A program made the translations under genes and the position numbers. A DNA stretch of 64,000 nt from the NCBI GenBank assembly GCA_000381585.1, contig KB906741.1, positions 124,001-188,000 on the forward strand, given 5' to 3'. Below the pieces are notes generated by a model, which saw only the letters and a list, made by a program, of their open reading frames with translations, was not told where the DNA came from and did no database searches. This stretch comes from Acidobacteriaceae bacterium KBS 83 (GTDB taxonomy: Bacteria; Acidobacteriota; Terriglobia; Terriglobales; Acidobacteriaceae). Below, one piece after another: positions 1 through 64,000 of this stretch; position 1 is the stretch's first letter, and each line of letters begins with the position of its first letter.

Positions 1-566
1 TACTAGCCCGCGACCTGCAAAAGGCGCAAATCAACGTCGGCACCGCCGGCGTGACGACCGGTCCGCTGCCGACCGGCACGCCGCGCGGCACATTGCTTTA
101 TGACGCTGTGGTGGAAGCATCGCACGACAAGCTGTCCGGCGAGACCGGACGCAAGGCGATGATCGTCCTCACAGATGGGCAGGACCAGGGCTCACGCGCC
201 AAACTGGAGGATGCCATCGAAGCTGCACAGAAGGCCAACTCCATGGTCTACGTGCTGCTCATAGCGGACCGCGGATTCTACGGCGGCATGTACTCCATCG
301 GGTATTCGGGCGATTACGTGATGAAGAAGCTCGCCGATGCTACCGGCGGCCGGCTCATCAATGTCGGCAACAGCGGCAAGAAGCTTGAGGCTGCCTTCCA
401 GCAGATCGAAGACGAGCTGCGCACCCAGTACGTGGCCAGCTATACCCCCACAAACTCCAAGACAGACGGGACTTACCGCAAAGTCGATATCGACTGCCGC
501 CAGCGCGAGGAGGCATTGAAAGTCCAGGCCCGTAAGGGCTACTACGCCATAGCTCCGGAGGACTGA
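1..566 (+). CDS. VWA-domain protein, C-terminal part (VWFA-related acidobacterial type), truncated by window edge
   Basis: The reading frame is open from base 3 to the stop at 564-566, so this is the end of a longer gene entering from the left; the in-frame GTG at 51 is internal. Visible are the end of a von Willebrand A fold, including VLTDGQDQGS (beta strand plus Asp near the metal site), a Gly/Tyr-rich loop, and a C-terminal region ending in RKGYYAIAPED. In Acidobacteria this pattern belongs to the VWFA-related domain family, usually exported proteins of unknown role. The DxSxS part of the metal site lies outside the window. The family call is from pattern recognition; the function is not known. 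Confidence 0.8.
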   Translation, partial: LARDLQKAQINVGTAGVTTGPLPTGTPRGTLLYDAVVEASHDKLSGETGRKAMIVLTDGQDQGSRAKLEDAIEAAQKANSMVYVLLIADRGFYGGMYSIGYSGDYVMKKLADATGGRLINVGNSGKKLEAAFQQIEDELRTQYVASYTPTNSKTDGTYRKVDIDCRQREEALKVQARKGYYAIAPED

Positions 567-761
567 TTCAAAAGAGGCGGCTACAGAAAACGGTACCTCA
601 CTACCATTACGAAAGTAACCAACAACTCCGGTCCGACCGTTGTATACTGAGGGAGCGTTCGAATTGGACAGGTTTTGCTAGTTCTGTATCTGCAGTTCTC
701 TACTTGCCGAGACCGATCTTGAATTCAGCGTCACAACTCAGCAGTAAAGGACTTATGCAAT

Positions 762-962
762 ATGGAACAGGGAACAGTGAAGTGGTTTAACGACGCCAAA
801 GGTTTTGGATTCATCAGCCGCCAGAGCGGTGAAGATGTCTTCGTCCATCACACCGCCATTCAAGCACAGGGCTTCCGCACCCTCCAAGAGGGTCAGGCAG
901 TTCAGTTCAACGTGGTGAAGGGCCCCAAGGGTTGGCAGGCAGAGAACGTTCAGCCTCTCTAA
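762..962 (+). CDS. Cold-shock protein, CspA family
   Basis: Complete 66-residue OB-fold protein, the usual length for CspA-type RNA chaperones that bind single-stranded RNA and DNA in the cytoplasm. RNP1 (KGFGFI, residues 13-18) and RNP2 (VFVHH, residues 26-30) are both present, with the typical opening [10 protein letters not shown]. The start has AAAGGA about 10 nt upstream. About 195 nt separate it from the previous gene; a TATACT hexamer at 643-648 could be a -10 element, giving a leader of roughly 110 nt, as is usual for csp mRNAs. A strong terminator follows at 981. It appears to be a single-gene transcription unit. Several csp paralogues are usual per genome, so no specific symbol is given. 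Confidence 0.95.
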
Positions 963-980
963 ACCACACAGTAGCTTGCA

Positions 981-1011
981 AAAGGGACGGCCTCGGCCGT
1001 CCCTTTTGTTT
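981..1011 (+). terminator. Rho-independent terminator of the cold-shock gene
   Basis: Perfect 12-bp inverted repeat, AAAGGGACGGCC at 981-992 with GGCCGTCCCTTT at 995-1006, followed by a T-rich tail (TTGTTTT). It lies 18 nt after the csp stop. Confidence 0.9.
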
Positions 1012-1050
1012 TATGGTCAGCCGCTTTCCGCCGCGCTCTCAGCCGACTCG

Positions 1051-1974
1051 CTAGTGAAGTACATATTCCACCGGCTGCAACGGCTTCTTCTCGAGTGGCT
1101 CGCCACTCATCTCGCGGATACTCAACTCGATATTCAGCGCGATCGCATCCAGCGCCAGGCCGTTCTCGTTCCGGCCGAAGGGCATCTCCAGCTCTGCCGC
1201 TAGAGAATCCAGCGCAATGAATGAGTAAGCCATCACCAGCGTCACCGCTGGCGTCATCCACGCAATCCCATCCACCAGACCAAAGGGCAGCAGCGCGCAA
1301 TAGAAGTACACGACGCGGTGGATCATCACGGCGTAGCCGAAGGGAACCGGCGTTGATGCGATGCGCTCGCAGCCTCCCAGTATCGACGAGAGATCGATGA
1401 GATTGCGATCGATCATTGTCTTCGAGATCTCGCCGAACCCTCCCTCTCTCTGCCGGTGTGTGACCCACTCGCCCATAGCGCGCAGGATGATGAATGGCTT
1501 GTAGCGCGCGCCGTCTACCTCCGCCGCCAGAGCCGGCGGCAATAGCTCGGCACCGCGCGCAAAAACGTCGCCGCGCAACTGGTCGCGCATCGCGTAGGTG
1601 AAAGCCACCACCATGTTGAGGAATACCCGCTTGTCCTTTGTGCATCTGCCGGGCGCATCGTCCGTCATGGTAAGCACCTGCACCGCTAAGGCCCGCGTGG
1701 TGTTTACCAGCGCGCCCCACAGCTTACGCCCCTCCCACCAGCGGTCGTACGAGGAGCTGTTGCGGAATCCCAGGAACAGCGCCAGCGCCACGCCAACCAG
1801 CGTGAACGGCGTCGCATTCAGCGGCACCTTGTGCTTGAAAACCGTGCCCTCGGACCAGACCGCGAACACGCTCAGCGCGGCCACAATCAGCATTTGCGGC
1901 AGCATCTGCTTCATCATGGAGCCGCGCCACACGAACAGCAGAGACCACCAGTTGGATTTGGAGCGGACGATCAT
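1051..1974 (-). CDS. Bestrophin-family anion channel (UPF0187/YneE type)
   Basis: 307-residue membrane protein matching bacterial bestrophins in length and pattern: an N-terminal WWSLLFVWRGS segment, hydrophobic stretches around residues 22-42 and 50-68, FRNSSSYDRWWEGRK, and near residues 225-280 an HRVVYFYCALLPFGLV helix followed by EMPFGRNENGLALD. Bestrophins are pentameric inner-membrane channels passing chloride, bicarbonate or other ions. It lies 84 nt downstream of a beta-carbonic anhydrase on the same strand, so a bicarbonate-related role is plausible; this is inference from context. No better start is visible than ATG at 1974. Confidence 0.88.
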   Translation of the reverse strand: MIVRSKSNWWSLLFVWRGSMMKQMLPQMLIVAALSVFAVWSEGTVFKHKVPLNATPFTLVGVALALFLGFRNSSSYDRWWEGRKLWGALVNTTRALAVQVLTMTDDAPGRCTKDKRVFLNMVVAFTYAMRDQLRGDVFARGAELLPPALAAEVDGARYKPFIILRAMGEWVTHRQREGGFGEISKTMIDRNLIDLSSILGGCERIASTPVPFGYAVMIHRVVYFYCALLPFGLVDGIAWMTPAVTLVMAYSFIALDSLAAELEMPFGRNENGLALDAIALNIELSIREMSGEPLEKKPLQPVEYVLH

Positions 1975-2058
1975 CGTGTCATCTGCAAAAATTGAAGGGG
2001 CAGCGTTATCTTACCCTGCTGCCCTCCTACGCAACTCACCCGCGATGACTGCTTGCAC

Positions 2059-2730
2059 TCAGGCGACGATCGGCTCTTCGACGGAAGTCTCGACCTCCGT
2101 GGGTTGCAGAAGCAGTGGACGAAAACTGCCGGTCGACGGATCGAGGCACCGGACTTCTCCGCTTGCAATGTCATATATCCAGCCGTGAACATGCAGATTT
2201 CCTCGCTTGAGCCCTCTTGCGACCCAGGGGTGTGCACGGAGACTCTGGAGCTGAGCGATGACGTTAAGCTCCGTCAGGACGCGCAAGCGATCCTCCGCCG
2301 GCCACACTCGCGGGTCCTGCATCACCCCGCGGAATGCGTGAGACATCGGTCCCGCATATCCCAGCCAGGAACGGAGAAACGGCAGGTCCCGCAATTGGCC
2401 TTCGTCGAGCAGCGCCCGCATCTCTCCGCAGTCGGAATGGCCGCACACGATGAGATTCGGTACTCGCAGCACGCGTACCGCGTACTCCACCGTGGCCGCA
2501 ACTCCGCTCGACGTCTCCTCCGGCGGCGGTACCAGGTTTCCCGGATTGCGGCAGCAGAGCAACTGTCCGGGAGAACATTGTGTGATCATTTCCGGCATCA
2601 CCCGGGAATCGGAGCATGTGATAAACAGCGCCTCCGGCTCATGACACCGCGCCAGCTGGGCAAACTGCCGCGAGTGTTGTGCGAAGACCTTAGATCGGAA
2701 CCTGCTATAACCTGCGAGCAATTGCCGCAT
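2059..2730 (-). CDS. Beta-class carbonic anhydrase
   Basis: Interconverts CO2 and bicarbonate in the cytoplasm. The zinc ligands and catalytic dyad are all visible: Cys39-x-Asp41-x-Arg43 (CSDSR) and His98-x2-Cys101 (CGHSDCG). The start at 2730 (MRQLLAGY) is chosen over a longer in-frame ATG at 2772 because AGGAGG sits 6 nt before it; this gives 223 residues, normal for the family. The C-terminal 15 residues after the last strand look like a short tail. It is the upstream gene of a pair with the bestrophin at 1051-1974 and is probably co-transcribed with it. Confidence 0.95.
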   Translation of the reverse strand: MRQLLAGYSRFRSKVFAQHSRQFAQLARCHEPEALFITCSDSRVMPEMITQCSPGQLLCCRNPGNLVPPPEETSSGVAATVEYAVRVLRVPNLIVCGHSDCGEMRALLDEGQLRDLPFLRSWLGYAGPMSHAFRGVMQDPRVWPAEDRLRVLTELNVIAQLQSLRAHPWVARGLKRGNLHVHGWIYDIASGEVRCLDPSTGSFRPLLLQPTEVETSVEEPIVA

Positions 2731-2932
2731 ACGAAACCTCCTGGATGCGCATCGTCTGCGCTCCGGCAACACACCTTGAAGGCATAAAGGGCGAGTGGCA
2801 GTTGCAGCTCAGGAGGGGCGGTGCATGCCGCTTCCAAGCCCGCGGACTCTCCGGCTATGCGGATCTCCGCTGACAGGACACTGCTGCGAAGCACAGATCC
2901 CGCGCCATCGTCCTTATCGGTTGCTGGGAGAG

Positions 2933-3370
2933 CTATGCGGCGGGAGGTGCGCGACTGGGCCCAGGCGCCCGCGGAGCATCGCCCAGCGGCAGCATGCTCT
3001 CTCGTACGGGCAGCGTCTCAGAGATATTTGCGATGGCAACCCGGGCCTCTCTGAATAAAGGCCCAGGAGCGGACGCATGTCGGAGCAACCGCGCCATTTG
3101 GGAACCAGGCGCATGGCGGAGATGACCGGCGGCGGCGTCAGAGACACACGGGCGTGCGCCGACGACGACCGGGTTGAGGTCCAACGTTGGAACCCAGCCC
3201 GCCTGAAGGTTCTGTGAAGAGTGACTTGCAGAGGCGGCTGGTGCGCGGAAACTCAGGCTCGCCTGCCGCACTTCCTCGCGACCGTGAGCCGCCCTCGTCA
3301 GGCAGAGCGCATTCAGTCCGAAGAGAACTGCAACCAAGAGCCGCAACGAGCTGGAGCTTCGACCGAACAT
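2933..3370 (-). CDS. Hypothetical exported protein
   Basis: Candidate gene of 145 codons starting at ATG 3370, where GGGAG is placed 5 nt upstream. The first 30 residues read as a signal peptide (hydrophobic RLLVAVLFGLNALCL, then RAAHG). The rest is Ala/Pro/Arg-rich with no family that can be recognised, and the C-terminus is low in complexity (APGPSRAPPAA). It fills an otherwise empty 800-bp stretch between the carbonic anhydrase and the peroxiredoxin. The ribosome site and leader peptide argue for a real gene; the bland composition argues against it. Confidence 0.4.
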   Translation of the reverse strand: MFGRSSSSLRLLVAVLFGLNALCLTRAAHGREEVRQASLSFRAPAASASHSSQNLQAGWVPTLDLNPVVVGARPCVSDAAAGHLRHAPGSQMARLLRHASAPGPLFREARVAIANISETLPVRESMLPLGDAPRAPGPSRAPPAA

Positions 3371-3550
3371 ACCACTCCCTTCAATCTCTGACGCGGGTCG
3401 TGCCACTCGCGTTAGCGGTGGGAAATCCATAGAAGCCAAAGAAAGAAGCCGCATCGCAGTTTCTCTCCCAAATGCATTGCCCGAGAGCGGTGCTCCCTTC
3501 GCTATGAACGGGCAGTGGGAGTAACCAGCCGCTCGTGTACACGGCCACTC

Positions 3551-4255
3551 TTAATTCTTTGAGCCAGCCAGCGGCTTCACTTCCAACTCTTTCTTGGACA
3601 AGTACCAGGTCTTCACGTCCAATCCGGTCGCGCCGCCGTTCGTGCGCTTTGCGGCGTCGGCCTGCGTCGCGGGCGCTGGCACAATCACCGGCTCACCCGG
3701 TTTCCAGTCTGCCGGGCAGCTCACGCCATTCGTGTCGACCGTCTGCAGGCCATGAACGACGCGCAGAAGCTCATCGATGCTGCGACCAAGCTGCATCGGG
3801 TAGTAGAGCACCGTCCGTACCTTTTGCTTCGGATCAATCACGAACACTGCCCGCACTGTCGCGGTATCGGCTGTCGCTTCGTGAACCATGCCGTAGAGCC
3901 TGGCCACTCGCTGATCCAGATCGGCCACAACAGGGAACCTCACGTCGATTGCAGCCTGCTGTTCGATGTCCCGCACCCACGCAATGTGCGAGTAGATGCT
4001 GTCGACTGACACGCCAATCAATTGCACGTTGAGAGCATCGAACTCCGGCCATCGGCGGCCGAACTCGACAAATTCGGTAGTGCAGACGGGCGTGAAATCC
4101 GAGGGGTGGGAGAAGAGTAGCACCCACCTACCCTTCGATGTGTAGTCGCTTAACCGTATGTCGCCGTGCGTGCTCTTGGCGGTAAAGTCTGGAGCCGTTT
4201 CACCCAGGCGGGGTAGCCGGGCCGTCTCGGTTGTCGTCTCGATAACACTGCTCAT
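3551..4255 (-). CDS. Peroxiredoxin, Prx6-type
   Basis: Thiol peroxidase that reduces H2O2 and organic peroxides in the cytosol. The thioredoxin-like fold carries the peroxidatic Cys58 in HPSDFTPVCTTEF, with Pro51 and Thr55 of the PxxxT/SxxC motif. A second Cys180 (GVSCPADWKPGEPV) sits in the long C-terminal arm typical of archaeal-like Prx6 proteins. At 234 residues it has normal length. The C-terminal extension after about residue 200 is Ala/Lys-rich. It is probably monocistronic; the next gene upstream on this strand, a GlxA-like regulator, ends 233 nt before it. Only a weak AAAGG lies before the start. Confidence 0.93.
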   Translation of the reverse strand: MSSVIETTTETARLPRLGETAPDFTAKSTHGDIRLSDYTSKGRWVLLFSHPSDFTPVCTTEFVEFGRRWPEFDALNVQLIGVSVDSIYSHIAWVRDIEQQAAIDVRFPVVADLDQRVARLYGMVHEATADTATVRAVFVIDPKQKVRTVLYYPMQLGRSIDELLRVVHGLQTVDTNGVSCPADWKPGEPVIVPAPATQADAAKRTNGGATGLDVKTWYLSKKELEVKPLAGSKN

Positions 4256-4488
4256 GATGGTCTCAACCTTTCGTCGCTTCGGGAATGAATATTGCTCCCG
4301 GAAATGGCAAGACCCACCGGCAGCATCTGCGGGGTGGGTCTGGGAGTTGCGTCGCGATTATCGGAGAACTTATCCGATGCCCGTCTGACAGCGCACCCGC
4401 GCCCGCCCGCAGAAGCGGCAACAGGCACGCATGGGTGAACCAACCCGAGTCATCGTACTTATCACGCTAGGCCGCCGGGAAAACGGTG

Positions 4489-5493
4489 TCAAACCGGACT
4501 CCGCAAACCCGCTTGTGATTCCACGCCGAACTTCTGCCGATACGCGCTGGGAGAAACTCCGGTGTGCCGCTGAAAAATTTGGCGGAAGAAGACTGGATCT
4601 TGATACCCGACAGCGTCGCTGATCTCCTGCATACTGCGACGGTCATTCTCCAGCAGGCGTTTCGCTGCGGCAACCCGGAGCTTCTGCAGATAGATCAATG
4701 GGCTGTCGCCGGTAGCTTGCTTGAAGCGGCGAACGAAATTGCGCAAGCTCATGTTTACGCGCTCCGCCGGCGCCTCGAGCGGGAAACTCTGTTGAAAATT
4801 CTGATGCAGCCATTCCTGTGCGGCGGAGATGCTCTCATCGGAATGCTCCGTCTTCAACGGAACGATTGCGAAGCCCGCCTGCCACGCACGTGGCATTTCT
4901 ATCAGCAGTGCTTTGGCGCTTTGCATCGCAACCTCGTGGCCGCAGAATTGTGCCACCAGGTATAAGGCGAGATCGAGCGAAGCGTTCACGCCGCCGCCGC
5001 AGTAAAAGCCGTTGTCCTCCGTCACCATCAACTCCGGCATCCAGCGGACCTTCGGGTATTTCTCGCGGAACCGTTCGCCAAGGCTCCAGTGCGTGGTGGC
5101 GCGCTTTCCGTCGAGCAGGCCGGTAGCCGCCACCAATCCGACACCGGAACAGACGCTCGCGATGGCCGCACCCCGCTTATGCCACCGTAGCAACCATGGC
5201 ACTACCGGCGCATTGCGCTCGACTACGTCGTCGATCCCGAGTCCTGTCGAAGGAATGAAAATAAGGTCCGTCTTGCGAATATCCTTCAGCGCCACGGCAG
5301 GTTGTATATCGATAGGCCCGTCGCAATGCACTGCGCGCCCATCCACCGACGCCGTGGTCACGTGGAAGTGACAAATCGGTTTGCGTCCCGTGAAGTTGTT
5401 CCACAGCGTGCCTGTGTGACGGAAGACCTCCATCGGTCCGGTCGCGGTGGATGAGAAAGTCTGATCGAGAAACAAGACTGTGACATTTGTCAT
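4489..5493 (-). CDS. GlxA-like transcriptional regulator (DJ-1/PfpI domain plus AraC HTH)
   Basis: 334 residues from ATG 5493, chosen over 5556 because GGAG lies 7 nt upstream. Residues about 3-190 form a DJ-1/PfpI domain, with SVCSGVGLVAATGLL at the nucleophile elbow. Residues about 225-325 are an AraC-type double HTH (VNMSLRNFVRRFKQ; ISDAVGYQDPVFFRQIFQRH). These regulators act in the cytoplasm and often control catabolic or detoxification genes. A near-perfect inverted repeat at 5530-5547, directly upstream, may be its own operator. No clear target gene is adjacent. Confidence 0.9.
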   Translation of the reverse strand: MTNVTVLFLDQTFSSTATGPMEVFRHTGTLWNNFTGRKPICHFHVTTASVDGRAVHCDGPIDIQPAVALKDIRKTDLIFIPSTGLGIDDVVERNAPVVPWLLRWHKRGAAIASVCSGVGLVAATGLLDGKRATTHWSLGERFREKYPKVRWMPELMVTEDNGFYCGGGVNASLDLALYLVAQFCGHEVAMQSAKALLIEMPRAWQAGFAIVPLKTEHSDESISAAQEWLHQNFQQSFPLEAPAERVNMSLRNFVRRFKQATGDSPLIYLQKLRVAAAKRLLENDRRSMQEISDAVGYQDPVFFRQIFQRHTGVSPSAYRQKFGVESQAGLRSPV

Positions 5494-5529
5494 AGATAAC
5501 TCCAACAAATGGCCGAATTGCCTATGAAG

Positions 5530-5547
5530 GATGGCATATCTGCCATC
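5530..5547. promoter_or_regulatory. Inverted repeat upstream of glxA-like gene, candidate operator
   Basis: GATGGCA-TATC-TGCCATC, 7-bp perfect arms with a 4-nt spacer, 37 nt upstream of the start of the GlxA-like regulator. Dyads of this size next to a regulator gene are commonly autoregulatory sites; AraC-family proteins more often bind direct repeats, so this remains inference. Confidence 0.45.
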
Positions 5548-5653
5548 TTGAGGCAAGACTATTCGTTGCCTAACCTAAAAGAACCGAAAGCAACTTGGTT
5601 GCGAACCATCGCAAGGAGACGCTAGAGGATGTCCTAAACAGGAGATATGCATC

Positions 5654-6070
5654 ATGAATCGACTTACAGCAATCGCGCTGGTTTCTACAGCAACCTTCAT
5701 CACACTTGGCGGTGCAGCGGCACAGGCCACAACCCTGGAGGCGAAGATCCCGTTCGCCTTTGTAGTGCAAAAACACGTGCTCCAGGCCGGCACTTACCGG
5801 ATAAGTTCTGTCGGAAGTAATTTCGTTCAAATTGGGACCCAGGATAGACCTGTTATGGAGACGATCGCGACTCAGGTCGACAATAACGGACCAGGAGGCG
5901 ATGCCAGGCTGGTATTCACCAAGTATGGCGACCAGTACTTCCTGCGCGAAGTTCTCTGCGACGCCCCGGTTATTAACTCCGCGCTGCCTACGTCGAAGCT
6001 GGAGAAACAGGTTCAAATCCGACTAGCCAGGCTGCTCAGTGCTGAACAGACAGTGGCCGCCATTCGATAA
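5654..6070 (+). CDS. Small exported protein, acidobacterial conserved type
   Basis: 138 residues with a clear signal peptide (residues 1-25, ending GGAAAQA). The mature part begins LEAKIPFAFVVQKHVLQAGTY, a beta-rich pattern (IPFAF...LpAGtYri) met in many small secreted acidobacterial proteins of unknown function. AGGAG sits 9 nt before the ATG. It stands alone between divergent and unrelated neighbours. The mature domain has one Cys, so no disulfide is expected. Confidence 0.75.
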   Translation: MNRLTAIALVSTATFITLGGAAAQATTLEAKIPFAFVVQKHVLQAGTYRISSVGSNFVQIGTQDRPVMETIATQVDNNGPGGDARLVFTKYGDQYFLREVLCDAPVINSALPTSKLEKQVQIRLARLLSAEQTVAAIR

Positions 6071-6210
6071 ATCGGCTCTTGTGAAGGGGCCCGGAGAAAT
6101 ATCTCCAGGCCTCCGCGTTCAGATACGCAGAATCATCGATATCGGAACCGTGTCAGAGAAGAAAAAATGACCCAGCAACAAGATCGTGACATTTGCCATT
6201 GCTGACGTCC

Positions 6211-6307
6211 CTAAAATGGGTAGATAGCTCATACATGGACGGCAGGACAGAAGCGGGAGACCGTCTGCCTGCCGCATTGATAAGAGCTACGACTCCGCCC
6301 ATTTTGG
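6211..6307 (+). other. 97-nt multi-stem hairpin in the leader of the DUF4242 gene
   Basis: Four nested stems read in order: 6211-6220 with 6298-6307 (10 bp, one G-U), 6225-6230 with 6284-6289 (TAGCTC/GAGCTA), 6240-6246 with 6268-6274 (CGGCAGG/CCTGCCG), and 6248-6251 with 6264-6267, closing a 12-nt loop. It ends 49 nt before the start codon of the next gene. It could be a structured 5' leader or a small inverted-repeat element. Confidence 0.65.
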
Positions 6308-6355
6308 AGATAGACCCTAACAATCTACGTACCCGAATGGGATGGAGGAACATGT

Positions 6356-6634
6356 ATGAAGAAGTATCTTATTGAGCGCGAAATCCCGAAGGTTGGCACC
6401 TTGGAGTATGAACAATTGCGCGAAGCCGCATCCAAATCCAACCAGGTGTTGCGTCAACTCGGCCCGGATATCCAGTGGATTGAGTCATTCCTCGCGGCGG
6501 ACAAGATGTTCTGTGTCTATCTGGCCGAAGACGAGGCACTGATTCATCAGCACGCGCATATCAGCGGATTTCCTGCTTCGACAGTAACGGAAATCAGCAG
6601 AACCATCGACCCAACCACTGCCGCGCGTCGTTAG
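6356..6634 (+). CDS. DUF4242 family small protein
   Basis: 92 residues matching the DUF4242 family (nickel-binding SCO4226-like fold) in length and pattern: opening MKKYLIEREIP, a central WIESFLAADKMFCVYLAEDEALIHQHA segment, then SGFPASTVTEISRTIDPTT. Family members are small ferredoxin-like alpha/beta proteins; a defined physiological role is lacking. GGAGG lies 7 nt before the start. A long hairpin precedes the gene (6211-6307). His residues at the end of the central helix (HQHAH) could bind metal, but this is inference. Confidence 0.85.
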   Translation: MKKYLIEREIPKVGTLEYEQLREAASKSNQVLRQLGPDIQWIESFLAADKMFCVYLAEDEALIHQHAHISGFPASTVTEISRTIDPTTAARR

Positions 6635-6677
6635 ACTGCAAAAGTTGTGGCGTATCACTTCCCGTTCTTCCGAAACT

Positions 6678-6691
6678 CGTTTACTTAAACG
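6678..6691. repeat. 14-bp palindrome between DUF4242 and phoU-like genes
   Basis: CGTTTA-CT-TAAACG, a perfect 6-bp dyad 103 nt upstream of the PhoU-like start. It could be an operator; nothing else supports this. Confidence 0.3.
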
Positions 6692-6793
6692 CTTGTACAA
6701 GGTCTCCAGCTTTGCGGGGAAGAAATCATCTTTATTTATTGAATATTTCCCTGAACCGTGGACTCCAATATCTGAGTGAAGGATGTAACGCAA

Positions 6794-7552
6794 ATGAATT
6801 CGCAAGTGTATATTCACGCCCTGCGGGTGCAACTGCTCGCAATGTCGAGGTTGTCACAACGTGCCCTCGATTATTCAGTCAAAGGATACGAATTACGCAA
6901 TCTTGATTTCGCCCGCCAGGTTGATACGGCAAATGAGGACCTGGAACAGCATTATCGTCGTATCAGGGAGTTGTGCCGCGAAGCGGTGAACGGCGGCATT
7001 GCGAATGTTTCCGATTTCCGTTTCGCATTCGCGGCTTTAAGCGTCGCTGCCGCCCTTCGTGTCACATATTCCGCCGCTGTAGAGATCGCGCAAGGCACAA
7101 TACGCCTTTTCGAATCCAAGGGGATCGAGAGGTGTTTGCCACTGGAGAAGTTGGGACAAACCGTGAATGCCTGGATGCGCCTGTGCATCATCGCGCTCTT
7201 TGAGAGAAATGCGGGTCACGCGCTGACGGTACTTCGGAATGAGAAGGAAGCAGTCCAGCTCTTCGAGCTCCGTGCCTCTGACTCCCGATCACAACGCACA
7301 GCGGGTCCGCAAGAAAGCTTTGAACGCACGGTGATGGAAGGATTGGCAGAAGTTGCGAAACAGGTCCACGAAATGGCCAGCTCACTCCTCTTCTGGTTGG
7401 AAGGGAATCGTATGTCACCGGTGATTTCAATAACTGACGTACGATACCTTGCGCGCGAAGTACCGCGAGCACCACAGGAAAAGGATACCGCGCTGTATAT
7501 CCACTCGAAGCAAGGCCTGGGCGCGAAGCCTTCGCAAAGCTTCTCATGCTGA
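6794..7552 (+). CDS. PhoU-domain protein, orphan
   Basis: 252 residues, all helical, with two PhoU-like bundles: an N-terminal half with LRVQLLAMSRLSQRALDYSVKGYELRNLDFA and a C-terminal half after about residue 100. PhoU proteins damp PhoR signalling and phosphate uptake, but neither a pst transporter nor a two-component pair is near. The start at 6794 is preferred over the GTG at 6776 because AAGGA (6779-6783) then serves as the ribosome site. The acidic metal-cluster motifs of true PhoU (E/DxxxD) are not obvious, so a divergent role is possible. It converges on the aldo/keto reductase gene. Confidence 0.7.
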   Translation: MNSQVYIHALRVQLLAMSRLSQRALDYSVKGYELRNLDFARQVDTANEDLEQHYRRIRELCREAVNGGIANVSDFRFAFAALSVAAALRVTYSAAVEIAQGTIRLFESKGIERCLPLEKLGQTVNAWMRLCIIALFERNAGHALTVLRNEKEAVQLFELRASDSRSQRTAGPQESFERTVMEGLAEVAKQVHEMASSLLFWLEGNRMSPVISITDVRYLAREVPRAPQEKDTALYIHSKQGLGAKPSQSFSC

Positions 7553-7556
7553 GCGA

Positions 7557-7589
7557 TGATGCCTGCCCCTGCATCAAGGGCAGGCATCA
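7557..7589. terminator. Bidirectional hairpin between convergent genes
   Basis: Perfect 12-bp stem TGATGCCTGCCC (7557-7568) with GGGCAGGCATCA (7578-7589) and a 9-nt loop, lying exactly between the convergent phoU-like and aldo/keto reductase stops. There is no T-tract on either side, so it may act as a shared mRNA 3' end rather than a classic terminator. Confidence 0.6.
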
Positions 7590-7593
7590 CGCG

Positions 7594-8547
7594 CTATACA
7601 TCGTTTCCCAGACGAAAGATCGGTTCCGCACCTGCGGCGCCGGAAAGCAATGCCGTTTCCTCATGCGGCTCAAGCGGCTTATAGTTCTGCGCCACGTCCA
7701 TCGCCAGCCGAAAATATTTCCCGTCTCCTGGCGGCAGCGCCGCGGTGATCGGGTGTCCCAACGTCCAGCGCAGCCCGAGCGTGGCCTCATTTGGATAAGC
7801 TGCCGGTTGATACCAGCATTTCGGCTCGGGATGGTTTTTCTTCTCGCTCGCAGGCCATGTCGTCTTCGCCATCGCCTTCAGGGCCAGAATACCCATGCCT
7901 TTCTCCTGAGCCTTCTTTAGAATCTGCGGTCCGAATTTCGCCTGCGAGAACAGCACGAAGTTCACCGGGAATAGCACAGTGTCAAAGTTGTAGCGGTCCA
8001 TCGCCGCCACTGCCGTCTCTGCCGAATGCACGGAAAAGCCGATGTACCGGATCTTGCCTTCCCTCTTTGCTGCCTCCATCGTCTCCATGGCGCCACCGGG
8101 CCCCAGCACCTTGTCCAGGTCGGACATCTTCGTCAGCGCGTGGAACTGGTACAGATCGACGTGGTCGGTCTTCAGCAGCCGCAATGACTCTTCAAGCTGC
8201 TTCCGCGAGTCGCCCTTCATGCGACCCTCAGTCTTGCACGCGAGAAAGCAGTTTTTGCGATAGGGAGCCAGAGCCGGTCCTAGCCGCTCCTGCGCATTTC
8301 CGTAGCTGGGTGCGATGTCGAAGTAATTAATGCCGCGGTCCACCGCCTCGGCCACGATGTTCTTCGACTGCCCCGGAGTTTCATCCATCACCACGATGCC
8401 GCCAAACCCAATGATGGAGAGGTGCTCGCTCGTCTTTCCGAGTTGCCGTCGCGCGATGGGTTGTGTCGGGGTGGCCGATGCGAGGCGCGCACTCGCGGCA
8501 GCGGCTGCGGTGAAGGCGCTCTGCTTCAGAAAATCACGGCGTTCCAT
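7594..8547 (-). CDS. Tat-exported aldo/keto reductase
   Basis: 317 residues. The N-terminus has a twin-arginine leader (MERRDFLKQ then an Ala-rich stretch), so the enzyme is probably exported folded. The TIM-barrel catalytic tetrad is visible: Asp and Tyr in FDIAPSYGNAQERLG, Lys in ACKTEGR and His in YQFHAL. The family reduces aldehydes and ketones with NAD(P)H; the Tat leader makes use of a cytoplasmic cofactor puzzling unless it is loaded before export. The start at 8547 is chosen over 8565 because GGAGG is upstream and it places RR at residues 3-4. Substrate unknown. Confidence 0.88.
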   Translation of the reverse strand: MERRDFLKQSAFTAAAAASARLASATPTQPIARRQLGKTSEHLSIIGFGGIVVMDETPGQSKNIVAEAVDRGINYFDIAPSYGNAQERLGPALAPYRKNCFLACKTEGRMKGDSRKQLEESLRLLKTDHVDLYQFHALTKMSDLDKVLGPGGAMETMEAAKREGKIRYIGFSVHSAETAVAAMDRYNFDTVLFPVNFVLFSQAKFGPQILKKAQEKGMGILALKAMAKTTWPASEKKNHPEPKCWYQPAAYPNEATLGLRWTLGHPITAALPPGDGKYFRLAMDVAQNYKPLEPHEETALLSGAAGAEPIFRLGNDV

Positions 8548-8642
8548 AGGTGGGGTCCTCCTCAACGGAACATATGTAGAGATTACCGCCGATACGGATC
8601 TGCTGCATCGCCGGACGAATGCGCTGCATCCTCTCGCATGCC

Positions 8643-9314
8643 ATGATCAATAAGATGCCTTCTCACACAATATCCGTTCGCGGCATTCTCTTCGATATGG
8701 ATGGCGTTCTTATCAGCTCAACCGCTGCCGATGAGCGCTGCTGGCTGCGTTGGGCCAAACATCACAAAATGGAAGGTGCATTCTCTCTGCAATCCACGCA
8801 TGGCCGTCGTGCGATCGACACGTTGCGTGCGATACGTCCCGACCTCGATCCTGTCATCGAACAGCGCCGCCTTGAAGACTACGACGCAGAAGATCACAGC
8901 GGTCTCATCATCCTCCCGGGCGTCCAAGAGTTGCTCGCATCGCTGCCCGCGGATCGCTGGACCATCGTCACTTCGGCTACTGTGCGTTTGCTCGAAGGGC
9001 GGCTCAATTTCGCTGCCCTCCCCGTGCCGGCAGCGCTCGTCTCCGCAGACAAGGTCGCCAACGGCAAGCCGCACCCGGAGCCTTATCTCACCGGTGCTAA
9101 GTTCCTAGGCCTGGTGCCTGCCGATTGCCTCGTGATTGAGGACTCGCCCGCTGGCGTCGCTTCCGGCAAGGCAGCAGGGTGTAAGGTGCTGGCTGTGCTC
9201 TCATCTCACTCACGAGCCGAACTGATCGGAGCCGACTGGTTCGTCGCCTCGCTCGAGCAGGTCACTGCAACCCTTGGGGCCGACGGCATGCTGAGTATCC
9301 GCCTGGAAGTCTGA
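8643..9314 (+). CDS. HAD-superfamily phosphatase (sugar-phosphatase-like)
   Basis: HAD subfamily IA hydrolase with all motifs: motif I DMDGVL near the N-terminus, motif II TSA in WTIVTSATVR, motif III Lys in NGKPHPEPYL, motif IV EDSPAG. The cap is inserted after motif I. Relatives include beta-phosphoglucomutase-like and deoxy-sugar phosphatases; the substrate cannot be told. Three in-frame ATGs (8619, 8643, 8655) lack a good ribosome site; 8643 (MINKMPSH) is a compromise. It converges on the GH35-type gene with only 12 nt between stops. Confidence 0.85.
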   Translation: MINKMPSHTISVRGILFDMDGVLISSTAADERCWLRWAKHHKMEGAFSLQSTHGRRAIDTLRAIRPDLDPVIEQRRLEDYDAEDHSGLIILPGVQELLASLPADRWTIVTSATVRLLEGRLNFAALPVPAALVSADKVANGKPHPEPYLTGAKFLGLVPADCLVIEDSPAGVASGKAAGCKVLAVLSSHSRAELIGADWFVASLEQVTATLGADGMLSIRLEV

Positions 9315-9326
9315 ACGCTGCGGCAC

Positions 9327-10973
9327 TCAATCGAAGTGGTAGAGCGTCACCTTCTCCAAGCGCAACTCGTGCGGATCGAAGCGCCAGTACTCGCCCTGGT
9401 CGTTCTCGTCGCCATTCAGCCCCCGCCCCGCAATCCAGTTCCCCTTCTCGAAGCGGCCTTCTTGGATGGTGCCGATTCCGACGTGTTTTGCACCCGAATC
9501 CCGCGGCGTAAACTTCACACGAAAACCCTTGCCAATGCCGAGAAACGCATCCGGCCCTGTTTCGAGAATCATGCCGAAGCCATTCTCCGCGTGGTTTCCG
9601 AAGATCTCATCCAGGCTCACTTCCACATCGTAGCCCTGCATCACGAAGGTCACGGACGAACGTTGTTTATCGAGCACGAAGCCATGCACCGTGCCTTTGC
9701 TCTGTGCCTCGAGCAGCATCGGCTCGATGGAGGCAATCGCGTTATAACTCACCCGCAGAGCATCCGCGCCGCCCTTCTCCTTCTCGGCCATCTCGCCCGT
9801 CGCAGGCGTTGCCCAGTTGTCGATGCCGAAGGGTGAAAAGCCAATCGCCGCATGCTCGCCCAGGATGTAGAAGACGTTTGCCGCGCCCGCCTCGCCGCCG
9901 CGCGTCTCCGGCAGAAATAGCGGATTGTCGGGGCGATGATAGCGATGTGCCCACCCATACAAATCTGGCGAATATAAATCCGGCGCATAGATGTCGATCG
10001 CAAATCCTGCTGCCTTCCACACATCCATCACCCGTGGTTGCGGTCCGCCGCTCGGGTAATCGCCGGGAACAACATCTTCGCCGCCCAGCCACGCATTCAC
10101 ATACATCGGTAGCTCATATGCCTCCTTGCCCTTCGCAGCCACGGTCTGAACGAACTTCGCATACTGCCACGCCATGAAGATCTCAGCTGTACGCGGCGTG
10201 TCGCCAAACACCTCAGTCCAGGTGCCGGAGGTCTTGGTGCCGTGCTCGTTCCACAGCGCGTGCAGATCGGGATTCAGCATTGCGCGGTGTTCGTCGAGAT
10301 AGCGAAGCAACTGGCCAGGAACCGGCCCGGCGAATGCGCGGTTCGCCACGTCGGAGTGATCGCGAGCGCTGCCCAGCACACCAACCTCGTTCTCTACCTG
10401 CATCATCAGCACGGTTCGTTCGTGCCCGTCCACTTCGCGCAAATGCCGCATCAACGCCGCAAAGGCGCGTTCATCCGCAGCCAGCGTCTCTGCGCCGAAG
10501 GTGCTCAGGATATTCACCGGCCGCCCGTCCTCCACCACGCGCGGAAAGCGCTTCGTATCCTGCTTCACCCATACCGGCGGATAGCTCGACATTCCGTTCT
10601 TCCAGGACGCCAGCCATAGCAAGACAAGGTGCAGATGCTGCTGGTGAGCGGCGGCGAGCAGCCCGTCCACCAGGGTGAAGTCGAATTTCCCCTCAGTTGG
10701 CTCGATAAGCTCCCAGCTCACGGGCGTCAACACTGTGTTTAGCCCCATCGCCGCAAGCCGTGGCCACTCCGCCTGCAGGTAATCCAGGCTCGACGAACTT
10801 GAGTTATGTACCTCGGCCCCGAGTATCAGGTATGGCTTGCCATCTACGATAAGTTGCGTAGTCTCGCCACGTTTCTCCAGACGCGGCGCGTCGGCATTCT
10901 GCGCGTGAACAGGAGCGATGAATGTGATCAACAAAATACCGAGAAAACAGGGTGCAAGGTATCGGCATCTCAT
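9327..10973 (-). CDS. Secreted beta-galactosidase, GH35-like with DUF5597-type C-terminus
   Basis: 548 residues with a signal peptide (residues 1-24, ending PVHA). The N-terminal TIM barrel has the clan GH-A pattern: MQVENEVG with the acid/base Glu near residue 200 and LPETRGG with the probable nucleophile Glu near residue 360. The last 120 residues form a beta domain like DUF5597. Such enzymes cleave terminal galactose from plant polysaccharides in the periplasm. It is divergent from the large TonB-dependent receptor at 11382, which fits a polymer-uptake locus, though no sus-like partner is present. The ribosome site is poor. Confidence 0.85.
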   Translation of the reverse strand: MRCRYLAPCFLGILLITFIAPVHAQNADAPRLEKRGETTQLIVDGKPYLILGAEVHNSSSSSLDYLQAEWPRLAAMGLNTVLTPVSWELIEPTEGKFDFTLVDGLLAAAHQQHLHLVLLWLASWKNGMSSYPPVWVKQDTKRFPRVVEDGRPVNILSTFGAETLAADERAFAALMRHLREVDGHERTVLMMQVENEVGVLGSARDHSDVANRAFAGPVPGQLLRYLDEHRAMLNPDLHALWNEHGTKTSGTWTEVFGDTPRTAEIFMAWQYAKFVQTVAAKGKEAYELPMYVNAWLGGEDVVPGDYPSGGPQPRVMDVWKAAGFAIDIYAPDLYSPDLYGWAHRYHRPDNPLFLPETRGGEAGAANVFYILGEHAAIGFSPFGIDNWATPATGEMAEKEKGGADALRVSYNAIASIEPMLLEAQSKGTVHGFVLDKQRSSVTFVMQGYDVEVSLDEIFGNHAENGFGMILETGPDAFLGIGKGFRVKFTPRDSGAKHVGIGTIQEGRFEKGNWIAGRGLNGDENDQGEYWRFDPHELRLEKVTLYHFD

Positions 10974-11381
10974 GGCACCAGTGAATCTATCACTTTGTCA
11001 TCTAGGCGACAGCACACGAAGGCAGCTTTGGCTCTTGCCGCGAACCGTGTTACTCTATGCTCCACATAAATGCACCGTCTCGCCCAGTTCGCATGCTGTT
11101 GTTGTCGATAGCGCGCCATCTCTCCGGCTTGAGATACCGTCTCCTGTTTTTTGCGGATAGCTTCCTCTCCCATCGCAATAGCGAAGTCAAAGGATCAGGA
11201 ATCCAGTGCATCTTCCCTCACCATTCCGATCGAGAGCTCCATTGGTGATCGTGCGTAGTTGCTGTTGTTGCCTTGCAAGTCGTTGCGCCTGTTGCTGTCG
11301 CGATCGTAATCGCATTTAACTCGTTACAAGGGCTCCCTCCACAACATGGTCGTTTTCAACACGTGATCTGGAGATCAGCGA
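10974..11381. other. 408-bp divergent intergenic region
   Basis: Lies between the starts of the beta-galactosidase (-) and the Oar-like receptor (+), so it must hold both promoters. A weak dyad TGTC-N8-GACA occurs near 10998-11013 and a run of GTTG-type triplets near 11258-11298. I see no open frame with a ribosome site and no recognisable riboswitch. Confidence 0.5.
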
Positions 11382-14300
11382 ATGCGTTCTATCACATGGC
11401 TGGCCATCGCCGGCATCTTCGCAACACTCGTATTCACCTCCATGCCTTCGCCTGCGCAGGTAGTCGGCGGGTCGATCAACGGCGCGGTAACCGATTCTTC
11501 GGGAGCTGCCATGCCGGGCGCCACCGTGATCATTCGCAACCAGGAGACTGGCAGCCAGCGCCAGCTCACCACCGACGGCAGCGGGCTTTACAACGCGCCA
11601 TCTGTCTCGGTTGGTAGTTACAGCGTCTCCGCCAGCAAGGATGGATTCGCGACGCAGCAAAGGGACGGCATCGTCATCACCGTCGGGCAAGCTATCCGCG
11701 CGAATCTCACGCTCTCCGCAAGTGCCGTTACTCAGCAAATTGAAGTGACGGACAAGCCCCCCACGATCAACCTCACAACGCAACAAACCAGTGGCCTCGT
11801 CGACGAACGCCAGGTAAAAACTCTTCCGCTCAATGGCCGCTCCTATGACCAGCTTCTCACTCTCAATCCCGCGGTCGTGAACTACACCGCACAGCGCTCC
11901 GGCAGCATCGGGACCTCGAATTCATCCGTGGGCAATATGTTCTCCATCTCCGGACGGCGCCCGCAGGACAATCTCTTCCTGCTCAATGGCATCGAGTACA
12001 CCGGCGCGTCGCTTATCAATGTCACTCCCGGCGGTACCAGCGGCCAGTTGCTCGGCGTCGACGCGGTTCGCGAATTCAATGTCTCCAGCAACACCTACTC
12101 CGCCGGATTCGGCAAACGCCAGGGCGCACAGATCAGTATCGTTACTGCCAGCGGCACAAATCGGTTGCATGGCACGGCATATGAGTTCCTGCGCAATAGC
12201 GCACTCGACGCACGCAACTATTTCGATCAGCAGCAAATTCCGAATTTTCAGCGCAACAACTTCGGCGGCTCGCTCGGCGGTCCCATTCGCCACGACAAGG
12301 TCTTCTTGTTCGGCAACTACGAGGGCTACAGGCAAAACCTCGGACTCAGCAATGTCGCGCTTGTGCCCGACGCGAACGCGCGACAGGGCTTTCTTCCCAT
12401 CGGTCCGGGCGGCTCACTCGTAGACGTCGGCCTCGTGCCCGGTGTCCCCGATCTGCTGCAACTCTGGCCCACGCCCAATGGCCCTGAACTGACCGATCCA
12501 ACTACCGGTAAGCCAACCGGCATCGCCCGTGCCTTCAGCAGCCCCAAGCAGACGATTCGCGAAGACTTCGGTACCGTACGCTCCGACATCAATCTGACCG
12601 CAAAGGACCTCCTCTTCGGTGTCTATACCATCGACGATTCCATCGCCCACACCCCTACCGCCAACCCGCTCTCGGTGATTGACGAAACTCTGCGCGAACA
12701 GGTCGCCAGCATCGAAGAGCAACACGTCTTCTCCTCGCATTTGCTCAACACCGCCCGCTTCGGATATTCCCGCGCATCGTTTTACTTTCTCGGCTCTACC
12801 ACGGTCGATGTGCCTGGCTTCGTCCCTGGGCGCCCGGTAGGCGCCATCGTCGTCTCCGGTTCCACCGCCTCGAACGGCGCGTCGCAGATCACCGGTGCCG
12901 GCGGCAACGTCGGCAGCAACAACGCCGCGGCGCGCAACCTCTTTACCTTGGATGATCACGTCTATTGGACACTCGGACGCCACCAGATCGAAATCGGTGG
13001 ATGGGTCCAGCACCTCCAGAGCAACGACAATCTCGCGCAGAACCAATATGGGCAAGCGTCCTTTGCCACTCTGCAGACATTCCTGCAGGGCAAAATCAAG
13101 ACCTTCACTATCGTTCCCGCGCCCACCCCGCTCAACTGGCGTTCATGGTTCGGAGCTGGCTATGTCGAAGATGTGTGGAAAGTGACTCCGCATTTTGAGC
13201 TGCGCGCCGGCCTGCGTATCGAAAGCAGCAACGGCTGGAACGAGGCACATGGCCGTGCCGCGAACTACGAGTTCACCAACGGAGTCATCAGCACTCAACC
13301 CACCGTCGGTTCATCCCTTCTTGCTGACAATCGCGCAAAATTTCTTCCCCAGCCGCGCATCGGCTTCGCATGGGATCCCTCTGGCAAAGGAACTACCGCT
13401 GTTCGCGCCTCCTTCGGCGTCGAACAAAGCCTCCTCGACAACCTGAACTATCGGCCTGATCAGGCAGCCCCATATAACGCAACCCTCAGCTACTCCGGCA
13501 CAACCGTATCCGATCCGGTCGAAGGGAAGACAACCATCTCGCCTTCCAGCGTGCAGACCAACATTGCGACGCCCACCACGCTCGCCTGGACACTCAGGTT
13601 CGAGCAGCAGGTTGCTTCGCAAACATCGCTGACCGTTTCGTACATCGGCTCCCACAGCTATCACCAGATCCTCTCGCTGGACGCGAACGAGCCGGCCTTC
13701 GTCGTCTGCCCAGCCGCAGCGTGCCCCGCATCCATCGCCTCCGGTACCATCTACTACCCCACTGCGGTGAAAGCGAATCCTGACGTCGCCAACACCACTT
13801 CCTGGGCCTCATTCGGCAATGCCAGCTACAACGCCCTCGAGGTAGACGTGCGCCGCGCCTACGCAAACGGTCTGCAGATTCGCGGCAATTACACCTGGTC
13901 AAAGAATCTCGACAACGGCTCCGCATGGAACACGAGCGTCTCCGCTAACACTCCTGCGTTTGTCAGTGTGCCGCAGTTACCTGCACTCGACTGGGGCCCC
14001 GCCGCCACCGACGTACGCAACATCGCTTCTCTGAACGGCTCATGGGATCTTCCCTTCGGTCCGAAGCGTCGCTATGGATCGCATCTCGGCTCCGTTGCGA
14101 GCACCGCCGTCTCCGGCTGGACGTTATCGGCCATCTCCAATCTACAATCCGGCTTCCCCTTCACGCCGCAGCTCGGCTACAACCCCACCGGCTCTGGCGA
14201 TACGCGCAATCCCGTACGACCGGACGTCAATCCGAACTTTCACGGCTCGCTCTACGCTGGCGGATCCACTGCCGCCCGCGCCAATCAGTTCTTCAATCCA

Positions 14301-14630
14301 GCTGCATTCCTCGCGCCGGCCGCGGGCGCTGTCGGCAATCTGCGCCGCGACACGCTCACCGGTCCTGGATTTGCCAATCTAGATCTCTCACTCGCCAAAT
14401 CCACGATGATTCACGAGCGGGTGAACGCGCAATTCCGCGCGGAATTTTTCAACGTCCTGAACCACACCAATCTGCAGACGCCCAACCCGGTCGTCTTCAG
14501 CTCCGGTCCCCAGCAAAGCACAACCGCATCTGCTCTCACCGCGCCAGCAGTCCTCAGTCCTACCGCCGGAGTCGTCACCGCCGCAGCCACCAGCCGACAA
14601 CTGCAATTTGGATTGAAGTTGCTGTTTTAG
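11382..14630 (+). CDS. Oar-like TonB-dependent receptor with N-terminal carboxypeptidase-regulatory domain
   Basis: 1082 residues, outer membrane. In order: a signal peptide (residues 1-27, SPAQ), a carboxypeptidase-regulatory-like beta-sandwich (about 30-110, GSINGAVTDSSGAAMPGATV), a plug domain (about 120-240), and a 22-strand-type barrel ending LQFGLKLLF with the terminal Phe of outer-membrane proteins. Acidobacteria carry many of these, proposed to take up oligosaccharides or siderophores. GGAG lies 8 nt before the ATG. No TonB box is clear by eye. It is divergent from a secreted beta-galactosidase, suggesting a saccharide ligand (inference). The reading frame is intact along its whole length. 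Confidence 0.93.
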   Translation: MRSITWLAIAGIFATLVFTSMPSPAQVVGGSINGAVTDSSGAAMPGATVIIRNQETGSQRQLTTDGSGLYNAPSVSVGSYSVSASKDGFATQQRDGIVITVGQAIRANLTLSASAVTQQIEVTDKPPTINLTTQQTSGLVDERQVKTLPLNGRSYDQLLTLNPAVVNYTAQRSGSIGTSNSSVGNMFSISGRRPQDNLFLLNGIEYTGASLINVTPGGTSGQLLGVDAVREFNVSSNTYSAGFGKRQGAQISIVTASGTNRLHGTAYEFLRNSALDARNYFDQQQIPNFQRNNFGGSLGGPIRHDKVFLFGNYEGYRQNLGLSNVALVPDANARQGFLPIGPGGSLVDVGLVPGVPDLLQLWPTPNGPELTDPTTGKPTGIARAFSSPKQTIREDFGTVRSDINLTAKDLLFGVYTIDDSIAHTPTANPLSVIDETLREQVASIEEQHVFSSHLLNTARFGYSRASFYFLGSTTVDVPGFVPGRPVGAIVVSGSTASNGASQITGAGGNVGSNNAAARNLFTLDDHVYWTLGRHQIEIGGWVQHLQSNDNLAQNQYGQASFATLQTFLQGKIKTFTIVPAPTPLNWRSWFGAGYVEDVWKVTPHFELRAGLRIESSNGWNEAHGRAANYEFTNGVISTQPTVGSSLLADNRAKFLPQPRIGFAWDPSGKGTTAVRASFGVEQSLLDNLNYRPDQAAPYNATLSYSGTTVSDPVEGKTTISPSSVQTNIATPTTLAWTLRFEQQVASQTSLTVSYIGSHSYHQILSLDANEPAFVVCPAAACPASIASGTIYYPTAVKANPDVANTTSWASFGNASYNALEVDVRRAYANGLQIRGNYTWSKNLDNGSAWNTSVSANTPAFVSVPQLPALDWGPAATDVRNIASLNGSWDLPFGPKRRYGSHLGSVASTAVSGWTLSAISNLQSGFPFTPQLGYNPTGSGDTRNPVRPDVNPNFHGSLYAGGSTAARANQFFNPAAFLAPAAGAVGNLRRDTLTGPGFANLDLSLAKSTMIHERVNAQFRAEFFNVLNHTNLQTPNPVVFSSGPQQSTTASALTAPAVLSPTAGVVTAAATSRQLQFGLKLLF

Positions 14631-14635
14631 CGCGC

Positions 14636-14677
14636 AAAAAAAGCAGGGCAGCATGATGGATCTCATGCCGCCCTGCT
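14636..14677 (-). terminator. Rho-independent terminator of the pirin gene
   Basis: 15-bp stem with one mismatch (14642-14656 with 14663-14677), followed on the minus strand by a run of seven T (14636-14642). It may also stop plus-strand reading from the receptor gene, but there is no T-tract on that side. Confidence 0.85.
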
Positions 14678-14703
14678 AGCGCGTGGGGTCACGCCGGGAT
14701 CGA

Positions 14704-15570
14704 TTAGTTCAGGTGCCCCATCCGTCCCGCACGATAGTCCTCGACCGCTTGCTGGAGCTCTTCACGCGTGTTCATCACAAAGGGCCCGTAGCTTGCCACC
14801 GGTTCGCGAATCGGCTCACCGCTCAGGATCAGCAGTTGGGTATCCGTCTTCGCTTCGAGCGTCACCGTGTCGCCCTCTTCGCTCAACGGAGCGATCAAAG
14901 CCTCACCACGCAGCCGCTCCTCGCAATTGATCAGCACATCGCCTTTGCGCAGCACCACCGCCGCATTGTGCCCCTCCGGCAGCGGCAGCTCAAAGCGCTC
15001 GCCCGCCTTAAGGATGACATCGAATAGGTTCACCGGCGTGAAGGTCTTTGCCGGGCCACGTTTGCCCAGCAGTTCGCCTGCGATCACGCGAGCATGTCCA
15101 CCGCCCTCCAGTTCGATCACCGGAATCTGCTCCTTTGTAATCGCCTGGTAGCCCGGCTTTGACATCTTCTGTGCCTTGGGTAGGTTTACCCAAAGCTGCA
15201 CCATCTCGAAGATGCCGCCCTTCTTCGTGAACTCCGCCTCGTGCAACTCCTCGTGCACCACGCCGGAAGCCGCGGTCATCCACTGCACATCGCCGGGATA
15301 GATCACGCCGCTGTTGCCCGCTGAATCACGGTGGCCAACCGACCCCTGATACGCAATCGTTACGGTTTCAAATCCACGATGTGGATGCTCGCCCACGCCG
15401 CGCGGCTTCTTCGAGGGCTCGAATTTGCTCGGTCCCGCGTAATCCAGCATCAGGAATGGACTTACTTCAACTCCGTTGGAAGGGAAGAGATTCCTGACCG
15501 GAAAGCCATCGCCTACCCAGTGGTTCGACCCCGCGTTGTATGTTCCCAGTACCTTCTTCTGTGTCGTCAT
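14704..15570 (-). CDS. Pirin-family bicupin protein
   Basis: 288 residues, two cupin domains. The N-terminal metal site is complete: EHPHRGFETVT supplies two His, and VVHEE supplies the remaining His/Glu. Bacterial pirins include quercetin 2,3-dioxygenases and redox-linked regulators; the role here is not determined. Its ATG overlaps the stop of the MarR-family gene by 4 nt (15567-15570, ATGA), so both are translated from one mRNA. The pirin is therefore the probable target of that regulator. A terminator follows at 14636. Confidence 0.93.
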   Translation of the reverse strand: MTTQKKVLGTYNAGSNHWVGDGFPVRNLFPSNGVEVSPFLMLDYAGPSKFEPSKKPRGVGEHPHRGFETVTIAYQGSVGHRDSAGNSGVIYPGDVQWMTAASGVVHEELHEAEFTKKGGIFEMVQLWVNLPKAQKMSKPGYQAITKEQIPVIELEGGGHARVIAGELLGKRGPAKTFTPVNLFDVILKAGERFELPLPEGHNAAVVLRKGDVLINCEERLRGEALIAPLSEEGDTVTLEAKTDTQLLILSGEPIREPVASYGPFVMNTREELQQAVEDYRAGRMGHLN

Positions 15571-16103
15571 CTACTGCTCCTCCTGGCGCCCGGTCTTGAA
15601 TCTGACGCCTGCATGACCATTGCTGATGAAGCTCTTTTTTTGACCTCTCCGGCCTCCGCCACTCTGCCCAGCCGTCGCAACAGCGGTAACAATGTTTTGC
15701 GATCTTCGAGGGGGAAATTTTCCAACGCTTCCTCCATCTCCGAGCGATGCTGCGCGAATGCCCCCTCGATCAGCCGCCGTCCTGCCGTCGTCAATTGCAC
15801 GATGCAGGCACGCCGGTCGTGTATGTCATCCTCGCGCCGCACCAGCCCGCGCGCAGCTAACCGGTCCACGGCCGCTGTCATAGAGCCGCTGGTTAGCAGG
15901 ACCTTCTCGCCCAGCTGCTTTGCACTCAGCGGTCCGCGGTGCAGGAGCGCCTCCAGTACGCCGAAGTCGCTCATCACCATGCCGAAGCGCGCAATGCTGC
16001 GATGTGCCTGTGCTTCCACCGCCCGGCTGGCCTTCCACAGCACTAGCCAGATGTGCAGGCCGCTCAGGTCAGCCTCACTCGATTTTTCGGAGGTCTTCGC
16101 CAT
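15567..16103 (-). CDS. MarR-family transcriptional regulator
   Basis: 178 residues. The winged helix lies at about 45-125, with recognition-helix region LGEKVLLTSGSMTAAVDRLAARG and wing RREDDIHDRRACIVQLT. Flanking helices form the dimer interface. Cytoplasmic, usually a ligand- or redox-responsive repressor. First gene of a two-gene unit with the pirin. Two dyads at 16104-16132 touch the start codon, fitting autorepression. No ribosome site precedes the ATG; a TAATAT hexamer just upstream on the minus strand could make the mRNA leaderless (inference). Confidence 0.92.
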   Translation of the reverse strand: MAKTSEKSSEADLSGLHIWLVLWKASRAVEAQAHRSIARFGMVMSDFGVLEALLHRGPLSAKQLGEKVLLTSGSMTAAVDRLAARGLVRREDDIHDRRACIVQLTTAGRRLIEGAFAQHRSEMEEALENFPLEDRKTLLPLLRRLGRVAEAGEVKKRASSAMVMQASDSRPGARRSSR

Positions 16104-16132
16104 ATCTTGATATTAAGATGCTTGGCATCAAG
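16104..16132. promoter_or_regulatory. Tandem dyads abutting the marR start, candidate operator
   Basis: ATCTTGATATTAAGAT (16104-16119; 8-bp arms, one mismatch) and CTTGGCATCAAG (16121-16132; 4-bp arms) follow each other immediately upstream of the marR ATG. CTTGAT/ATCAAG half-sites are typical MarR-family targets. The first dyad overlaps the probable -10 element. Confidence 0.65.
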
Positions 16133-16205
16133 TAAAGATTCAGAGCAGGCCCATGATCTCCTGTGTCTAGGCTCTTCGCGATGTAACCCTTACAATCCAG
16201 ACGCG

Positions 16206-18053
16206 ATGTCTTTCGAAGATCAGCTCAAGTCCCGCCGCGCCTTCCTCAAGCACAGCTCCATCGGCCTTGCGGCCGCTGCTGTTGGTTGCCGGGCCCCAAA
16301 CCAATCCGCTCAGCAACCCGCCACTCCGCCTGCCGCCAGCGGCAGTGCACCGCCACCCGGCATGCCGCCGGCCTTCGGCACTGCGCCGCCCGTCGGCCCA
16401 CAAGTCTCCGCCGTCACCTTCGCCGAGTCGGAAAAACTCGTCCAGGTCTCGCTCACGCCGGCAGAGCAAAAACAGGCCGCTTCCAGCTGGCGTCAGGCGA
16501 TGGCCCCGCTCTACGAGCGTCGGACTGGCCCGCGTAAGGTAGCGCTCGATCCAACGCTTGCCCCCGCTACTCAGTGGAACCCAATGCTGCCCGGCATATC
16601 GTCGCCTCCGCAGCATGACCACTTTGTCCCGGCTCCTGCCCCGTTCGTGCCGCTGCCCAAAGACGACGATGACATCGCCTTCGCCGGCGTTGCGCAGCTG
16701 AGCCGCTGGATCCACGCGCGCCAGCTCACATCCGAGCGCCTCACTGGCATCTACCTCACCCGCCTGGAGCGCTTCAATCCAACGCTCCGCTGCGTCATCA
16801 CACTCACAAAGGATCACGCACTCGAGCAGGCCCGGGCCGCTGATCGTGAGATCGCCGCTGGCCGCTACCGTGGTCCGCTCCACGGCATTCCATGGGGCGC
16901 AAAGGATCTTCTCGATACCGCCGATATTCCCACCACCTACGGCGCTGAGCCCTTCCGCGACCGCGTGCCCAAAGCCGATGCCACTGTCGTTCAACGGCTG
17001 AACACCGCCGGCGCCGTGCTCGTCGCCAAGCTCTCGCTCGGCGCACTCGCGCTCAACGACATCTGGTTCGGCGGCCAGACCATGAATCCGTGGCTGTTGG
17101 AAGAAGGCTCCTCCGGTTCGAGCGCCGGCCCAGGCGCGGCTACGGCCGCGGGGCTCGTCGGCTTCGCGATCGGAAGCGAGACAGGCGGCTCGATTGTCAG
17201 CCCTTCCATGCGCTGCGGCGTGACCGGTCTGCGGCCCACCTATGGTCGAGTGCCGCGCACCGGTGCCATGACACTCTGCTGGTCGCTCGATAAGCTCGGC
17301 CCCATGGCCCGATCCGTCGAAGACACGATGCTTGTCCTCCGCGCCATCAGCGGAGGACCCGATCCTGGAGACCTCGCCTGTGTCCCCAGCCATCTTGACT
17401 ACAACGCCGTCCTGCCCGTGAAGGGTATCCGCATCGGTTACGTTCCTTCCTGGCTCGCCGAACCGCCGGCCACCGATGTGGATCGCGCAGCCATCGACCA
17501 GGTGAAGAAGTTGGGGATGGACCCCTTGTCCATCTCGCTGCCCAATTGGCCTTACGACTCACTCGATCTGATCCTCTTCGCGGAAGCCGCCGCCGCCTTC
17601 GAAGAACTCACGCTCTCGCATGGCGTGGACCAACTCAAGGCGCAGGTCCCCGATGCGTGGCCCAACAACTTCCGCCAGGCGCGCTTCCTGTCCGCCGTCG
17701 ATTTCGTGCAAGCCGATCGCTTCCGCCGCAAGGTCGCCGAGCAGATGGCAGAGATCTTTACGAAGGTCGACATGCTGCTTGTCCCCTCGTTGCGGGATGA
17801 GATGCTCACGCTCACCAACTTCACCGGCCATCCGTCGCTGACGCTGCGCGCCGGTTTTGTCGAAGTCAATCAAGCGCGTAGCGACTGGGCGCCGGACCCA
17901 AAACATCCCCTGCCCAAATTCAACCCGCCCCGCCGCGTCCCCCACGGCATCACGCTCATCGGCAAGCTCTTCGACGAAGGCCTGCTTGGGCGCGTCGGCG
18001 TGGCGCTCGAGCGCGCATTCAACGTATCTTCCGAGCGGCCGAAAGGCTTTTGA
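16206..18053 (+). CDS. Tat-exported amidase (amidase signature family)
   Basis: 615 residues from ATG 16206. The leader RRAFLKHSSIGLAAAAVGC has a twin-arginine motif. Residues 30-130 are a Pro/Ala-rich and variable segment. The amidase core begins near residue 150 and shows the Ser-cisSer-Lys triad regions: Lys in GIPWGAKDLLDTADIPTTYG, Gly/Ser-rich EEGSSGSSAGPGAA, and the nucleophile region GSETGGSI. The family hydrolyses amides and some ureides; exported members are of unknown substrate. It is followed after 4 nt by the YdeI-like gene, suggesting co-translation. The longer frame back to 16053 overlaps the divergent marR and is rejected. Confidence 0.9.
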   Translation: MSFEDQLKSRRAFLKHSSIGLAAAAVGCRAPNQSAQQPATPPAASGSAPPPGMPPAFGTAPPVGPQVSAVTFAESEKLVQVSLTPAEQKQAASSWRQAMAPLYERRTGPRKVALDPTLAPATQWNPMLPGISSPPQHDHFVPAPAPFVPLPKDDDDIAFAGVAQLSRWIHARQLTSERLTGIYLTRLERFNPTLRCVITLTKDHALEQARAADREIAAGRYRGPLHGIPWGAKDLLDTADIPTTYGAEPFRDRVPKADATVVQRLNTAGAVLVAKLSLGALALNDIWFGGQTMNPWLLEEGSSGSSAGPGAATAAGLVGFAIGSETGGSIVSPSMRCGVTGLRPTYGRVPRTGAMTLCWSLDKLGPMARSVEDTMLVLRAISGGPDPGDLACVPSHLDYNAVLPVKGIRIGYVPSWLAEPPATDVDRAAIDQVKKLGMDPLSISLPNWPYDSLDLILFAEAAAAFEELTLSHGVDQLKAQVPDAWPNNFRQARFLSAVDFVQADRFRRKVAEQMAEIFTKVDMLLVPSLRDEMLTLTNFTGHPSLTLRAGFVEVNQARSDWAPDPKHPLPKFNPPRRVPHGITLIGKLFDEGLLGRVGVALERAFNVSSERPKGF

Positions 18054-18057
18054 AGCA

Positions 18058-18522
18058 ATGAAGAACTATAGATTCAAGGCAAATATCGAATCCGCCCCCG
18101 GCGGCGGAGCCTACGTGCTCTTTCCCTACGACACGGAAAAGGAATTCGGTACGAAGGGGAAGGTACCCGTCAAAGCGACATTTGACGGTGTTTCGTACAC
18201 CGGCTCGCTCATAAAGTACGGCCAACCGCAGCACATGCTTGGTCTCTTGAAATCTATCCGCGAACAGATCGGCAAAGGTCCCGGCGACACAATCGACGTC
18301 ACCATTCAAAGGGACGAACTCCCTCGCGTCGTCGAGATCCCCCCGGCATTCCAAAAACTGCTGAAAAACGAGGGTCTGCTCTCAACTTTTGAAACGCTGA
18401 GCTACACCCACCGCAAGGAATACTGCCGCTGGATCACCGAAGCGAAGAAAGAAGAGACGCGATCCGCCAGGCTGACGAAGGCAATCGAAATGCTGAAGAA
18501 GGGAATTAAGACGCCCGGGTAA
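18058..18522 (+). CDS. YdeI/OmpD-associated family protein with DUF1905 domain
   Basis: 154 residues. An N-terminal DUF1905 beta-barrel (residues 1-90, YRFKANIESAPGGGAYVLFPYD) is followed by a C-terminal helical YdeI/OmdA motif: FQKLLKNEGLLSTFETLSYTHR, then WITEAKKEETRSARLTKAIE. Such proteins are cytoplasmic; E. coli YdeI is linked to antimicrobial-peptide tolerance, but the mechanism is unclear. The start at 18058 lies 4 nt after the amidase stop, and AAAGG at 18042-18046 can act as ribosome site. The longer frame to 17857 runs inside the amidase and is not used. Confidence 0.88.
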   Translation: MKNYRFKANIESAPGGGAYVLFPYDTEKEFGTKGKVPVKATFDGVSYTGSLIKYGQPQHMLGLLKSIREQIGKGPGDTIDVTIQRDELPRVVEIPPAFQKLLKNEGLLSTFETLSYTHRKEYCRWITEAKKEETRSARLTKAIEMLKKGIKTPG

Positions 18523-18543
18523 CCCCGCGCATGGCATCGTCCG

Positions 18544-19188
18544 TCAGCGGGTTCTGTCTTTCGCTCGTCGTATTCGGCGACTTCCCAGAAGCAAAGCAAA
18601 ATGCTGCCGCAGCTGCTTCACCGCGAGATCGAATGGCTCAACCGAACCATAGGACCTCGACAGCATTACGCCCCCCTCCATTACCGCCAGCACATACGTC
18701 GCCAGCGCCTGACGATCCGTGCCCTTGGGCAGCCGGTCCTTCATCTGCTCCACGCACTCGCGCACTGCACCAATCCACCCTTGGAAATTTTCGGCGATGA
18801 GCTTGTGCGCAGGCCGGTTCTCAGGATCGATCTCCAACGCTAACCTCCCCAGCGGACAGCCATACTTACAATCGGTCTGCAGGATTCGTCTGCGGTATCC
18901 CGCAAGGATTGCGAAGATGCGCTCCACAGGGTCATCGCTTTTTGCGAACGCCGGGTCGACCACCATGGGCCTTAGTGCCTGTAAATATTCCTCGAGCACC
19001 GCGCGCAGCAGCGCCTCCTTGCTCTCGAAAAAGTGATAAAAACTGCCGGAGTTTACCCCGGCGTGACCCAGCAGATCGGTCATGCTGGTTCCGGCGAAGC
19101 CGCGCTCCCAGAAGAGAAAGCGGGCTGAGTCGATCAACCGCTCGCGTGTATGAAGAATCTTTGGCATAAAAAAGCTGTTGACAGACAT
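18544..19188 (-). CDS. TetR-family transcriptional regulator
   Basis: 214 residues (or 207 from ATG 19167; neither start has a clear ribosome site). The N-terminal HTH covers residues about 15-60: RERLIDSARFLFWERGFAGTSM, then LLGHAGVNSGSFYHFFESKEALL. The C-terminal all-helical ligand domain contains CKYGCPLGRLALE, a motif of the TetR_C group found in NemR/AcuR-like repressors of reactive-electrophile genes. It is divergent from the SRPBCC gene; a 10-bp inverted repeat at 19199-19222 lies between them. Confidence 0.93.
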   Translation of the reverse strand: MSVNSFFMPKILHTRERLIDSARFLFWERGFAGTSMTDLLGHAGVNSGSFYHFFESKEALLRAVLEEYLQALRPMVVDPAFAKSDDPVERIFAILAGYRRRILQTDCKYGCPLGRLALEIDPENRPAHKLIAENFQGWIGAVRECVEQMKDRLPKGTDRQALATYVLAVMEGGVMLSRSYGSVEPFDLAVKQLRQHFALLLGSRRIRRAKDRTR

Positions 19189-19198
19189 AGTGTAGAAG

Positions 19199-19222
19199 AT
19201 TTACTTGAATGATCAACTAAAT
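19199..19222. promoter_or_regulatory. 24-bp inverted repeat, candidate TetR operator
   Basis: ATTTACTTGA-ATGA-TCAACTAAAT: 10-bp arms with one mismatch and a 4-nt spacer, between the divergent tetR and SRPBCC genes. A TTGACA hexamer at 19178-19183 is placed as a -35 for the SRPBCC gene, so the dyad would cover its -10 region. Confidence 0.65.
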
Positions 19223-19246
19223 AAACCGAGTACCCTTGAAACTGCC

Positions 19247-19807
19247 ATGAAATCAGTCTGCGTCGCCCTCATCTTCGCCGCTTCCAGCCTCTTCGCCCAG
19301 ACCCCGGCAAAGTCCACAATGCTCGTTGCTCCGAATAAAATCGCAAATTCAGTCGCCGATACCGCATCCGGAAAAATCCTGGTCATCGAGCTCACCATTC
19401 CGGCGCCACTCCCGGATGTCTGGAAAGCGTTCACGACGAGCGATGGCCTCATGACGTGGCTCACGCCCAGCGCAACTGTTAAGCTACGCCCAGGCGGCGA
19501 CTGGATCTGTCATTTCCCAGGCGGAAGCACCGGCGGCGGTACCATTGTCAGCTTCATCCCCCAACAGGAACTGGTGATCTCAGCGCTTGCACCCGACAAG
19601 TTTCCGAATGTCCGCGCCCATCGCACCAATGCGAAATTCACGTTTAACGCGAGCGGAAACTCCACCCTCGTGCGCCTCACCCAGACGGGATGGCAGGAAG
19701 GCGACGAGTGGGATAGAGCGTATGAATATATGGCGGCTGGCAATGCGCAGCTATTAGCGATGTTGCATCATCGCTTCGTCAGCGGCCCCGTCGACTGGAC
19801 CAAATAA
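19247..19807 (+). CDS. Exported SRPBCC-domain protein
   Basis: 186 residues from ATG 19247, which begins a signal peptide (VCVALIFAASSLFAQ). The rest is an SRPBCC/AHSA1-like helix-grip fold: VIELTIPAPLPDVWKAFTTSDGL, then GDWICHFPGG, ending with a long C-terminal helix. Such folds bind hydrophobic ligands; export is unusual but is seen in acidobacterial members. It is divergent from the TetR regulator and probably repressed by it. A TTG 42 nt upstream would extend the frame but would spoil the leader peptide. Confidence 0.85.
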   Translation: MKSVCVALIFAASSLFAQTPAKSTMLVAPNKIANSVADTASGKILVIELTIPAPLPDVWKAFTTSDGLMTWLTPSATVKLRPGGDWICHFPGGSTGGGTIVSFIPQQELVISALAPDKFPNVRAHRTNAKFTFNASGNSTLVRLTQTGWQEGDEWDRAYEYMAAGNAQLLAMLHHRFVSGPVDWTK

Positions 19808-19818
19808 TTGCAGCTGAA

Positions 19819-21873
19819 CTACGGATGAACATAGGCCAGGTTGTCAAAACGCAAGCCCGCCCCATTCGCAAGTACGAAATTAACTTTTGAACTAGCCTCG
19901 TTCCATCCAGTTCGCAACCGGAGAAGCTCCTTCCGTTTCAGAGTCCAGGAAATCTCGCGCGTCTCGGGGGAGCGCACGGTCACCGTTGCATCTGTGTCGC
20001 TATCGTTGTACGCATCAATTCCGACAAAAATGCGCGGCGCGTAGAAGCTGAATTCCGCCTGCGAGGCTTTTGAGTTGGACAGCGCCAGCGTGAAGGTCCC
20101 GAATTTTCCGAGCGGCGTGCCCATGTGCCACTCTCCGCGTCCCCAATCCACGACACCGGACGGATATTGCCCCACCAGCGGTGTACCCGCGACAAAGTGC
20201 GGATCGTCAAAGGTGATCCACGAAGGCGGGATCTGACCGTCCTTCCCTTCTATGTCTACATCCCGCGACGTCATGTGCAGAATCCGGAGCACCCGTGTCG
20301 CCGCGTCAAAACGGTATCCTTCCTGGCTCAAATCTTTATGCTGAGCAATCCTCCTGCCCCCGACCAGAATTGCATCCGGTACAAAGTTCAGTCGCAGCAC
20401 ATCGGTCGAGTCGGCATCGAAGGTGGAATACGTAACGCTGCCGGCTGCATAAGCAATCTTCGTCACTGGAGATAGAGAACCCAGGAGGTGGGATTCATCC
20501 GCCGGCGCCCACTCCGGCACTGCCCAGAACGCATCCATCATCCTCCGTGGCCCATCTGCAAACTCATCCGTGAACCACCACTGCGTGCTGAAAGGGGCAT
20601 GTGCATCTGCCGGTAATCCCTGAAAATAAGTGACCCAGTTGTCGGTCCGATATGCCGCCTCTTTGTAGGCAGTATCTCCAGTCCTCGCGTAGTACAGCGC
20701 TTCTACAGCCGCAAGCCTTGCACTATGGCTATCGCAGCACTGGTTCGGCAGGTTGCAACAGAAATCCTTCGGCCCGCTTCCTTGTTCTGTAGTGATCAGG
20801 GCGCCGTGCACCATGTATTTCGGGAACTTTGGTGTGGTTTTCACCCAGTCAATCAGCTCTCGCGCGTGCTCCCGCCAGTCAGGATCCTTGTCAGGGTGCA
20901 GCAGCACATACCGGGCAAACTCCAACGGGATCACCTGGTTCATGTTGTTCATGCTCCCCTGCACATCTTCGAAATATCCGACCCACACGTTGTTGCGCAT
21001 CGGATACTTCATCAGCCACGCCCAGGCGCCTTCGCGTGTCTTCTTGTAAGCGGACGTATCTCCCTGGTTCACTCGAATCAACTCGTCCAGCAACATGATC
21101 GGCTCAACCACATTGGCCGAGTAGGGAAACATCCCCTTACCATCCTTGAGGGTGCCGTCCTTCGCATGGCATCGATACGGCCACGGCGAATGCTCTGCGT
21201 CGCCTGCAGTGAAGTTCTTGGCCAGCGCATCCGCGCAGCGAATTGCCGCAGCGAGATACCTCGTGTTGCCTGTCATCTCATACAGCCGCAGATATGCGTA
21301 GCCGTCCTCTCCAACGACATGCGGTTCGACAAAATCCTCCCCATGCCGGCTCCAGCCCGTGTAACGCGTGCTGCCCGGATTCGCTGACGGATATGGTACC
21401 TCCGACCATGCATAGCCCTTCGGCGTCGTGCCATTCTCTAGTTCGTAATCGACGAAGTTTTCCAGGAACTCCAGCGTTCGCGCGTCGCCCGTATAGGGAT
21501 ACAGCCGTTCCACAAAGCCCTGCATCATCGCGCGCAGATAGCCTGTGGAGTTCACCCACTGTGGGTCCGGTGTTAGCTCAAATGTCGTTCTATCGAAGTC
21601 GAAGCAGCAATAGTGATAGGGAAGCCGCTGCCGGTTGTACTGGTCCCAGACGATCGTCCACTGCGAAAGAAAGTAAGCAGAGTACGAATACCCAGTGTCC
21701 TCCGGCATCGGCCACGGCAATAGCTTTCCGTTGCTCTCGAGGGCAACCGGTCGCCCTGCGATGCTCGATGCATCTACCGTGGACACGACCGGAGAAGCCT
21801 GCTGTCCAACGAGTGGAACTTCACTCAGGAGCACAACGATCAATGCCGCTGCGAAAGAACTCAACCGTGTCAT
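19819..21873 (-). CDS. Secreted alpha/alpha-barrel (six-hairpin glycosidase-like) protein
   Basis: 684 residues with a signal peptide (residues 1-24, PLVGQQ). Residues about 90-470 have the helical repeat pattern of six-hairpin glycosidases: GDARTLEFLENFVDYE, MTGNTRYLAAAIRCADALAKNF and ALYYARTGDTAYKEAAYRTDNW. An unusual Cys-rich block lies in the middle (KDFCCNLPNQCCDSH). The C-terminal 200 residues are beta-rich and may bind carbohydrate. No catalytic residues can be assigned with confidence. It lies downstream of the porin gene on the same strand with a 166-nt gap. Function unknown; polysaccharide processing in the periplasm is likely. Confidence 0.75.
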   Translation of the reverse strand: MTRLSSFAAALIVVLLSEVPLVGQQASPVVSTVDASSIAGRPVALESNGKLLPWPMPEDTGYSYSAYFLSQWTIVWDQYNRQRLPYHYCCFDFDRTTFELTPDPQWVNSTGYLRAMMQGFVERLYPYTGDARTLEFLENFVDYELENGTTPKGYAWSEVPYPSANPGSTRYTGWSRHGEDFVEPHVVGEDGYAYLRLYEMTGNTRYLAAAIRCADALAKNFTAGDAEHSPWPYRCHAKDGTLKDGKGMFPYSANVVEPIMLLDELIRVNQGDTSAYKKTREGAWAWLMKYPMRNNVWVGYFEDVQGSMNNMNQVIPLEFARYVLLHPDKDPDWREHARELIDWVKTTPKFPKYMVHGALITTEQGSGPKDFCCNLPNQCCDSHSARLAAVEALYYARTGDTAYKEAAYRTDNWVTYFQGLPADAHAPFSTQWWFTDEFADGPRRMMDAFWAVPEWAPADESHLLGSLSPVTKIAYAAGSVTYSTFDADSTDVLRLNFVPDAILVGGRRIAQHKDLSQEGYRFDAATRVLRILHMTSRDVDIEGKDGQIPPSWITFDDPHFVAGTPLVGQYPSGVVDWGRGEWHMGTPLGKFGTFTLALSNSKASQAEFSFYAPRIFVGIDAYNDSDTDATVTVRSPETREISWTLKRKELLRLRTGWNEASSKVNFVLANGAGLRFDNLAYVHP

Positions 21874-22039
21874 AGGAAGTCAGGCTGACAACATACGAAT
21901 ACTACCGGTTGGGAGGTTGTGCCTAGCTGTCCCCGAATACGCCGCCAAACCTCGCCTAGATTCTCGGTGGCAAGCGACCAAGAGGGAGCGCCGCATAGAA
22001 CGCGCCGCAGGCGCCGCTGCTTGGACGGCGAGTCTCCCC

Positions 22040-23530
22040 TCAGAACTCCACGTGGCACCTCACCGAAGGCACCCACACCGGTCCGCGGTCGCGGTTATAT
22101 CCGGGATTGTTGATGTGTGAAAGCCCCAGCGCGAAATACAGTCCGCGCCATGCGTGCGCGTTGTAGTAGCTCTCTTCAATCGTCTCGCGCCCATAGGTCA
22201 ATCGTCCGTCGCCGAGGATAAACCCAAGCCCGCCGTTTGCGAGATAGTTCTGGTGGTCCTTCTTGATTGCGTTCGAAACGAAGGCCACCCCCACTTTGTC
22301 GTTCTTGCGTCCCCACTGCGCACCGTCGTAGTCCGCACCCAGCAGCACAGTTTGGTCGACTTCCGTGTACGCGAACGACTCATGCTGCCCCTCGTTCCAT
22401 CCAAACCGCCCGCCCGCGCGCAAATGCTCCGTCACCTGCTGCTCCACGTTGTAGTCAAACCCATACTTCACGGCGCCGTACTGTTCCGTATTGTGGATAT
22501 TCGGGGTTGGATCGATGCCCTCGACGTAACGTGTCACAGACTCGCGATAGTCCCCCATGTGCGCGTGATTTACGTATGCCAGCACGCGTTGCGTGCCCTC
22601 CCGCTTGGGCAGCCATCCATGTCGTAACTCGAACTCCCAGTTCTGCCCGCTCGCCCGGCTGAAGGCCCAGTCCAGGTCAATTCCATTCGCCACCACCGGC
22701 ATCGCCGCCAGCACATAGCGCGCCCCCCAGTTGCGGTCCTGGTACTCGATCACGCCCGCATATGTGTAACCGCGCGTGTCTGCCGCATAGTCCCACGCGC
22801 CGTTGTTGTCCACCGTCCAGTTGGTGAACTGCATGTGACTGTCGCTCAGCACGTCATTGATGTCCAGCACATCCGGCAGCGACATCTTTCCCAGCCGCAA
22901 CTCCAGCCGCCGCACCGGCGCCTCGGTCGCGAGTGAGAGTGGACCACGATCCACTTCGGTCATCTCGTTGGTGAAGCCGATCGTCTGATGAACCTGCACC
23001 CGCGCCACATAAGGCGCCGACCCCAGGTTAGGATTGCGCACCACATCCAGGTTCGTGAATCCGGCAAGGCCCAGCGCCTGGCTCAGCCCGCGCCCGCCCG
23101 ACGATTCAAAATCCGCAATGAAATCCGTGTTGTAGCGTTCGCTCCACGTCGGCGTCTCTCCTCGCACGCCGCGCCCAAGCTGATATCCCAGGTACAGCGT
23201 TCCCAGAAGAGAAGTCTTATACTCGCCCGCCCCATGAAAGCTATTCGTTCCCTCGTACGGCGAGTGGAAGCTGGGATGCGCCTGAAAGATGATATTTGCC
23301 TGTCCCGCCACAAACCATGGAGCGGTTTCGGAATGCGGAAACATGGTGAGTTGGTCGTCGTCCCCCCCCGGCTTCTGGGTGGAACTTGCCGTCGCATGCC
23401 CGCCGCCGGACGACTGTGCATCGTCCGCCAATGCATGCACCGGCGCAAGGGTTTGCCCCGCGCAAATGGGAGGCACCGGAGACGCGGCCAGCAGCAGCGT
23501 CCACACCCAGATTGTCTTCCAGTCCAGCAT
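22040..23530 (-). CDS. Carbohydrate-selective porin, OprB-like
   Basis: 496 residues from ATG 23530, chosen over 23587 because it opens a signal peptide (TIWVWTLLLAASPVPPICAG) and has GAGGAG upstream. A His/Gly/Asp-rich linker (residues 35-65) precedes the barrel: QANIIFQAHPSFHSPYEGTN, GTLYLGYQLGRG, LGLSHINNPGYNRDRGPVW and the terminal Phe of outer-membrane proteins. OprB-type porins pass sugars across the outer membrane. It is divergent from a nickel/cobalt-type metal sensor; with the His-rich linker this raises the possibility of metal-linked control (inference). Confidence 0.8.
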   Translation of the reverse strand: MLDWKTIWVWTLLLAASPVPPICAGQTLAPVHALADDAQSSGGGHATASSTQKPGGDDDQLTMFPHSETAPWFVAGQANIIFQAHPSFHSPYEGTNSFHGAGEYKTSLLGTLYLGYQLGRGVRGETPTWSERYNTDFIADFESSGGRGLSQALGLAGFTNLDVVRNPNLGSAPYVARVQVHQTIGFTNEMTEVDRGPLSLATEAPVRRLELRLGKMSLPDVLDINDVLSDSHMQFTNWTVDNNGAWDYAADTRGYTYAGVIEYQDRNWGARYVLAAMPVVANGIDLDWAFSRASGQNWEFELRHGWLPKREGTQRVLAYVNHAHMGDYRESVTRYVEGIDPTPNIHNTEQYGAVKYGFDYNVEQQVTEHLRAGGRFGWNEGQHESFAYTEVDQTVLLGADYDGAQWGRKNDKVGVAFVSNAIKKDHQNYLANGGLGFILGDGRLTYGRETIEESYYNAHAWRGLYFALGLSHINNPGYNRDRGPVWVPSVRCHVEF

Positions 23531-23710
23531 GCTCTCGACGTCTCTCCTCGTTTGGTCATTGCCCACCGGAGGAGGGCGAAACAGCATGATTTAGCCTAGC
23601 CTAATTTTACAGATCTGTGTACGCAAAACCTGTCGTATCATGTCGCGCCGGGTTGGAGTCACCGGGGTCCCGTAAATTCCGCAGGTATTAGGTCCAGATA
23701 ATGATATACC

Positions 23711-23727
23711 ATATCCCCCTAGGATAT
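23711..23727. promoter_or_regulatory. CsoR/RcnR-type operator overlapping a -10 element
   Basis: On the minus strand ATATCC-TAGGG-GGATAT: a short G-tract inside 6-bp A/T-rich inverted arms, the form bound by RcnR/InrS/CsoR proteins. TATAAC at 23725-23730 is a likely -10 for the sensor gene, so binding would block its own promoter. Confidence 0.7.
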
Positions 23728-23749
23728 AACGGCAGAGACGGACCTACAC

Positions 23750-24019
23750 ATGGCTCATGGTCAGGACAAAAAGCTTCTCGCCCGCATCAAGCGCATCCGC
23801 GGTCAGGTTGACGCCATCGAGCGCTCTCTCGCCGGCGACACCGACTGCGCCGACGTGCTCATGCTCCTCGCCAACGTCCGCGGCGGCATCAATAGCCTCA
23901 TGGCCGAAGTCCTCGAGGACCACATCCGTGAGCACATGATGCAGCCCGGCCAGTCCGCGCTACCCTCACATGAGGTCGCTGAAGACCTCATCGACCTCGT
24001 CCGCGCCTATTTGAAATAG
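23750..24019 (+). CDS. Metal-sensing repressor, CsoR/RcnR family (Ni/Co-type ligands)
   Basis: 89 residues, the all-helical tetrameric fold of CsoR/RcnR/FrmR proteins that repress metal-efflux or formaldehyde genes until the effector binds. Ligand positions are His3, Cys33, His58 and His62, matching the H-C-H-H signature of RcnR/InrS (Ni/Co) rather than the C-H-C of copper CsoR, or FrmR, which lacks the second His. A G-tract dyad operator lies 23 nt upstream. No efflux pump is adjacent; the nearest divergent gene is the OprB-like porin. The metal is inferred only from the ligands. Confidence 0.88.
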   Translation: MAHGQDKKLLARIKRIRGQVDAIERSLAGDTDCADVLMLLANVRGGINSLMAEVLEDHIREHMMQPGQSALPSHEVAEDLIDLVRAYLK

Positions 24020-24411
24020 CTGCGATTGCGTTGCGGTCGCATACCCAGTCCGACATCCCGTCACAGGCTCCCGTCACTGGTCCGTCAGCTTCAAAACGTG
24101 AATGGAACCAACCGGCGCTTGAATAACGTTCTGAATTAAGCGCCCCGCTCCGTCAGGAACCCGCCTTCTGCCTCCCACTTTCGTGGAATCATGCCTGCCG
24201 GGCCGGTTCCAGTGCGCTGTTACCTCAGCAGCACGCATATCCTTCCGGTTGCTGCAGAAGAAGTGCAATCGAGCACTTTTCCTCAAATCCAAAATGACCC
24301 AATCCCACGAACGTGGGTTCCGTTTACATCCCGAATACCCCGTCCGTAAGCTTTTCGAGCTAAAGTTTCTGCCGTACAGTTGCGAAAGATTTTCCTAGCG
24401 AGAGGGAAGAA
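24020..24411. other. 392-bp intergenic region
   Basis: No open frame with ribosome site and plausible composition was seen; short frames on both strands (for example 24183-24398) look like chance. CCCACG-AA-CGTGGG at 24304-24317 is a small perfect dyad about 95 nt upstream of the lipoprotein gene, whose promoter must lie here. Confidence 0.5.
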
Positions 24412-24981
24412 ATGACACGGTCGCTTAAAAACTTTGCAGGTCTGGCAGCAGTCGCCGGTGCTTTGGTTCTTCTGGGATCCGGGTGTGGAGACAAGCGGGA
24501 GATGAGCAAGCAAAACTTCGCGAACGTGCTGAACGAGGATTACTCGGCCAACGCCGACTGCCTCTTCACGAAGCCGCTGCCCTATCCCTTCGAAATGCAG
24601 GCGAGCGATAAGCTTCTCGGCGATGTCCACAAGAAGCTGGACGCCCTGACCGCCGCTGGCCTGCTCACCCGGAACTCCCATGACGGCAATCTGCGGTACG
24701 AGCTTACCCTGACGGGTCAGCAGGTCCCCGGCAATGGCCGCTTCTGCTACGGCAAGCGCCAGGTCACCAGCATCGACAACTACTCCACCCCGACCGAGTT
24801 CCACGGCAACCGGTTCACCAAGGTCGAGTACCACTTCGTCGAGAAGGGTCGCCCCGACTGGGCCAAGGTCAGCGCCATTCAGACCGCCTTCCCGGCCGTT
24901 GCCAAAGCTGTCGCCGATGAGCCCGTTGACCAGGCCACCCTCGTTCTTACAGACGACGGCTGGGTCCGGAACGAGGACTAA
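24412..24981 (+). CDS. Lipoprotein of unknown function
   Basis: 189 residues with a lipoprotein leader: hydrophobic LAAVAGALVLLGSG then Cys25 in the lipobox LGSGC, followed by Gly-Asp. The mature part is alpha/beta with two further Cys (ADCLFTKPLPYPF and NGRFCYGKRQ) that may form a disulfide, and a C-terminal helix-strand (ATLVLTDDGWVRNED). I do not recognise a family with a known role. GAGAGGGAAGAA precedes the ATG. A strong terminator follows at 25083, so it is probably transcribed alone. Confidence 0.8.
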   Translation: MTRSLKNFAGLAAVAGALVLLGSGCGDKREMSKQNFANVLNEDYSANADCLFTKPLPYPFEMQASDKLLGDVHKKLDALTAAGLLTRNSHDGNLRYELTLTGQQVPGNGRFCYGKRQVTSIDNYSTPTEFHGNRFTKVEYHFVEKGRPDWAKVSAIQTAFPAVAKAVADEPVDQATLVLTDDGWVRNED

Positions 24982-25082
24982 GCTCTTTCTTCGTCAACCC
25001 GCAACCCAACAACCAACGTTGTTCAACCACAAACCGACGTTGTTCCAAAGGGACCGGCGTTTCGTTGGCGCCCACCCTTCCG

Positions 25083-25124
25083 CAAGACCCGGGAATCACA
25101 GGGCCCGGGTCTTGCCGTTTTTTT
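25083..25124 (+). terminator. Rho-independent terminator of the lipoprotein gene
   Basis: 11-bp perfect stem CAAGACCCGGG (25083-25093) with CCCGGGTCTTG (25104-25114), a 10-nt loop and seven T at 25118-25124. Confidence 0.93.
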
Positions 25125-25231
25125 GGACATGATCTCCAGCAGACCTGAGATGCCGGCGACTATCACGGCACGCCAACACCACCTGCGCCGCTTTACTCTG
25201 AGGTCGCAACGCGAGCGTCCGTTCCAGAGCC

Positions 25232-25264
25232 AGAATAAAAGAGGGAGCCTTTCGGCTCCCTCTT
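25232..25264 (-). terminator. Rho-independent terminator of rpoD
   Basis: 11-bp stem AAGAGGGAGCC (25239-25249) with GGCTCCCTCTT (25254-25264), followed on the minus strand by TTTTATTC. It lies 24 nt past the rpoD stop. Confidence 0.9.
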
Positions 25265-25287
25265 CACTGATCTCTGATCCCTAACCC

Positions 25288-26982
25288 CTAAATCTCCTTC
25301 ACTCCATCCACAAACGCCTTCAGGCGCCGCGAACGCGAAGGATGCCGCAACTTGCGCAGCGCCTTCGCTTCGATCTGTCGGATGCGCTCGCGCGTCACCT
25401 GGAAGCTCTGGCCGACCTCTTCGAGCGTGTGCTCGGAGCCGTCCTCCAGGCCGAAACGCATCTTGATCACGCGCTCTTCGCGCGGCGTCAGGGTGCGCAG
25501 CACCTGGGAGGTGTACTCCTTCAGGTTCACACTGATCACCGCCTCGGACGGCGATACCGCCTGCCGGTCTTCGATGAAGTCGCCCAGGTGCGAATCTTCC
25601 TCTTCGCCGATTGGCGTCTCGAGCGAGATGGGTTCTTGCGCGATCTTCAGCACCTTGCGCACCTTCGCCACAGGGATATCCATCCGTTTGGCGATCTCTT
25701 CTGAGGTAGGCTCGCGTCCCAGCTCCTGCACCAATTGCCGTGAGGTGCGGATGAGCTTGTTGATGGTCTCGATCATGTGTACCGGAATGCGAATGGTGCG
25801 CGCCTGGTCGGCAATCGCACGCGTGATCGCCTGCCGGATCCACCACGTCGCGTAGGTAGAGAACTTGTAACCGCGACGGTATTCGAACTTATCCACGGCC
25901 TTCATCAGACCGATGTTGCCCTCCTGGATCAGGTCCAGAAATTGCAGGCCGCGGTTCGTATACTTCTTCGCGATCGACACCACCAGTCGAAGGTTGGCTT
26001 CAATCAGCTCACGCTTCGCCCGCTCGGCGTCCATGTCCCCCTGGATCATCTCGCGCTGCGTGCGCTTCAGGTCGGCGATCGATACCCCGATCTCCGTCTC
26101 CAGGTGCTCTAGGTCCGTTTTGCAGTTGCGCTGCTGGCGCCGGTACTCCTTCCGAAGCTCTTCGCTCTTTGACGCGTCATGCTTTTGCTCAAGCGACTTG
26201 ATCTGCCGCTCCAGCGTGCGCATCGAATCGACGGTCTTGTTTACCTTGTCGAGCAGGCGCTTGCGCTCAGCATTGGTGTACTTCAACTCACGCACGATGC
26301 GCGATACCTGCACGCGCTCGCGTCCCATCAGCCAGCGCGTCTTGCGATGCTCCTTCGCCCTCGCCTTGGGGTTGATCGTCGCCAGCTTTTCAAGCAGCGC
26401 TTGGGCCTTCTTCTGGTGCTTCAGCAGCGCATCCACCCGGGCGACCGTCGCCTTCACCCGCGCCTGCAGCACTTCTTCGGTAATCTCCTCCTCATCGAAG
26501 ATCACCACTTCCTTGATGTTGCGCACGCCGCGCTTCAGGTCTTCACCCAGCGCGATCACCTCGCGGATCACAATCGGCGACCGCGAGATAGCCTTCAGCA
26601 CGCGAAGCTGTCCACGCTCGATGCGCTTGGCGATTTCCACTTCGCCTTCGCGCGTCAGCAGCGGTACTGTACCCATCTCGCGCAGGTACATGCGGACAGG
26701 GTCGTTCGTCTTCTCGAGTGTTCCCGGTGTCAGGTCCAGTTCAACGTCGTCGCCCTCTTCGGCGTGCTCCGCGTCGAACTTTTCCCCGGCAAACTTGGGC
26801 TCGCCTTCGAGCAGGTCGATGCCCTGTGTGTTAATCGTTGTAATGAGATCGTCAAGGTCGTCCGCCGAATGCATGTTGTCCGGCAGCAGGTCGTTTACCT
26901 CGCCATACGTGAGGTAGCCCTTTTCCTTGCCCTGATCCATCAGTTTCTGAATATCGTCTTCGAACTTGTCTTCAATCGCCAA
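25288..26982 (-). CDS. rpoD: Primary RNA polymerase sigma factor RpoD
   Basis: 564 residues. Region 1.1 opens the protein ([19 protein letters not shown]), then region 1.2 ([20 protein letters not shown]), a charged non-conserved insert, regions 2.1-2.4 ([37 protein letters not shown]), region 3, and region 4.2 ([20 protein letters not shown]). It directs housekeeping transcription. The start codon is TTG (26980-26982) with GGGGAG 12 nt upstream; the next ATG would remove residues that align with region 1.1 of other RpoD proteins. dnaG lies upstream on the same strand, the classic macromolecular-synthesis order, but without rpsU in view. Confidence 0.97.
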
Positions 26983-27290
26983 AGCGCGTTTCGTCTCCCC
27001 GCGTAATTTCGCCGCTGCGCAGCCGTTTTTGCTGTGCCGGCTTGTATGCGCAAACCCGTACCTATCTATGAGTGAAGATGCGCGATATGGGCCATCCTAT
27101 GGTGGCAAATCCCGCGGCCTGATCGGCATCGTGCGGGCTGGTGGACGCACACTTCAAGACAGAGATTGTCAGGATACCACGCTGGTGGCCGATTCTCGCA
27201 CGTCAGCCACGTTTATCCTTAACTGTTAGATGTACTTCCGGAGATTTCGTTTCATTCGGCGACCGAACTGTCCGATGATTTTTGGTGCGG
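26983..27290. other. 308-bp gap between dnaG and rpoD
   Basis: No coding frame is convincing. The gap is long enough for an rpoD-specific promoter, as known for other bacteria. No -10/-35 pair stands out by eye. Confidence 0.45.
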
Positions 27291-29090
27291 TCATTCCTGC
27301 CCCAAAATCTCACGCAGCCGCCCATCCAGTTCACGCAGCCGCCGATCCAGCTTCATTCGCTCGGTAATCAACGCGGTCACGCCTGTCAGATCCCCCTTTC
27401 GCTCCGCTTCGGCGATCGCCGCGCGTGTGCGACGTTGCCGATGCTCCACAGAGCGCTGCTCGAGCGTCAGCAGCGCCGATTCCAGCTCAGGGCCGGTCAC
27501 CGGCTCGCTCTCCCGCATCAGCAGTTGCGCCACCATCCCCCGCCCTTCGGAACCGATTGCCTCGAGCGGATCCGATTCTTGCCGGCCGGCCAGCTCTTGG
27601 AGCACGTTCAAGATGCCAAGCCCCTCAAAATCTTCGGCTTGGGATGACATGGCGTCTGCTGCCCGGCGGAAAGTGCCGCTATCCTGCGCTCCCGAGAGCG
27701 CCCGAAGCAGTACCCGCTCGCACTCCGACAGGTTCGAGACTCTCATCGCCGGAATCTGTCCCTGCCGTTTCGCTGCAGCCTGCTTCAGTTCCTGCCGCAG
27801 CAAGGCAGAGTCGACACCCAGCTTCTGCGCCGCATCCTGGGCAAATTCGTCCCGGACGATGGCGTGCGGCATCCGCCGGATATGCGGCAGCAGGAAGTTC
27901 ACCGCCTCCACCTTCCCCTGCGCCGTCCGTACGGGGAAGATCTTCCGCGCCCGCTCGATCAGGTAATCCGAGTGCCGCACCGCACCTTTCAGCGCCTCGG
28001 CATACGCCTGAATGCCCCTTTCGCGCACAAACCGGTCCGGATCCAGACCGCCTTCAAGCGTCACCACGCGCACCTCGAAGCCCTCTTCCGTGAGCAGCGC
28101 AATCGACTTCTCCGCCGCGTTCGCCCCGGCCGTGTCCGGATCGAAGTTCACCACCACGCGCGTTGTGTAACGCCGCAGCAGGCGTGCCTGTTGCTCCGTA
28201 AAGGCCGTTCCGCTGGTAGCCAGCACCGGCGTTACTCCCGCGGCAAACACAGAGATGCAGTCCATCTGCCCTTCCACCAACAGGGCAAAGTTCTGCTGCC
28301 GGATAGCCTGCCGGGCCTTGTCCAGGTTAAACAGCACCTGTCCCTTCGAATAGAGCGGCGTCTCCGGCGAATTCAGGTACTTCGGGCCGCCCTTGTCGTC
28401 CGCATCCAACGCCCGCGCCGTGAACGCGATCACTCTTCCGGCCTCGTTGCTAATCGGAAAGGTAATCCGCTTGCGGAAGCGATCGTATGCCCGGCCACCG
28501 GCGCCGTTCTTCGCTTCACCCTCCTGCCCCTTGTAGCTGAACAGGCCCGAAGCCCGCAGAACCTCTACCGGCGCCGCATTCGCCAGGCGGTCGCGCAAGC
28601 CGCCAAATCCCTCCGGCGCATAGCCGATGCGGAATTTCACGATCGTCTCCGGCTTCAACCCGCGGCTAGTCAGGTACTCTCGCGCCCTCGCGCCCTCGGC
28701 CGATTTCAGCTGCTCTTCAAAGAACAGCGTCGCCTGCTCGTGCAGTTCCAGGAGCCGTCCGCGCAGCCGGCTCTCGGCCGCCTCTTCCGGTGAGTTAAAC
28801 TCCCGCTTCGGCAGCGCAATCCCGCACTTCTGCGCAACGATCTTCACCGCCTCCGGGAAGCTGACCTTCTCGATTTCCTGCACAAACTTGAAGACATCCC
28901 CGGACACGCCGCAGCCAAAGCAGTGGTAAAACTGCCGCGTCACGTGCACGGAGAACGAAGGCGTCTTCTCGCCATGGAAGGGACACAGCCCGGAGTAGTT
29001 CTGAGCGCCGGATTTCTTCAGCGTGATGTACTCGCCGATCACGCGGACGATGTCCGCCTGCTGCTTCACGCTCTGGGCAAAATCCGACAT
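27291..29090 (-). CDS. dnaG: DNA primase DnaG
   Basis: 599 residues from ATG 29090 (MSDFAQSVKQQADIVRVIGE), the conserved primase N-terminus; the frame extends to 29255 but those residues do not fit the family. Zinc-binding domain: Cys36, His39, Cys57, Cys60 (LCPFHGEKTPSF; FYHCFGCG). TOPRIM domain: LVEGQMDCISV with the metal-binding Glu, and NFDPDTAG with the Asp pair. The C-terminal 150 residues form the helicase-interacting region. It makes RNA primers at the replication fork. The ribosome site is weak. A divergent methyltransferase starts about 160 nt upstream. Confidence 0.96.
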   Translation of the reverse strand: MSDFAQSVKQQADIVRVIGEYITLKKSGAQNYSGLCPFHGEKTPSFSVHVTRQFYHCFGCGVSGDVFKFVQEIEKVSFPEAVKIVAQKCGIALPKREFNSPEEAAESRLRGRLLELHEQATLFFEEQLKSAEGARAREYLTSRGLKPETIVKFRIGYAPEGFGGLRDRLANAAPVEVLRASGLFSYKGQEGEAKNGAGGRAYDRFRKRITFPISNEAGRVIAFTARALDADDKGGPKYLNSPETPLYSKGQVLFNLDKARQAIRQQNFALLVEGQMDCISVFAAGVTPVLATSGTAFTEQQARLLRRYTTRVVVNFDPDTAGANAAEKSIALLTEEGFEVRVVTLEGGLDPDRFVRERGIQAYAEALKGAVRHSDYLIERARKIFPVRTAQGKVEAVNFLLPHIRRMPHAIVRDEFAQDAAQKLGVDSALLRQELKQAAAKRQGQIPAMRVSNLSECERVLLRALSGAQDSGTFRRAADAMSSQAEDFEGLGILNVLQELAGRQESDPLEAIGSEGRGMVAQLLMRESEPVTGPELESALLTLEQRSVEHRQRRTRAAIAEAERKGDLTGVTALITERMKLDRRLRELDGRLREILGQE

Positions 29091-29253
29091 GCTGAGGTGC
29101 TGCGACTCCAAGGCCAGTTGTAACCTGATTCTCATCCACTGGCGAACCCACAATTGTGGAAAGCCCGCTAGCTCCCCTGATTCAAGATCCTTCAGATAGA
29201 ATCCACCCGACTCTCCCGATTGACCCTGGCCACCAGCCAGGCGGAGATCCGCC

Positions 29254-30039
29254 ATGACAGAATGGAACGCCTCGGAATACCACCAACTCTCCGCCCTTCA
29301 GGACGTCATGGCGGCGGAGGTCCTCTTGCTCCTCCAACTCAAAGGCAACGAGCGCATCCTTGACGTTGGCTGCGGCAATGGCAAGACAACTGCCTCCATC
29401 GCCGCGCGTGTCCCAAAAGGTTCGGTCGTAGGCGTCGATGCCTCCAGCGATATGGTCGTGTTCGCGAAAGAGCACTGGACCGCCGATCATCCCAATCTTC
29501 AGTTCGCAGTCGCCGATGCCCGCCATCTCCCCTTCAAGCGCGAGTTCGATTTCGTCGTCTCCTTCAACGCCTTGCACTGGATCTCCGATCAGGCATTGCC
29601 CTTGCAGGGAATCCACCAGGCTCTTAAATCGGAAGGCAAAGCTCAGCTGCGTCTGGTCGCCAAGGGGGAACGCACATGCATCGAGGATGTCATCGACGAC
29701 ACTCGCAAGTCGCCTCGCTGGGCCGGCTACTTCAATGGCTTCCGTGATCCCTTCCTGCACCTCATGCCCGACCAGTATGCCGCCCTAGCCGAACAGCAGG
29801 GTTTCCGCGTCCTCAGTATCCGCACATCGGACAAAGCCTGGGACTTCGGCTCCCGCGACGCGTTCCTCGCGCGCATGAAGGTCACCATGATCGAGTGGAC
29901 GCAGCACCTGCCGGAGAGCGATCGCGCTGCCTTCATCACAGATGCGCTGGACCGCTACCGTCGTGTGGCGGTCACGGCGCCCGGCGAAGAGAACTACTTC
30001 CGCTTCTACCAGATGGACATCGTGCTCGCTCTGAGATAG
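29254..30039 (+). CDS. Class I SAM-dependent methyltransferase
   Basis: 261 residues, Rossmann-like fold. Motif I is ILDVGCGNGKTT (about residues 35-46), motif II acidic VVGVDASSDM, motif III AVADARHLPF and motif IV FDFVVSFNALHWI. The pattern FNALHWI resembles trans-aconitate 2-methyltransferases and the UbiE/BioC superfamily, but the substrate is not certain. GGAG sits 7 nt before the ATG. It is divergent from dnaG and followed after 85 nt by an integral-membrane methyltransferase, possibly in one unit. Confidence 0.9.
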   Translation: MTEWNASEYHQLSALQDVMAAEVLLLLQLKGNERILDVGCGNGKTTASIAARVPKGSVVGVDASSDMVVFAKEHWTADHPNLQFAVADARHLPFKREFDFVVSFNALHWISDQALPLQGIHQALKSEGKAQLRLVAKGERTCIEDVIDDTRKSPRWAGYFNGFRDPFLHLMPDQYAALAEQQGFRVLSIRTSDKAWDFGSRDAFLARMKVTMIEWTQHLPESDRAAFITDALDRYRRVAVTAPGEENYFRFYQMDIVLALR

Positions 30040-30124
30040 CAATCGCACGAGCAGATGAGGTCCGGGGTGTACCATCACTGCGCATGCTTCCAGCCGACAC
30101 TCTGAAAGAGCTGTCCCACGCCGC

Positions 30125-30538
30125 ATGAAGGCCAACATTCTCTCCCTGGTGATCCTTCTCGCAGCGCTCCTTTTCTTAGGCCCGCGTTACCTCCACCAGC
30201 CGTGGACTTCGCTGCGCGTCGCGGGGGCGGTCATATCGCTGAGCTCGCTCGGGCTCATCCTCGTCGCACGGTTCCAGCTAGGCCGCGCCTTCTCAATTCG
30301 CGCCAAGGCCACTCGCCTCGTTACCACCGGCCTCTACTCGCGCATTCGCAATCCGATTTACATCGTCGGGTGCTTCTTTTTCCTCGGACTCGCGATGTTC
30401 ATCCCCGCCTGGTGGCTTGTGCTCCTGCTAATCATCGTCATCCCCATGCAGATCATCCGGGCGCGCAGGGAAGCGGCCATCCTTGAGGCCACATTTGGCG
30501 AGGAATACCGACGCTACCGCGAGCAAACCTGGTTCTGA
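30125..30538 (+). CDS. Integral-membrane methyltransferase, isoprenylcysteine carboxylmethyltransferase (ICMT)-like
   Basis: 137 residues with about four membrane segments (residues 5-20, 33-48, 78-92, 94-110). The C-terminal SAM-binding signature of the ICMT/PEMT superfamily is present: LVTTGLYSRIRNPIYIVG and, after the last helix, ATFGEEYRRYREQTW. Bacterial members methylate small or lipid-linked molecules; the true substrate is unknown. The longer N-terminal helices of eukaryotic ICMT are missing, as usual for bacteria. Confidence 0.9.
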   Translation: MKANILSLVILLAALLFLGPRYLHQPWTSLRVAGAVISLSSLGLILVARFQLGRAFSIRAKATRLVTTGLYSRIRNPIYIVGCFFFLGLAMFIPAWWLVLLLIIVIPMQIIRARREAAILEATFGEEYRRYREQTWF

Positions 30539-30780
30539 GAGCAGTTCCTAAGCAGATAACACGCCGAATCGACGTTAACTGCTTTGCTATCTGCCGGCTA
30601 TCCCTGCCCACACAAATACCGTTTCGGCTGGCAAACCCGCTCATGATTTCCTGTCTCTAAGACGAAACGGGATTCGGCGGAGGCGCTGCCGCCGATCGGC
30701 CCCAGCACGTTTCAAACGGACCACTTCCCGGTCCACGCCGCGCTGCCGGCGGTTCAGAACGCCGCAAGGGAGAGATCGTG

Positions 30781-31239
30781 ATGCATTCTGTCCTCGATTC
30801 ACTACACACTTATTTCGACAGGCTCCTGAATGTGCTGCACAGCTATTTCGACAAGATCATGAGGTCGCCGCATCACTGGATGATGTTCGGCGCGGCCGCT
30901 GCGGCCGGTGCAGTGCTGCTCATCGGCATACCGCTGGCGCGGCTTGCCTTCCGTTCGCGCCGCAGCGACGAAGACGACCTTTCGTTCAACACGGCCTACC
31001 CGTCCATGTTGGGACTTACATCCCCCGCGGTCGAATCCCGGCGCGCTGGCTGGGAGTTCGCGCCGCCTCCGGGGTCCCACACGCCGCCTCTGGTGTCAAA
31101 TGTGACCGCGATTAACGAAGCGCTCACGGTTCCATGCATACACTGCGGCGTGACCATCTCCACACGAGAGGATTTCTGTCCGGCGTGCGGGTACGCCCAG
31201 CCAGTGAAGCAAAGTTTCATCGCCGCCTTCCCGGCCTAG
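30781..31239 (+). CDS. Membrane protein with C-terminal zinc ribbon
   Basis: 152 residues from ATG 30781 (the GTG directly before it is in frame but less well spaced from GGGAGAG). An amphipathic N-terminal segment is followed by one membrane helix (about 34-58), a Pro-rich cytoplasmic linker and a zinc-ribbon, CIHCGVTIS-N6-CPACGYA, with two CxxC pairs. Proteins of this layout are common and without assigned role. Not recognised beyond that. The tail QSFIAAFPA is short and hydrophobic. Confidence 0.75.
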   Translation: MHSVLDSLHTYFDRLLNVLHSYFDKIMRSPHHWMMFGAAAAAGAVLLIGIPLARLAFRSRRSDEDDLSFNTAYPSMLGLTSPAVESRRAGWEFAPPPGSHTPPLVSNVTAINEALTVPCIHCGVTISTREDFCPACGYAQPVKQSFIAAFPA

Positions 31240-31260
31240 AGCACCGATAGAATTGCCCGT

Positions 31261-31306
31261 GCCCAGAATTCAGGCATCCTGCTCAAGCTGGGATGCAGGA
31301 CTGGGC
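31261..31306. terminator. Imperfect hairpin between convergent genes
   Basis: Two nested stems, GCCCAG (31261-31266) with CTGGGC (31301-31306) and GCATCC (31274-31279) with GGATGC (31291-31296), between the zinc-ribbon and VOC gene ends. No T-tract; termination is only inferred. Confidence 0.4.
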
Positions 31307-31340
31307 ATAGCCGGCGTCTTTCGGAGAGAGGCGAGTCCGA

Positions 31341-32288
31341 TCAATCTGCCGGGCTCGCCGCAGTGAAATCCGAACAGCACGGCTTGATGACTGGCTGGAA
31401 TTCCATCAGCTCCACGCGGGTACCGTCCGGGTCGTAGAGATTAGCCTGCCACTTGCCGTCCTTGCCCATTGTTGGGCCATCGTGTCGCGGGCTGAAGCGG
31501 ATCGCGTCATCGGCATACAGCTTGGTCACCGCCTTTTCCATGTTGGGCACACCCAGTGAGAAGTGATTCATCACGCCAAGTTGGCGCCCGTCGATCTTGT
31601 CAGCCGGACCCGAGTCCGATCCCGGACCGGTCATCATATATTCCAACCAGTCGTGCCCGTCCGGCGCTTGCTGCGCGACCCAGTCCAGCTTGCCCGGATG
31701 CATCGCGCCATACCAGTACGGCCGGAAGCCGAGCAACTCGCGATAGAAGCGGTCCTCGGCCTCGCGGTCTTTCACCAAAAAACCGACATGGATGATCCGC
31801 GGGCTGACGAGGTTTTCCGACGCGCGGAACGGCCGCGCACCGGATTGAAAGAACTCCACGCGGTTGCCCTCCGGGTCGCGGGTGAAGAACCATTTGCTTC
31901 CATCGGAGCCGGTCTTCACGGCATCGATCTCGCGGTAATGATGCGCGGCCAAGTAGCTGTGAATCACGTCGACTTCGGTGGTCGCGAAGGCCACATGATC
32001 CAGCCGTGTGATCGAATGCTGCGCTGGCAGTGGCAGCACCTCTATGAACTGCTGCTGACTGAACCGGTACACCGTACCATTTGGGTCTTCCGGATCCGGC
32101 TCCTTCACCGCGCCCAACTCGACGCCGTAAAACTTCTCCGCAGCATCCGGTTCGCTGGTGTAAACAGCCATGTGCGAGATGCCAGTGATCTTCGGGCGCG
32201 CATCCTGCGCATGGGCGGCACAGGCGATGGTAAGACCCGCAGAGATCGCCAGCGATAGCAGGGAAGAAAGCAACCGTGGTAGTGGCAT
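31341..32288 (-). CDS. Exported double VOC (glyoxalase-fold) protein
   Basis: 315 residues from ATG 32288, which starts a signal peptide (LLSSLLSLAISAGLTIACAAHAQ). Two vicinal-oxygen-chelate modules follow: residues about 35-150 (ISHMAVYTSEPDAAEKFY; DPEGNRVEFFQ) and 165-290 (RIIHVGFLVKDREAEDRFYR; DPDGTRVELME). Each carries His and Glu at the usual metal positions. Known members are dioxygenases, lyases and resistance proteins; the reaction here is unknown. Exported VOC proteins are frequent in Acidobacteria. It is next to gluQ but 59 nt away; the functional link is doubtful. Confidence 0.85.
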   Translation of the reverse strand: MPLPRLLSSLLSLAISAGLTIACAAHAQDARPKITGISHMAVYTSEPDAAEKFYGVELGAVKEPDPEDPNGTVYRFSQQQFIEVLPLPAQHSITRLDHVAFATTEVDVIHSYLAAHHYREIDAVKTGSDGSKWFFTRDPEGNRVEFFQSGARPFRASENLVSPRIIHVGFLVKDREAEDRFYRELLGFRPYWYGAMHPGKLDWVAQQAPDGHDWLEYMMTGPGSDSGPADKIDGRQLGVMNHFSLGVPNMEKAVTKLYADDAIRFSPRHDGPTMGKDGKWQANLYDPDGTRVELMEFQPVIKPCCSDFTAASPAD

Positions 32289-32347
32289 TATGTTTGGGAC
32301 CAGCCTCAATCGGACTTGGTGCAACACGTCATCATCGCGCAAAACTG

Positions 32348-33283
32348 TTATTTGTGCAGGGCGGCCCCGCCAACTTTGTCAGACAACCACATCGCCCGCA
32401 CTTCGGCCGGCGTCAGCCCGCGCTCCCGCATGGCCCGCAAGCTTAACGCGTCAGTCCGCTTCGCCAGCCGCTGCCCTTGAGCATCGCGCAGCAGCGGGCA
32501 ATGAAGCCACAGCGGTGGCGTGAATCCAAGCGCCCGATACAGCAGCAACTGCCGCGCTGTGGACTTCAACAGGTCCGCGCCGCGCACCACCTCGGTGATC
32601 TGCATGGCCGCATCATCCACCACGCAGGCAAGCTGGTACGCCGGAACATCGTCGCGGCGCCACACCACAAAATCTCCAAAGTCCCGTCCGGCTACATAGG
32701 TCCGCGCGCCCATACCCGAGTCGTCAAAGTGGACCACCTCTCCATCGGTCACACGGCCGTCCACAAGACGGTCCTCCGGAATTCTGAATCGCCAGTTCAC
32801 CCCCGCTGGCTCATGCGCCTCGGCCACAGCAGCACGAGCAGGGCGACAGCGACCCGGATACATCGGCTCGTCGTCTTCGGCCCCGATCTCGTTGCGAGCG
32901 TTTTCTTCCTGGTCCTCATGCGGTGCACTCGCTGCCGTGGCCAGCTCACGTCGTGAGCACGTGCACGGATAGATCCATCCTCCCGCACGCAGCCGCTCCC
33001 ACGCCGCACGATACAGCGCATAACGCTCGCTTTGGCGATACGGCCCAAAGCCTCCTCCAACATCCGGCCCCTCCTGCCACTCAATGCCCAGCCAGCGCAG
33101 GTCTTCGAGCATTGCCGCTGCATATTCAGCCCGCGCACGCTGCGTGTCCAGATCCTCGTCCCGCAGCACCAAAATGCCACCTGCATCCCGCGCTCGCTCA
33201 TACGCCTTCCAGAAGGTGCGCGCATGTCCCAGGTGCAACAATCCGGTAGGAGAGGGCGCGAGCCGGCCCCGATACACACTCAT
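32348..33283 (-). CDS. gluQ: Glutamyl-Q tRNA(Asp) synthetase
   Basis: 311 residues from ATG 33283 (MSVYRGRLAPSPTG). This is a truncated GluRS catalytic core without anticodon-binding domain, the mark of GluQ (YadB), which charges glutamate onto queuosine of tRNA(Asp). HIGH motif: HLGHA; KMSKS-like motif: RLAKRTD. The zinc-site residues are visible in YPCTCSRREL and YPGRCR. A short acidic insert (HEDQEENARNEIGAEDD) lies in the zinc region. Its ATG overlaps the stop of the DUF1569 gene by 4 nt, so the two are co-translated. Confidence 0.93.
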   Translation of the reverse strand: MSVYRGRLAPSPTGLLHLGHARTFWKAYERARDAGGILVLRDEDLDTQRARAEYAAAMLEDLRWLGIEWQEGPDVGGGFGPYRQSERYALYRAAWERLRAGGWIYPCTCSRRELATAASAPHEDQEENARNEIGAEDDEPMYPGRCRPARAAVAEAHEPAGVNWRFRIPEDRLVDGRVTDGEVVHFDDSGMGARTYVAGRDFGDFVVWRRDDVPAYQLACVVDDAAMQITEVVRGADLLKSTARQLLLYRALGFTPPLWLHCPLLRDAQGQRLAKRTDALSLRAMRERGLTPAEVRAMWLSDKVGGAALHK

Positions 33284-33735
33284 ACGCTGAACTGGCGCAG
33301 ATGATGGTCGGCATGCAGATAGCCCCAGCGCAGCCAGTCCGCGCGCCGCATGCCGCCGAACATCGGATGTGTTGTCGCCAGATCGGCGCATCCGCAGAAG
33401 TGCGCGAAAGTCTCGAGCAGTCGCGCGCGGTCTCGTGCGAATTCCCCTGGCGGAGTACCTCCTCCGCCCTGCCGCACCGATTCGCTGGTCACGAGGTTAC
33501 GCGGCCATTGCATTGGCGTGCGCAGCGCCACAAACTTTGCGCACCACGGCGGAATTCCCAGCTTGGCCGCCGAAAACGGCCTTTCACCCATCACTGCCCG
33601 ATAGCTGTCATCCAGATGGCACAGCATGCCGCCCACCGACATCGATCCCCATCGCCGCGGCGACTCAGGTGTGAGCGCAGCAATCCGCTGCCGGACCTGC
33701 TCACAATCTGGCGTGTTAGCTAATGTTTTCGCCAT
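33280..33735 (-). CDS. DUF1569/DinB-superfamily protein
   Basis: 151 residues from ATG 33735, with GGAGA 7 nt upstream; longer frames into the polymerase gene are rejected. A four-helix metal-binding bundle pattern: SVGGMLCHLDDSYRAVMG (first His) and WGYLHADHHLRQF (HADHHLRQ, the C-terminal metal motif). These DinB-like proteins may be thiol-linked transferases or hydrolases; the role is unknown. It is co-translated with gluQ (4-nt overlap) and lies 46 nt after the polymerase gene. Confidence 0.87.
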   Translation of the reverse strand: MAKTLANTPDCEQVRQRIAALTPESPRRWGSMSVGGMLCHLDDSYRAVMGERPFSAAKLGIPPWCAKFVALRTPMQWPRNLVTSESVRQGGGGTPPGEFARDRARLLETFAHFCGCADLATTHPMFGGMRRADWLRWGYLHADHHLRQFSV

Positions 33736-33781
33736 AACAATTCTCCACGCGCAAGAATAGCGTGTGGCTTCCATCGAAGCC

Positions 33782-35116
33782 TCAGAACAAGTCCGGGATA
33801 CTCGTAAATGCAATCCGCGTCGGCGCCGCTGTGCCCGCCGGCAGCATGCTCGCGTAGAACAGCATTGTCGTTCCGTGCTTCTTGTTGATGCTGTCCATGG
33901 TCGCTGACAGATTCGTCCGCCGCATCTCTCTCTCCAGGCCGGCAAAGAGGTCCAGCGTGTGGAGGTGATCCGGCACCAGGTTGCTCAGCGCCACCCCCAC
34001 ATAGAACGGCTTCTCATAATTCCGTCCGGTTGGCATGCGCGCCCATAGCTTACGCAGTCCCTCGGTCAGCGTCTGGTTGTCCTGGCATTCCACCAGTGAG
34101 GTGCTCTCCGACCAACTCAGCTGCGGAATGCCCGAGTTGTGCTGGCGAGCCGATAAGTCCTTCGCCACGGCAAAGTTCGCGCTTAGCCGCAGGTTGGTCG
34201 TCCACAACTTTGCTGTCCGCAGCCGCATCGCCGCCTTGTGCAGCAGCTTGCTCACCACGGCATACGCGCCATCGCGCGTGCGCAACTCCGGTGCCAGCAC
34301 ATGGCTGTGACTGATGGATTTCGCGTGCTCCAGCTCCGTATCTTCGAAATCCTCGCCGCGCAACCAGTGCCATAGCTTATCCCCGCCCATGCCGCCCCAC
34401 AGATTGTTCATCTGGTCGCGATCGAGCGCCCATAGCTGCTTCATCGTCCGGATGCCTGCCTGGTGAAGCCGCGCCTCCATGCGCGGTCCGATGCCCGGCA
34501 GATCCCGCGGCGTCAGTCCCAGCAGTGCGGCTTCCAGGATGTCCGGTGTCAGCGCCACCAGCCCGTCGGGTTTTTCCATATCGCTCGCTACTTTCGACAG
34601 GTACCGGTTTGGCGCCAGCCCGACCGAGCAGCGCAGCGTCGAACCTACCGTCTCGCGGATCTTCGTTTTGACCCGCTGCGCCAGATCGAGCGCAGCCAGT
34701 AGTGGCTGCTCCCGGCCGACCAACCTGCACGCCATCTCATCGATCGACATCACCGATGTGACTGGCACTACTGTCTCCACCGCCTCGACGATGCGGTTGT
34801 GGTAGTCGACGTACAACTCGTGCCGCGCTTCCACCAACGCGATGCCCGGGCACATTCGCTTCGCCTCGCCCACCTGCGTGCCCGTTTTCACGCCGAAGAC
34901 CTTCGCCTCGTAGCTTGCCGCGATGCAGCATGTTGTATCCGCCACCACCGGCACTACCGCTACCGGCCTGCCCCGCAGGCTCGGCACCAGCTCCTGCTCC
35001 ACCGAGGCGAAGTAGGAATTCAGATCCAGGAAGAGCCAGCGGAGCCGGGGCTCGCCTTCGCTTGTCGGATTTTTGCCGGAAAATGTCACGCAGATCGATT
35101 CTGCTGCCGCTCCCAC
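33782..35116 (-). CDS. Y-family DNA polymerase (DinB/Pol IV-like)
   Basis: 444 residues, translesion polymerase. The palm contains the metal-binding Asp in FLDLNSYFASVEQ (Tyr as steric gate) and the Asp-Glu pair in MSIDEMACRL, so the active site is complete. A helix-hairpin-helix follows (DLPGIGPRMEARLHQAGI), then a little-finger-like C-terminal part. It lacks the usual GGxxxRGVVST block of Pol IV (here PVVADTTCCIAASYEA), so it belongs to a divergent subgroup. The start codon is GTG; the ribosome site is weak. No LexA box is recognised upstream. Confidence 0.9.
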   Translation of the reverse strand: MGAAAESICVTFSGKNPTSEGEPRLRWLFLDLNSYFASVEQELVPSLRGRPVAVVPVVADTTCCIAASYEAKVFGVKTGTQVGEAKRMCPGIALVEARHELYVDYHNRIVEAVETVVPVTSVMSIDEMACRLVGREQPLLAALDLAQRVKTKIRETVGSTLRCSVGLAPNRYLSKVASDMEKPDGLVALTPDILEAALLGLTPRDLPGIGPRMEARLHQAGIRTMKQLWALDRDQMNNLWGGMGGDKLWHWLRGEDFEDTELEHAKSISHSHVLAPELRTRDGAYAVVSKLLHKAAMRLRTAKLWTTNLRLSANFAVAKDLSARQHNSGIPQLSWSESTSLVECQDNQTLTEGLRKLWARMPTGRNYEKPFYVGVALSNLVPDHLHTLDLFAGLEREMRRTNLSATMDSINKKHGTTMLFYASMLPAGTAAPTRIAFTSIPDLF

Positions 35117-35240
35117 GGAACCCGCAAATGGTGGAAAACGTATATTCCTCTACTGGGAATGGCCGCCAAAGACATGTTGGAGAAACGCTTCCCAACGGCC
35201 CATCTCCCGCGTTACTCTCATCTGCGTGTATTGAGGGAGC

Positions 35241-35265
35241 GCGTTTGACCCCTTCGGGGGGACGC
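35241..35265 (+). other. Hairpin with TTCG tetraloop
   Basis: CCCC-TTCG-GGGG (35249-35260) inside GCGT/ACGC (35241-35244 with 35262-35265), in the divergent region before the small membrane-protein gene. No T-tract. It may be a leader structure or a symmetrical operator. Confidence 0.35.
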
Positions 35266-35351
35266 TGTCAATAGCAAATCAGGTTATTCTTGCTCTGACG
35301 GCAACCAAATGGCCGCTTTTGCTTTCATAGTCACCGACGCGGAGTATTTCG

Positions 35352-35522
35352 ATGCTATCCACCGATTTTTCCATCGTCGCTCATTGGCTTTCCGGGCTTG
35401 AGTCGTACCTGCCCGCCATCCTGGTCACAGTTGGCGCGGCGCTACTATTCGGTTGCGGGGTTAGCGCACTTTGCGCGCCCTGCCGCGAAAAAGACGACAT
35501 CTTCCACCGGCACGTCTTTTAG
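35352..35522 (+). CDS. Small single-span membrane protein (56 aa)
   Basis: Short gene of 56 codons, MLSTDFSIVAHWLSG at the start. GGAG lies 7 nt before the ATG. One membrane helix (about residues 19-40, AILVTVGAALLFGCGVSAL) is followed by a Cys pair (CAPC) and a charged tail (REKDDIFHRHVF). Small proteins of this type may stabilise membrane complexes, but no function can be given. It is divergent from the Y-family polymerase. Confidence 0.55.
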   Translation: MLSTDFSIVAHWLSGLESYLPAILVTVGAALLFGCGVSALCAPCREKDDIFHRHVF

Positions 35523-35691
35523 GCTGGGCCGCGTTTACGGCCGAGCGATTTCGCATGGATTTTGCTGCGACCACGCTAGCTGGAGTTGTGCATGCGGCCG
35601 GCTTTCCTGTTTTGACTACAGCCGAAGAAGCAACAGCCTGTCATCAAACTCGCAGCTAACCAGTTATTTCATTTTGTCGGAAGGGTCCGGC

Positions 35692-35895
35692 TTAGGCGTT
35701 ATATGTGCCGGAATAGAGCTCAGTAAGCTTCTGGATGACGTCGCCGTAGCCGGAGGCTTCGAGTTGAACCTCGGTGCCGGTGTGGAGCTGGACAAAAGCA
35801 AGCTGGCGCTTGTGGTCCATCGCGATGGAGGCGATCTGATCCAGGGGAATGGCCCTGGACTGCTCTAGTGCATGCGCGAGCTCAATAGCCTTCAT
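35692..35895 (-). CDS. Small hypothetical protein (67 aa)
   Basis: 67 residues from ATG 35895, with a GGGGG-type ribosome site upstream; the longer frame to 35997 has no support. Sequence opens MKAIELAHALEQSRAIPL, then a two-strand unit (IASIAMDHKRQLAFVQLHTG) and a short helix. Not recognised. Upstream (36069-36135) lie GTAAC repeats and two dyads that may control it. Confidence 0.6.
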   Translation of the reverse strand: MKAIELAHALEQSRAIPLDQIASIAMDHKRQLAFVQLHTGTEVQLEASGYGDVIQKLTELYSGTYNA

Positions 35896-36068
35896 CTCAA
35901 TTTCCCCCAAAAAAGTGAAACAGTGCCGCAGATAAGATGCGGCGGTGATGCGCCGGAGCACCTTGGTGCTAAGTCCCTCCCCCGAAAGACTCAGCACCAG
36001 TGCGCAGCGATCACATCACCGCATGTCCACACCATACCCTGAATATCGCCAAATGGAGCCGCTGATGC

Positions 36069-36135
36069 GGTAACACTTACCAAACTACTGAGTAACTATT
36101 GGTAACTTAGGTGGAGTTATGGCAATTTATTGCCA
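36069..36135. repeat. Cluster of GTAAC repeats and two dyads
   Basis: GTAAC occurs at 36070, 36092 and 36102; TTACCAA (36077-36083) pairs with TTGGTAA (36099-36105); TGGCAAT-TT-ATTGCCA (36120-36135) is a perfect 16-bp dyad. The surrounding 35896-36164 stretch has no other gene. The cluster could be an operator for the small gene at 35692 or the 3' end of the radical SAM mRNA. Confidence 0.4.
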
Positions 36136-36164
36136 GTAAGATTGAATGAAGCGACTGGTCTGAA

Positions 36165-37223
36165 CTACAGCTCGATGTTGACCAGTTCCGAGGTGTGATC
36201 GCTATGGTCGCCGTTGGGCGATGTCGTACGGTTCTGTGGGGCGCGCCAGTGGTCAATGTAGGAGATCTGGTGGACACAGGAGACGGTGCAGTTGGGCGCG
36301 CACGTCTTCTCGGTAAGGAATTCGCGGTCCAGGTCACTCTGGCTGTATTCGGCCAGCGGCGTGCCGGGGAAGCCGCGTTGCTGAGAGCAGTAGTGCACCA
36401 GACCGTCTTCGCAGATGTAGATGTAGCGTGAACCGGCGCGGCATCGCCAGTCGTTGGGCTGGCCGTTGGCGATGGCTTCCTGGAAGTGGTTGAAGCGCGA
36501 ATAATTCTTCTTGTCCAGCTGCTTCATCTCGTTGTAGACGAGGCGCTCCTCGCCACCAAGCGGCTTCAGCTGGCCGCTACCGTCGTGGATGATGCCGATG
36601 GTCGAGGTGAACCCCAGCTCGAGCGCCCGATGGCCGATAGTGAGCGCGTCCTGCGGGTTTTTGATGCCGCCGCCCACAACGGAGTTGATGTTCACGTGGA
36701 ATTCGGCGTACTCAGCCAGGAACTGCAGCTTCTTGTCCAGAACCTTGAGCGATTTCTTCGAGATCTCATCCGGCTGCACGTTGTCGATGGAGATCTGCAT
36801 GTGGTCGAGCCCGGCCCGGTTTAATCGCTCGATCCGATCCGGCATCAGGAAGTAGCCGTTGGTGATCATGCCGGCGAGCCGTCCGTGGTGACGGATGCGC
36901 GCAATGATCTGGTCCAGATCGGGATGGGTCAGCGGCTCGCCGCCCGAAATCGTGATGATACTGGTGCCGAGGCGGGCGAGATGGTCGATGCGGCGAAGCA
37001 TCTCATCGACGGGGACAGGCTCGGAAACCTTGTCGTACTCGTTGCAATAGGTGCAGGAGAGATTGCAGAAGCGCATGGGGACGATCTGCGCCATCACCAC
37101 GTGATGGGTAGAGGCCAGCGCATGTCCCACAATGCCAAGCTCCCGCAGCTTGCGGGTCGCCGATTTGATCCGGCTCTTGCGGCGGGTAGTTGGGACTGGG
37201 GAGGTGGCGATGGCGGCGGACAT
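36165..37223 (-). CDS. Radical SAM protein with SPASM-like C-terminus
   Basis: 352 residues. The 4Fe-4S motif CNLSCTYCNEYD (CxxxCxxC) starts near residue 53, followed by the SAM-binding GGEP in TISGGEPLTHPDL. A C-terminal Cys cluster (CRAGSRYIYICEDG; HYCSQQRG; CAPNCTVSCVHQ) indicates auxiliary clusters, as in SPASM enzymes. The N-terminal 30 residues are basic. Such enzymes modify peptides or make cofactors; no precursor peptide is near except the 67-residue protein at 35692, which has no obvious substrate core, so this link is weak. Substrate unknown. Confidence 0.85.
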   Translation of the reverse strand: MSAAIATSPVPTTRRKSRIKSATRKLRELGIVGHALASTHHVVMAQIVPMRFCNLSCTYCNEYDKVSEPVPVDEMLRRIDHLARLGTSIITISGGEPLTHPDLDQIIARIRHHGRLAGMITNGYFLMPDRIERLNRAGLDHMQISIDNVQPDEISKKSLKVLDKKLQFLAEYAEFHVNINSVVGGGIKNPQDALTIGHRALELGFTSTIGIIHDGSGQLKPLGGEERLVYNEMKQLDKKNYSRFNHFQEAIANGQPNDWRCRAGSRYIYICEDGLVHYCSQQRGFPGTPLAEYSQSDLDREFLTEKTCAPNCTVSCVHQISYIDHWRAPQNRTTSPNGDHSDHTSELVNIEL

Positions 37224-37274
37224 TCTGGCTCACTCAATTATAGCGGCGAGGGTGAGGCGTAGGCGCCACACGGT

Positions 37275-37306
37275 CGGCCCGGTCCCTGATCGGCCCGGCC
37301 CCTGAT
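37275..37306. repeat. 16-bp tandem duplication
   Basis: CGGCCCGGTCCCTGAT at 37275-37290 is followed at once by the same 16 bases with one change (T to C). It lies between the radical SAM and FG-GAP genes and probably arose by slippage. Confidence 0.8.
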
Positions 37307-37479
37307 AAGAACGCTCCATCCAGCCCGATTCAACAACAGTTGCGCTGGACTGAAATCAATCGATTCGGAGGTAAACGGGAGATTGCCGCTTCGGTTCTAA
37401 GTAATCGCGTCGCGGCGGGTTTCAGCGACCGCGATTCCCACGAAAGGGTCCATAACGATCAATCTCAGGAGTGGTAGCC

Positions 37480-38932
37480 GTGCCCTATGCAAAGGTCCCT
37501 GTAGCGTTCGTGGTCGCGCTGGCGTGTGTGTTCACCGGTGCCGTTTTTGGTTCTTCGGTCAGCTTCTCCAAAAAATTCCTGCCTACGCAGAATGTGGCCA
37601 GGCGTGCCGATCTCAACAACGATGGCCGCGAAGACCTGGTTGGCGTCAACACTCACGGCGGCTTTGATGTGCTGCTGTCCACTGGCGATGAAACGTATGG
37701 CTCGCCCGCGTCTTACACCATTCCCAGAGGGGCGGACACCGTTGTTCTCTCCGTTGGAGACTTCAACAGCGATGGCAAAGCCGATGTGGTTGCCATCGGA
37801 ACCGACAACGCGATCCACCTTTTCCTGAACAACGGCAGCGGCAAATTGAGTCAGTCCACGGCCTTCCCGGTTCAAAATGTCATTTCTCTCAATGACATCG
37901 CGGTTGGGGATTTCAATCACGATGGCCTCATGGACATCGCCTTCACCAATGCGCCGAATCTGACCGTCTGGTTTGGAAATGGAAGAGGCGGCTTTACGGT
38001 TGGCCCCACTGCGCCGGTCAACAACACGGACTATCTGATGCTGGGCGATTTTGACGGTGACGGTCGCGCCGATCTCGCGATAGGTGATCGCGACAACTAC
38101 GACAGCGTGCAAGTGCTTTACGGAGCTGGGACAGGACACTTCCCGGTGAAACGTCTGATCCAGACCATGGGCGGGCATTCCGACTTCAACGCTGCCGATG
38201 TCAATGGCGACGGGAAGATGGACATCATCGGCTCACAGTTCTATCCCAACGCGCACAGCCTGGCCATGTTCTATGGCAACAGCAGCCGCACGTGGAATAC
38301 GCATGCAACGGTTCCACTGGCTCACTGTGCCGGGTCCGGCGATCGCGGCCGATATGAACGGCGACGGCATCAACGACCTGATTGTGGAGGAAGCGGACTG
38401 CAACAATAACAGCCAGCAGGGGAACGCATACATAACCTTGCTGACCCGCAATCGCAACTCCACTTACAACCCAGAACAGCTTGTCCACACCTCGCATTTC
38501 GTGAACAATATCGCTGCGATTCGCGCCGACCGGAACACAAGACCCGACATCGTGGCGCAAAATTGCACGAAAACTCCGTGCGGCCTCATCGCAAATTTCA
38601 ATACCGTATTGCTGCTGAACAACACGCCCGGTAATTTTCCATCCGCACCCCCAAACGCGTTCGAGGGAATCAATGTGTATTCGCCGTTAGCGAGCACTGC
38701 TGTGTCATCGTCGGTATCATTCGCGGTGGGAGCAGCCGGCCAGGTGATAATGCGCGACGTAGAAGTGTGGGTCGATGGGAAAAAGCTAGCCCTGCAACTG
38801 GATGGCTTCTCCAATTACACCTTCCTAAACCGAAGCCTGGGCCTCGCCGCAGGCAGTCACGCGGTTGCGATTTATGCCGCAGGATGGGATCAATCGCTCC
38901 AGAAGAAGACCTTCACTCTGAAAGTGAAATAG
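37480..38932 (+). pseudogene. FG-GAP/VCBS-repeat exported protein, broken by a frameshift
   Basis: Start GTG at 37480, with AGGAG 8 nt upstream, and a signal peptide (VAFVVALACVFTG). Calcium-binding FG-GAP repeats follow: DLNNDGREDL, DFNSDGKADV, DFNHDGLMDI, DFDGDGRADL and DVNGDGKMDI. In the GGG at 38332-38334 the frame shifts; removing one G restores the sequence through a sixth repeat (DMNGDGINDL) and a C-terminal beta-sandwich to the stop at 38930-38932, giving about 483 residues. The shift is either a real mutation, a sequencing error or a programmed event. FG-GAP proteins of this kind are secreted and of unknown function in Acidobacteria. Confidence 0.85.
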
Positions 38933-38943
38933 CGAATATGCCC

Positions 38944-39933
38944 TTAGAGTGAGTAGCGGTCCAGCGACTCCCTCAGCCTTTGTAGCTGCTCAGGTATCAC
39001 GAGCTCGGACTGCGTGATGCGGGAGTCGACCGTGATGGCGAGCTGGAGCACCTTGCGGTTGCGCAGCACCACCATCGGGACCGGGCGGCCAGCGTTGATG
39101 CGGAGCGTCTGCAGCCAGTCGGCCGTCGTCTCGAGCGGCATGTCATTCGCGGTCACGATGATGTCGCCGACACGGAGACCAGCATTCGCCGCCGGGCTCT
39201 TGTCCTCAACGCTGCGAACCAGCAGCCCATTGCCGGCGCGAACGCCGAAGAATTTGGCCAGCTGCGGCGTCAACGGCTCGACCTGCGCACCTACGTAGGC
39301 CTGTGGGTCAGGCGTCTCGCTATCGGAAGGTGTGCTGTCACCGGCATAGCTGCGTTGTCCCGCGAATCCGTTGACCATTGGGGCAGGCTCAGGGATGGGG
39401 ACGTGGAAGTGGTGCGCCCAGGCGTGCTGCACCAGTGCACTGCGATCTGCGAGTTGCAGACGCACCCGCTCCACCTTCGCATTGTGGACCACCTGCAGCT
39501 CGATGAACTTTCCGACCGGCATGTCGCGCAGCAGGCGGGTCAAGGTCGCGGCGTCAGTCACGGGCTGCCCGTTGATCGCCTGAATGATGTCACCAGTATG
39601 GACGCCGGCCTTGGCAGCAGGAGCATCGTGGTCGAGCGAGATGACCTCGGCCCCCGTGGGATTGGAAAGCTTTTCCTTCTCGGCCCGAACGGGATCCACA
39701 TCCCGGACATTGACGCCCAGATACCCCTGGGAGGCGGAGGCAAGGACGACGCGGGCATTGCTGTCGAGGACTGCCTGGGGAAGCTCTGCAGGCACCGGAG
39801 ACGGTGCAATCGTGGCCTGCCAAGCCCCAAATGCGGGCAGCGCCACCATGGTCAGAAGAACGGCTGTCGAACCCCGTTGTACGGTGTTCAGGCTACTGGT
39901 CGACAGAAAAACAGATGGAAAGCGGTAAGGCAT
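38944..39933 (-). CDS. Exported protein with two PDZ domains
   Basis: 329 residues. Signal peptide or anchor in residues 20-38, first PDZ about 70-162 (YLGVNVRDVD; DAPAAKAGVHTGDIIQAING), second PDZ about 210-305 (YVGAQVEPLT; SPAANAGLRVGDIIVTANDM). No protease domain is fused, so this is not a complete HtrA protein. It is the last gene after the ECF sigma and anti-sigma genes on the same strand. In RpoE systems a PDZ-bearing component senses unfolded outer-membrane proteins; a similar role is possible here (inference). Confidence 0.88.
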   Translation of the reverse strand: MPYRFPSVFLSTSSLNTVQRGSTAVLLTMVALPAFGAWQATIAPSPVPAELPQAVLDSNARVVLASASQGYLGVNVRDVDPVRAEKEKLSNPTGAEVISLDHDAPAAKAGVHTGDIIQAINGQPVTDAATLTRLLRDMPVGKFIELQVVHNAKVERVRLQLADRSALVQHAWAHHFHVPIPEPAPMVNGFAGQRSYAGDSTPSDSETPDPQAYVGAQVEPLTPQLAKFFGVRAGNGLLVRSVEDKSPAANAGLRVGDIIVTANDMPLETTADWLQTLRINAGRPVPMVVLRNRKVLQLAITVDSRITQSELVIPEQLQRLRESLDRYSL

Positions 39934-40064
39934 GAAAACCGAAGCTCCTCAAGTGGAGGCAAAAGTACAGTACGGCGGCCATTTATTCAGACGGACAAGA
40001 ATCCGGAAAGTCACCGAAAAGTCACGCTCCGTCGCAGAACCTTAACTCATGGCGACGCGACTGG

Positions 40065-41033
40065 CTACTGGACTTGCGGCATTTGCTGCAACATGGTCCG
40101 AGAGACATTACGCAGCAGAGGGTTTTCATCGTGGGTAGCAACGTTCTGGAGGACCTGCTGGACGCTCGAATCAGCCGAGACCGGGGCCAGCATGTGGATG
40201 GCTTGCGCCCGCACCTGCGGGTCGCCGTCGTCAAGAACAACTTCGAGGACGGCGTCGCGGACGTGCATGTCGTCGGTAAGGTAGGGCGCCAGGCCGCTGA
40301 GAGCCTGTGCCCGCACTGTGGAGTGCGGATCGTAACGCAGGGCGACCATGAGGGCATTGCGCACGCTGTCATCGGCCCCACAGTCCACTGAGCCCACGCA
40401 GGTATGGGTCAGCAGTCCCAAAGCGGCGTTCTGCACTGATGTATTGAGCGGCGCACGCGTGCCGAGGAGCAGGAGGTAACGAATGTTCGGGTCGTCGGCG
40501 GGACCGACGGCTTCGAGTGGCATGAGGCTGCTGTACTCGACGTGGACTAGCCCTGTGGGGTCCTGCTTGACGCCGGTTACAGCGGCGATCCGCTGGGTAG
40601 TGGGCACTCCTGGCGACGACTGGGGCGTGAGGGGCGTATTGGCGACCCGGAAGCCCGCGAAGCCGAGGCCCACGCCCGCGAAGAGCATCGTAGCGGCCGC
40701 GAGTGGCGCAGTGCGCAACAGGCGGAAGTCTGTCCAGAGCGAGCGGCGGAGATGCGCGAACCACGAGTCGCGCGGCGCGCGCTCCAGAGCTTCATCGATC
40801 TTGAGGCGAGTCTGGGCGATAAGGTTCGCCGAAGGCTCCCGAACCGGCAGAATGGCCATTGCGCTCGAGAGCGCGCGGGTGACTTCGAGTTCGTCGCGGC
40901 AGTCGGCGCAGCTCGCAAGGTGCTGCTCCAGCCGATGGCAGGCCTCGTCACTTAACTCGCCGTAGAGCAATAGCGTGATTTGCTCATGTGCTGCGTCGCA
41001 GCTCAAACTGCTGTCGTGACCGGGCCAGGTCAT
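40065..41033 (-). CDS. Anti-sigma factor with zinc finger, membrane helix and HEAT repeats
   Basis: 322 residues. The N-terminal anti-sigma zinc finger has His38-x3-Cys42-x2-Cys45 (HLASCADC). One membrane helix follows (about 108-130, LAAATMLFAGVGLGFAGF). The C-terminal half, residues about 200-315, is a run of HEAT-like helices (SVRNALMVALRYDPHSTVRA; DPQVRAQAIHMLAPVSAD) and would face the periplasm. It should bind and silence the sigma factor encoded 21 nt upstream. HEAT repeats on an anti-sigma factor are unusual and could be the sensing part. Confidence 0.9.
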   Translation of the reverse strand: MTWPGHDSSLSCDAAHEQITLLLYGELSDEACHRLEQHLASCADCRDELEVTRALSSAMAILPVREPSANLIAQTRLKIDEALERAPRDSWFAHLRRSLWTDFRLLRTAPLAAATMLFAGVGLGFAGFRVANTPLTPQSSPGVPTTQRIAAVTGVKQDPTGLVHVEYSSLMPLEAVGPADDPNIRYLLLLGTRAPLNTSVQNAALGLLTHTCVGSVDCGADDSVRNALMVALRYDPHSTVRAQALSGLAPYLTDDMHVRDAVLEVVLDDGDPQVRAQAIHMLAPVSADSSVQQVLQNVATHDENPLLRNVSRTMLQQMPQVQ

Positions 41034-41054
41034 GGAATCACCGCCACAGGACCC

Positions 41055-41759
41055 TCATCGAACGACCGCCAGGCTGGCGCGCAGCTTCTTGGTGGCACGG
41101 AAGAGGGTGTTTTTGGCCGTCTCCTCAGTAGTGCTAAGCATTTCGCCAATCGTGCGAAGGCGAAGGCCCTGGTAGTGTTTCAGCTCGAAGACCATCCGCT
41201 CGCGCGGCGTCAGCTTGTCGAGGGCCGTCGCGATCTTCGCCCCAAGCTCCTTGCGCTCGAGCTCACGGCCAGGATTGGCGGAGGCCCGCTCATCAGAGAC
41301 CATCCCCAGCAGATCCAGCTCCTCCCCGGAGGCATCCATGACCACCGCCGGGTCCTCGCGGCGGGTCTTGCGCCGACGCATCAGGTCAAGGCAGAGATTG
41401 GTCACGATCCGGTAAATCCAGGTGTAGAAAGAACACTCGAACCGGAAGTTGCCGAGATACCGGTAGGCTTTGAGGAACGCCTCCTGAGCGATGTCCTGGG
41501 CATCGGTTTCCGAACCCAGCAGATGCAGGGCGAGGCGCAGCACCGCCTGGTCGTACTGGCGGACCAGTGTGTCAAAGGCTTGACGGGAGCCCTTTTGTGC
41601 CTGGCGGATCAGCTCAGTCTCGGACGCGCGGTCCTCGGGACTCATGCTGCTCGCGCTGCGTGTCTGAACTACGCGGCGGCCCGGCCAGGTCTGGCTGGTG
41701 CGGTTTGTCGGAAGGGTGGTGCTGAGCCCGGGCTGAATACGGAGAGCTTCGGTTCCCAT
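41055..41759 (-). CDS. ECF RNA polymerase sigma factor (RpoE/SigW-like)
   Basis: 234 residues from ATG 41759, with AGAGG 9 nt upstream. Region 2 spans about residues 60-130 (DAQDIAQEAFLKAYRYLGNF; FYTWIYRIVTNLCLDLMRRR), region 4 about 175-230 (LTPRERMVFELKHYQGL; STTEETAKNTLFRATKKL). It lacks regions 1 and 3, as ECF factors do. It is the first gene of an operon with the anti-sigma and PDZ genes. A GGAAC-N17-CGTA promoter at 41783-41808 suggests it transcribes itself. Confidence 0.95.
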   Translation of the reverse strand: MGTEALRIQPGLSTTLPTNRTSQTWPGRRVVQTRSASSMSPEDRASETELIRQAQKGSRQAFDTLVRQYDQAVLRLALHLLGSETDAQDIAQEAFLKAYRYLGNFRFECSFYTWIYRIVTNLCLDLMRRRKTRREDPAVVMDASGEELDLLGMVSDERASANPGRELERKELGAKIATALDKLTPRERMVFELKHYQGLRLRTIGEMLSTTEETAKNTLFRATKKLRASLAVVR

Positions 41760-41782
41760 CGTGCTTTACCTCTTACAGAAGA

Positions 41783-41808
41783 TACGTCCTCAGCAAGATA
41801 GACGTTCC
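41783..41808 (-). promoter_or_regulatory. ECF-type promoter of the sigma factor operon
   Basis: On the minus strand GGAAC (41808-41804), 17 nt, then CGTA (41786-41783). This is the classic -35/-10 pair of ECF sigma factors. The predicted transcript start is near 41776, leaving a leader of about 17 nt with a ribosome site. Confidence 0.8.
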
Positions 41809-42024
41809 CCTCGGTATCAGGACGCAGAATCGTCGGTTTCGGTAGCAGAAAATGACAAGCCTATGACAATCCGGCGGAATTTGGGCCAGAGCCAGGCCTC
41901 GGAGCCCAAAGCCTATCTTCTTCCGGACGCGCCTAAAAACCTCTGCGCAGCAGCTCCGGGGTTTATGCTGGCGTCGCCGAAAGCGCTGCTTCCGGCTACA
42001 TTCCAGATCCGGTGCTCGCCCAAA

Positions 42025-42906
42025 ATGACCCGTTCCCGTACGCTGCTTCGACTCTCATTGGCTTTCCTCGTCGCCTCTGTTCCAGTTCTCGCCCAGAACA
42101 ATCTTTCTGTGCATTGGGAGGAGCTCACCGGGCCGGACTTCATTGCGGCGATTCACCAGTCCCAGGGCGTGTGTCTCCTGCCGTTCGGCATCATCGAGAA
42201 GCATGGCCCGCATCTGCCACTCGGCACAGACCTGATCAACGTCCGGTTCGTGACCGAAAAGGCAGCGGAACAGGAGTACGCGGTAGTGTTTCCCGCCTAC
42301 TACTTCGGCCAGATAGCGGAAGCGCGGCAGCAACCGGGCACGGTCTCTTACAGTGGCCACATGCAGCTTGACCTGCTGCAGGAGACGATCGACGAAATGG
42401 CGCGGAACGGCTGCAAAAAGGTCGTGATCGTGAACGGCCACGGCGGGAACCTGAGCTTGCTGCCATACTTCGCGCAGCTCCAGATGCAGACTCCCCACGA
42501 TTATGTGGTCTATGTGTACTGGAGACCCGAGGTAAAGGGCGCGGATCGGCCTTATAAGGGCGGCACGGTCGATATGCACGCGGGTGAGAGCGAGACCGCT
42601 CATACGATGGTGAGCGCACCTGGGCTGGTTCACACGGATCGGGCGAAGTCGGAGTCAGGCGCGGACGAGGCCCGGCTGCATTTGCCGGATGGTCTCTATA
42701 CGGGTATCTGGTGGTACGCCAAGTTTCCGAATCACTACTCGGGCGATGGCTCGCTGGCAACGAAGGAGCTCGGCGAGTATGACGTGAAGGCCTACGTGAA
42801 GACGCTTGCTGAAGTGATCCGGGCAGTGAAGGCCGACAGCGAAGCCGCGAAGCTTCAGCAGCAATTCTACGAAGATGCGAAGCACCCACTCGACACGAAG
42901 CAGTAG
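42025..42906 (+). CDS. Exported creatininase-family amidohydrolase
   Basis: 293 residues from ATG 42025, which begins a signal peptide (LLRLSLAFLVASVPVLAQ). Metal-binding motifs of the creatininase family are present: Glu, His and Asp in IIEKHGPHLPLGTD, VNGHGGN, and DMHAGESETA. Relatives hydrolyse cyclic amides such as creatinine or act in FAPy or mycofactocin pathways; the substrate here is unknown. Export is unusual for the family. The frame upstream to 41761 overlaps the sigma promoter and is not used. Confidence 0.88.
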   Translation: MTRSRTLLRLSLAFLVASVPVLAQNNLSVHWEELTGPDFIAAIHQSQGVCLLPFGIIEKHGPHLPLGTDLINVRFVTEKAAEQEYAVVFPAYYFGQIAEARQQPGTVSYSGHMQLDLLQETIDEMARNGCKKVVIVNGHGGNLSLLPYFAQLQMQTPHDYVVYVYWRPEVKGADRPYKGGTVDMHAGESETAHTMVSAPGLVHTDRAKSESGADEARLHLPDGLYTGIWWYAKFPNHYSGDGSLATKELGEYDVKAYVKTLAEVIRAVKADSEAAKLQQQFYEDAKHPLDTKQ

Positions 42907-42960
42907 CCACTGGGCAGTGGCCCCGCGTTGCACAACGCCGCGTCTTCTACACTCGTGCTG

Positions 42961-43587
42961 ATGACACAGGCGAAGACGACGGATTTCATTACTGCCTATT
43001 GCGATGGCGGATCTCGGGGCAATCCCGGGCCTTCCGGCTATGGCGTCTCGATCGAGGACGCGGCCGGCAAGCCAATCGCTGATTTGAGCGAGTTCTTGGG
43101 CGTGAAGACGAACAATTTTGCGGAATACTCTGGGCTCCTGGCGGCCCTCGAGTACGCCTTGCGGCATGGACACACGCAGCTGCGCGTTGTGGCCGATTCC
43201 GAGCTGATGGTGAAGCAGATGAAGGGCCAGTACCAGGTAAAGAGTCCCGACCTGCGGCCGCTGTGGGAAGAAGCGAAGCGCCGCGCCGCAAAACTCGAAC
43301 GATTCGAGATCCACCATGTGCTACGGGGCAAAAACAAGCGCGCCGATGCCTTGGCGAATCAGGCGATGGACCACGGGACCGGGAAGACGGTTCGGGAGCC
43401 CAGTGGCGGCTCGCCGCCGTCATCGTCTGGGGGTCCTCTGCCGCGTATAGCGGGATCAACGCCCGCAAAGCGGGCAAGTAATGACGACAAACCGCGGACG
43501 CTCAAGGGCTTTGTGAAGAATGGCGTGGTGCATCTGCTGGAGGGTGAGCTGCCGGAGAACTGCTTCGTCCGTGTCACTCCTGAATAG
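42961..43587 (+). CDS. rnhA: Ribonuclease HI with C-terminal extension
   Basis: 208 residues from ATG 42961. RNase HI cuts the RNA strand of RNA-DNA hybrids. All four catalytic acids are seen: Asp in AYCDGGSRGNPG, Glu in NNFAEYSGLLAAL, Asp in VVADSELMVK, and Asp in NKRADALANQA. The domain ends near residue 135. A Pro/Ser-rich linker leads to a small beta module (GFVKNGVVHLLEGELPENC) like the DUF104 (AF2212-like) beta-barrel. No ribosome site is clear. It overlaps nothing and is flanked by exported-protein genes. Confidence 0.9.
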   Translation: MTQAKTTDFITAYCDGGSRGNPGPSGYGVSIEDAAGKPIADLSEFLGVKTNNFAEYSGLLAALEYALRHGHTQLRVVADSELMVKQMKGQYQVKSPDLRPLWEEAKRRAAKLERFEIHHVLRGKNKRADALANQAMDHGTGKTVREPSGGSPPSSSGGPLPRIAGSTPAKRASNDDKPRTLKGFVKNGVVHLLEGELPENCFVRVTPE

Positions 43588-43656
43588 CCACCACCTGAAT
43601 TGTCATTCCGCGAATTCGGGAACCGGCCGCCCTTTGCGCGCGTAGGGGAGAGCATC

Positions 43657-44640
43657 ATGCGCCGATTTCTGCTCGCCTCGGCACTGGCTCTCGTTGCAAG
43701 TTGTTCTTTCGCTGCGGAGTCTGCACCGGCCACGCTGACCGCTGACGAGATCATGGCGCGTGTTGCGGTCAACCAGGACCGCACTGAAGCGGCCCGTACA
43801 CACTACATCTACCAGCAACACATCCGCATGGTTTCGCGAAAGCCGGGTGGCAAGGTGATGTGCGAAGAGGTCACCGACAGCCGCGTGAGTCCGCAGCAGA
43901 AGGAATCACAGCCGCAGTTGATGACGCTGGACGGCCGATATTGGCACAAGGGCGCCTACGTCCACTACACGACATTGCAGGAGCAGGAGAGCACAGAGCC
44001 GAGAGAGAAGGACGCAAAGACGGAAAAGGAAGACCTCGAAGGCATGGACATCGATCTCGTCGAGAACCTGCGCAAGAATCTCACCAATGAAGGGCCCAGG
44101 GAGACGGCGAAACAAGGACACGTTCAGGTGGACGTGGCCGACAAAGACGACCATTCAAAGGACGGCTTGGCGAAAGGTCTGTTTCCTCTGACTAGCGAGC
44201 AACAGAAGAAATACCTGTTCAAGCTGGAAGGTCAGCAGAAGATGAATGGCCGTGATGTATACCACGTGAGCTTCCGGCCGAAGGACAAGAACGAGTTCGA
44301 CTGGAAGGGCGAAGCCTTCATCGATACCCACGAGTTCGAGCCGGTGGTGGTGTACACCGAGATGTCGCGCAAGATTCCGCTAGCGGTGCGTACACTGCTG
44401 GGCACCAATCTGCCCGGCCTGGGTTTCTCTGTCACCTACGATCGCCAAGCAGATGGCGTGTGGTTCCCAGTAAGCTTCGGTACGGAGTTCCGCATGCGCG
44501 TGCTGTTCTTCATTGCGCGGGATATTTCGATGTCACTGACCAACACACATTTCGAGAAGACCCACTCGGATGTGCGGATTCTCGATGGCGTGAAGGTGGT
44601 GGATAACAAAACCCCGGCCTCGCCGGATATGTCGCATTAG
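43657..44640 (+). CDS. Exported protein of unknown function, possibly LolA-like fold
   Basis: 327 residues from ATG 43657, with GGGGAGAG directly upstream. Signal peptide residues 1-19 (LLASALALVASCSFA). The mature part alternates charged helices with beta strands: YIYQQHIRMVSRKPGGKV, FKLEGQQKMNGRDVYHVSF, FDWKGEAFIDTHEFEPVVV and PGLGFSVTYDRQADGVWFPV. This long antiparallel beta pattern resembles lipoprotein carriers of the LolA/LolB or MucB type. The resemblance is by eye only. A Lys/Glu-rich insert lies in residues 100-150. Confidence 0.65.
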   Translation: MRRFLLASALALVASCSFAAESAPATLTADEIMARVAVNQDRTEAARTHYIYQQHIRMVSRKPGGKVMCEEVTDSRVSPQQKESQPQLMTLDGRYWHKGAYVHYTTLQEQESTEPREKDAKTEKEDLEGMDIDLVENLRKNLTNEGPRETAKQGHVQVDVADKDDHSKDGLAKGLFPLTSEQQKKYLFKLEGQQKMNGRDVYHVSFRPKDKNEFDWKGEAFIDTHEFEPVVVYTEMSRKIPLAVRTLLGTNLPGLGFSVTYDRQADGVWFPVSFGTEFRMRVLFFIARDISMSLTNTHFEKTHSDVRILDGVKVVDNKTPASPDMSH

Positions 44641-44667
44641 CAATTCGAAATATCGGAACGGTCGTTG

Positions 44668-45150
44668 CTACAGCAGGAGCTGCCAGTAACCGACGTCGAT
44701 CCAGCGGCCAAACTTCCAGCCAACCTGCTCAAATTGTGCGACCTTCCGAAAGCCAAGGCGCTCGTGCAGGGCGATGCTCGCTGGATTGGGCAGGGCGATG
44801 CCACCAATGACGGCATGAAAGTTGCGCTCGCGTAGCGCAGTGAGCAGCTCCTCGCAGAGTTTTGACCCAATGCCACGACCGGTGCACCTCGGTTCGACGT
44901 AAACCGTCACCTCCGCGGAATGCCGATAGGCGCAGCGTCCCTTCCATTTGCTGGCGTAGGCGAAACCTAGTATGACAACGCCCTCCTCCCACACGAGCCA
45001 CGGAAGCGCTCGGAGCGTTTCGCGGATACGGCTCTGCATCTCGCTGGGAGTGACCGCTGCTTCCTCAAATGTGATTGTGGTTTCCAGGACGTAATGGTTG
45101 TAAATGGTGCAGATAGCCTCGGCGTCGGCTATCGTGGCGGATCGGATCAT
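44668..45150 (-). CDS. GNAT N-acetyltransferase, phosphinothricin/methionine-sulfone type
   Basis: 160 residues. The GNAT acetyl-CoA loop is VEPRCTGRGIGSKLCEELL (R-x2-G-x-G/A). The N-terminus (IRSATIADAEAICTIYNHYVLETTITFE) and C-terminus (NPASIALHERLGFRKVAQFEQVGWKFGRW) match the PAT/MddA subgroup, which acetylates phosphinothricin, methionine sulfoximine and related toxic amino acids. Cytoplasmic. It is followed on the opposite side by YqeY, 10 nt upstream on the same strand, so both may share an mRNA. Confidence 0.9.
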   Translation of the reverse strand: MIRSATIADAEAICTIYNHYVLETTITFEEAAVTPSEMQSRIRETLRALPWLVWEEGVVILGFAYASKWKGRCAYRHSAEVTVYVEPRCTGRGIGSKLCEELLTALRERNFHAVIGGIALPNPASIALHERLGFRKVAQFEQVGWKFGRWIDVGYWQLLL

Positions 45151-45160
45151 CAGTTGAGGA

Positions 45161-45631
45161 TCAACCCTTTGCCAGCTCAGTTTTCACGATTTCGCTGACC
45201 ACCTTGCCGTCGGCGCGCAGACCAGTGGCGGCGATCTTCGCCTGCACATCCTTGATTACCAGGCCCATGTCTTTCGGCGTGGGCCGCTTCCCGGCTGAGC
45301 TCATCTCGGCGATCGTAGCCTCGACTAGCGAGCGGACCCTCGATTCGTCCGCCTGTTGCGGCATGTAGGCTTCGATCACCTTGATCTCGGCCGCTTCCTT
45401 GTCCGCCAGTTCCGGCCGGTTGCCCTTTGTGAACTGCTCGATGGATTCACGGCGCTGCTTAATGAGCGTGGTAAGCGTCTGTAGGACCTCCGCATCGCTC
45501 AGTGGAGCGCGCTTTTCGATCTCCTTATTCTTGATTGCCGCCTTCACCATACGCAGCACATCAAGTCTGGCTTGCGCCCGTTCTTTCATTGCCGCGACCG
45601 TGTCCCGCTCTATGCGTTGCTGAAGGGTCAT
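45161..45631 (-). CDS. yqeY: GatB/YqeY domain protein
   Basis: 156 residues, the standalone tail-domain homologue of GatB/GatE. Pattern: LQQRIERDTVAAMKERAQAR, LRMVKAAIKNKEIEKR and the C-terminal PTPKDMGLVIKDVQAKI. It may influence amidotransferase-dependent tRNA charging, but the precise role is unknown. GGAG lies 10 nt before the ATG. It is divergent from the aminotransferase-serA unit. Confidence 0.93.
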   Translation of the reverse strand: MTLQQRIERDTVAAMKERAQARLDVLRMVKAAIKNKEIEKRAPLSDAEVLQTLTTLIKQRRESIEQFTKGNRPELADKEAAEIKVIEAYMPQQADESRVRSLVEATIAEMSSAGKRPTPKDMGLVIKDVQAKIAATGLRADGKVVSEIVKTELAKG

Positions 45632-45721
45632 GCGCTTTCGTCTCCACCTCGTTCAAAGGCCAACTTACCAGTATAAAGACCGGCGGCCTCGATAGAATAG
45701 AAGCAAGGAAACCGCACAGAC

Positions 45722-46930
45722 ATGATTCGAAAGACGCGCCTCTTTACGCCTGGTCCTACGCCTCTGCTTCCCGCCGCCCAGTTCGCGATGGCCGCGGCCG
45801 ACCTGCATCACCGCACGCCGGAGTTTCGCGCGCTGTATGTGCGCGTGCTGGAGCAGTTACGCGCCTTTATCGGCACGAAGAACGATGTGATTCTGATGGC
45901 CTGCTCGGGTAGCGGGGTCATGGAAGCCTCGGTAGCGAACATCACCTCGCCGGGAGATCGCGTGCTGGTGCTCTCCGCCGGCAAGTTTGGTGAGCGATGG
46001 ACGGGCATCGCCAAGGCCTACAACTGCGAGGTCGACGTGGTGAGCGCCCCCTACGGACAGACTTTCTCGCTGGATGCAGTGAAAGCTGCCCTGAAAGTGG
46101 AGACACGGGCGGTCTACATGCAGGCGAACGAGTCCTCCACCGGCACCCGGCACGATGTCGAAGGCGTAGCAAAACTGCTGAAGGATGCGAAGAGCGATGC
46201 GGTCCTGGTGGTGGACGCCATCACTGGTTTGGGTACGACCCACTTCGATGCGGATGCGTGGGGCGTCGACATCATGATCGGCGGCTCGCAGAAGGCGGTG
46301 ATGATTCCCCCCGGCCTCGCATACTGCTCGGTAAGCGAGAAGGCGTGGGACCTGATGGGTAACGCGCTGAACCCGCGCTACTACTTCGATCTCCGCAAGG
46401 AACGTAAGAACGCCGCGAAGGGCGAGTCGTCGTACACGCCGGCGATCTCGCTGATTGCTGGATTGAGCACTGCGCTGGACTACATTGCCTCGCAGGCAGA
46501 CGGCGACCTTGCTGCTGGCCGCGCAAAACTGGTGGACAACGCGGAGACGATTGCCGCGATGACGCGGGCCGCGGTTGGGGCGCTCGGATTGAAGCTGTTC
46601 TCATCCTCGCCAGGCGCAGCATTGACGGCGGTCCTCCCTCCCGCCGGCGTGGATTCCGGTGTGGTGGTAAAGGAACTGAAGTCGCGCTTCGGCGCGATCA
46701 TCACCAACGGCCAGGGCGAGATGAAGGGCCAGCTCTTCCGCATCGCGCACATCGGATACTTCGACTATCTGGACACGATCGCGATCATCGGTGCGCTGGA
46801 GCAGGTGGCCGCGACGTCGCTGAAGCTGCCGGGATTCCAGTTCGGTAAGGCCCTGGTCGCGGCGCAGCAGACCTTTGCCGACCGGACGATGAAGTCACCA
46901 GAACATGCGGAGCTGGCCGCTTCGCGGTAA
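45722..46930 (+). CDS. Class V aminotransferase (alanine/serine-glyoxylate or phosphoserine type)
   Basis: 402 residues, PLP enzyme. The Schiff-base Lys is K191 in GGSQKAVMIPPG; the cofactor Asp lies in LVVDAITGLG. The N-terminal LFTPGPTPL and the DLHHRTPEF segment are typical of the alanine-glyoxylate/serine-pyruvate group. It is directly followed by serA on the same strand. In organisms without serC, such class V enzymes make phosphoserine, so it may be the second enzyme of serine synthesis here (inference). Confidence 0.9.
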   Translation: MIRKTRLFTPGPTPLLPAAQFAMAAADLHHRTPEFRALYVRVLEQLRAFIGTKNDVILMACSGSGVMEASVANITSPGDRVLVLSAGKFGERWTGIAKAYNCEVDVVSAPYGQTFSLDAVKAALKVETRAVYMQANESSTGTRHDVEGVAKLLKDAKSDAVLVVDAITGLGTTHFDADAWGVDIMIGGSQKAVMIPPGLAYCSVSEKAWDLMGNALNPRYYFDLRKERKNAAKGESSYTPAISLIAGLSTALDYIASQADGDLAAGRAKLVDNAETIAAMTRAAVGALGLKLFSSSPGAALTAVLPPAGVDSGVVVKELKSRFGAIITNGQGEMKGQLFRIAHIGYFDYLDTIAIIGALEQVAATSLKLPGFQFGKALVAAQQTFADRTMKSPEHAELAASR

Positions 46931-47026
46931 GTGATCAACGCACTTTGCGTGGGCCGGTCCAGCCCGCATAGCGCGAACCTTCATCGCCCGCTGACCATCT
47001 CGCATCGTCACACTCCGGAGCCTGCT

Positions 47027-48616
47027 GTGAAGATTGTTCTCGCAGAAAAAGTTTCACCCGCGACGCTGGCCGTTTTTCAAGCCGAGCCGGGCTGGAAGAT
47101 CGTAACGCATGATCAGATCAAGAATGGTCTTGCGCAGGAACTGAAAGATGCCGATGGGCTGGTCGTTCGCTCGGCCGTCCAGGTGGACGATGCGTTGCTG
47201 GAGAGTGCGCCAAAGCTGCGCGTGATCGGGCGTGCCGGCGTGGGCGTGGACAACATCGACGCCGACGCGGCAACACGACGCGGCATCGTCGTGATGAACA
47301 CGCCGGGCGCAAATGCAATTGCCGTGGCCGAGCTGACGATCGGGCTGATGCTGGCGCTCGCAAGGCAATTACCTAAGGCGAACGGCGCTCTGCACCAGGG
47401 CAAGTGGGAAAAGAAGTCGCTCAGCGGTGCTGAGCTGCGCGGCAAGACCCTCGCAGTTCTCGGCCTTGGTCGCATCGGCCTTGAGGTAGCGCAGCGTGCC
47501 GCGAGCTTCGGTATGCAGATCATCGGACACGATCCTTTCGTCGCGTCGGCCGTGGCTCGCGAGCGCGGAGTGGAGCTGGTACCGCTGGATGCGCTCTTTG
47601 CGCGCGCGGACTACCTGACGCTGCATGTCGGGCTGACGCAGCAGACGGCGAACATCATCAACGCGAAGAATCTCGCTGCTATGAAAAAGGGTGTGCGCAT
47701 CGTGAACTGCGCTCGCGGCGAACTCGTGGAGGACGCAGCACTCCTGGCCGCCCTCGACAGTGGACAGGTGGCAGGCGTTGCGCTCGATGTCTTCCGCGAT
47801 GAGCCGTTAAAGAACTCGCCCTATTTCAATCGCGACAATGTGATCTTGACCCCCCACATCGCCGGTTCGACGGCGGAAGCGCAGGAGGCGGTCGGCGTCC
47901 AGATTGCCGCGCAAGTGCGTGAGTATCTGAAGCTGGGTGTGGTGCAGAACGCGGTGAACCTGCCTTCGCTGTCGCATGAGGAATATGTCGAGCTGTCGCC
48001 CTACATTGACATGGCGGCGCGGCTCGGCGCGTTCCTCTCTGCCACTGCGGACGGCAATGTGGAGAGCATCTCGCTCGTCTATCGCGGACGACTGGCACAG
48101 GGCAAGACAGACCTGGTGCGCAATGCAGCGATCGAGGGCGTACTCGCGCATTCGGAGAATGTGAATCGCATCAATGCGGCCGCCGTGGCGGCGGAGCGTG
48201 GCATCCGGCTCCACGAATCAAAGATCGAAAATGGTGGAGCCGCGGGCGTTACGCTGACCTTGCACACGCGCGGCGGCGAAACCAATGCGACTGCGACGGT
48301 GCTCCATGGACGCTCGCCGCGGCTGCTGGCCAGCGACGGTATCGATATCGAAGTCCCGCTGCACGACACGCTGATCGCGATCCGCAATCATGACGTGCCC
48401 GGCGTGATTGGCCGCGTTGGCACAGTTCTCGGCGAACACCAGGTGAATATCGCGAACTTCGCGCTGGGCCGCGGATCCACCGCGAGAGACAGCGCCGGTA
48501 GCGCCATTGCTGTGGTGCAGGTGGATGGCGAAATTACGCCTGCGGTCATCGGCGCGCTCGAAGCCATCGAGGCAGTGACACGCGTTAGGCTGGTCACGCT
48601 GTCGCCGCTACCGTAG
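47027..48616 (+). CDS. serA: D-3-phosphoglycerate dehydrogenase SerA
   Basis: 529 residues from GTG 47027 (MKIVLAEKVSPATL), with GGAG 6 nt upstream; the frame to 46931 is not needed. It oxidises 3-phosphoglycerate, the first step of serine synthesis. NAD-binding GLGRIGLEVAQRA, and the catalytic Arg, Glu and His lie in NCARGEL, DVFRDEPL and LTPHIAGST. The intervening ASB domain and C-terminal ACT domain (HDVPGVIGRVGTVLGEHQVN) show the long, allosterically regulated form. It follows the class V aminotransferase by about 96 nt. Confidence 0.97.
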   Translation: MKIVLAEKVSPATLAVFQAEPGWKIVTHDQIKNGLAQELKDADGLVVRSAVQVDDALLESAPKLRVIGRAGVGVDNIDADAATRRGIVVMNTPGANAIAVAELTIGLMLALARQLPKANGALHQGKWEKKSLSGAELRGKTLAVLGLGRIGLEVAQRAASFGMQIIGHDPFVASAVARERGVELVPLDALFARADYLTLHVGLTQQTANIINAKNLAAMKKGVRIVNCARGELVEDAALLAALDSGQVAGVALDVFRDEPLKNSPYFNRDNVILTPHIAGSTAEAQEAVGVQIAAQVREYLKLGVVQNAVNLPSLSHEEYVELSPYIDMAARLGAFLSATADGNVESISLVYRGRLAQGKTDLVRNAAIEGVLAHSENVNRINAAAVAAERGIRLHESKIENGGAAGVTLTLHTRGGETNATATVLHGRSPRLLASDGIDIEVPLHDTLIAIRNHDVPGVIGRVGTVLGEHQVNIANFALGRGSTARDSAGSAIAVVQVDGEITPAVIGALEAIEAVTRVRLVTLSPLP

Positions 48617-48681
48617 AGTAGCGAGTTGCACGGCTACAATAAGCACAGGCAAATTCGCAAGAACCAGCAGGAGTTACATCC

Positions 48682-49056
48682 GTGCCGCTTTACGAGTATC
48701 AGTGCAAGCAGTGTGGGCACCGTTTTGAAAAGATCCAGAGCTTCACCGCGCCCGAAGAGAAGGTGTGTCCGGAGTGCGGCGGTGAAGTGGAGCGGCTCAT
48801 CTCCGCGCCTGCGATCCAGTTCAAGGGCGCGGGCTGGTACGTGAACGACTACGCCGGGCGCGGCAAAGCGCCATCTACCGATCGCTCAAAGGGCGACGGC
48901 AAGGATGTTGCCGCGAAGAGTTCGGAAGGCTCGTCCAAAGGCGAAGGCGGAAAGAGCGACAGCACCAGCAAAAGCGACTCCGGCGCTGCCTCGTCAAATT
49001 CGGGAAGCAACGCCGCGAATGCCGGTTCCGGATCAACTGCAAAGTCGTCAGACTAG
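48682..49056 (+). CDS. FmdB-family zinc-ribbon protein
   Basis: 124 residues from GTG 48682, with AGGAG 8 nt upstream. The N-terminal zinc ribbon has CKQCGHRFEKIQ and CPECGG, the FmdB_fdt signature (MPLYEYQC). The C-terminal 65 residues are Ser/Gly/Lys-rich and without predicted fold. FmdB-like proteins are small regulators of unknown action. Its TAG stop forms part of the inverted repeat at 49054-49066. Confidence 0.9.
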   Translation: MPLYEYQCKQCGHRFEKIQSFTAPEEKVCPECGGEVERLISAPAIQFKGAGWYVNDYAGRGKAPSTDRSKGDGKDVAAKSSEGSSKGEGGKSDSTSKSDSGAASSNSGSNAANAGSGSTAKSSD

Positions 49057-49168
49057 AGCATTTTCGGCAATACTCTGTCCGGCGGAGATTCACTCAGGGG
49101 GCTTTTCATTTAAGAGAAGCCACCAGAGCAGTCATTGGACGGTCTACGTATTTAACGAAAATGCTCTA
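49054..49168. repeat. 115-bp palindromic element with 13-bp terminal inverted repeats
   Basis: TAGAGCATTTTCG at 49054-49066 has its exact reverse complement at 49156-49168. Inner pairs continue the hairpin: AATAC/GTATT (49069-49073 with 49148-49152), GTCC/GGAC (49077-49080 with 49137-49140) and a GGCTTTTC/GAGAAGCC stem-loop near 49100-49122. The arms contain the TAG stop codons of both converging genes. It looks like a small non-autonomous element or a structured shared 3' end. Confidence 0.8.
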
Positions 49169-49483
49169 ACTCGAGGATTTCTTCGCAGAAGACTTCTTGC
49201 GGCCGGACGATTTCTTCCTGGAACTGGATTTCTTTTTCGTGCTCGATTTGGTCGAGCTCTTCTTCTGGGAGGATTTCTTCGCGCTGGACTTCTTCGCGGG
49301 CACCTTCGCGCCCTCGGCGCGAGCTTCGGAGAGTCCGATTGCGATAGCCTGCTTGCGGCTCTTCACCGTTTTGCCGCTGCGGCCGCTCTTCAGCTTGCCC
49401 CGTTTATATTCGTGCATCTCGCGTTCGACAGACTTCGAAGCCTTCGGGCTGTACTTTCGTTTCGAAGATTTCTTTCTTACCAT
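49166..49483 (-). CDS. DUF6496 protein with Lys/Ser-rich histone H1-like tail
   Basis: 105 residues from ATG 49483, with GGAGG 5 nt upstream. The first 60 residues carry the DUF6496 pattern: SKSVEREMHEYKRGKLKSGR and RKQAIAIGLSEARAEGAK. The tail is almost only Lys, Ser and Ala in KKSS units, like bacterial H1-type proteins that bind DNA through charge. The protein is very basic. The stop codon lies in the right arm of the palindromic element. Nucleoid binding is inferred from composition. Confidence 0.85.
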   Translation of the reverse strand: MVRKKSSKRKYSPKASKSVEREMHEYKRGKLKSGRSGKTVKSRKQAIAIGLSEARAEGAKVPAKKSSAKKSSQKKSSTKSSTKKKSSSRKKSSGRKKSSAKKSSS

Positions 49484-49588
49484 GCTTGCCTCCGTGCACA
49501 CGTATGTGCGTGTTGCCAATGTAGGTTGAGAGGCAAGAACGACTTATCTGGTTGTTACGGAGTATTTTGCTAGCAGCAGATTTGTGCC

Positions 49589-51082
49589 TTAGATCTCCGC
49601 CATCGCAGGCAATATCTCGTCGACATCCACCCAGTCTGTTGGATAGTTGCCGGTGTAGCAGGCGGTACAGAACATGGGTTGGCCGCCGCACGCTTCCAGC
49701 ATTCCATCGAGTGAGAGGTAAGCGAGTGAGTCCGCTTCGATAAAGCTGCAGATCTCGTCGATGGTGTTGTTTGCAGCGATCAAGTCCTTCTTGCGTGGCG
49801 TATCCACACCGTAGAAACACGGTGAGGTGGTAGGAGGGCAACTGATGCGCAGGTGGACTTCCTTCGCGCCGGCAGAGCGCACCATGCGGATGATCTTGCG
49901 ACTGGTGGTACCGCGGATGATGGAGTCATCGACGAGGACGATGCGTTTGCCCGCGAGCAGATTGCGTACCGGATTGAGCTTGAGCTTCACTCCGAAGTCG
50001 CGCACGCGCTGTTCCGGTTCGATGAAGGTCCGGCCAACGTAGTGGTTGCGGATGAGGCCGAAGTTGAACGGGATGCCGCTTTCCGCGGCGTAGCCGAGCG
50101 CCGCTGTCACGCCGGAGTCCGGCACGGGCACGACGAGATCAGCAGGCACGCCGGACTCGCGAGCAAGCTGACGCCCCATCTTTTCCCGGCTCTCCTGCAC
50201 CCAGCGACCAAAGATGCGGCTGTCGGGTCGCGCGAAATAGACGTGTTCGAAGATGCAGCTCGTCTGCGGCACGCCGGTCGAGTATTTCCGCGACGTGATG
50301 CCGTCAGGCGAAACCATCACCAGCTCGCCAGGCTCGACATCGCGGACGTACTCGGCGCGCAGCAGGTCGAAGGCGCAGGTTTCCGAGGCGAAGACGAAGA
50401 CGTCAGGTGCGCCATCTTCTCCGACGATGCGGCCCATGGAAAGCGGACGGAAGCCGCGCGGATCTCGGGCCGCAAAGATGCGGTCGCGCGTCATCATGAC
50501 GACAGAGAATGCGCCATCCACCTGCGAAAGCGAGTCGGCGATGGCATCAACCAGCGTCGTCGCATTTGAATGCGCGATCAGCTGAACGATAATCTCCGAG
50601 TCGGATGTGGTCTGAAAAAATGCGCCCGCGCGTTCGAGCTTCGCGCGAATGGTGCCGAGATTCACGAGGTTCCCGTTATGCGCAATGGCGATGAGGCCCT
50701 TGGTGGATTCAACGCGGATAGGCTGCGCATTCAGTAGCGCCGAATCACCCGTTGTCGAGTAGCGCGTGTGTCCGATAGCGAGATTGCCGGGCAGCTTCTG
50801 CAGCACTTCTTCGGTGAAGATGTCGGCGACTAGCCCCATGCCTTTGATATTCGAGAGGTGGTGGCCATCAGCGGTGGCGATGCCGGCCGACTCCTGCCCG
50901 CGATGCTGCAGGGCATAAAGCATGAGGTAGACCTGCCGAGCAGCTTCGGGGTGGGTATAGATGGCGGCGACGCCGCATTCTTCGTGGAGTGCGTCTGGGT
51001 CGTGCTCGCGCGCGATGGCGGTCCGCGAGGAGGGAATCGTTTCCTCGATGCCGGGTACGCCTTGATAGAGACGTTCGGTCAT
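49589..51082 (-). CDS. purF: Amidophosphoribosyltransferase PurF
   Basis: 497 residues from ATG 51082, which overlaps the purL stop by 4 nt (ATGA). It makes phosphoribosylamine from PRPP and glutamine. The nucleophile Cys36 ([12 protein letters not shown]) follows a leader of 35 residues that must be cleaved; known propeptides are shorter. The PRPP loop is [14 protein letters not shown]. Fe-S cluster Cys residues are present ([19 protein letters not shown]), placing it in the iron-sulfur (B. subtilis-like) class. The second gene of a purL-purF unit. Confidence 0.97.
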
Positions 51083-53469
51083 GCGGTCACCGTGTCGACG
51101 CTGAGGGCGGATTGGAGGGCGCCGGACCATGCTGCCTTCAATTCAGAAATAGTCGTCTCGATGACGGTCGCAGTTTCTGCTTTTGTGTACTCACCCGGAG
51201 CTATTTCCTTCGATTCATCCATCCGAATGCGGAAGCTGCCATTTGTAACAGTACCAATCGGCCACACCCCCGGACTGCTGCCGGAGAAGATCTGCTGGAT
51301 GCGAGAGACCTCCTCTCGCGAACAAGCTATGACAACGCGGGTCGGCTCCTCGGCAAAAAGTCTTGTGTATGAGGGAAAGCCGGCATAACCGGAAAAATGC
51401 ACGTCAACACCAGTGCCATGAGCGAAGCAGGCTTCCGCTAGTGCGACAGCGAGACCGCCGTCAGAAACATCGCAGGCTGCATGCACTAAGCCAGCGTTCG
51501 TAAGAGCGGCCAGTCGGCGATGCAATTCCGCCTCCGCCTCCAGATCGAGCGGATAGGGTGTACCCCACATAGAGTCCATCACTACGCGAGCGTATTCACT
51601 AGTTCCAAAGTGCTTCCAGCAACCAAGTTGTTCGCCACCATCGATCAGCAGCAGCACATCGCCAGGATGAGCGAAATTTGCCGGGACCGACTTCGATGCA
51701 TCCTCGAGTATCCCCACCACCCCAATCACCGGCGTTGGATAAATTCCTTCACCCTTGGTCTCGTTGTAGAGCGAGACATTCCCGCCCGTAATCGGTGTGC
51801 CGAGCGCGGTGCAGGCTTCGGCGATGCCGTCGATGGCCGCCGAAAGCTGTGCCATAATCTCCGGTTTTTCCGGGTTGCCGAAGTTGAGACAATTCGTCGC
51901 AGCGACGGGTACAGCTCCGGTGCAGGCTACCTTGCGCGCTGCTTCGGCCACTGCGAGCTTCGCGCCCTGCTTCGGGTCGAGGTAGCACCAGCGGCCATTG
52001 CCGTCGAGCGCCATCGCGAGCCCGCGCTCGTGTCCCGGTGTGCCCGATCCCTTCACACGCATCACGCCCGCTTCCCCCCCCGGCCCCTGCACCGTGTTGG
52101 TCTGCACCATGGAGTCGTACTGCTCAAAGACCCAGCGCTTCGAACAGATATTCGATGAGGCGAGTAGCTGTTTCAGGTCCGCGGTGTAGTCGCGCGGCTG
52201 TCTCAGCGCTTCTACGACTTCCGCCGGAGGATCGAGCGGAACCGGTGCCTTCCATGTTCCGACAGGCCGGTGATACAACGGCGCATCGTCGGTGAGCGAC
52301 TGGTTCGGAATGTTGGCTATCAGCTCGCCATGCTGGCGGATACGCATGTGCGGCTCGGCGATGACCTCGCCCACGATCACGCCATCCAGCCCCCACCTCT
52401 CAAAGACGCGCAGCACTTCGTCCTCGCGTCCTTTTTCGGCAACCAGCAGCATGCGCTCCTGGCTTTCTGAGAGCATGATCTCGTAGCCGGACATACCGGT
52501 CTCGCGCTGTGGAACCTTGTCGAGCTCGACATCCAGGCCGACACCGCCGCGCCCGCCCATCTCGCAAGTCGAGCAGGTCAGGCCCGCCGCGCCCATGTCC
52601 TGGATACCGACCACTGCGCCGGTTTGCATCGCCTCCAGGCAGGCCTCGAGCAGCAGCTTCTCCATAAATGGATCGCCCACCTGCACGTTGGGCCGCTTCT
52701 GTTCCGAACCTTCCTTGAACTCCTCACTCGCCATCGTCGCACCGTGGATGCCGTCGCGTCCGGTCTTTGCCCCGACGTAGATCACCGGATTGCCGACCCC
52801 GCTGGCCTTGGCGTAAAAGATCTCATCCTTCTTCACCAGCCCAAGCGCGAACGCATTCACGAGAGGATTGCCGCTATAGCAGGGCTCAAACCGCGTCTCT
52901 CCGCCCAGGTTCGGCACCCCGAAGCAGTTGCCATAGTGGGCCACGCCCGCGACCACGCCTTCAACGATCTGGTGGTTCTTGCGGACCAGCGCGGGATCGC
53001 TCTCGCCGTCTTCGGTAGAGAGGGGGCCGAAGCGCAGCGAGTCCATCACGGCAAGCGGCCGCGCGCCCATGGTGAAGATATCGCGCAGGATACCGCCCAC
53101 CCCGGTGGTCGCGCCCTGGAAGGGCTCTATATAAGAAGGGTGATTGTGCGACTCAATCTTGAAGGCGCACGCCCATCCGTCGCCGATATCGATGATCCCG
53201 GCGTTCTCGCCGGGCCCCTGCACCACGCTGCCCGGGCCAGTGGTGCGCTCGCCCCGTGTCGGCAGCCGCCGCAGGTGCACGCGCGAAGATTTATAGGAGC
53301 AGTGCTCGCTCCACATCACGCTGTAAATGCCTAATTCTGTGAGGGATGGCGTGCGGTCCAGCGCCTTCTCGATGCGGGCGTACTCCTCGGCCGTCAGGCT
53401 GTGCTGCTTCAGTAGCTCGGGAGAAATGCTAGCCGGTGCGGGCACCGCGGGGAGCGTCCTGGTTGTCAT
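51079..53469 (-). CDS. purL: Phosphoribosylformylglycinamidine synthase subunit PurL
   Basis: 796 residues, the small PurL form that needs PurS and PurQ for glutamine hydrolysis; neither is in the window. Landmarks: [14 protein letters not shown] (active-site His near residue 56), [29 protein letters not shown], and [14 protein letters not shown]. It converts FGAR to FGAM in purine synthesis. It is the first gene of purL-purF and overlaps purF by 4 nt. A small 38-codon gene and mmuM lie upstream on the same strand. Confidence 0.97.
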
Positions 53470-53673
53470 GGCTGTATCTGTATTGTCGCATGATCAAACC
53501 GGATTGAAGCGCCAGACCTGGCCTCCCGGTCCCGGAGCCGGAAAGGGTCGCCTGAACTGGAAATTAGCGGGAAAAGCAAAGGGCGCGATCCCTTCACGAG
53601 ACCACGCCCTAGTGCTATTCGTATTTCGAAGGTCTGGATCGACTATCCAGATCACAACGCTACTGTCCCAGGT

Positions 53674-53790
53674 TTATTCGGGACCTTCGAGCTCTGCCCG
53701 AGTCTCCCTCACTCTCCCGTCGTAACGTTTAATAAACGAGTTTCTCAACTGCCAATCGCGAGTATCGTTGCCGATTCTCTTGATGGCCAT
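53674..53790 (-). CDS. Candidate small basic protein (38 aa)
   Basis: ATG at 53790, 38 codons, stop TAA at 53674-53676. An excellent ribosome site AAGGAGAG stands 9 nt upstream. The peptide starts MAIKRIGNDTRDWQLRNSF and contains many Arg/Lys; it has no hydrophobic segment. Not recognised. It lies alone between mmuM and purL on the same strand, and a 7-bp hairpin (53633-53651) follows its stop. Confidence 0.5.
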   Translation of the reverse strand: MAIKRIGNDTRDWQLRNSFIKRYDGRVRETRAELEGPE

Positions 53791-53903
53791 TCAGTTACTC
53801 TCTCCTTCTGGAAGATTGCTCTTCCGATGTTTATTAAGACTCGCGTCCGCTCAAGAGAGTTGTCGCGCGCAAGTGATTTTTGCTGAAGAGCCGTTGGGTT
53901 TCG

Positions 53904-54839
53904 TCACGATTTCGAGGCCTGCTCGATGGCGCGAATATGCTCCGGACCAGTGCGGCAGCAGCCGCCGATCCAGTCTGCGCCTGCCCTGCGCCATGTCTCT
54001 GCCAGCGCCCCGAAGCTCTGCGGGTCGGAAGCGCCCGCCCAGCTTCGCGTCTCTGCTACCCAGTCCTCCCCGGAGTTGGGATACACCGCGATGCGCTTCG
54101 TGCTGACCGCGCGGATCCTATGAATGAGCGGCAGGATATAACGCGGGGCAGTGCAGTTGATGCCGATGGCGATGATTTGGCGCGGCGTATCGACTAGGCG
54201 CGCGCATTCTTCGATCGGCTCGCCGTGGCCGGTGTGACCGTCGTCGCGACAGGTGAAGCTGATATAGGCCGCCAGATCGGGAAACCGTTCGAGCGATTCA
54301 AGGATCGCTTCCGCCTCCGCAAGCGATGGAATTGTCTCGAAGGCGACGAAGTCCGCAGCAGTCTCGCGCATCGCGAGAATTCTTTCCGCGTGGAAGGCGA
54401 CCAGTTCGGAATGGCTGACGTTGTAGCGTCCATGGAACTCCGCGCCGTTGTGCAGCGCGGCTCCATACGCGCCTAGTGACCCGGCGATCCAGATCGGACG
54501 CGGCTCGCGTCCTGCGGCCAACTCGGCCTGCATGTATTCCCGCCGAGCCTCTTCGCCGAGCGCGACGCTCTGCTGGATCGCAGCGCGCGCCTCATCTCCG
54601 TTGAGGCCGATCTCACGAAAGCCCATCGCCGAAACCTGGTAGCTCGCAGTGAGTAGGCAATCCGCTCCCGCATCCAGATAGCTGCGATGCACCGCAAGCA
54701 CCTTCTCCGGATGCGCGCGCAGTACTTCGCCTGACCAGAGCGGGCTCGCGAGGTCGCAGCCTGCGCGCTCCAGTTCCGTGGCGAGACCGCCATCGATTAC
54801 GCGCAGTCCGGCCAGGTCAAGTTCGTCGAACGGAGTCAT
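53904..54839 (-). CDS. mmuM: Homocysteine S-methyltransferase
   Basis: 311 residues, TIM barrel of the Pfam S-methyl_trans family. The zinc-binding Cys residues lie in IGINCTAP and in WIGGCCRTGPEHI near the C-terminus. The N-terminal VIDGGLATELERAG is typical of MmuM, which methylates homocysteine with S-methylmethionine or SAM. Cytoplasmic, methionine recycling. No riboswitch is recognised in the 150 nt upstream. It is divergent from the tRNA gene. Confidence 0.92.
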   Translation of the reverse strand: MTPFDELDLAGLRVIDGGLATELERAGCDLASPLWSGEVLRAHPEKVLAVHRSYLDAGADCLLTASYQVSAMGFREIGLNGDEARAAIQQSVALGEEARREYMQAELAAGREPRPIWIAGSLGAYGAALHNGAEFHGRYNVSHSELVAFHAERILAMRETAADFVAFETIPSLAEAEAILESLERFPDLAAYISFTCRDDGHTGHGEPIEECARLVDTPRQIIAIGINCTAPRYILPLIHRIRAVSTKRIAVYPNSGEDWVAETRSWAGASDPQSFGALAETWRRAGADWIGGCCRTGPEHIRAIEQASKS

Positions 54840-54989
54840 ATCTATCTTGATGTCTACCGGCTCTCGAACGCGCTCGCAACTCTCGGCAAGGGCGACCGTT
54901 CTGCTACACTCACATGAGTGCGCTCGAGTGAGCTGCCATCCCTACCAGGACGATGGCGCTGGGCGTCCCACCTAAGCAAGTCGGTCGAT

Positions 54990-55066
54990 CGGGGAGTGGC
55001 TCAGCCTGGTAGAGCACCTGGTTCGGGACCAGGGGGTCGGAGGTTCGAATCCTCTCTCCCCGACCA
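54990..55066 (+). tRNA. tRNA-Pro (anticodon CGG), CCA encoded
   Basis: 77 nt. The acceptor stem CGGGGAG (54990-54996) pairs with CTCCCCG (55056-55062), followed by discriminator A and encoded CCA. The D-arm contains GCTCAGCCTGGTAGAGC, the anticodon stem CCTGG/CCAGG encloses TTCGGGA, giving anticodon CGG. The T-arm is GGAGG-TTCGAAT-CCTCT. Reads proline codon CCG. Its last 12 nt plus one are repeated at 56628-56639. Confidence 0.97.
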
Positions 55067-55067
55067 T
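55056..55067 (+). repeat. 12-bp direct repeat, copy 1 at tRNA-Pro 3' end (att-like)
   Basis: CTCCCCGACCAT, the 3' end of tRNA-Pro plus the next base. The same 12 bases recur at 56628-56639, 1572 bp away. This is the usual signature of site-specific integration at a tRNA gene. Confidence 0.7.
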
Positions 55068-55392
55068 TCTTTCTCAAGCAATCCCAGCTCTCACCTTGAA
55101 TACCCTGCTCTATTCATGCGCTGGTCCCATAGGCGCCAGCCTGCTCGTGGCGATGGGACTGTAGAGATTTCAGTTATTCGATGCTAGCGGGTTCTGCCTC
55201 GCCTCGCGGGACATCGCGGTTTGCGGGCTGAACAAAGGAAATCAAATTGGGCCTACGTCACTGGGCCCGCGTCCACCGCGAGCCTCGGACCAATTCATTC
55301 CCAACCCAGAAAAGACACCTAACAAGCAAAAACGGTTAGGTACTAGTGGCGTCAGTTGAGCGCCTACATTCTCTGCGGGATCTGTTTTCTAG
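55068..55392. other. 325-bp non-coding start of the tRNA-Pro island
   Basis: No open frame with support. An ACCTAAC/GTTAGGT stem (55317-55323 with 55335-55341) has an 11-nt A-rich loop. The peptidase gene fragment begins at its right edge; the missing N-terminal half of that gene is not found here in any frame. Confidence 0.5.
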
Positions 55393-56255
55393 CGCTCCAC
55401 TGTCGGACCTCTCGTTTGTGGATTTGAGGTGTACACCGATTTCGATGCGTATGGCATGGACGCTCATGGCGTTTACCGCCACGTAACGGGCACTCTTCGG
55501 GGTGGCGATGCGGTGCTAGTCGTCGGGTATTCGGATGTCGACAACTGCTGGATTTGCCGCAACAGTTGGGGTCAGGGTTTCGGCGGGGCAGCCAAGCCCG
55601 AAGGCGTGGGTGCGGGCCTTTTCACAATAGGCTATGGCGAATGCGACATCGATGGCGAGCCGCTTTATGGCGCCCGCGGCGTCATTGCTCCTGCGGATAG
55701 TAGATGGGGTGGCTGGTGGGCGGTGGCGGGTGGAGTTGCTGCCCCGGGCACATCTGTTTTGGCGTTTCCCGCAGTGCGGACAAGCTGGATATCTTCTGCG
55801 TTGGGACCGACCACGGAACGGACAGATCGTGAAACCGCAGTAACGGACGAGTTCGCAGCTGCCACACCACCCTGAACACGCCACGACGGACAAGCTGGAC
55901 ATTTTTGCCGTGGGCACCGACTACCACGTCTACACGGCTGCTTGGGAGGCTGGCTTCACGAGCCGGCATGGCTGGTGGCCAGTCGGCGTTCTCACAGTCG
56001 CACCCAATACATCAGTCTTTGCCGTTTCGCGTTCCCTCGATCACCCTCGATATCTTCGCAATAGGAGAAGACAGCCGGATCTACACTGCCGCATGGGCTC
56101 CCAGTATGACTCGATGGCGCGGTTGGTGGTGCATCCTGGAGGGAATGGCGGCGTCTGGAACGACCGTTTCTGCGGTTGTCCGTAGTGCCGACCATCTCGA
56201 TGTGTTTGTCGTTGGGACGGACTCTCATATTTACACCTCCGCGTGGCAGCCATAA
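55393..56255 (+). pseudogene. Decayed papain-like (C1A) peptidase fused to beta-propeller repeats
   Basis: Only the C-terminal part of a C1A peptidase remains: GPLVCGFEVYTDFDAYG, GGDAVLVVGYSD, WICRNSWGQGFGG and LFTIGYGECDID align with the end of papain. The catalytic His of GGHAV is replaced by Asp and the Cys half is missing. Downstream is a run of propeller-type repeats (DUF346/PLL-like): DIFAVGTDYHVYTAAW, DIFAIGEDSRIYTAAW and DVFVVGTDSHIYTSAW, with GWW in each. The frame shifts at about 55770 (frame 1 to 3), then stops, then continues in frame 2 (55910) and frame 3 (to the stop at 56253). Not functional. Confidence 0.85.
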
Positions 56256-56258
56256 GCA

Positions 56259-56558
56259 ATGGCAAGGAAAGAGAGCATAAACGTTACGGGAAGGGCTGGC
56301 GAGCCGATCGATCTTCCTATTTCCCATGGCCCCCCTACCGGATACGTATGGTCGCTGCAAATGCCTCCGGAAGTCACTCAAATCGAAGATGGCCCGCCCC
56401 CGGCCGTAGCCTCAGAGAAGCGGCTCGGGTCTGCGGTGAGTGGAGCGATGCGCGTGACAGCGCCGTCCGGCCGCTATCGCATTGAGGCGCGTCTGGCTCG
56501 CTCGTGGGAATCGGATAAGCCCGCCCGGATTCTTTCAATCGATTTAGTCGTGGAGTAG
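56259..56558 (+). CDS. Chagasin-like (I42) cysteine-peptidase inhibitor
   Basis: 99 residues, intact, starting 4 nt after the wrecked peptidase gene ends. Three inhibitor loops can be matched: loop 2 GPPTGYVW (residues 24-31; NPTTGY in chagasin), a Gly-containing loop 4 (RLGSAVSG, 55-62), and loop 6 ARSWESDKP (80-88; RPW-type). The beta-rich pattern fits an Ig-like fold. Chagasins block papain-type peptidases, so the neighbour is the natural partner. No signal peptide is seen, though the family is often exported. The call rests on motifs read by eye. Confidence 0.65.
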   Translation: MARKESINVTGRAGEPIDLPISHGPPTGYVWSLQMPPEVTQIEDGPPPAVASEKRLGSAVSGAMRVTAPSGRYRIEARLARSWESDKPARILSIDLVVE

Positions 56559-56627
56559 ATCGCGCGCTCAACGCAATCCTAGTGACTAGGAGGAGTTCTG
56601 GTTGGTGCCCACCCTCTTCATCTCTAG

Positions 56628-56639
56628 CTCCCCGACCAT
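56628..56639 (+). repeat. 12-bp direct repeat, copy 2 (att-like)
   Basis: CTCCCCGACCAT, identical to the tRNA-Pro 3' end at 55056-55067, and preceded by a short related TCTCT. It marks the right edge of the 1.57-kb peptidase/inhibitor island. Confidence 0.7.
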
Positions 56640-56664
56640 CATTCACTCGTTGATGAAGGGTGAA

Positions 56665-57615
56665 TCAATGAGATATGGCCCGCGACTCGAGCTTCTTCTG
56701 CTTCAATAGCGAATCGAATTCAGACCGCGGCATCTTCAATCGCTCCGGATGTTCATCGATCCACTTTGCGAAAGCGTCGTATTTGGTCTGAGTCCATCCT
56801 CCTTCAAATTGGCCGCCGTTCTTGCCATTACGATTCAATTCGAAATTGAATGCGTCTTGCAAATTCGTAAACTCAGCCGAACTGATTGCTTCTTCCGCCA
56901 GAATCGCCGGAATGAAGATCACCCCGTCACTCTTTGCGAGAACCAAATCTCCAGGCAGCACGGTGGCGCGGCCGATGCGGATTGGAGAATCAATTGCCGT
57001 CAACGTCATATCAGCCCACGCCGATGGATCATAACCGCGATAAAACCCATTCAAATTTGGAATGTCACGGTTTTCTTCCTGGTCTCTAATACCCGCATCG
57101 AAAACAAAGCCTGAGCGGGTATGTGCTGCGATGCCGGTGCCCAGGTTGGACCCGATCAACGTCCCTTCCACAATTTTGCCGAACCCGTCAGCTACATACA
57201 CATCGCCTGTTTGCAATTGCGCGATCGGCCAGCTGTTATTGCCGCCCTCGCGGTGCTCGGCTCTCCCCTCAGCAGCGATGGCCTTGGCCATGTCTGGTCG
57301 CAACGGCATATATTGCGCGGTGAGCGCTCTTCCGGCAAAGGGCTTCTCACTATGTAGGGCCTTCCAGTCGCCATCAAATTGGCAATGGTAACCGCGCTCT
57401 TCCAGAAAATCCCACAGATCTTCGATCGAGACGTCCAACGCTCTCGTCAGCAAATCATCCGAAATCTTTGGGCGACCATCTGGGAATCGGTCCCCCTTCC
57501 AGTCCGAGGTGTAGAACTTAATCTGGTCTTTCGTTGTTGCAACTTGGGAATGGCCGGCTTGAACCGTCAGCGCCAATCCGAAGGACAGAAGGACGATGAA
57601 TAGTAATTTCGTCAT
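56665..57615 (-). CDS. Exported RraA-family protein
   Basis: 316 residues with a signal peptide (LLFIVLLSFGLALTVQAG). The core resembles RraA/HMG-aldolase proteins: residues about 45-230, with YMPLRPDM, GDVYVADGFGKIVEGTLIGSNL, and SPIRIGRATVLPGDLVLAKSDGVIFIP. RraA-type proteins are normally cytoplasmic; some are aldolases for 4-hydroxy-4-methyl-2-oxoglutarate. The C-terminal 80 residues are extra and helical. GGAG lies 8 nt before the ATG. It is divergent from poxB. The function of the exported form is unknown. Confidence 0.8.
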   Translation of the reverse strand: MTKLLFIVLLSFGLALTVQAGHSQVATTKDQIKFYTSDWKGDRFPDGRPKISDDLLTRALDVSIEDLWDFLEERGYHCQFDGDWKALHSEKPFAGRALTAQYMPLRPDMAKAIAAEGRAEHREGGNNSWPIAQLQTGDVYVADGFGKIVEGTLIGSNLGTGIAAHTRSGFVFDAGIRDQEENRDIPNLNGFYRGYDPSAWADMTLTAIDSPIRIGRATVLPGDLVLAKSDGVIFIPAILAEEAISSAEFTNLQDAFNFELNRNGKNGGQFEGGWTQTKYDAFAKWIDEHPERLKMPRSEFDSLLKQKKLESRAISH

Positions 57616-57807
57616 TCAGAACACTCCGTTTTTGCGTATTGAGCTGCGAAAAGGCGGCAAGCAGTCCGAGGTACTTTGCAGCGTCGGGCTGCTCGCTCAG
57701 AGCTAGACCTTACACGAAATGCGAATGCCGTCCCTGCGGATGAACCGAAACGGTGAATACTGTGGTGTTCTCTGACGGCGAGACCGGACAGAGAAAAGGT
57801 GAAGCAC

Positions 57808-59532
57808 ATGGCAAAGAAAGTGGCTGAGGTATTCGTCGAGACACTGGTAAACGCAGGTGTGAAACGAGTCTATGGAGTCGTAGGCGACTCTCTGAACGGT
57901 TTAACCGACGTCATCCGGAAGAGCAAACAGATCGAGTGGATGCATGTGAGGCATGAAGAGGCCGCCGCATTCGCCGCGGGCGCGGAAGCTCACCTTACGG
58001 GGGACATTGCGGTATGTGCAGGCAGCTGCGGGCCGGGCAATCTTCACCTCATCAACGGCCTCTTCGACTGCCATCGGAGTCGCGTACCAGTGCTTGCGAT
58101 TGCGGCGCAGATTCCGAGTCATGAGATCGGAAGCGGCTATTTTCAGGAAACGCATCCTGAGCATCTGTTCAAGGATTGCAGCCATTACTGCGAACTCGTG
58201 TCTCAGCCAGAGCAGATGCCGAGAGTCTTGGGAATCGCCATGCGCACTGCTCTCGCCAAACGAGGCGTTGCGGTGGTCGTCATTCCGGGTGATGTGGCGC
58301 TGCGCGAATGTTCCGCGGCGGCGCTTTCACTCGGTATAGAGCACTCGGCGTCAGTCCTGATTCCATCGGAAAATGAACTTCGCCGAGCGGCTGACATTCT
58401 CAACAGCGCACACAAGGTCACTATCCTTGGCGGTGCGGGCTGCGAGGGCGCTCATGCCGAGCTCATTACAGTGGCCGAACGCCTCAAGGCGCCGATCGTC
58501 CATGCGTTGCGTGGCAAGGAATTTATCGAATACGACAATCCTTACGACGTCGGAATGACCGGGTTGCTTGGTTTTTCGTCGGGCTACCACGCCATGATGA
58601 ACTGCGACGCCCTGCTGATGTTGGGAACGGATTTCCCCTATCAGCAGTTCTATCCGAAGAACGCCAAAATTATTCAATTGGATCGGCTCGGGGAACAGAT
58701 TGGCCGCCGTACTCCGGTCGATCTGGGGATGATTGGAAATGTGAAGGACACCCTTGATGCGTTGACTCCGCTTATCCGGAGCAAGACCGACCGCTCCTAT
58801 CTTGATACATGTCTCGCTCACTACAGGAATGCCCGGAAGGGGCTCGACGATCTCGCCGTGGGTGAACCGGGCCGAACCCCGATTCATCCACAATACGTCG
58901 CAAAGGTCCTCGATGAGCTCGCAGCCGAAGACGCGGTCTTCACCTGCGACGTCGGTACTCCTACAGTGTGGTCTGCGCGCTATCTCCATATGAATGGTAA
59001 GCGCAGATTGCTTGGCTCGTTTACTCATGGCTCGATGGCCAATGCTCTGCCGCAGGCCATCGGCATCCAGGCAAGTCATCCCAACCGGCAGGTCATCACT
59101 TTGTCCGGAGATGGCGGGTTGGCAATGTTGCTTGGCGATTTGCTGACGCTCAAGCAACTCAAGCTGCCCGTGAAAATAGTGGTCTTCAACAACAGCTCCC
59201 TCGGCTTCGTTGAACTGGAAATGAAAGCCGCCGGTCTGGTCGATTACGGGACCGATTTGATCAATCCCAATTTTGCGAAGCTCGCCGAGTCAGCGGCTAT
59301 CCTCGGCGTTCGCGTGGAGAAACCGGAAGAGTTGCGTCCCGTCCTGACCGAAGCTCTGGCACACGACGGCCCTGCTTTGATCGATGTGCTTGTGAATCGG
59401 CAGGAGCTATCGATGCCGCCGACGATAAGTCTTGAACAAGCTCTCGGCTTCAGCCTTTACATGATTCGCGCGGTATTGAGCGGACGCGGCGATGAAGTCA
59501 TTGATCTGGCGAGGACCAATCTCCTGCGTTGA
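57808..59532 (+). CDS. poxB: Pyruvate:ubiquinone oxidoreductase (pyruvate oxidase), PoxB
   Basis: 574 residues from ATG 57808, with AAAGGTGA 6 nt upstream; E. coli PoxB has 572. A ThDP- and FAD-dependent peripheral membrane enzyme that oxidises pyruvate to acetate and CO2 and passes electrons to ubiquinone. The N-terminal PYR domain has the catalytic Glu in [15 protein letters not shown]; the FAD domain covers 190-350; the ThDP domain has [18 protein letters not shown]8[12 protein letters not shown]. The C-terminus ([21 protein letters not shown]) matches the membrane-binding alpha-peptide of E. coli PoxB. It is divergent from the RraA-like gene. Confidence 0.95.
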
Positions 59533-59646
59533 CCTCCGAACTCCCCGCCGCGACGAATAAGCCATCGTCAATGCGCACTGACATCGGGCGCACCATCTGC
59601 ACCTGTGAAATGCTGCGCTGCGCAATAATCGAATTGCTTGTGGCCA

Positions 59647-61140
59647 CTACGGCAGCGCGTAACCGAGTAATTCGCCCTTCCCATTCCCCTCGCAGCCGGC
59701 ATCCTTACTGAGGAATTCGCCATATCGGGTGGAAGTGCAGTTGTAGAGCGCAACGGTCGAGATGCCGCGCGGCTTGTGAGCATAGCCGTACCCATCGAGC
59801 CCGAGAATACGTTCTGCACTGCAGCCCACATCGAGCGAGATGAAGTAGCCGACGGAGTCCTTCTTGCAGGTGTAGAAAGGCTGCGTGGCCCCGTTTCGAG
59901 GTGCCGAGTAAAGATGTGCGAGGCTCTCATTCGGAAAGAACTTCGCTGGGTCGATCCATCCCGAGGTGACTACGTAGGTTTTGTCATTGATGTAGCGCTC
60001 GAGCGTCAGGATCTTCTGATTCGGGTCGTAACGGTTGACCGCAATCGCCCATTGATAGACGGATCCGGTGTTCCCCGCTGCTTCCGGGGAGGCATCCCAC
60101 GCCGGTTTTGGAAATGACGTGGAGATGAAGAGGTCCAGGCTCGGATAAGACCCGATGTTGATATTGCCGTACTTATCATGTAGCAGAGAGGGCAGGAAGT
60201 TCGACTCGTAGCCGGTCAGGTTCGTATCGATCGTCTTCAGCATCTCCCAGGGCGTTGCGCCGTTTAGCAGGGACGCATTTCGAATGCGATAGAGCTGAAA
60301 GCCGTATTGTCCCCGCTCGCCGACGCCGCCGGTGGTGAGTGCCGGACGTACGGGCAGGTTGAATGCCGCGTACCAGTATCCGGTCAGCGGATCGTAGCCC
60401 ATGTCTCCCCAGATGGGGTCCGGGTTTCTTTCGTCCAAGCCGTTCGATGTCAGAATCCCCTGCATTGTGAAGTGAACGCCGTCTGTCGAAGTGGCCTTCA
60501 CATGATGCACAACGGGTGTGTAGTCCTCATAAAACATCGTAATGCTCGACTTCCCGTCGTCATTATGTGCAACCGGCTGGCCCACGCCGTAGTTGGCTAA
60601 AGAAGTCGGCCGGATCACCGGCTCCGGATACTTGATCCATCGAATCCCGTCATTTGAGAACGCGGCGCCAATGGCGTTTCCGTAATCTGCAACCGTACCG
60701 ACGTAAAACATCTCGTAGGTATATGTGTGGCCGTCGCCCAATGGATTGACAAATCGTCCCTGGATCACTCGTGGGTTGCAGGTGTATTTCGCATCCCAAC
60801 TTCCCTTCGTCTCTGCCAACACGATGAAGGGTCCGGATCTCACACCAGTTACGGTGTTGATGGACTCATACAGGATGGTGTCCACTATTTGGGAAGGATC
60901 GGCGGGATTCTTTCCGGCCCCGCACCACCAGATTTGCTGCACGTCTCCTGTCTGTATCACGGAAGGTGAATAGTTCCAGTAGCCGCCCCGCCCCACAATC
61001 GCGCCATCAGGCGTCGCGAGATAGAAGAATGAGCCTCCGCAGCCTGCCAGAACGAGAATGAACAAGCCAACAAGGATGACAGTGAATCGACTTAAGGCGC
61101 CTCTTTGAATCAATGAGGGATTCCTCTTGTGCATCGCCAT
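59647..61140 (-). CDS. Secreted lipoprotein with five-bladed-propeller-like core
   Basis: 497 residues. A lipobox (LVLAGC, Cys34) follows a hydrophobic leader. Residues 50-400 have the beta-blade pattern of GH43/GH32-like glycosidases: YWNYSPSVIQTGDVQQIWW, FSNDGIRWIKYPEPVI, MFYEDYTPVVHHVKATSTDG and DPIWGDMGYDP. No catalytic set is certain. Residues 400-497 hold two repeats of a Cys-rich domain: QPFYTCKKDSVGYFISLDVG and VALYNCTSTRYGEFLSKDAG. That domain occurs at the end of many secreted hydrolases (DUF5648-like). Surface polysaccharide binding or cleavage is a guess. Confidence 0.7.
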   Translation of the reverse strand: MAMHKRNPSLIQRGALSRFTVILVGLFILVLAGCGGSFFYLATPDGAIVGRGGYWNYSPSVIQTGDVQQIWWCGAGKNPADPSQIVDTILYESINTVTGVRSGPFIVLAETKGSWDAKYTCNPRVIQGRFVNPLGDGHTYTYEMFYVGTVADYGNAIGAAFSNDGIRWIKYPEPVIRPTSLANYGVGQPVAHNDDGKSSITMFYEDYTPVVHHVKATSTDGVHFTMQGILTSNGLDERNPDPIWGDMGYDPLTGYWYAAFNLPVRPALTTGGVGERGQYGFQLYRIRNASLLNGATPWEMLKTIDTNLTGYESNFLPSLLHDKYGNINIGSYPSLDLFISTSFPKPAWDASPEAAGNTGSVYQWAIAVNRYDPNQKILTLERYINDKTYVVTSGWIDPAKFFPNESLAHLYSAPRNGATQPFYTCKKDSVGYFISLDVGCSAERILGLDGYGYAHKPRGISTVALYNCTSTRYGEFLSKDAGCEGNGKGELLGYALP

Positions 61141-61415
61141 TTTCGTTCTTCATGCGATTGCGGTTTGTACATTTTTGCGCGAATGCATCGTCCACACAAT
61201 CATTCCGGTCGAGCCGAATGCCATGATCGCAGGGCACAACAACACGCGCCTGTGTGCGCTCTCGATCCTGACACAGATTGAGGGAAAATTGCGGTGATTG
61301 TAGCGCAAGCAGAAAGCGAGCATCTAGTTATATCCACAGACTGCAAAATGGATCGCCCGGAATCGTTCTGATATGGACCATTCCTCCATCCACGCAGCCC
61401 CGCCTCGGCGAGGCT
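61141..61415. other. 275-bp intergenic region
   Basis: Lies between the start of the secreted lipoprotein gene (-) and the stop of the PQQ dehydrogenase gene (-). An AGCC-N2-GCCTCGGCGAGGC hairpin near 61396-61415 could belong to the end of the PQQ gene. No gene seen. Confidence 0.4.
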
Positions 61416-63932
61416 TCATTGTCTTGGCCGGGGTGATGCGGCATGGTTGCGGGACGGTAGCGCGAACGCAACGTACACCCCGCCCGAAGGCCATTTCGGG
61501 TCGCGCCCACCTCCGGCCGCAATGACGACATACTGTTTTCCGTCGATCATGTAGGTGGCTGGAGTTGCGTGACCCGCGAAGGGTAGCGGTGTCTCCCACA
61601 GCAGCCTGCCCGTTTGGCTGTCGAAGGCGTGCATTTTGCGGTCGAAGATGGTTGCGCCGATGAAGACGATGCCGCCCGCGGTGACGACAGGGCCGCCATA
61701 GTTCTCCGTTCCCGTGTCCTTCATGCCCTCTGCTGCTAACTCGGGATATTCACCCAGGGGTATCTTCCACAGATATCTTCCGCTATTGAGATCGATGGCG
61801 TTCAGAGTGCCCCACGGAGGAGATATGGCGGGATAGCCGTCCTGATCGAGGAACTTGCGATACCCGGTAAAGCGGTATTTGAGTTCTGCGTCCTCGCTCG
61901 CCGTCTGAGGCGGTGGTGGTGAGATGTGTTCCGGCATAGCCATGAAACGCAGCAGAGCCGAAAGTTCCTCTCCCTGCAGTCTGGGAAAGCCGGGCATTCG
62001 TCCCTTCCCCTGGTGAATGAATTGGAGCACCTGCGTGCGTGGCATGCGGCTGCCGATACCGATCAATGCGGGAAACGACGGAGAAATGCCTTCTCGTTGA
62101 TCGCCGTGACAGATGGCGCAGTGCGCCGCGTAACTTTGAGCGCCTGCGGGATCGGAACTTTCAGCCGCATTTGAGGACGCACGAGTGGTCGGGTTGCTCG
62201 AAGCGGAACCAGCGGACATCTCCCGCTTATCACCAACACCGTGGCCCGCTGTATCTACGCCATGCTCGAGATACCGGATGAGCGCGGGAAGCGTCGCATC
62301 GTTCACCATGGGAAAGGCAGGCATTCGTCCTTTGCCCTGATGGATGGTCGCGGCGATCTCCACGTTAGAAAGGCGCTTGTCAACTCCGATCAGAGAAGGA
62401 AACGCAGGCGGCGAGCCCTCGCGGCGATCGCCATGGCAGGACGCGCAGAGACGGTCGTAAGCTTCTTCGCCCGGACCAAGGCCAGTCTTGTTTTCCGTCA
62501 GCCCGCCGGTCCAGGCCATCTCATTCGCGTTGATGTAGATCACTCCGCTTTTGGTATCGACGGCCGAGCCGCCCCACTCCGCGCCGCCGTCGAAGCCCGG
62601 AAAGACGATGGTCTGTTTGTTTACGCTCAAGGGAACAAATTGTCCCGCGCTGTGGAAGCCCTTGAATGTCTCCTCGGCAAATGCGTGTGCCTTCGGCGTG
62701 CGGTTGGTCAGCATCTCGCTGGTCAGGTATTGCCGCGCAAAAGGCGAGGGGAAAAGCGGGCGCGGCTGCGTAGGCCAGCTCTTCTCGCCCGGCACGGTGC
62801 TGGCCGGAACTGCCTGCTCAACGATAGGAAAGAGCGGCCGACCGGTGATCCGGTCGAAAAGGTAGAGATAGCCCTGCTTGGTTGCTTGCGCGACAGCATC
62901 GACGCGTTTGCCGTCGTGCATCACCGAGACCAGCGATGGCGGCGAGGGAAAATCACGGTCCCAGATATCGTGGTGCACGCCCTGGAAGGACCAGATGCGC
63001 TTTCCGGTAGCCGCATCGAGCGCGAGCAACGAATCGGCGAAAAGATTCTGTCCCGTCCGGTCTGCGCCGTAGAAGTCGGAAACCGCTGAGCCAGTAGGCG
63101 CGTAAAGAATGCCGCGCTTCTCATCGAGCGCCATCCCCGTCCAGTTGTTCGCGGCACCGGAATGGAGCCACCCGTCCTTCGGCCAGGTGTCGTAGCCATC
63201 CTCGCCTGGATGCGGAATAGTGTGAAAACTCCAGCGCAAAGCACCGCTGTGCACATCGAAGGCGCGGATGTCGCCCGGCGGCGCAGGATGCGTCTCCGGA
63301 TACCGCCCGCCTACGATGATCAGGTCCTTGTAGATGATTCCTGGTGTGGTGAGTGCGATCGATTGTTCACGATAATCCCCGCGAAGATCTTTGCGGAGGT
63401 CGATACGCCCATCCTCCCCGAAGCTCCGGATCGGTCTGCCATCGCGCGGATTGAGTGCGTAGAGGAAGTTGGCGATCCCGGCGAAAAGTCGGCTTTCAGA
63501 ATTGTCCGTCCACCATGTGAGGCCGCGTACCGGCTGCGTGCTCGTCACCCCGGAATCGAAGCTCCAGAGCAGCTTGCCGGTAGCTGCGTCAAGCGCGATG
63601 ACCTTCTGGGTCGGCGTGTACGCATAAAGCGTTCCCCCCACGATGAGCGGGCTCGTCTGCAGGCCGACGCCCTTTTCCCCGGTATCGTAGGTCCACGCAA
63701 CCGCTAGTTTGCTGACATTGTTACGGTTGATCTGAGCAAGCCGCGAGTAGTGATCGTTGGCCTTCTGGCCACCATAGATGGGCCAATCGTGGGACTGGGC
63801 TTTGGCGGAGTGCTTTTGGGGTTCCGCAGCCCCAGGCGAGTGCCGCATGATGCAGGCGCACATAACGGCGCACGCCAGCGCCGACGACAACAGACGGCGT
63901 GCCTGCGTTTTTCCGGCCTGTGCGCGTTTCAT
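61416..63932 (-). CDS. PQQ-dependent dehydrogenase with two inserted cytochrome c domains
   Basis: 838 residues from ATG 63932, one base after the stop of the upstream gene; a longer start at 63944 is possible. The signal peptide covers residues 5-35. The beta-propeller has quinoprotein W-motifs, with YALNPRDGRPIRSFG, ALDAATGKLLWSF, GVHHDIWDRDFPSPP and VFPGFDGGAEWGGSAVD. Two c-type heme sites lie in an insert between blades: CASCHGDRREG (about 490) and CAICHGDQREG (about 605), each with a KGRMPAFP or KGRMPGFP Met ligand. The propeller then resumes and ends KQYVVIAAGGGRDPKW. Oxidises a sugar or alcohol in the periplasm and passes electrons to its own hemes. Confidence 0.93.
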   Translation of the reverse strand: MKRAQAGKTQARRLLSSALACAVMCACIMRHSPGAAEPQKHSAKAQSHDWPIYGGQKANDHYSRLAQINRNNVSKLAVAWTYDTGEKGVGLQTSPLIVGGTLYAYTPTQKVIALDAATGKLLWSFDSGVTSTQPVRGLTWWTDNSESRLFAGIANFLYALNPRDGRPIRSFGEDGRIDLRKDLRGDYREQSIALTTPGIIYKDLIIVGGRYPETHPAPPGDIRAFDVHSGALRWSFHTIPHPGEDGYDTWPKDGWLHSGAANNWTGMALDEKRGILYAPTGSAVSDFYGADRTGQNLFADSLLALDAATGKRIWSFQGVHHDIWDRDFPSPPSLVSVMHDGKRVDAVAQATKQGYLYLFDRITGRPLFPIVEQAVPASTVPGEKSWPTQPRPLFPSPFARQYLTSEMLTNRTPKAHAFAEETFKGFHSAGQFVPLSVNKQTIVFPGFDGGAEWGGSAVDTKSGVIYINANEMAWTGGLTENKTGLGPGEEAYDRLCASCHGDRREGSPPAFPSLIGVDKRLSNVEIAATIHQGKGRMPAFPMVNDATLPALIRYLEHGVDTAGHGVGDKREMSAGSASSNPTTRASSNAAESSDPAGAQSYAAHCAICHGDQREGISPSFPALIGIGSRMPRTQVLQFIHQGKGRMPGFPRLQGEELSALLRFMAMPEHISPPPPQTASEDAELKYRFTGYRKFLDQDGYPAISPPWGTLNAIDLNSGRYLWKIPLGEYPELAAEGMKDTGTENYGGPVVTAGGIVFIGATIFDRKMHAFDSQTGRLLWETPLPFAGHATPATYMIDGKQYVVIAAGGGRDPKWPSGGVYVAFALPSRNHAASPRPRQ

Positions 63933-63933
63933 A

Positions 63934-64000
63934 TTAGCCCACATATTTCATGAGGCGCATAAATCCGAAGTCCATATGCAGAGCCTGGTGGCAGTGGAGC
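63934..64000 (-). CDS. Multicopper oxidase, C-terminal end, cut by window edge
   Basis: Only the last 22 codons are in the window. The frame reads LHCHQALHMDFGFMRLMKYVG and stops at 63934-63936 (TAA). HCHxxxHMxxGF is the copper-binding end of multicopper oxidases (His-Cys-His for the type 1/3 sites, axial Met). The stop is one base before the ATG of the PQQ dehydrogenase, so the two are translationally coupled. Family-level call from the motif only; the substrate cannot be told. Confidence 0.8.
   Translation of the reverse strand, partial: LHCHQALHMDFGFMRLMKYVG

What the first reader, a model, noticed from the sequence alone, without database searches (positions are those of the whole stretch)
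55056..56639. A 1.57-kb island bracketed by a duplicated tRNA-Pro 3' end, without an integrase
CTCCCCGACCAT at the 3' end of tRNA-Pro(CGG) recurs exactly at 56628-56639. Between the copies lie only a decayed C1A peptidase/propeller gene, an intact chagasin-like gene and non-coding DNA. A chance 12-bp match at this distance is unlikely, so this looks like an att-bounded insertion that lost its mobility genes, or a passenger of an element acting in trans.
Basis: partly seen in the sequence, partly recalled or inferred. Interest (0 to 1): 0.7.

Follow-up and report, generated by a model that had tools for sequence, protein, structure and literature searches.

The report
Possible decayed island at tRNA-Pro
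A 12-letter copy of a tRNA gene's end lies 1.6 kb downstream of that gene, beside a broken peptidase gene and its intact inhibitor; the tRNA is a genuine landing site for mobile DNA in related bacteria, but this copy is much shorter than the landing scars found there and cannot be told from coincidence.

Summary
The repeat is real: CTCCCCGACCAT at 55056-55067 (3' end of tRNA-Pro CGG) and 56628-56639, the only two copies in the 6.25 Mb genome. One extra copy is what chance predicts (1.3); only its closeness is notable (about 2e-4). The tRNA is a true integration hot spot in Acidobacteriaceae: 11 of 60 relatives have a partial tRNA copy downstream on the same strand and contig, some with a tyrosine integrase behind the tRNA, whose left arm the window's flank TTCTTTCTC resembles. 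Against a right end: partial copies found in relatives align over 33-62 nt (24 copies; shorter ones would escape that search), an island at another tRNA-Pro of this genome has 48 nt, while here 12 nt stop abruptly; no integrase, no empty site; and TTCTTTC also follows a third tRNA-Pro with no repeat behind it. The contents are the wreck of a C1A peptidase-chagasin operon, intact elsewhere in the family away from tRNA-Pro. Possibly an old decayed accretion; right boundary unproven; not mobile now.

The parts
53904..54839 (-). homocysteine S-methyltransferase gene; conserved neighbour 5' of tRNA-Pro in the family
   Evidence: PF02574 E 1.4e-74; next to tRNA-Pro(CGG) in 10 of 11 genome-contig loci
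54990..55066 (+). tRNA-Pro (anticodon CGG), CCA encoded
   Evidence: ARAGORN
55056..55067 (+). repeat copy 1, CTCCCCGACCAT (tRNA 3' end)
55067..55075 (+). TTCTTTCTC flank, resembles the left arm (P') of X-type integrase islands at this tRNA
   Evidence: (P 1.5e-4 against random window 14-mers that begin with T), (Fisher P 3.5e-4, motif chosen after seeing the flanks); but TTCTTTC also follows tRNA-Pro(GGG) on C8
55396..55689 (+). C-terminal part of a C1A (papain-family) peptidase; N-terminal half missing, GGH replaced by GGD
   Evidence: tblastn with the intact 576-aa relative covers its residues 210-295 only; PF00112
55700..56255 (+). frame-broken C-terminal repeat region of the same gene
   Evidence: three 38-nt repeat copies spaced by 110 and 301 nt; no single open frame
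56259..56558 (+). open chagasin-like (I42) peptidase inhibitor gene, 99 aa
   Evidence: PF09394 29.7 bits, cutoff 27.2
56628..56639 (+). repeat copy 2, CTCCCCGACCAT
56665..57615 (-). RraA-like gene, the first gene beyond copy 2; no close relative in the same-genus genome
   Evidence: PF03737; only a weak hit in G001, E 1.4e-4
57799..59532 (+). thiamine-diphosphate enzyme; ortholog elsewhere in the same-genus genome
   Evidence: PF02775/PF00205/PF02776; G001:C417

Best explanation
The segment is an old, immobile accretion at a tRNA gene that this bacterial family uses as an island landing site. At some time a tyrosine-integrase island (type X or a relative) recombined with the 3' part of tRNA-Pro(CGG), restoring the tRNA and leaving its left arm (TTCTTTCTC) behind it (inferred). 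Deletion and recombination then removed the integrase and reached into the C1A peptidase gene of a peptidase-inhibitor operon, whose inhibitor gene is still open (the decay is shown, its order is inferred). The 12-bp copy at 56628 is either a heavily truncated right end or a coincidence; I hold these about equally likely. I see nothing in the segment that could move it now.
For: tRNA-Pro(CGG) is a hot spot in the family: partial tRNA copies downstream on the same strand and contig in 11 of 60 relatives, at 1.5 to 71 kb (lower bound), 24 partial copies of 33-62 nt, integrases behind the tRNA, more than one match in 11 of 18 genomes picked for a pattern search. The flank after the window's tRNA matches relatives' flanks (best 12, 11, 11 of 14; P 1.5e-4); 7 of 10 flanks with the motif have an X-like integrase behind them against 6 of 51 flanks without it. 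Synteny with the same-genus genome ends 6 bases past the tRNA. The C1A-chagasin pair is intact in a relative and broken here.
Against: Only 9 nt of the left arm are recognisable; its deeper conserved parts (TTACGC.GCC, TTCGGTACATTCGGTACAAC) are absent. TTCTTTC, 7 of the 9 nt, also follows tRNA-Pro(GGG) on C8 of this genome, which has no repeat of 11 nt or more in the 20.7 kb behind it and no PF00589 match on its contig, so the flank may be a plain tRNA trailer. By local alignment the flank test is weaker (P 0.01) and its best match is a G012 partial-copy flank, not an X-type one. X is not found in this genome or in G001 at E 1e-10; no fragment of X in 55067-57700 better than E 0.2. The flank after copy 2 does not match relatives' flanks (P 0.52; best local match, to the right end of this genome's C2 island, P 0.09 over 65 flanks).
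Confidence: 0.45

Rival explanations
1. Coincidence: no island boundary here. Copy 2 is the one chance occurrence of this 12-mer expected in a genome of this size and happens to lie 1.57 kb from the tRNA; the segment is ordinary decaying chromosomal DNA next to a rearrangement breakpoint.
For: 1.3 copies expected genome-wide, one non-tRNA copy found; 24 direct repeats of 12 nt or more within 2 kb in the 64-kb window; the 24 partial copies found in relatives are 33 nt or longer (a search that would miss much shorter ones); 48 nt in this genome's C2 island; no gradual decay upstream of copy 2; six C1A loci elsewhere show no tRNA-Pro within the stretch read; TTCTTTC also follows a tRNA-Pro without a repeat.
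Against: Chance of that 12-mer in 1.6 kb on the same strand is 1.7e-4, and it ends exactly with the CCA and one base; in about 474 kb behind this tRNA or a partial copy in 27 other series no 11-44-nt copy was found.
Confidence: 0.4
2. A genuine small att-bounded cassette: a passenger of about 1.57 kb inserted as a unit at the tRNA by an integrase acting in trans, with a short core.
For: Segments of 1.5-3 kb between tRNA repeats, without a detected integrase, exist in relatives: G022 1.5 kb, G005 2.2 and 1.7 kb, G012 3.0 kb, G027 2.5 kb; 13 PF00589 matches elsewhere in the genome, one of them a fragment, could act in trans.
Against: Those segments have repeats of 33 nt or more; five long stretches behind X-type left arms show no 10-44-nt copy (G450 59 kb, G034 45 kb, G601 19 kb, G024 40 kb, and G020 79 kb, which has the arm without X), and in G016 the copy found is the full 45 nt; the peptidase gene starts mid-gene inside the segment; no second copy of the segment in the genome.
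Confidence: 0.15

Closest known systems
Genomic islands integrated by tyrosine recombinases into tRNA 3' ends
   Same: intact tRNA at one end, copy of its 3' end downstream, accessory and decaying genes between
   Different: 12-nt repeat where the partial copies found at this site in relatives have 33-62 nt; no integrase; no empty site found
Additive flexible genomic islands (passages read: PMC10872708, last 20 bp of tRNA-Lys repeated; PMC5217437, cassettes added or lost largely by site-directed recombination)
   Same: the pattern at tRNA-Pro(CGG) in relatives, successive partial tRNA copies with segments between them, is of this kind
   Different: the window has one candidate segment and a much shorter repeat; repeats in relatives mostly reach to the anticodon loop
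Tycheposons (passages of PMC10872708 and PMC11389934 read; original paper not read)
   Same: tRNA-anchored cargo islands with a tyrosine recombinase
   Different: no recombinase in the window; replication or packaging genes not tested
Papain-family (C1A) peptidase with chagasin-family (I42) inhibitor operon
   Same: order peptidase then inhibitor, as in G498 (576 and 105 aa); a chagasin-like frame also lies near the peptidase in 4 of 5 other C1A loci examined
   Different: peptidase broken and lacking its N-terminal half; only the inhibitor is open

Membership tests
tRNA-integrated genomic island | intact tRNA with its 3' end forming one boundary | tested here: met
   synteny with G001 ends 6 bases past the tRNA
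tRNA-integrated genomic island | direct repeat of the tRNA 3' part at the other boundary, of the length usual for the site | tested here: not met
   12 nt here; 33-62 nt in the 24 partial copies found in relatives (much shorter copies would escape that search); an exact-suffix scan of 27 other series found two copies of 45 nt, one of 10 nt and none of 11-44 nt; 48 nt in the C2 island of this genome
tRNA-integrated genomic island | site-specific integrase inside, or a remnant of one | tested here: not met
   no PF00589 match on C9 downstream of the tRNA; no X remnant better than E 0.2
tRNA-integrated genomic island | empty site in a close relative | tested here: inconclusive
   the only same-genus genome has different DNA after the tRNA and at the far side
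tRNA-integrated genomic island | left arm of a known island type behind the tRNA | tested here: inconclusive
   9-nt match, P 1.5e-4, P 0.01 by local alignment; association with integrase X; but TTCTTTC also follows tRNA-Pro(GGG), which has no repeat behind it
C1A papain-family peptidase | complete catalytic domain with Cys and His | tested here: not met
   only residues 210-295 of the intact relative are covered; GGH replaced by GGD; that these are the catalytic positions is recalled
Chagasin family inhibitor I42 | PF09394 over its curated cutoff | tested here: met
   29.7 bits, cutoff 27.2
Additive flexible genomic island | recurring tRNA-3'-end repeats delimiting cassettes | tested here: inconclusive
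   seen in relatives; in the window only one 12-nt copy

The most novel reading that the evidence does not exclude
The 3' half of tRNA-Pro(CGG) in Acidobacteriaceae serves as a standing landing pad for arrays of small, integrase-less cargo cassettes bounded by tRNA repeats and moved in trans by several tyrosine integrases, much as integron cassettes are; the window holds an eroded member that carried a peptidase-inhibitor pair.
Probability: 0.12. Interest if true: 0.6.

Novelty: new member of a known kind. Interest (0 to 1): 0.25.

Why it matters
If the right end were real it would add one decayed example to tRNA-anchored islands and show how short an island scar can become. The wider result, a repeatedly used tRNA-Pro(CGG) site with integrases and short segments without a detected integrase in Acidobacteriaceae, is the better lead: it marks where soil acidobacteria take up accessory genes and allows a test of whether cassettes there move in trans.

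Tried and rejected
An early reading was dropped. In one search the flank TTCTTTCTC after the window's tRNA matched relatives, and I took it for the native chromosomal flank, which would have refuted an island (note). Searches showed that in most relatives with this flank it is followed by an integrase gene, so the inference was reversed. A later result, the similar flank behind tRNA-Pro(GGG) on C8, weakens the new reading in turn; for it I lowered the best explanation from 0.5 to 0.45 and raised coincidence from 0.35 to 0.4.

G001 as an empty site: rejected, because its DNA after the tRNA (a SolA-like oxidase whose ortholog lies at C3:257361 here) and its DNA next to the resumed synteny are both unrelated to the window. 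RraA as native neighbour of tRNA-Pro: of five relatives with a 66-75% identical protein, three (G036, G022, G009) have it far from that tRNA or on another contig; in the other two (G021, G035) no full CGG tRNA was listed. C1A-chagasin as typical island cargo: no tRNA-Pro in six loci of 9-11 kb and no 11-mer copy. Plasmids (chagasin query) and phages (C1A query): no match. Viral contigs: no chagasin relative; one contig with the exact 45-nt tRNA core, which carries the whole tRNA and an integrase. A longer degenerate attR in the 129 kb of C9 behind the tRNA: none seen; the 17-nt match near the contig end looks like a T-arm, probably of another tRNA.

Full report
What is there. ARAGORN finds one tRNA in the window, tRNA-Pro(CGG) at 54990-55066. 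Its last 11 bases plus one T, CTCCCCGACCAT, recur exactly at 56628-56639. The pattern has two hits on the forward strand and none on the reverse in the 6.25 Mb assembly. Between the copies lie a C1A peptidase fragment, frame-broken repeats and an open chagasin-like gene. Copy 2 is followed by an RraA-like gene on the minus strand.

Is it more than chance? A first-order Markov model of 184 kb of contig C9 gives 1.3 copies of the 12-mer per genome on both strands and 1.7e-4 in 1.6 kb on one strand. So the existence of one extra copy is expected; its place is not. The window has 24 maximal direct repeats of at least 12 bases within 2 kb. In 602 kb behind this tRNA or a partial copy in 28 series (27 others and this genome), an exact-suffix scan found 45-nt copies in G016 and G022, a 10-nt copy in L120, and one copy of 11-44 nt, the window's. 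Behind tRNA-Pro(TGG) on C2 of the same genome, a 12-nt repeat of the tRNA body lies 11.9 kb downstream. The match is suggestive but does not carry the case by itself.

The tRNA as a landing site. The block methyltransferase-tRNA-Pro(CGG) is old: it is present in 10 of 11 loci found with the methyltransferase. Behind the tRNA the DNA varies. In one search, 11 of 60 relatives have a partial copy of this tRNA downstream on the same strand and contig: G022 1.5 kb, G027 2.5, G037 and G055 about 6.4, G029 and G030 about 16.5, G009 26, G007 37, G016 43, G031 44, G024 71 kb. The counts are lower bounds, since at most five candidates per genome were scored and the list was cut. The 24 partial copies in the fetched loci align over 33-62 nt and mostly begin at the anticodon loop (TTCGGGACC); the search behind them (E 1e-4) could not have seen 12-nt copies. 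Of 18 genomes picked for a further pattern search, 11 have more than one match at up to 2 mismatches, which can include related proline tRNAs, and 7, this genome among them, have only the tRNA itself.

Integrases at the site. In L120 and L048 the gene right behind the tRNA is a tyrosine integrase, here called X, with its C-terminus towards the tRNA (PF00589 38.3 and 33.1 bits against a cutoff of 27.1). X, part of it or a remnant also follows the tRNA or a partial copy in L116, L133, L152, L154, L160 and L051. Other integrase types stand behind the tRNA in L059, L062 and L114. In 61 distinct flanks, the motif [AT][TC]CTTTCTC is found in 7 of 13 with an X-like gene behind and in 3 of 48 without (Fisher P 3.5e-4, motif chosen after seeing the flanks); the three are this window, G020 and L117.

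The window's left flank. The 14 nt after the window's tRNA match relatives' flanks better than random window 14-mers beginning with T (mean over 33 flanks, P 1.5e-4; best 12 of 14), while the flank after copy 2 does not (P 0.52). By local alignment over 65 flanks the left flank gives P 0.01, its best match being a partial-copy flank in G012 and not an X-type one; the flank after copy 2 gives P 0.09, its best match being the 9-mer TCATTCACT behind the right end of this genome's C2 island. The deeper parts of the X arm are missing, no X fragment better than E 0.2 is found in 55067-57700, and X is not found in this genome or in G001 at E 1e-10. Against the arm reading, tRNA-Pro(GGG) on C8 is followed by TTCTTTCG with no repeat of 11 nt or more in 20.7 kb and no PF00589 match on C8. 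So the left flank may be what remains of an X-type arm, or a plain trailer.

A real island for comparison. In the same genome, tRNA-Pro(TGG) on C2 has a PF00589 gene 1.3 kb behind it and an exact 48-nt repeat from the anticodon loop on, 19.4 kb downstream. This is what a well-kept pair of ends looks like here. The window's copy 2 has nothing recognisable of the tRNA upstream of the acceptor stem.

Empty site. The only same-genus genome among those searched, G001 (its contig matches record JAUTWX010000466, Acidobacteriaceae bacterium BP_1, in length and tRNA position), is collinear up to 6 bases past the tRNA. It then has other genes; its SolA-like oxidase is at C3:257361 in the window's genome. 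Window DNA from 59642 on is collinear with G001 contigs C141 and C517, and the thiamine-diphosphate enzyme lies elsewhere in G001. No clean empty or filled site results. About 4.5 kb between the tRNA and 59642 is a mosaic private to this genome in that comparison.

The contents. An intact two-gene unit exists in G498: a 576-aa C1A peptidase (PF00112 163 bits) followed 50 bp later by a 105-aa chagasin-like protein (PF09394 82 bits). A chagasin-like reading frame also lies near the peptidase in four of five further loci (L146, L147, L148, L150; not L149). In the window only residues 210-295 of the G498 peptidase are covered, starting at 55396, its GGH is GGD, and the part behind is frame-broken. 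The missing N-terminal half was not found in the 184 kb of C9; the rest of the genome was not searched for it. None of the six loci, 9-11 kb each, has a tRNA-Pro. With single-sequence searches, chagasin was found beyond this genome only as weak hits in 1 of 60 relatives (E 0.008) and 1 of 395 other phylum genomes (E 9e-4), and the peptidase piece in 17 of 396 other genomes of the order. The gene pair looks like a scattered accessory operon, not a signature of this site.

Short segments in relatives. Segments of 1.5-3 kb between tRNA copies occur in G022, G005 (two), G012 and G027, without an integrase detectable by tblastn with X or with twelve integrase queries from this genome, several of which were short fragments. 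Of five reading frames from them put to Pfam, one is a metallo-beta-lactamase-fold protein and one joins aspartyl-protease and SnoaL-like domains; three had no match. They may be passengers moved in trans or leftovers of larger islands; the data do not decide.

Weighing. Under an attR reading a 12-nt right end would be much shorter than the copies found, though short copies are hard to find; under chance, a copy this close has a probability of 2e-4 to a few per thousand once other possible repeats are allowed for (my estimate). I put the two about level, with a slight lean to an old island at the site because of the hot spot and the left flank. The passenger-in-trans form is the least supported.

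Literature. Seen: passages of PMC10872708 (additive islands with repeats of the last 20 bp of tRNA-Lys; tycheposons), PMC5217437, PMC11389934 and PMC5900883 (35 prophages in acidobacteria; 12 of 24 places shown, none naming a tRNA site). A search for tRNA-Pro, integration site, genomic island and Acidobacter found no paper in the held library; the other searches were otherwise read as listings, and none listed names this site in its title or shown abstract.

Noticed in passing
L196 918-994 and G000:C2:66860 (this genome, outside the window): A 19.4-kb island at tRNA-Pro(TGG): 48-nt exact repeat from the anticodon loop, PF00589 gene 1.3 kb behind the tRNA; about 30 nt after both repeat copies are also nearly identical.
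   Followed up: partly
L046 tRNA-Pro flank (G001): The flank behind tRNA-Pro(CGG) in G001 (CAATCACTTAG) resembles the left flank of this genome's C2 island (P 2e-4), which may mark another island type there.
   Followed up: no
L048, L120, L133, L152, L154, L160: Tyrosine integrase X directly behind tRNA-Pro(CGG) or a partial copy, with a conserved arm (CTTTCTC ... TTACGC.GC ... TTCGGTACATTCGGTACAAC in most) in Acidobacteriaceae.
   Followed up: partly
L061 9115-10638; L135 7066-10932; L134 7131-10104; L130 5340-7885: Short segments of 1.5-3 kb between tRNA-Pro(CGG) copies without a detected integrase, in tandem in G005.
   Followed up: partly
L145 2845-4943: Intact papain-family peptidase and chagasin-like inhibitor as a two-gene unit in a genome of the same family.
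   Followed up: partly
L151 6203-8524: IMG/VR contig with an integrase gene and a complete tRNA-Pro(CGG), probably a provirus or island at this site.
   Followed up: partly
L047 flank, L139 flank and L151 8525-8600: A shared stretch (GGAGACATGGGT.ACAGAATGTACCGGCTACATGGGT) right behind tRNA-Pro copies in G015 and in a viral contig, possibly an insertion-sequence end.
   Followed up: no
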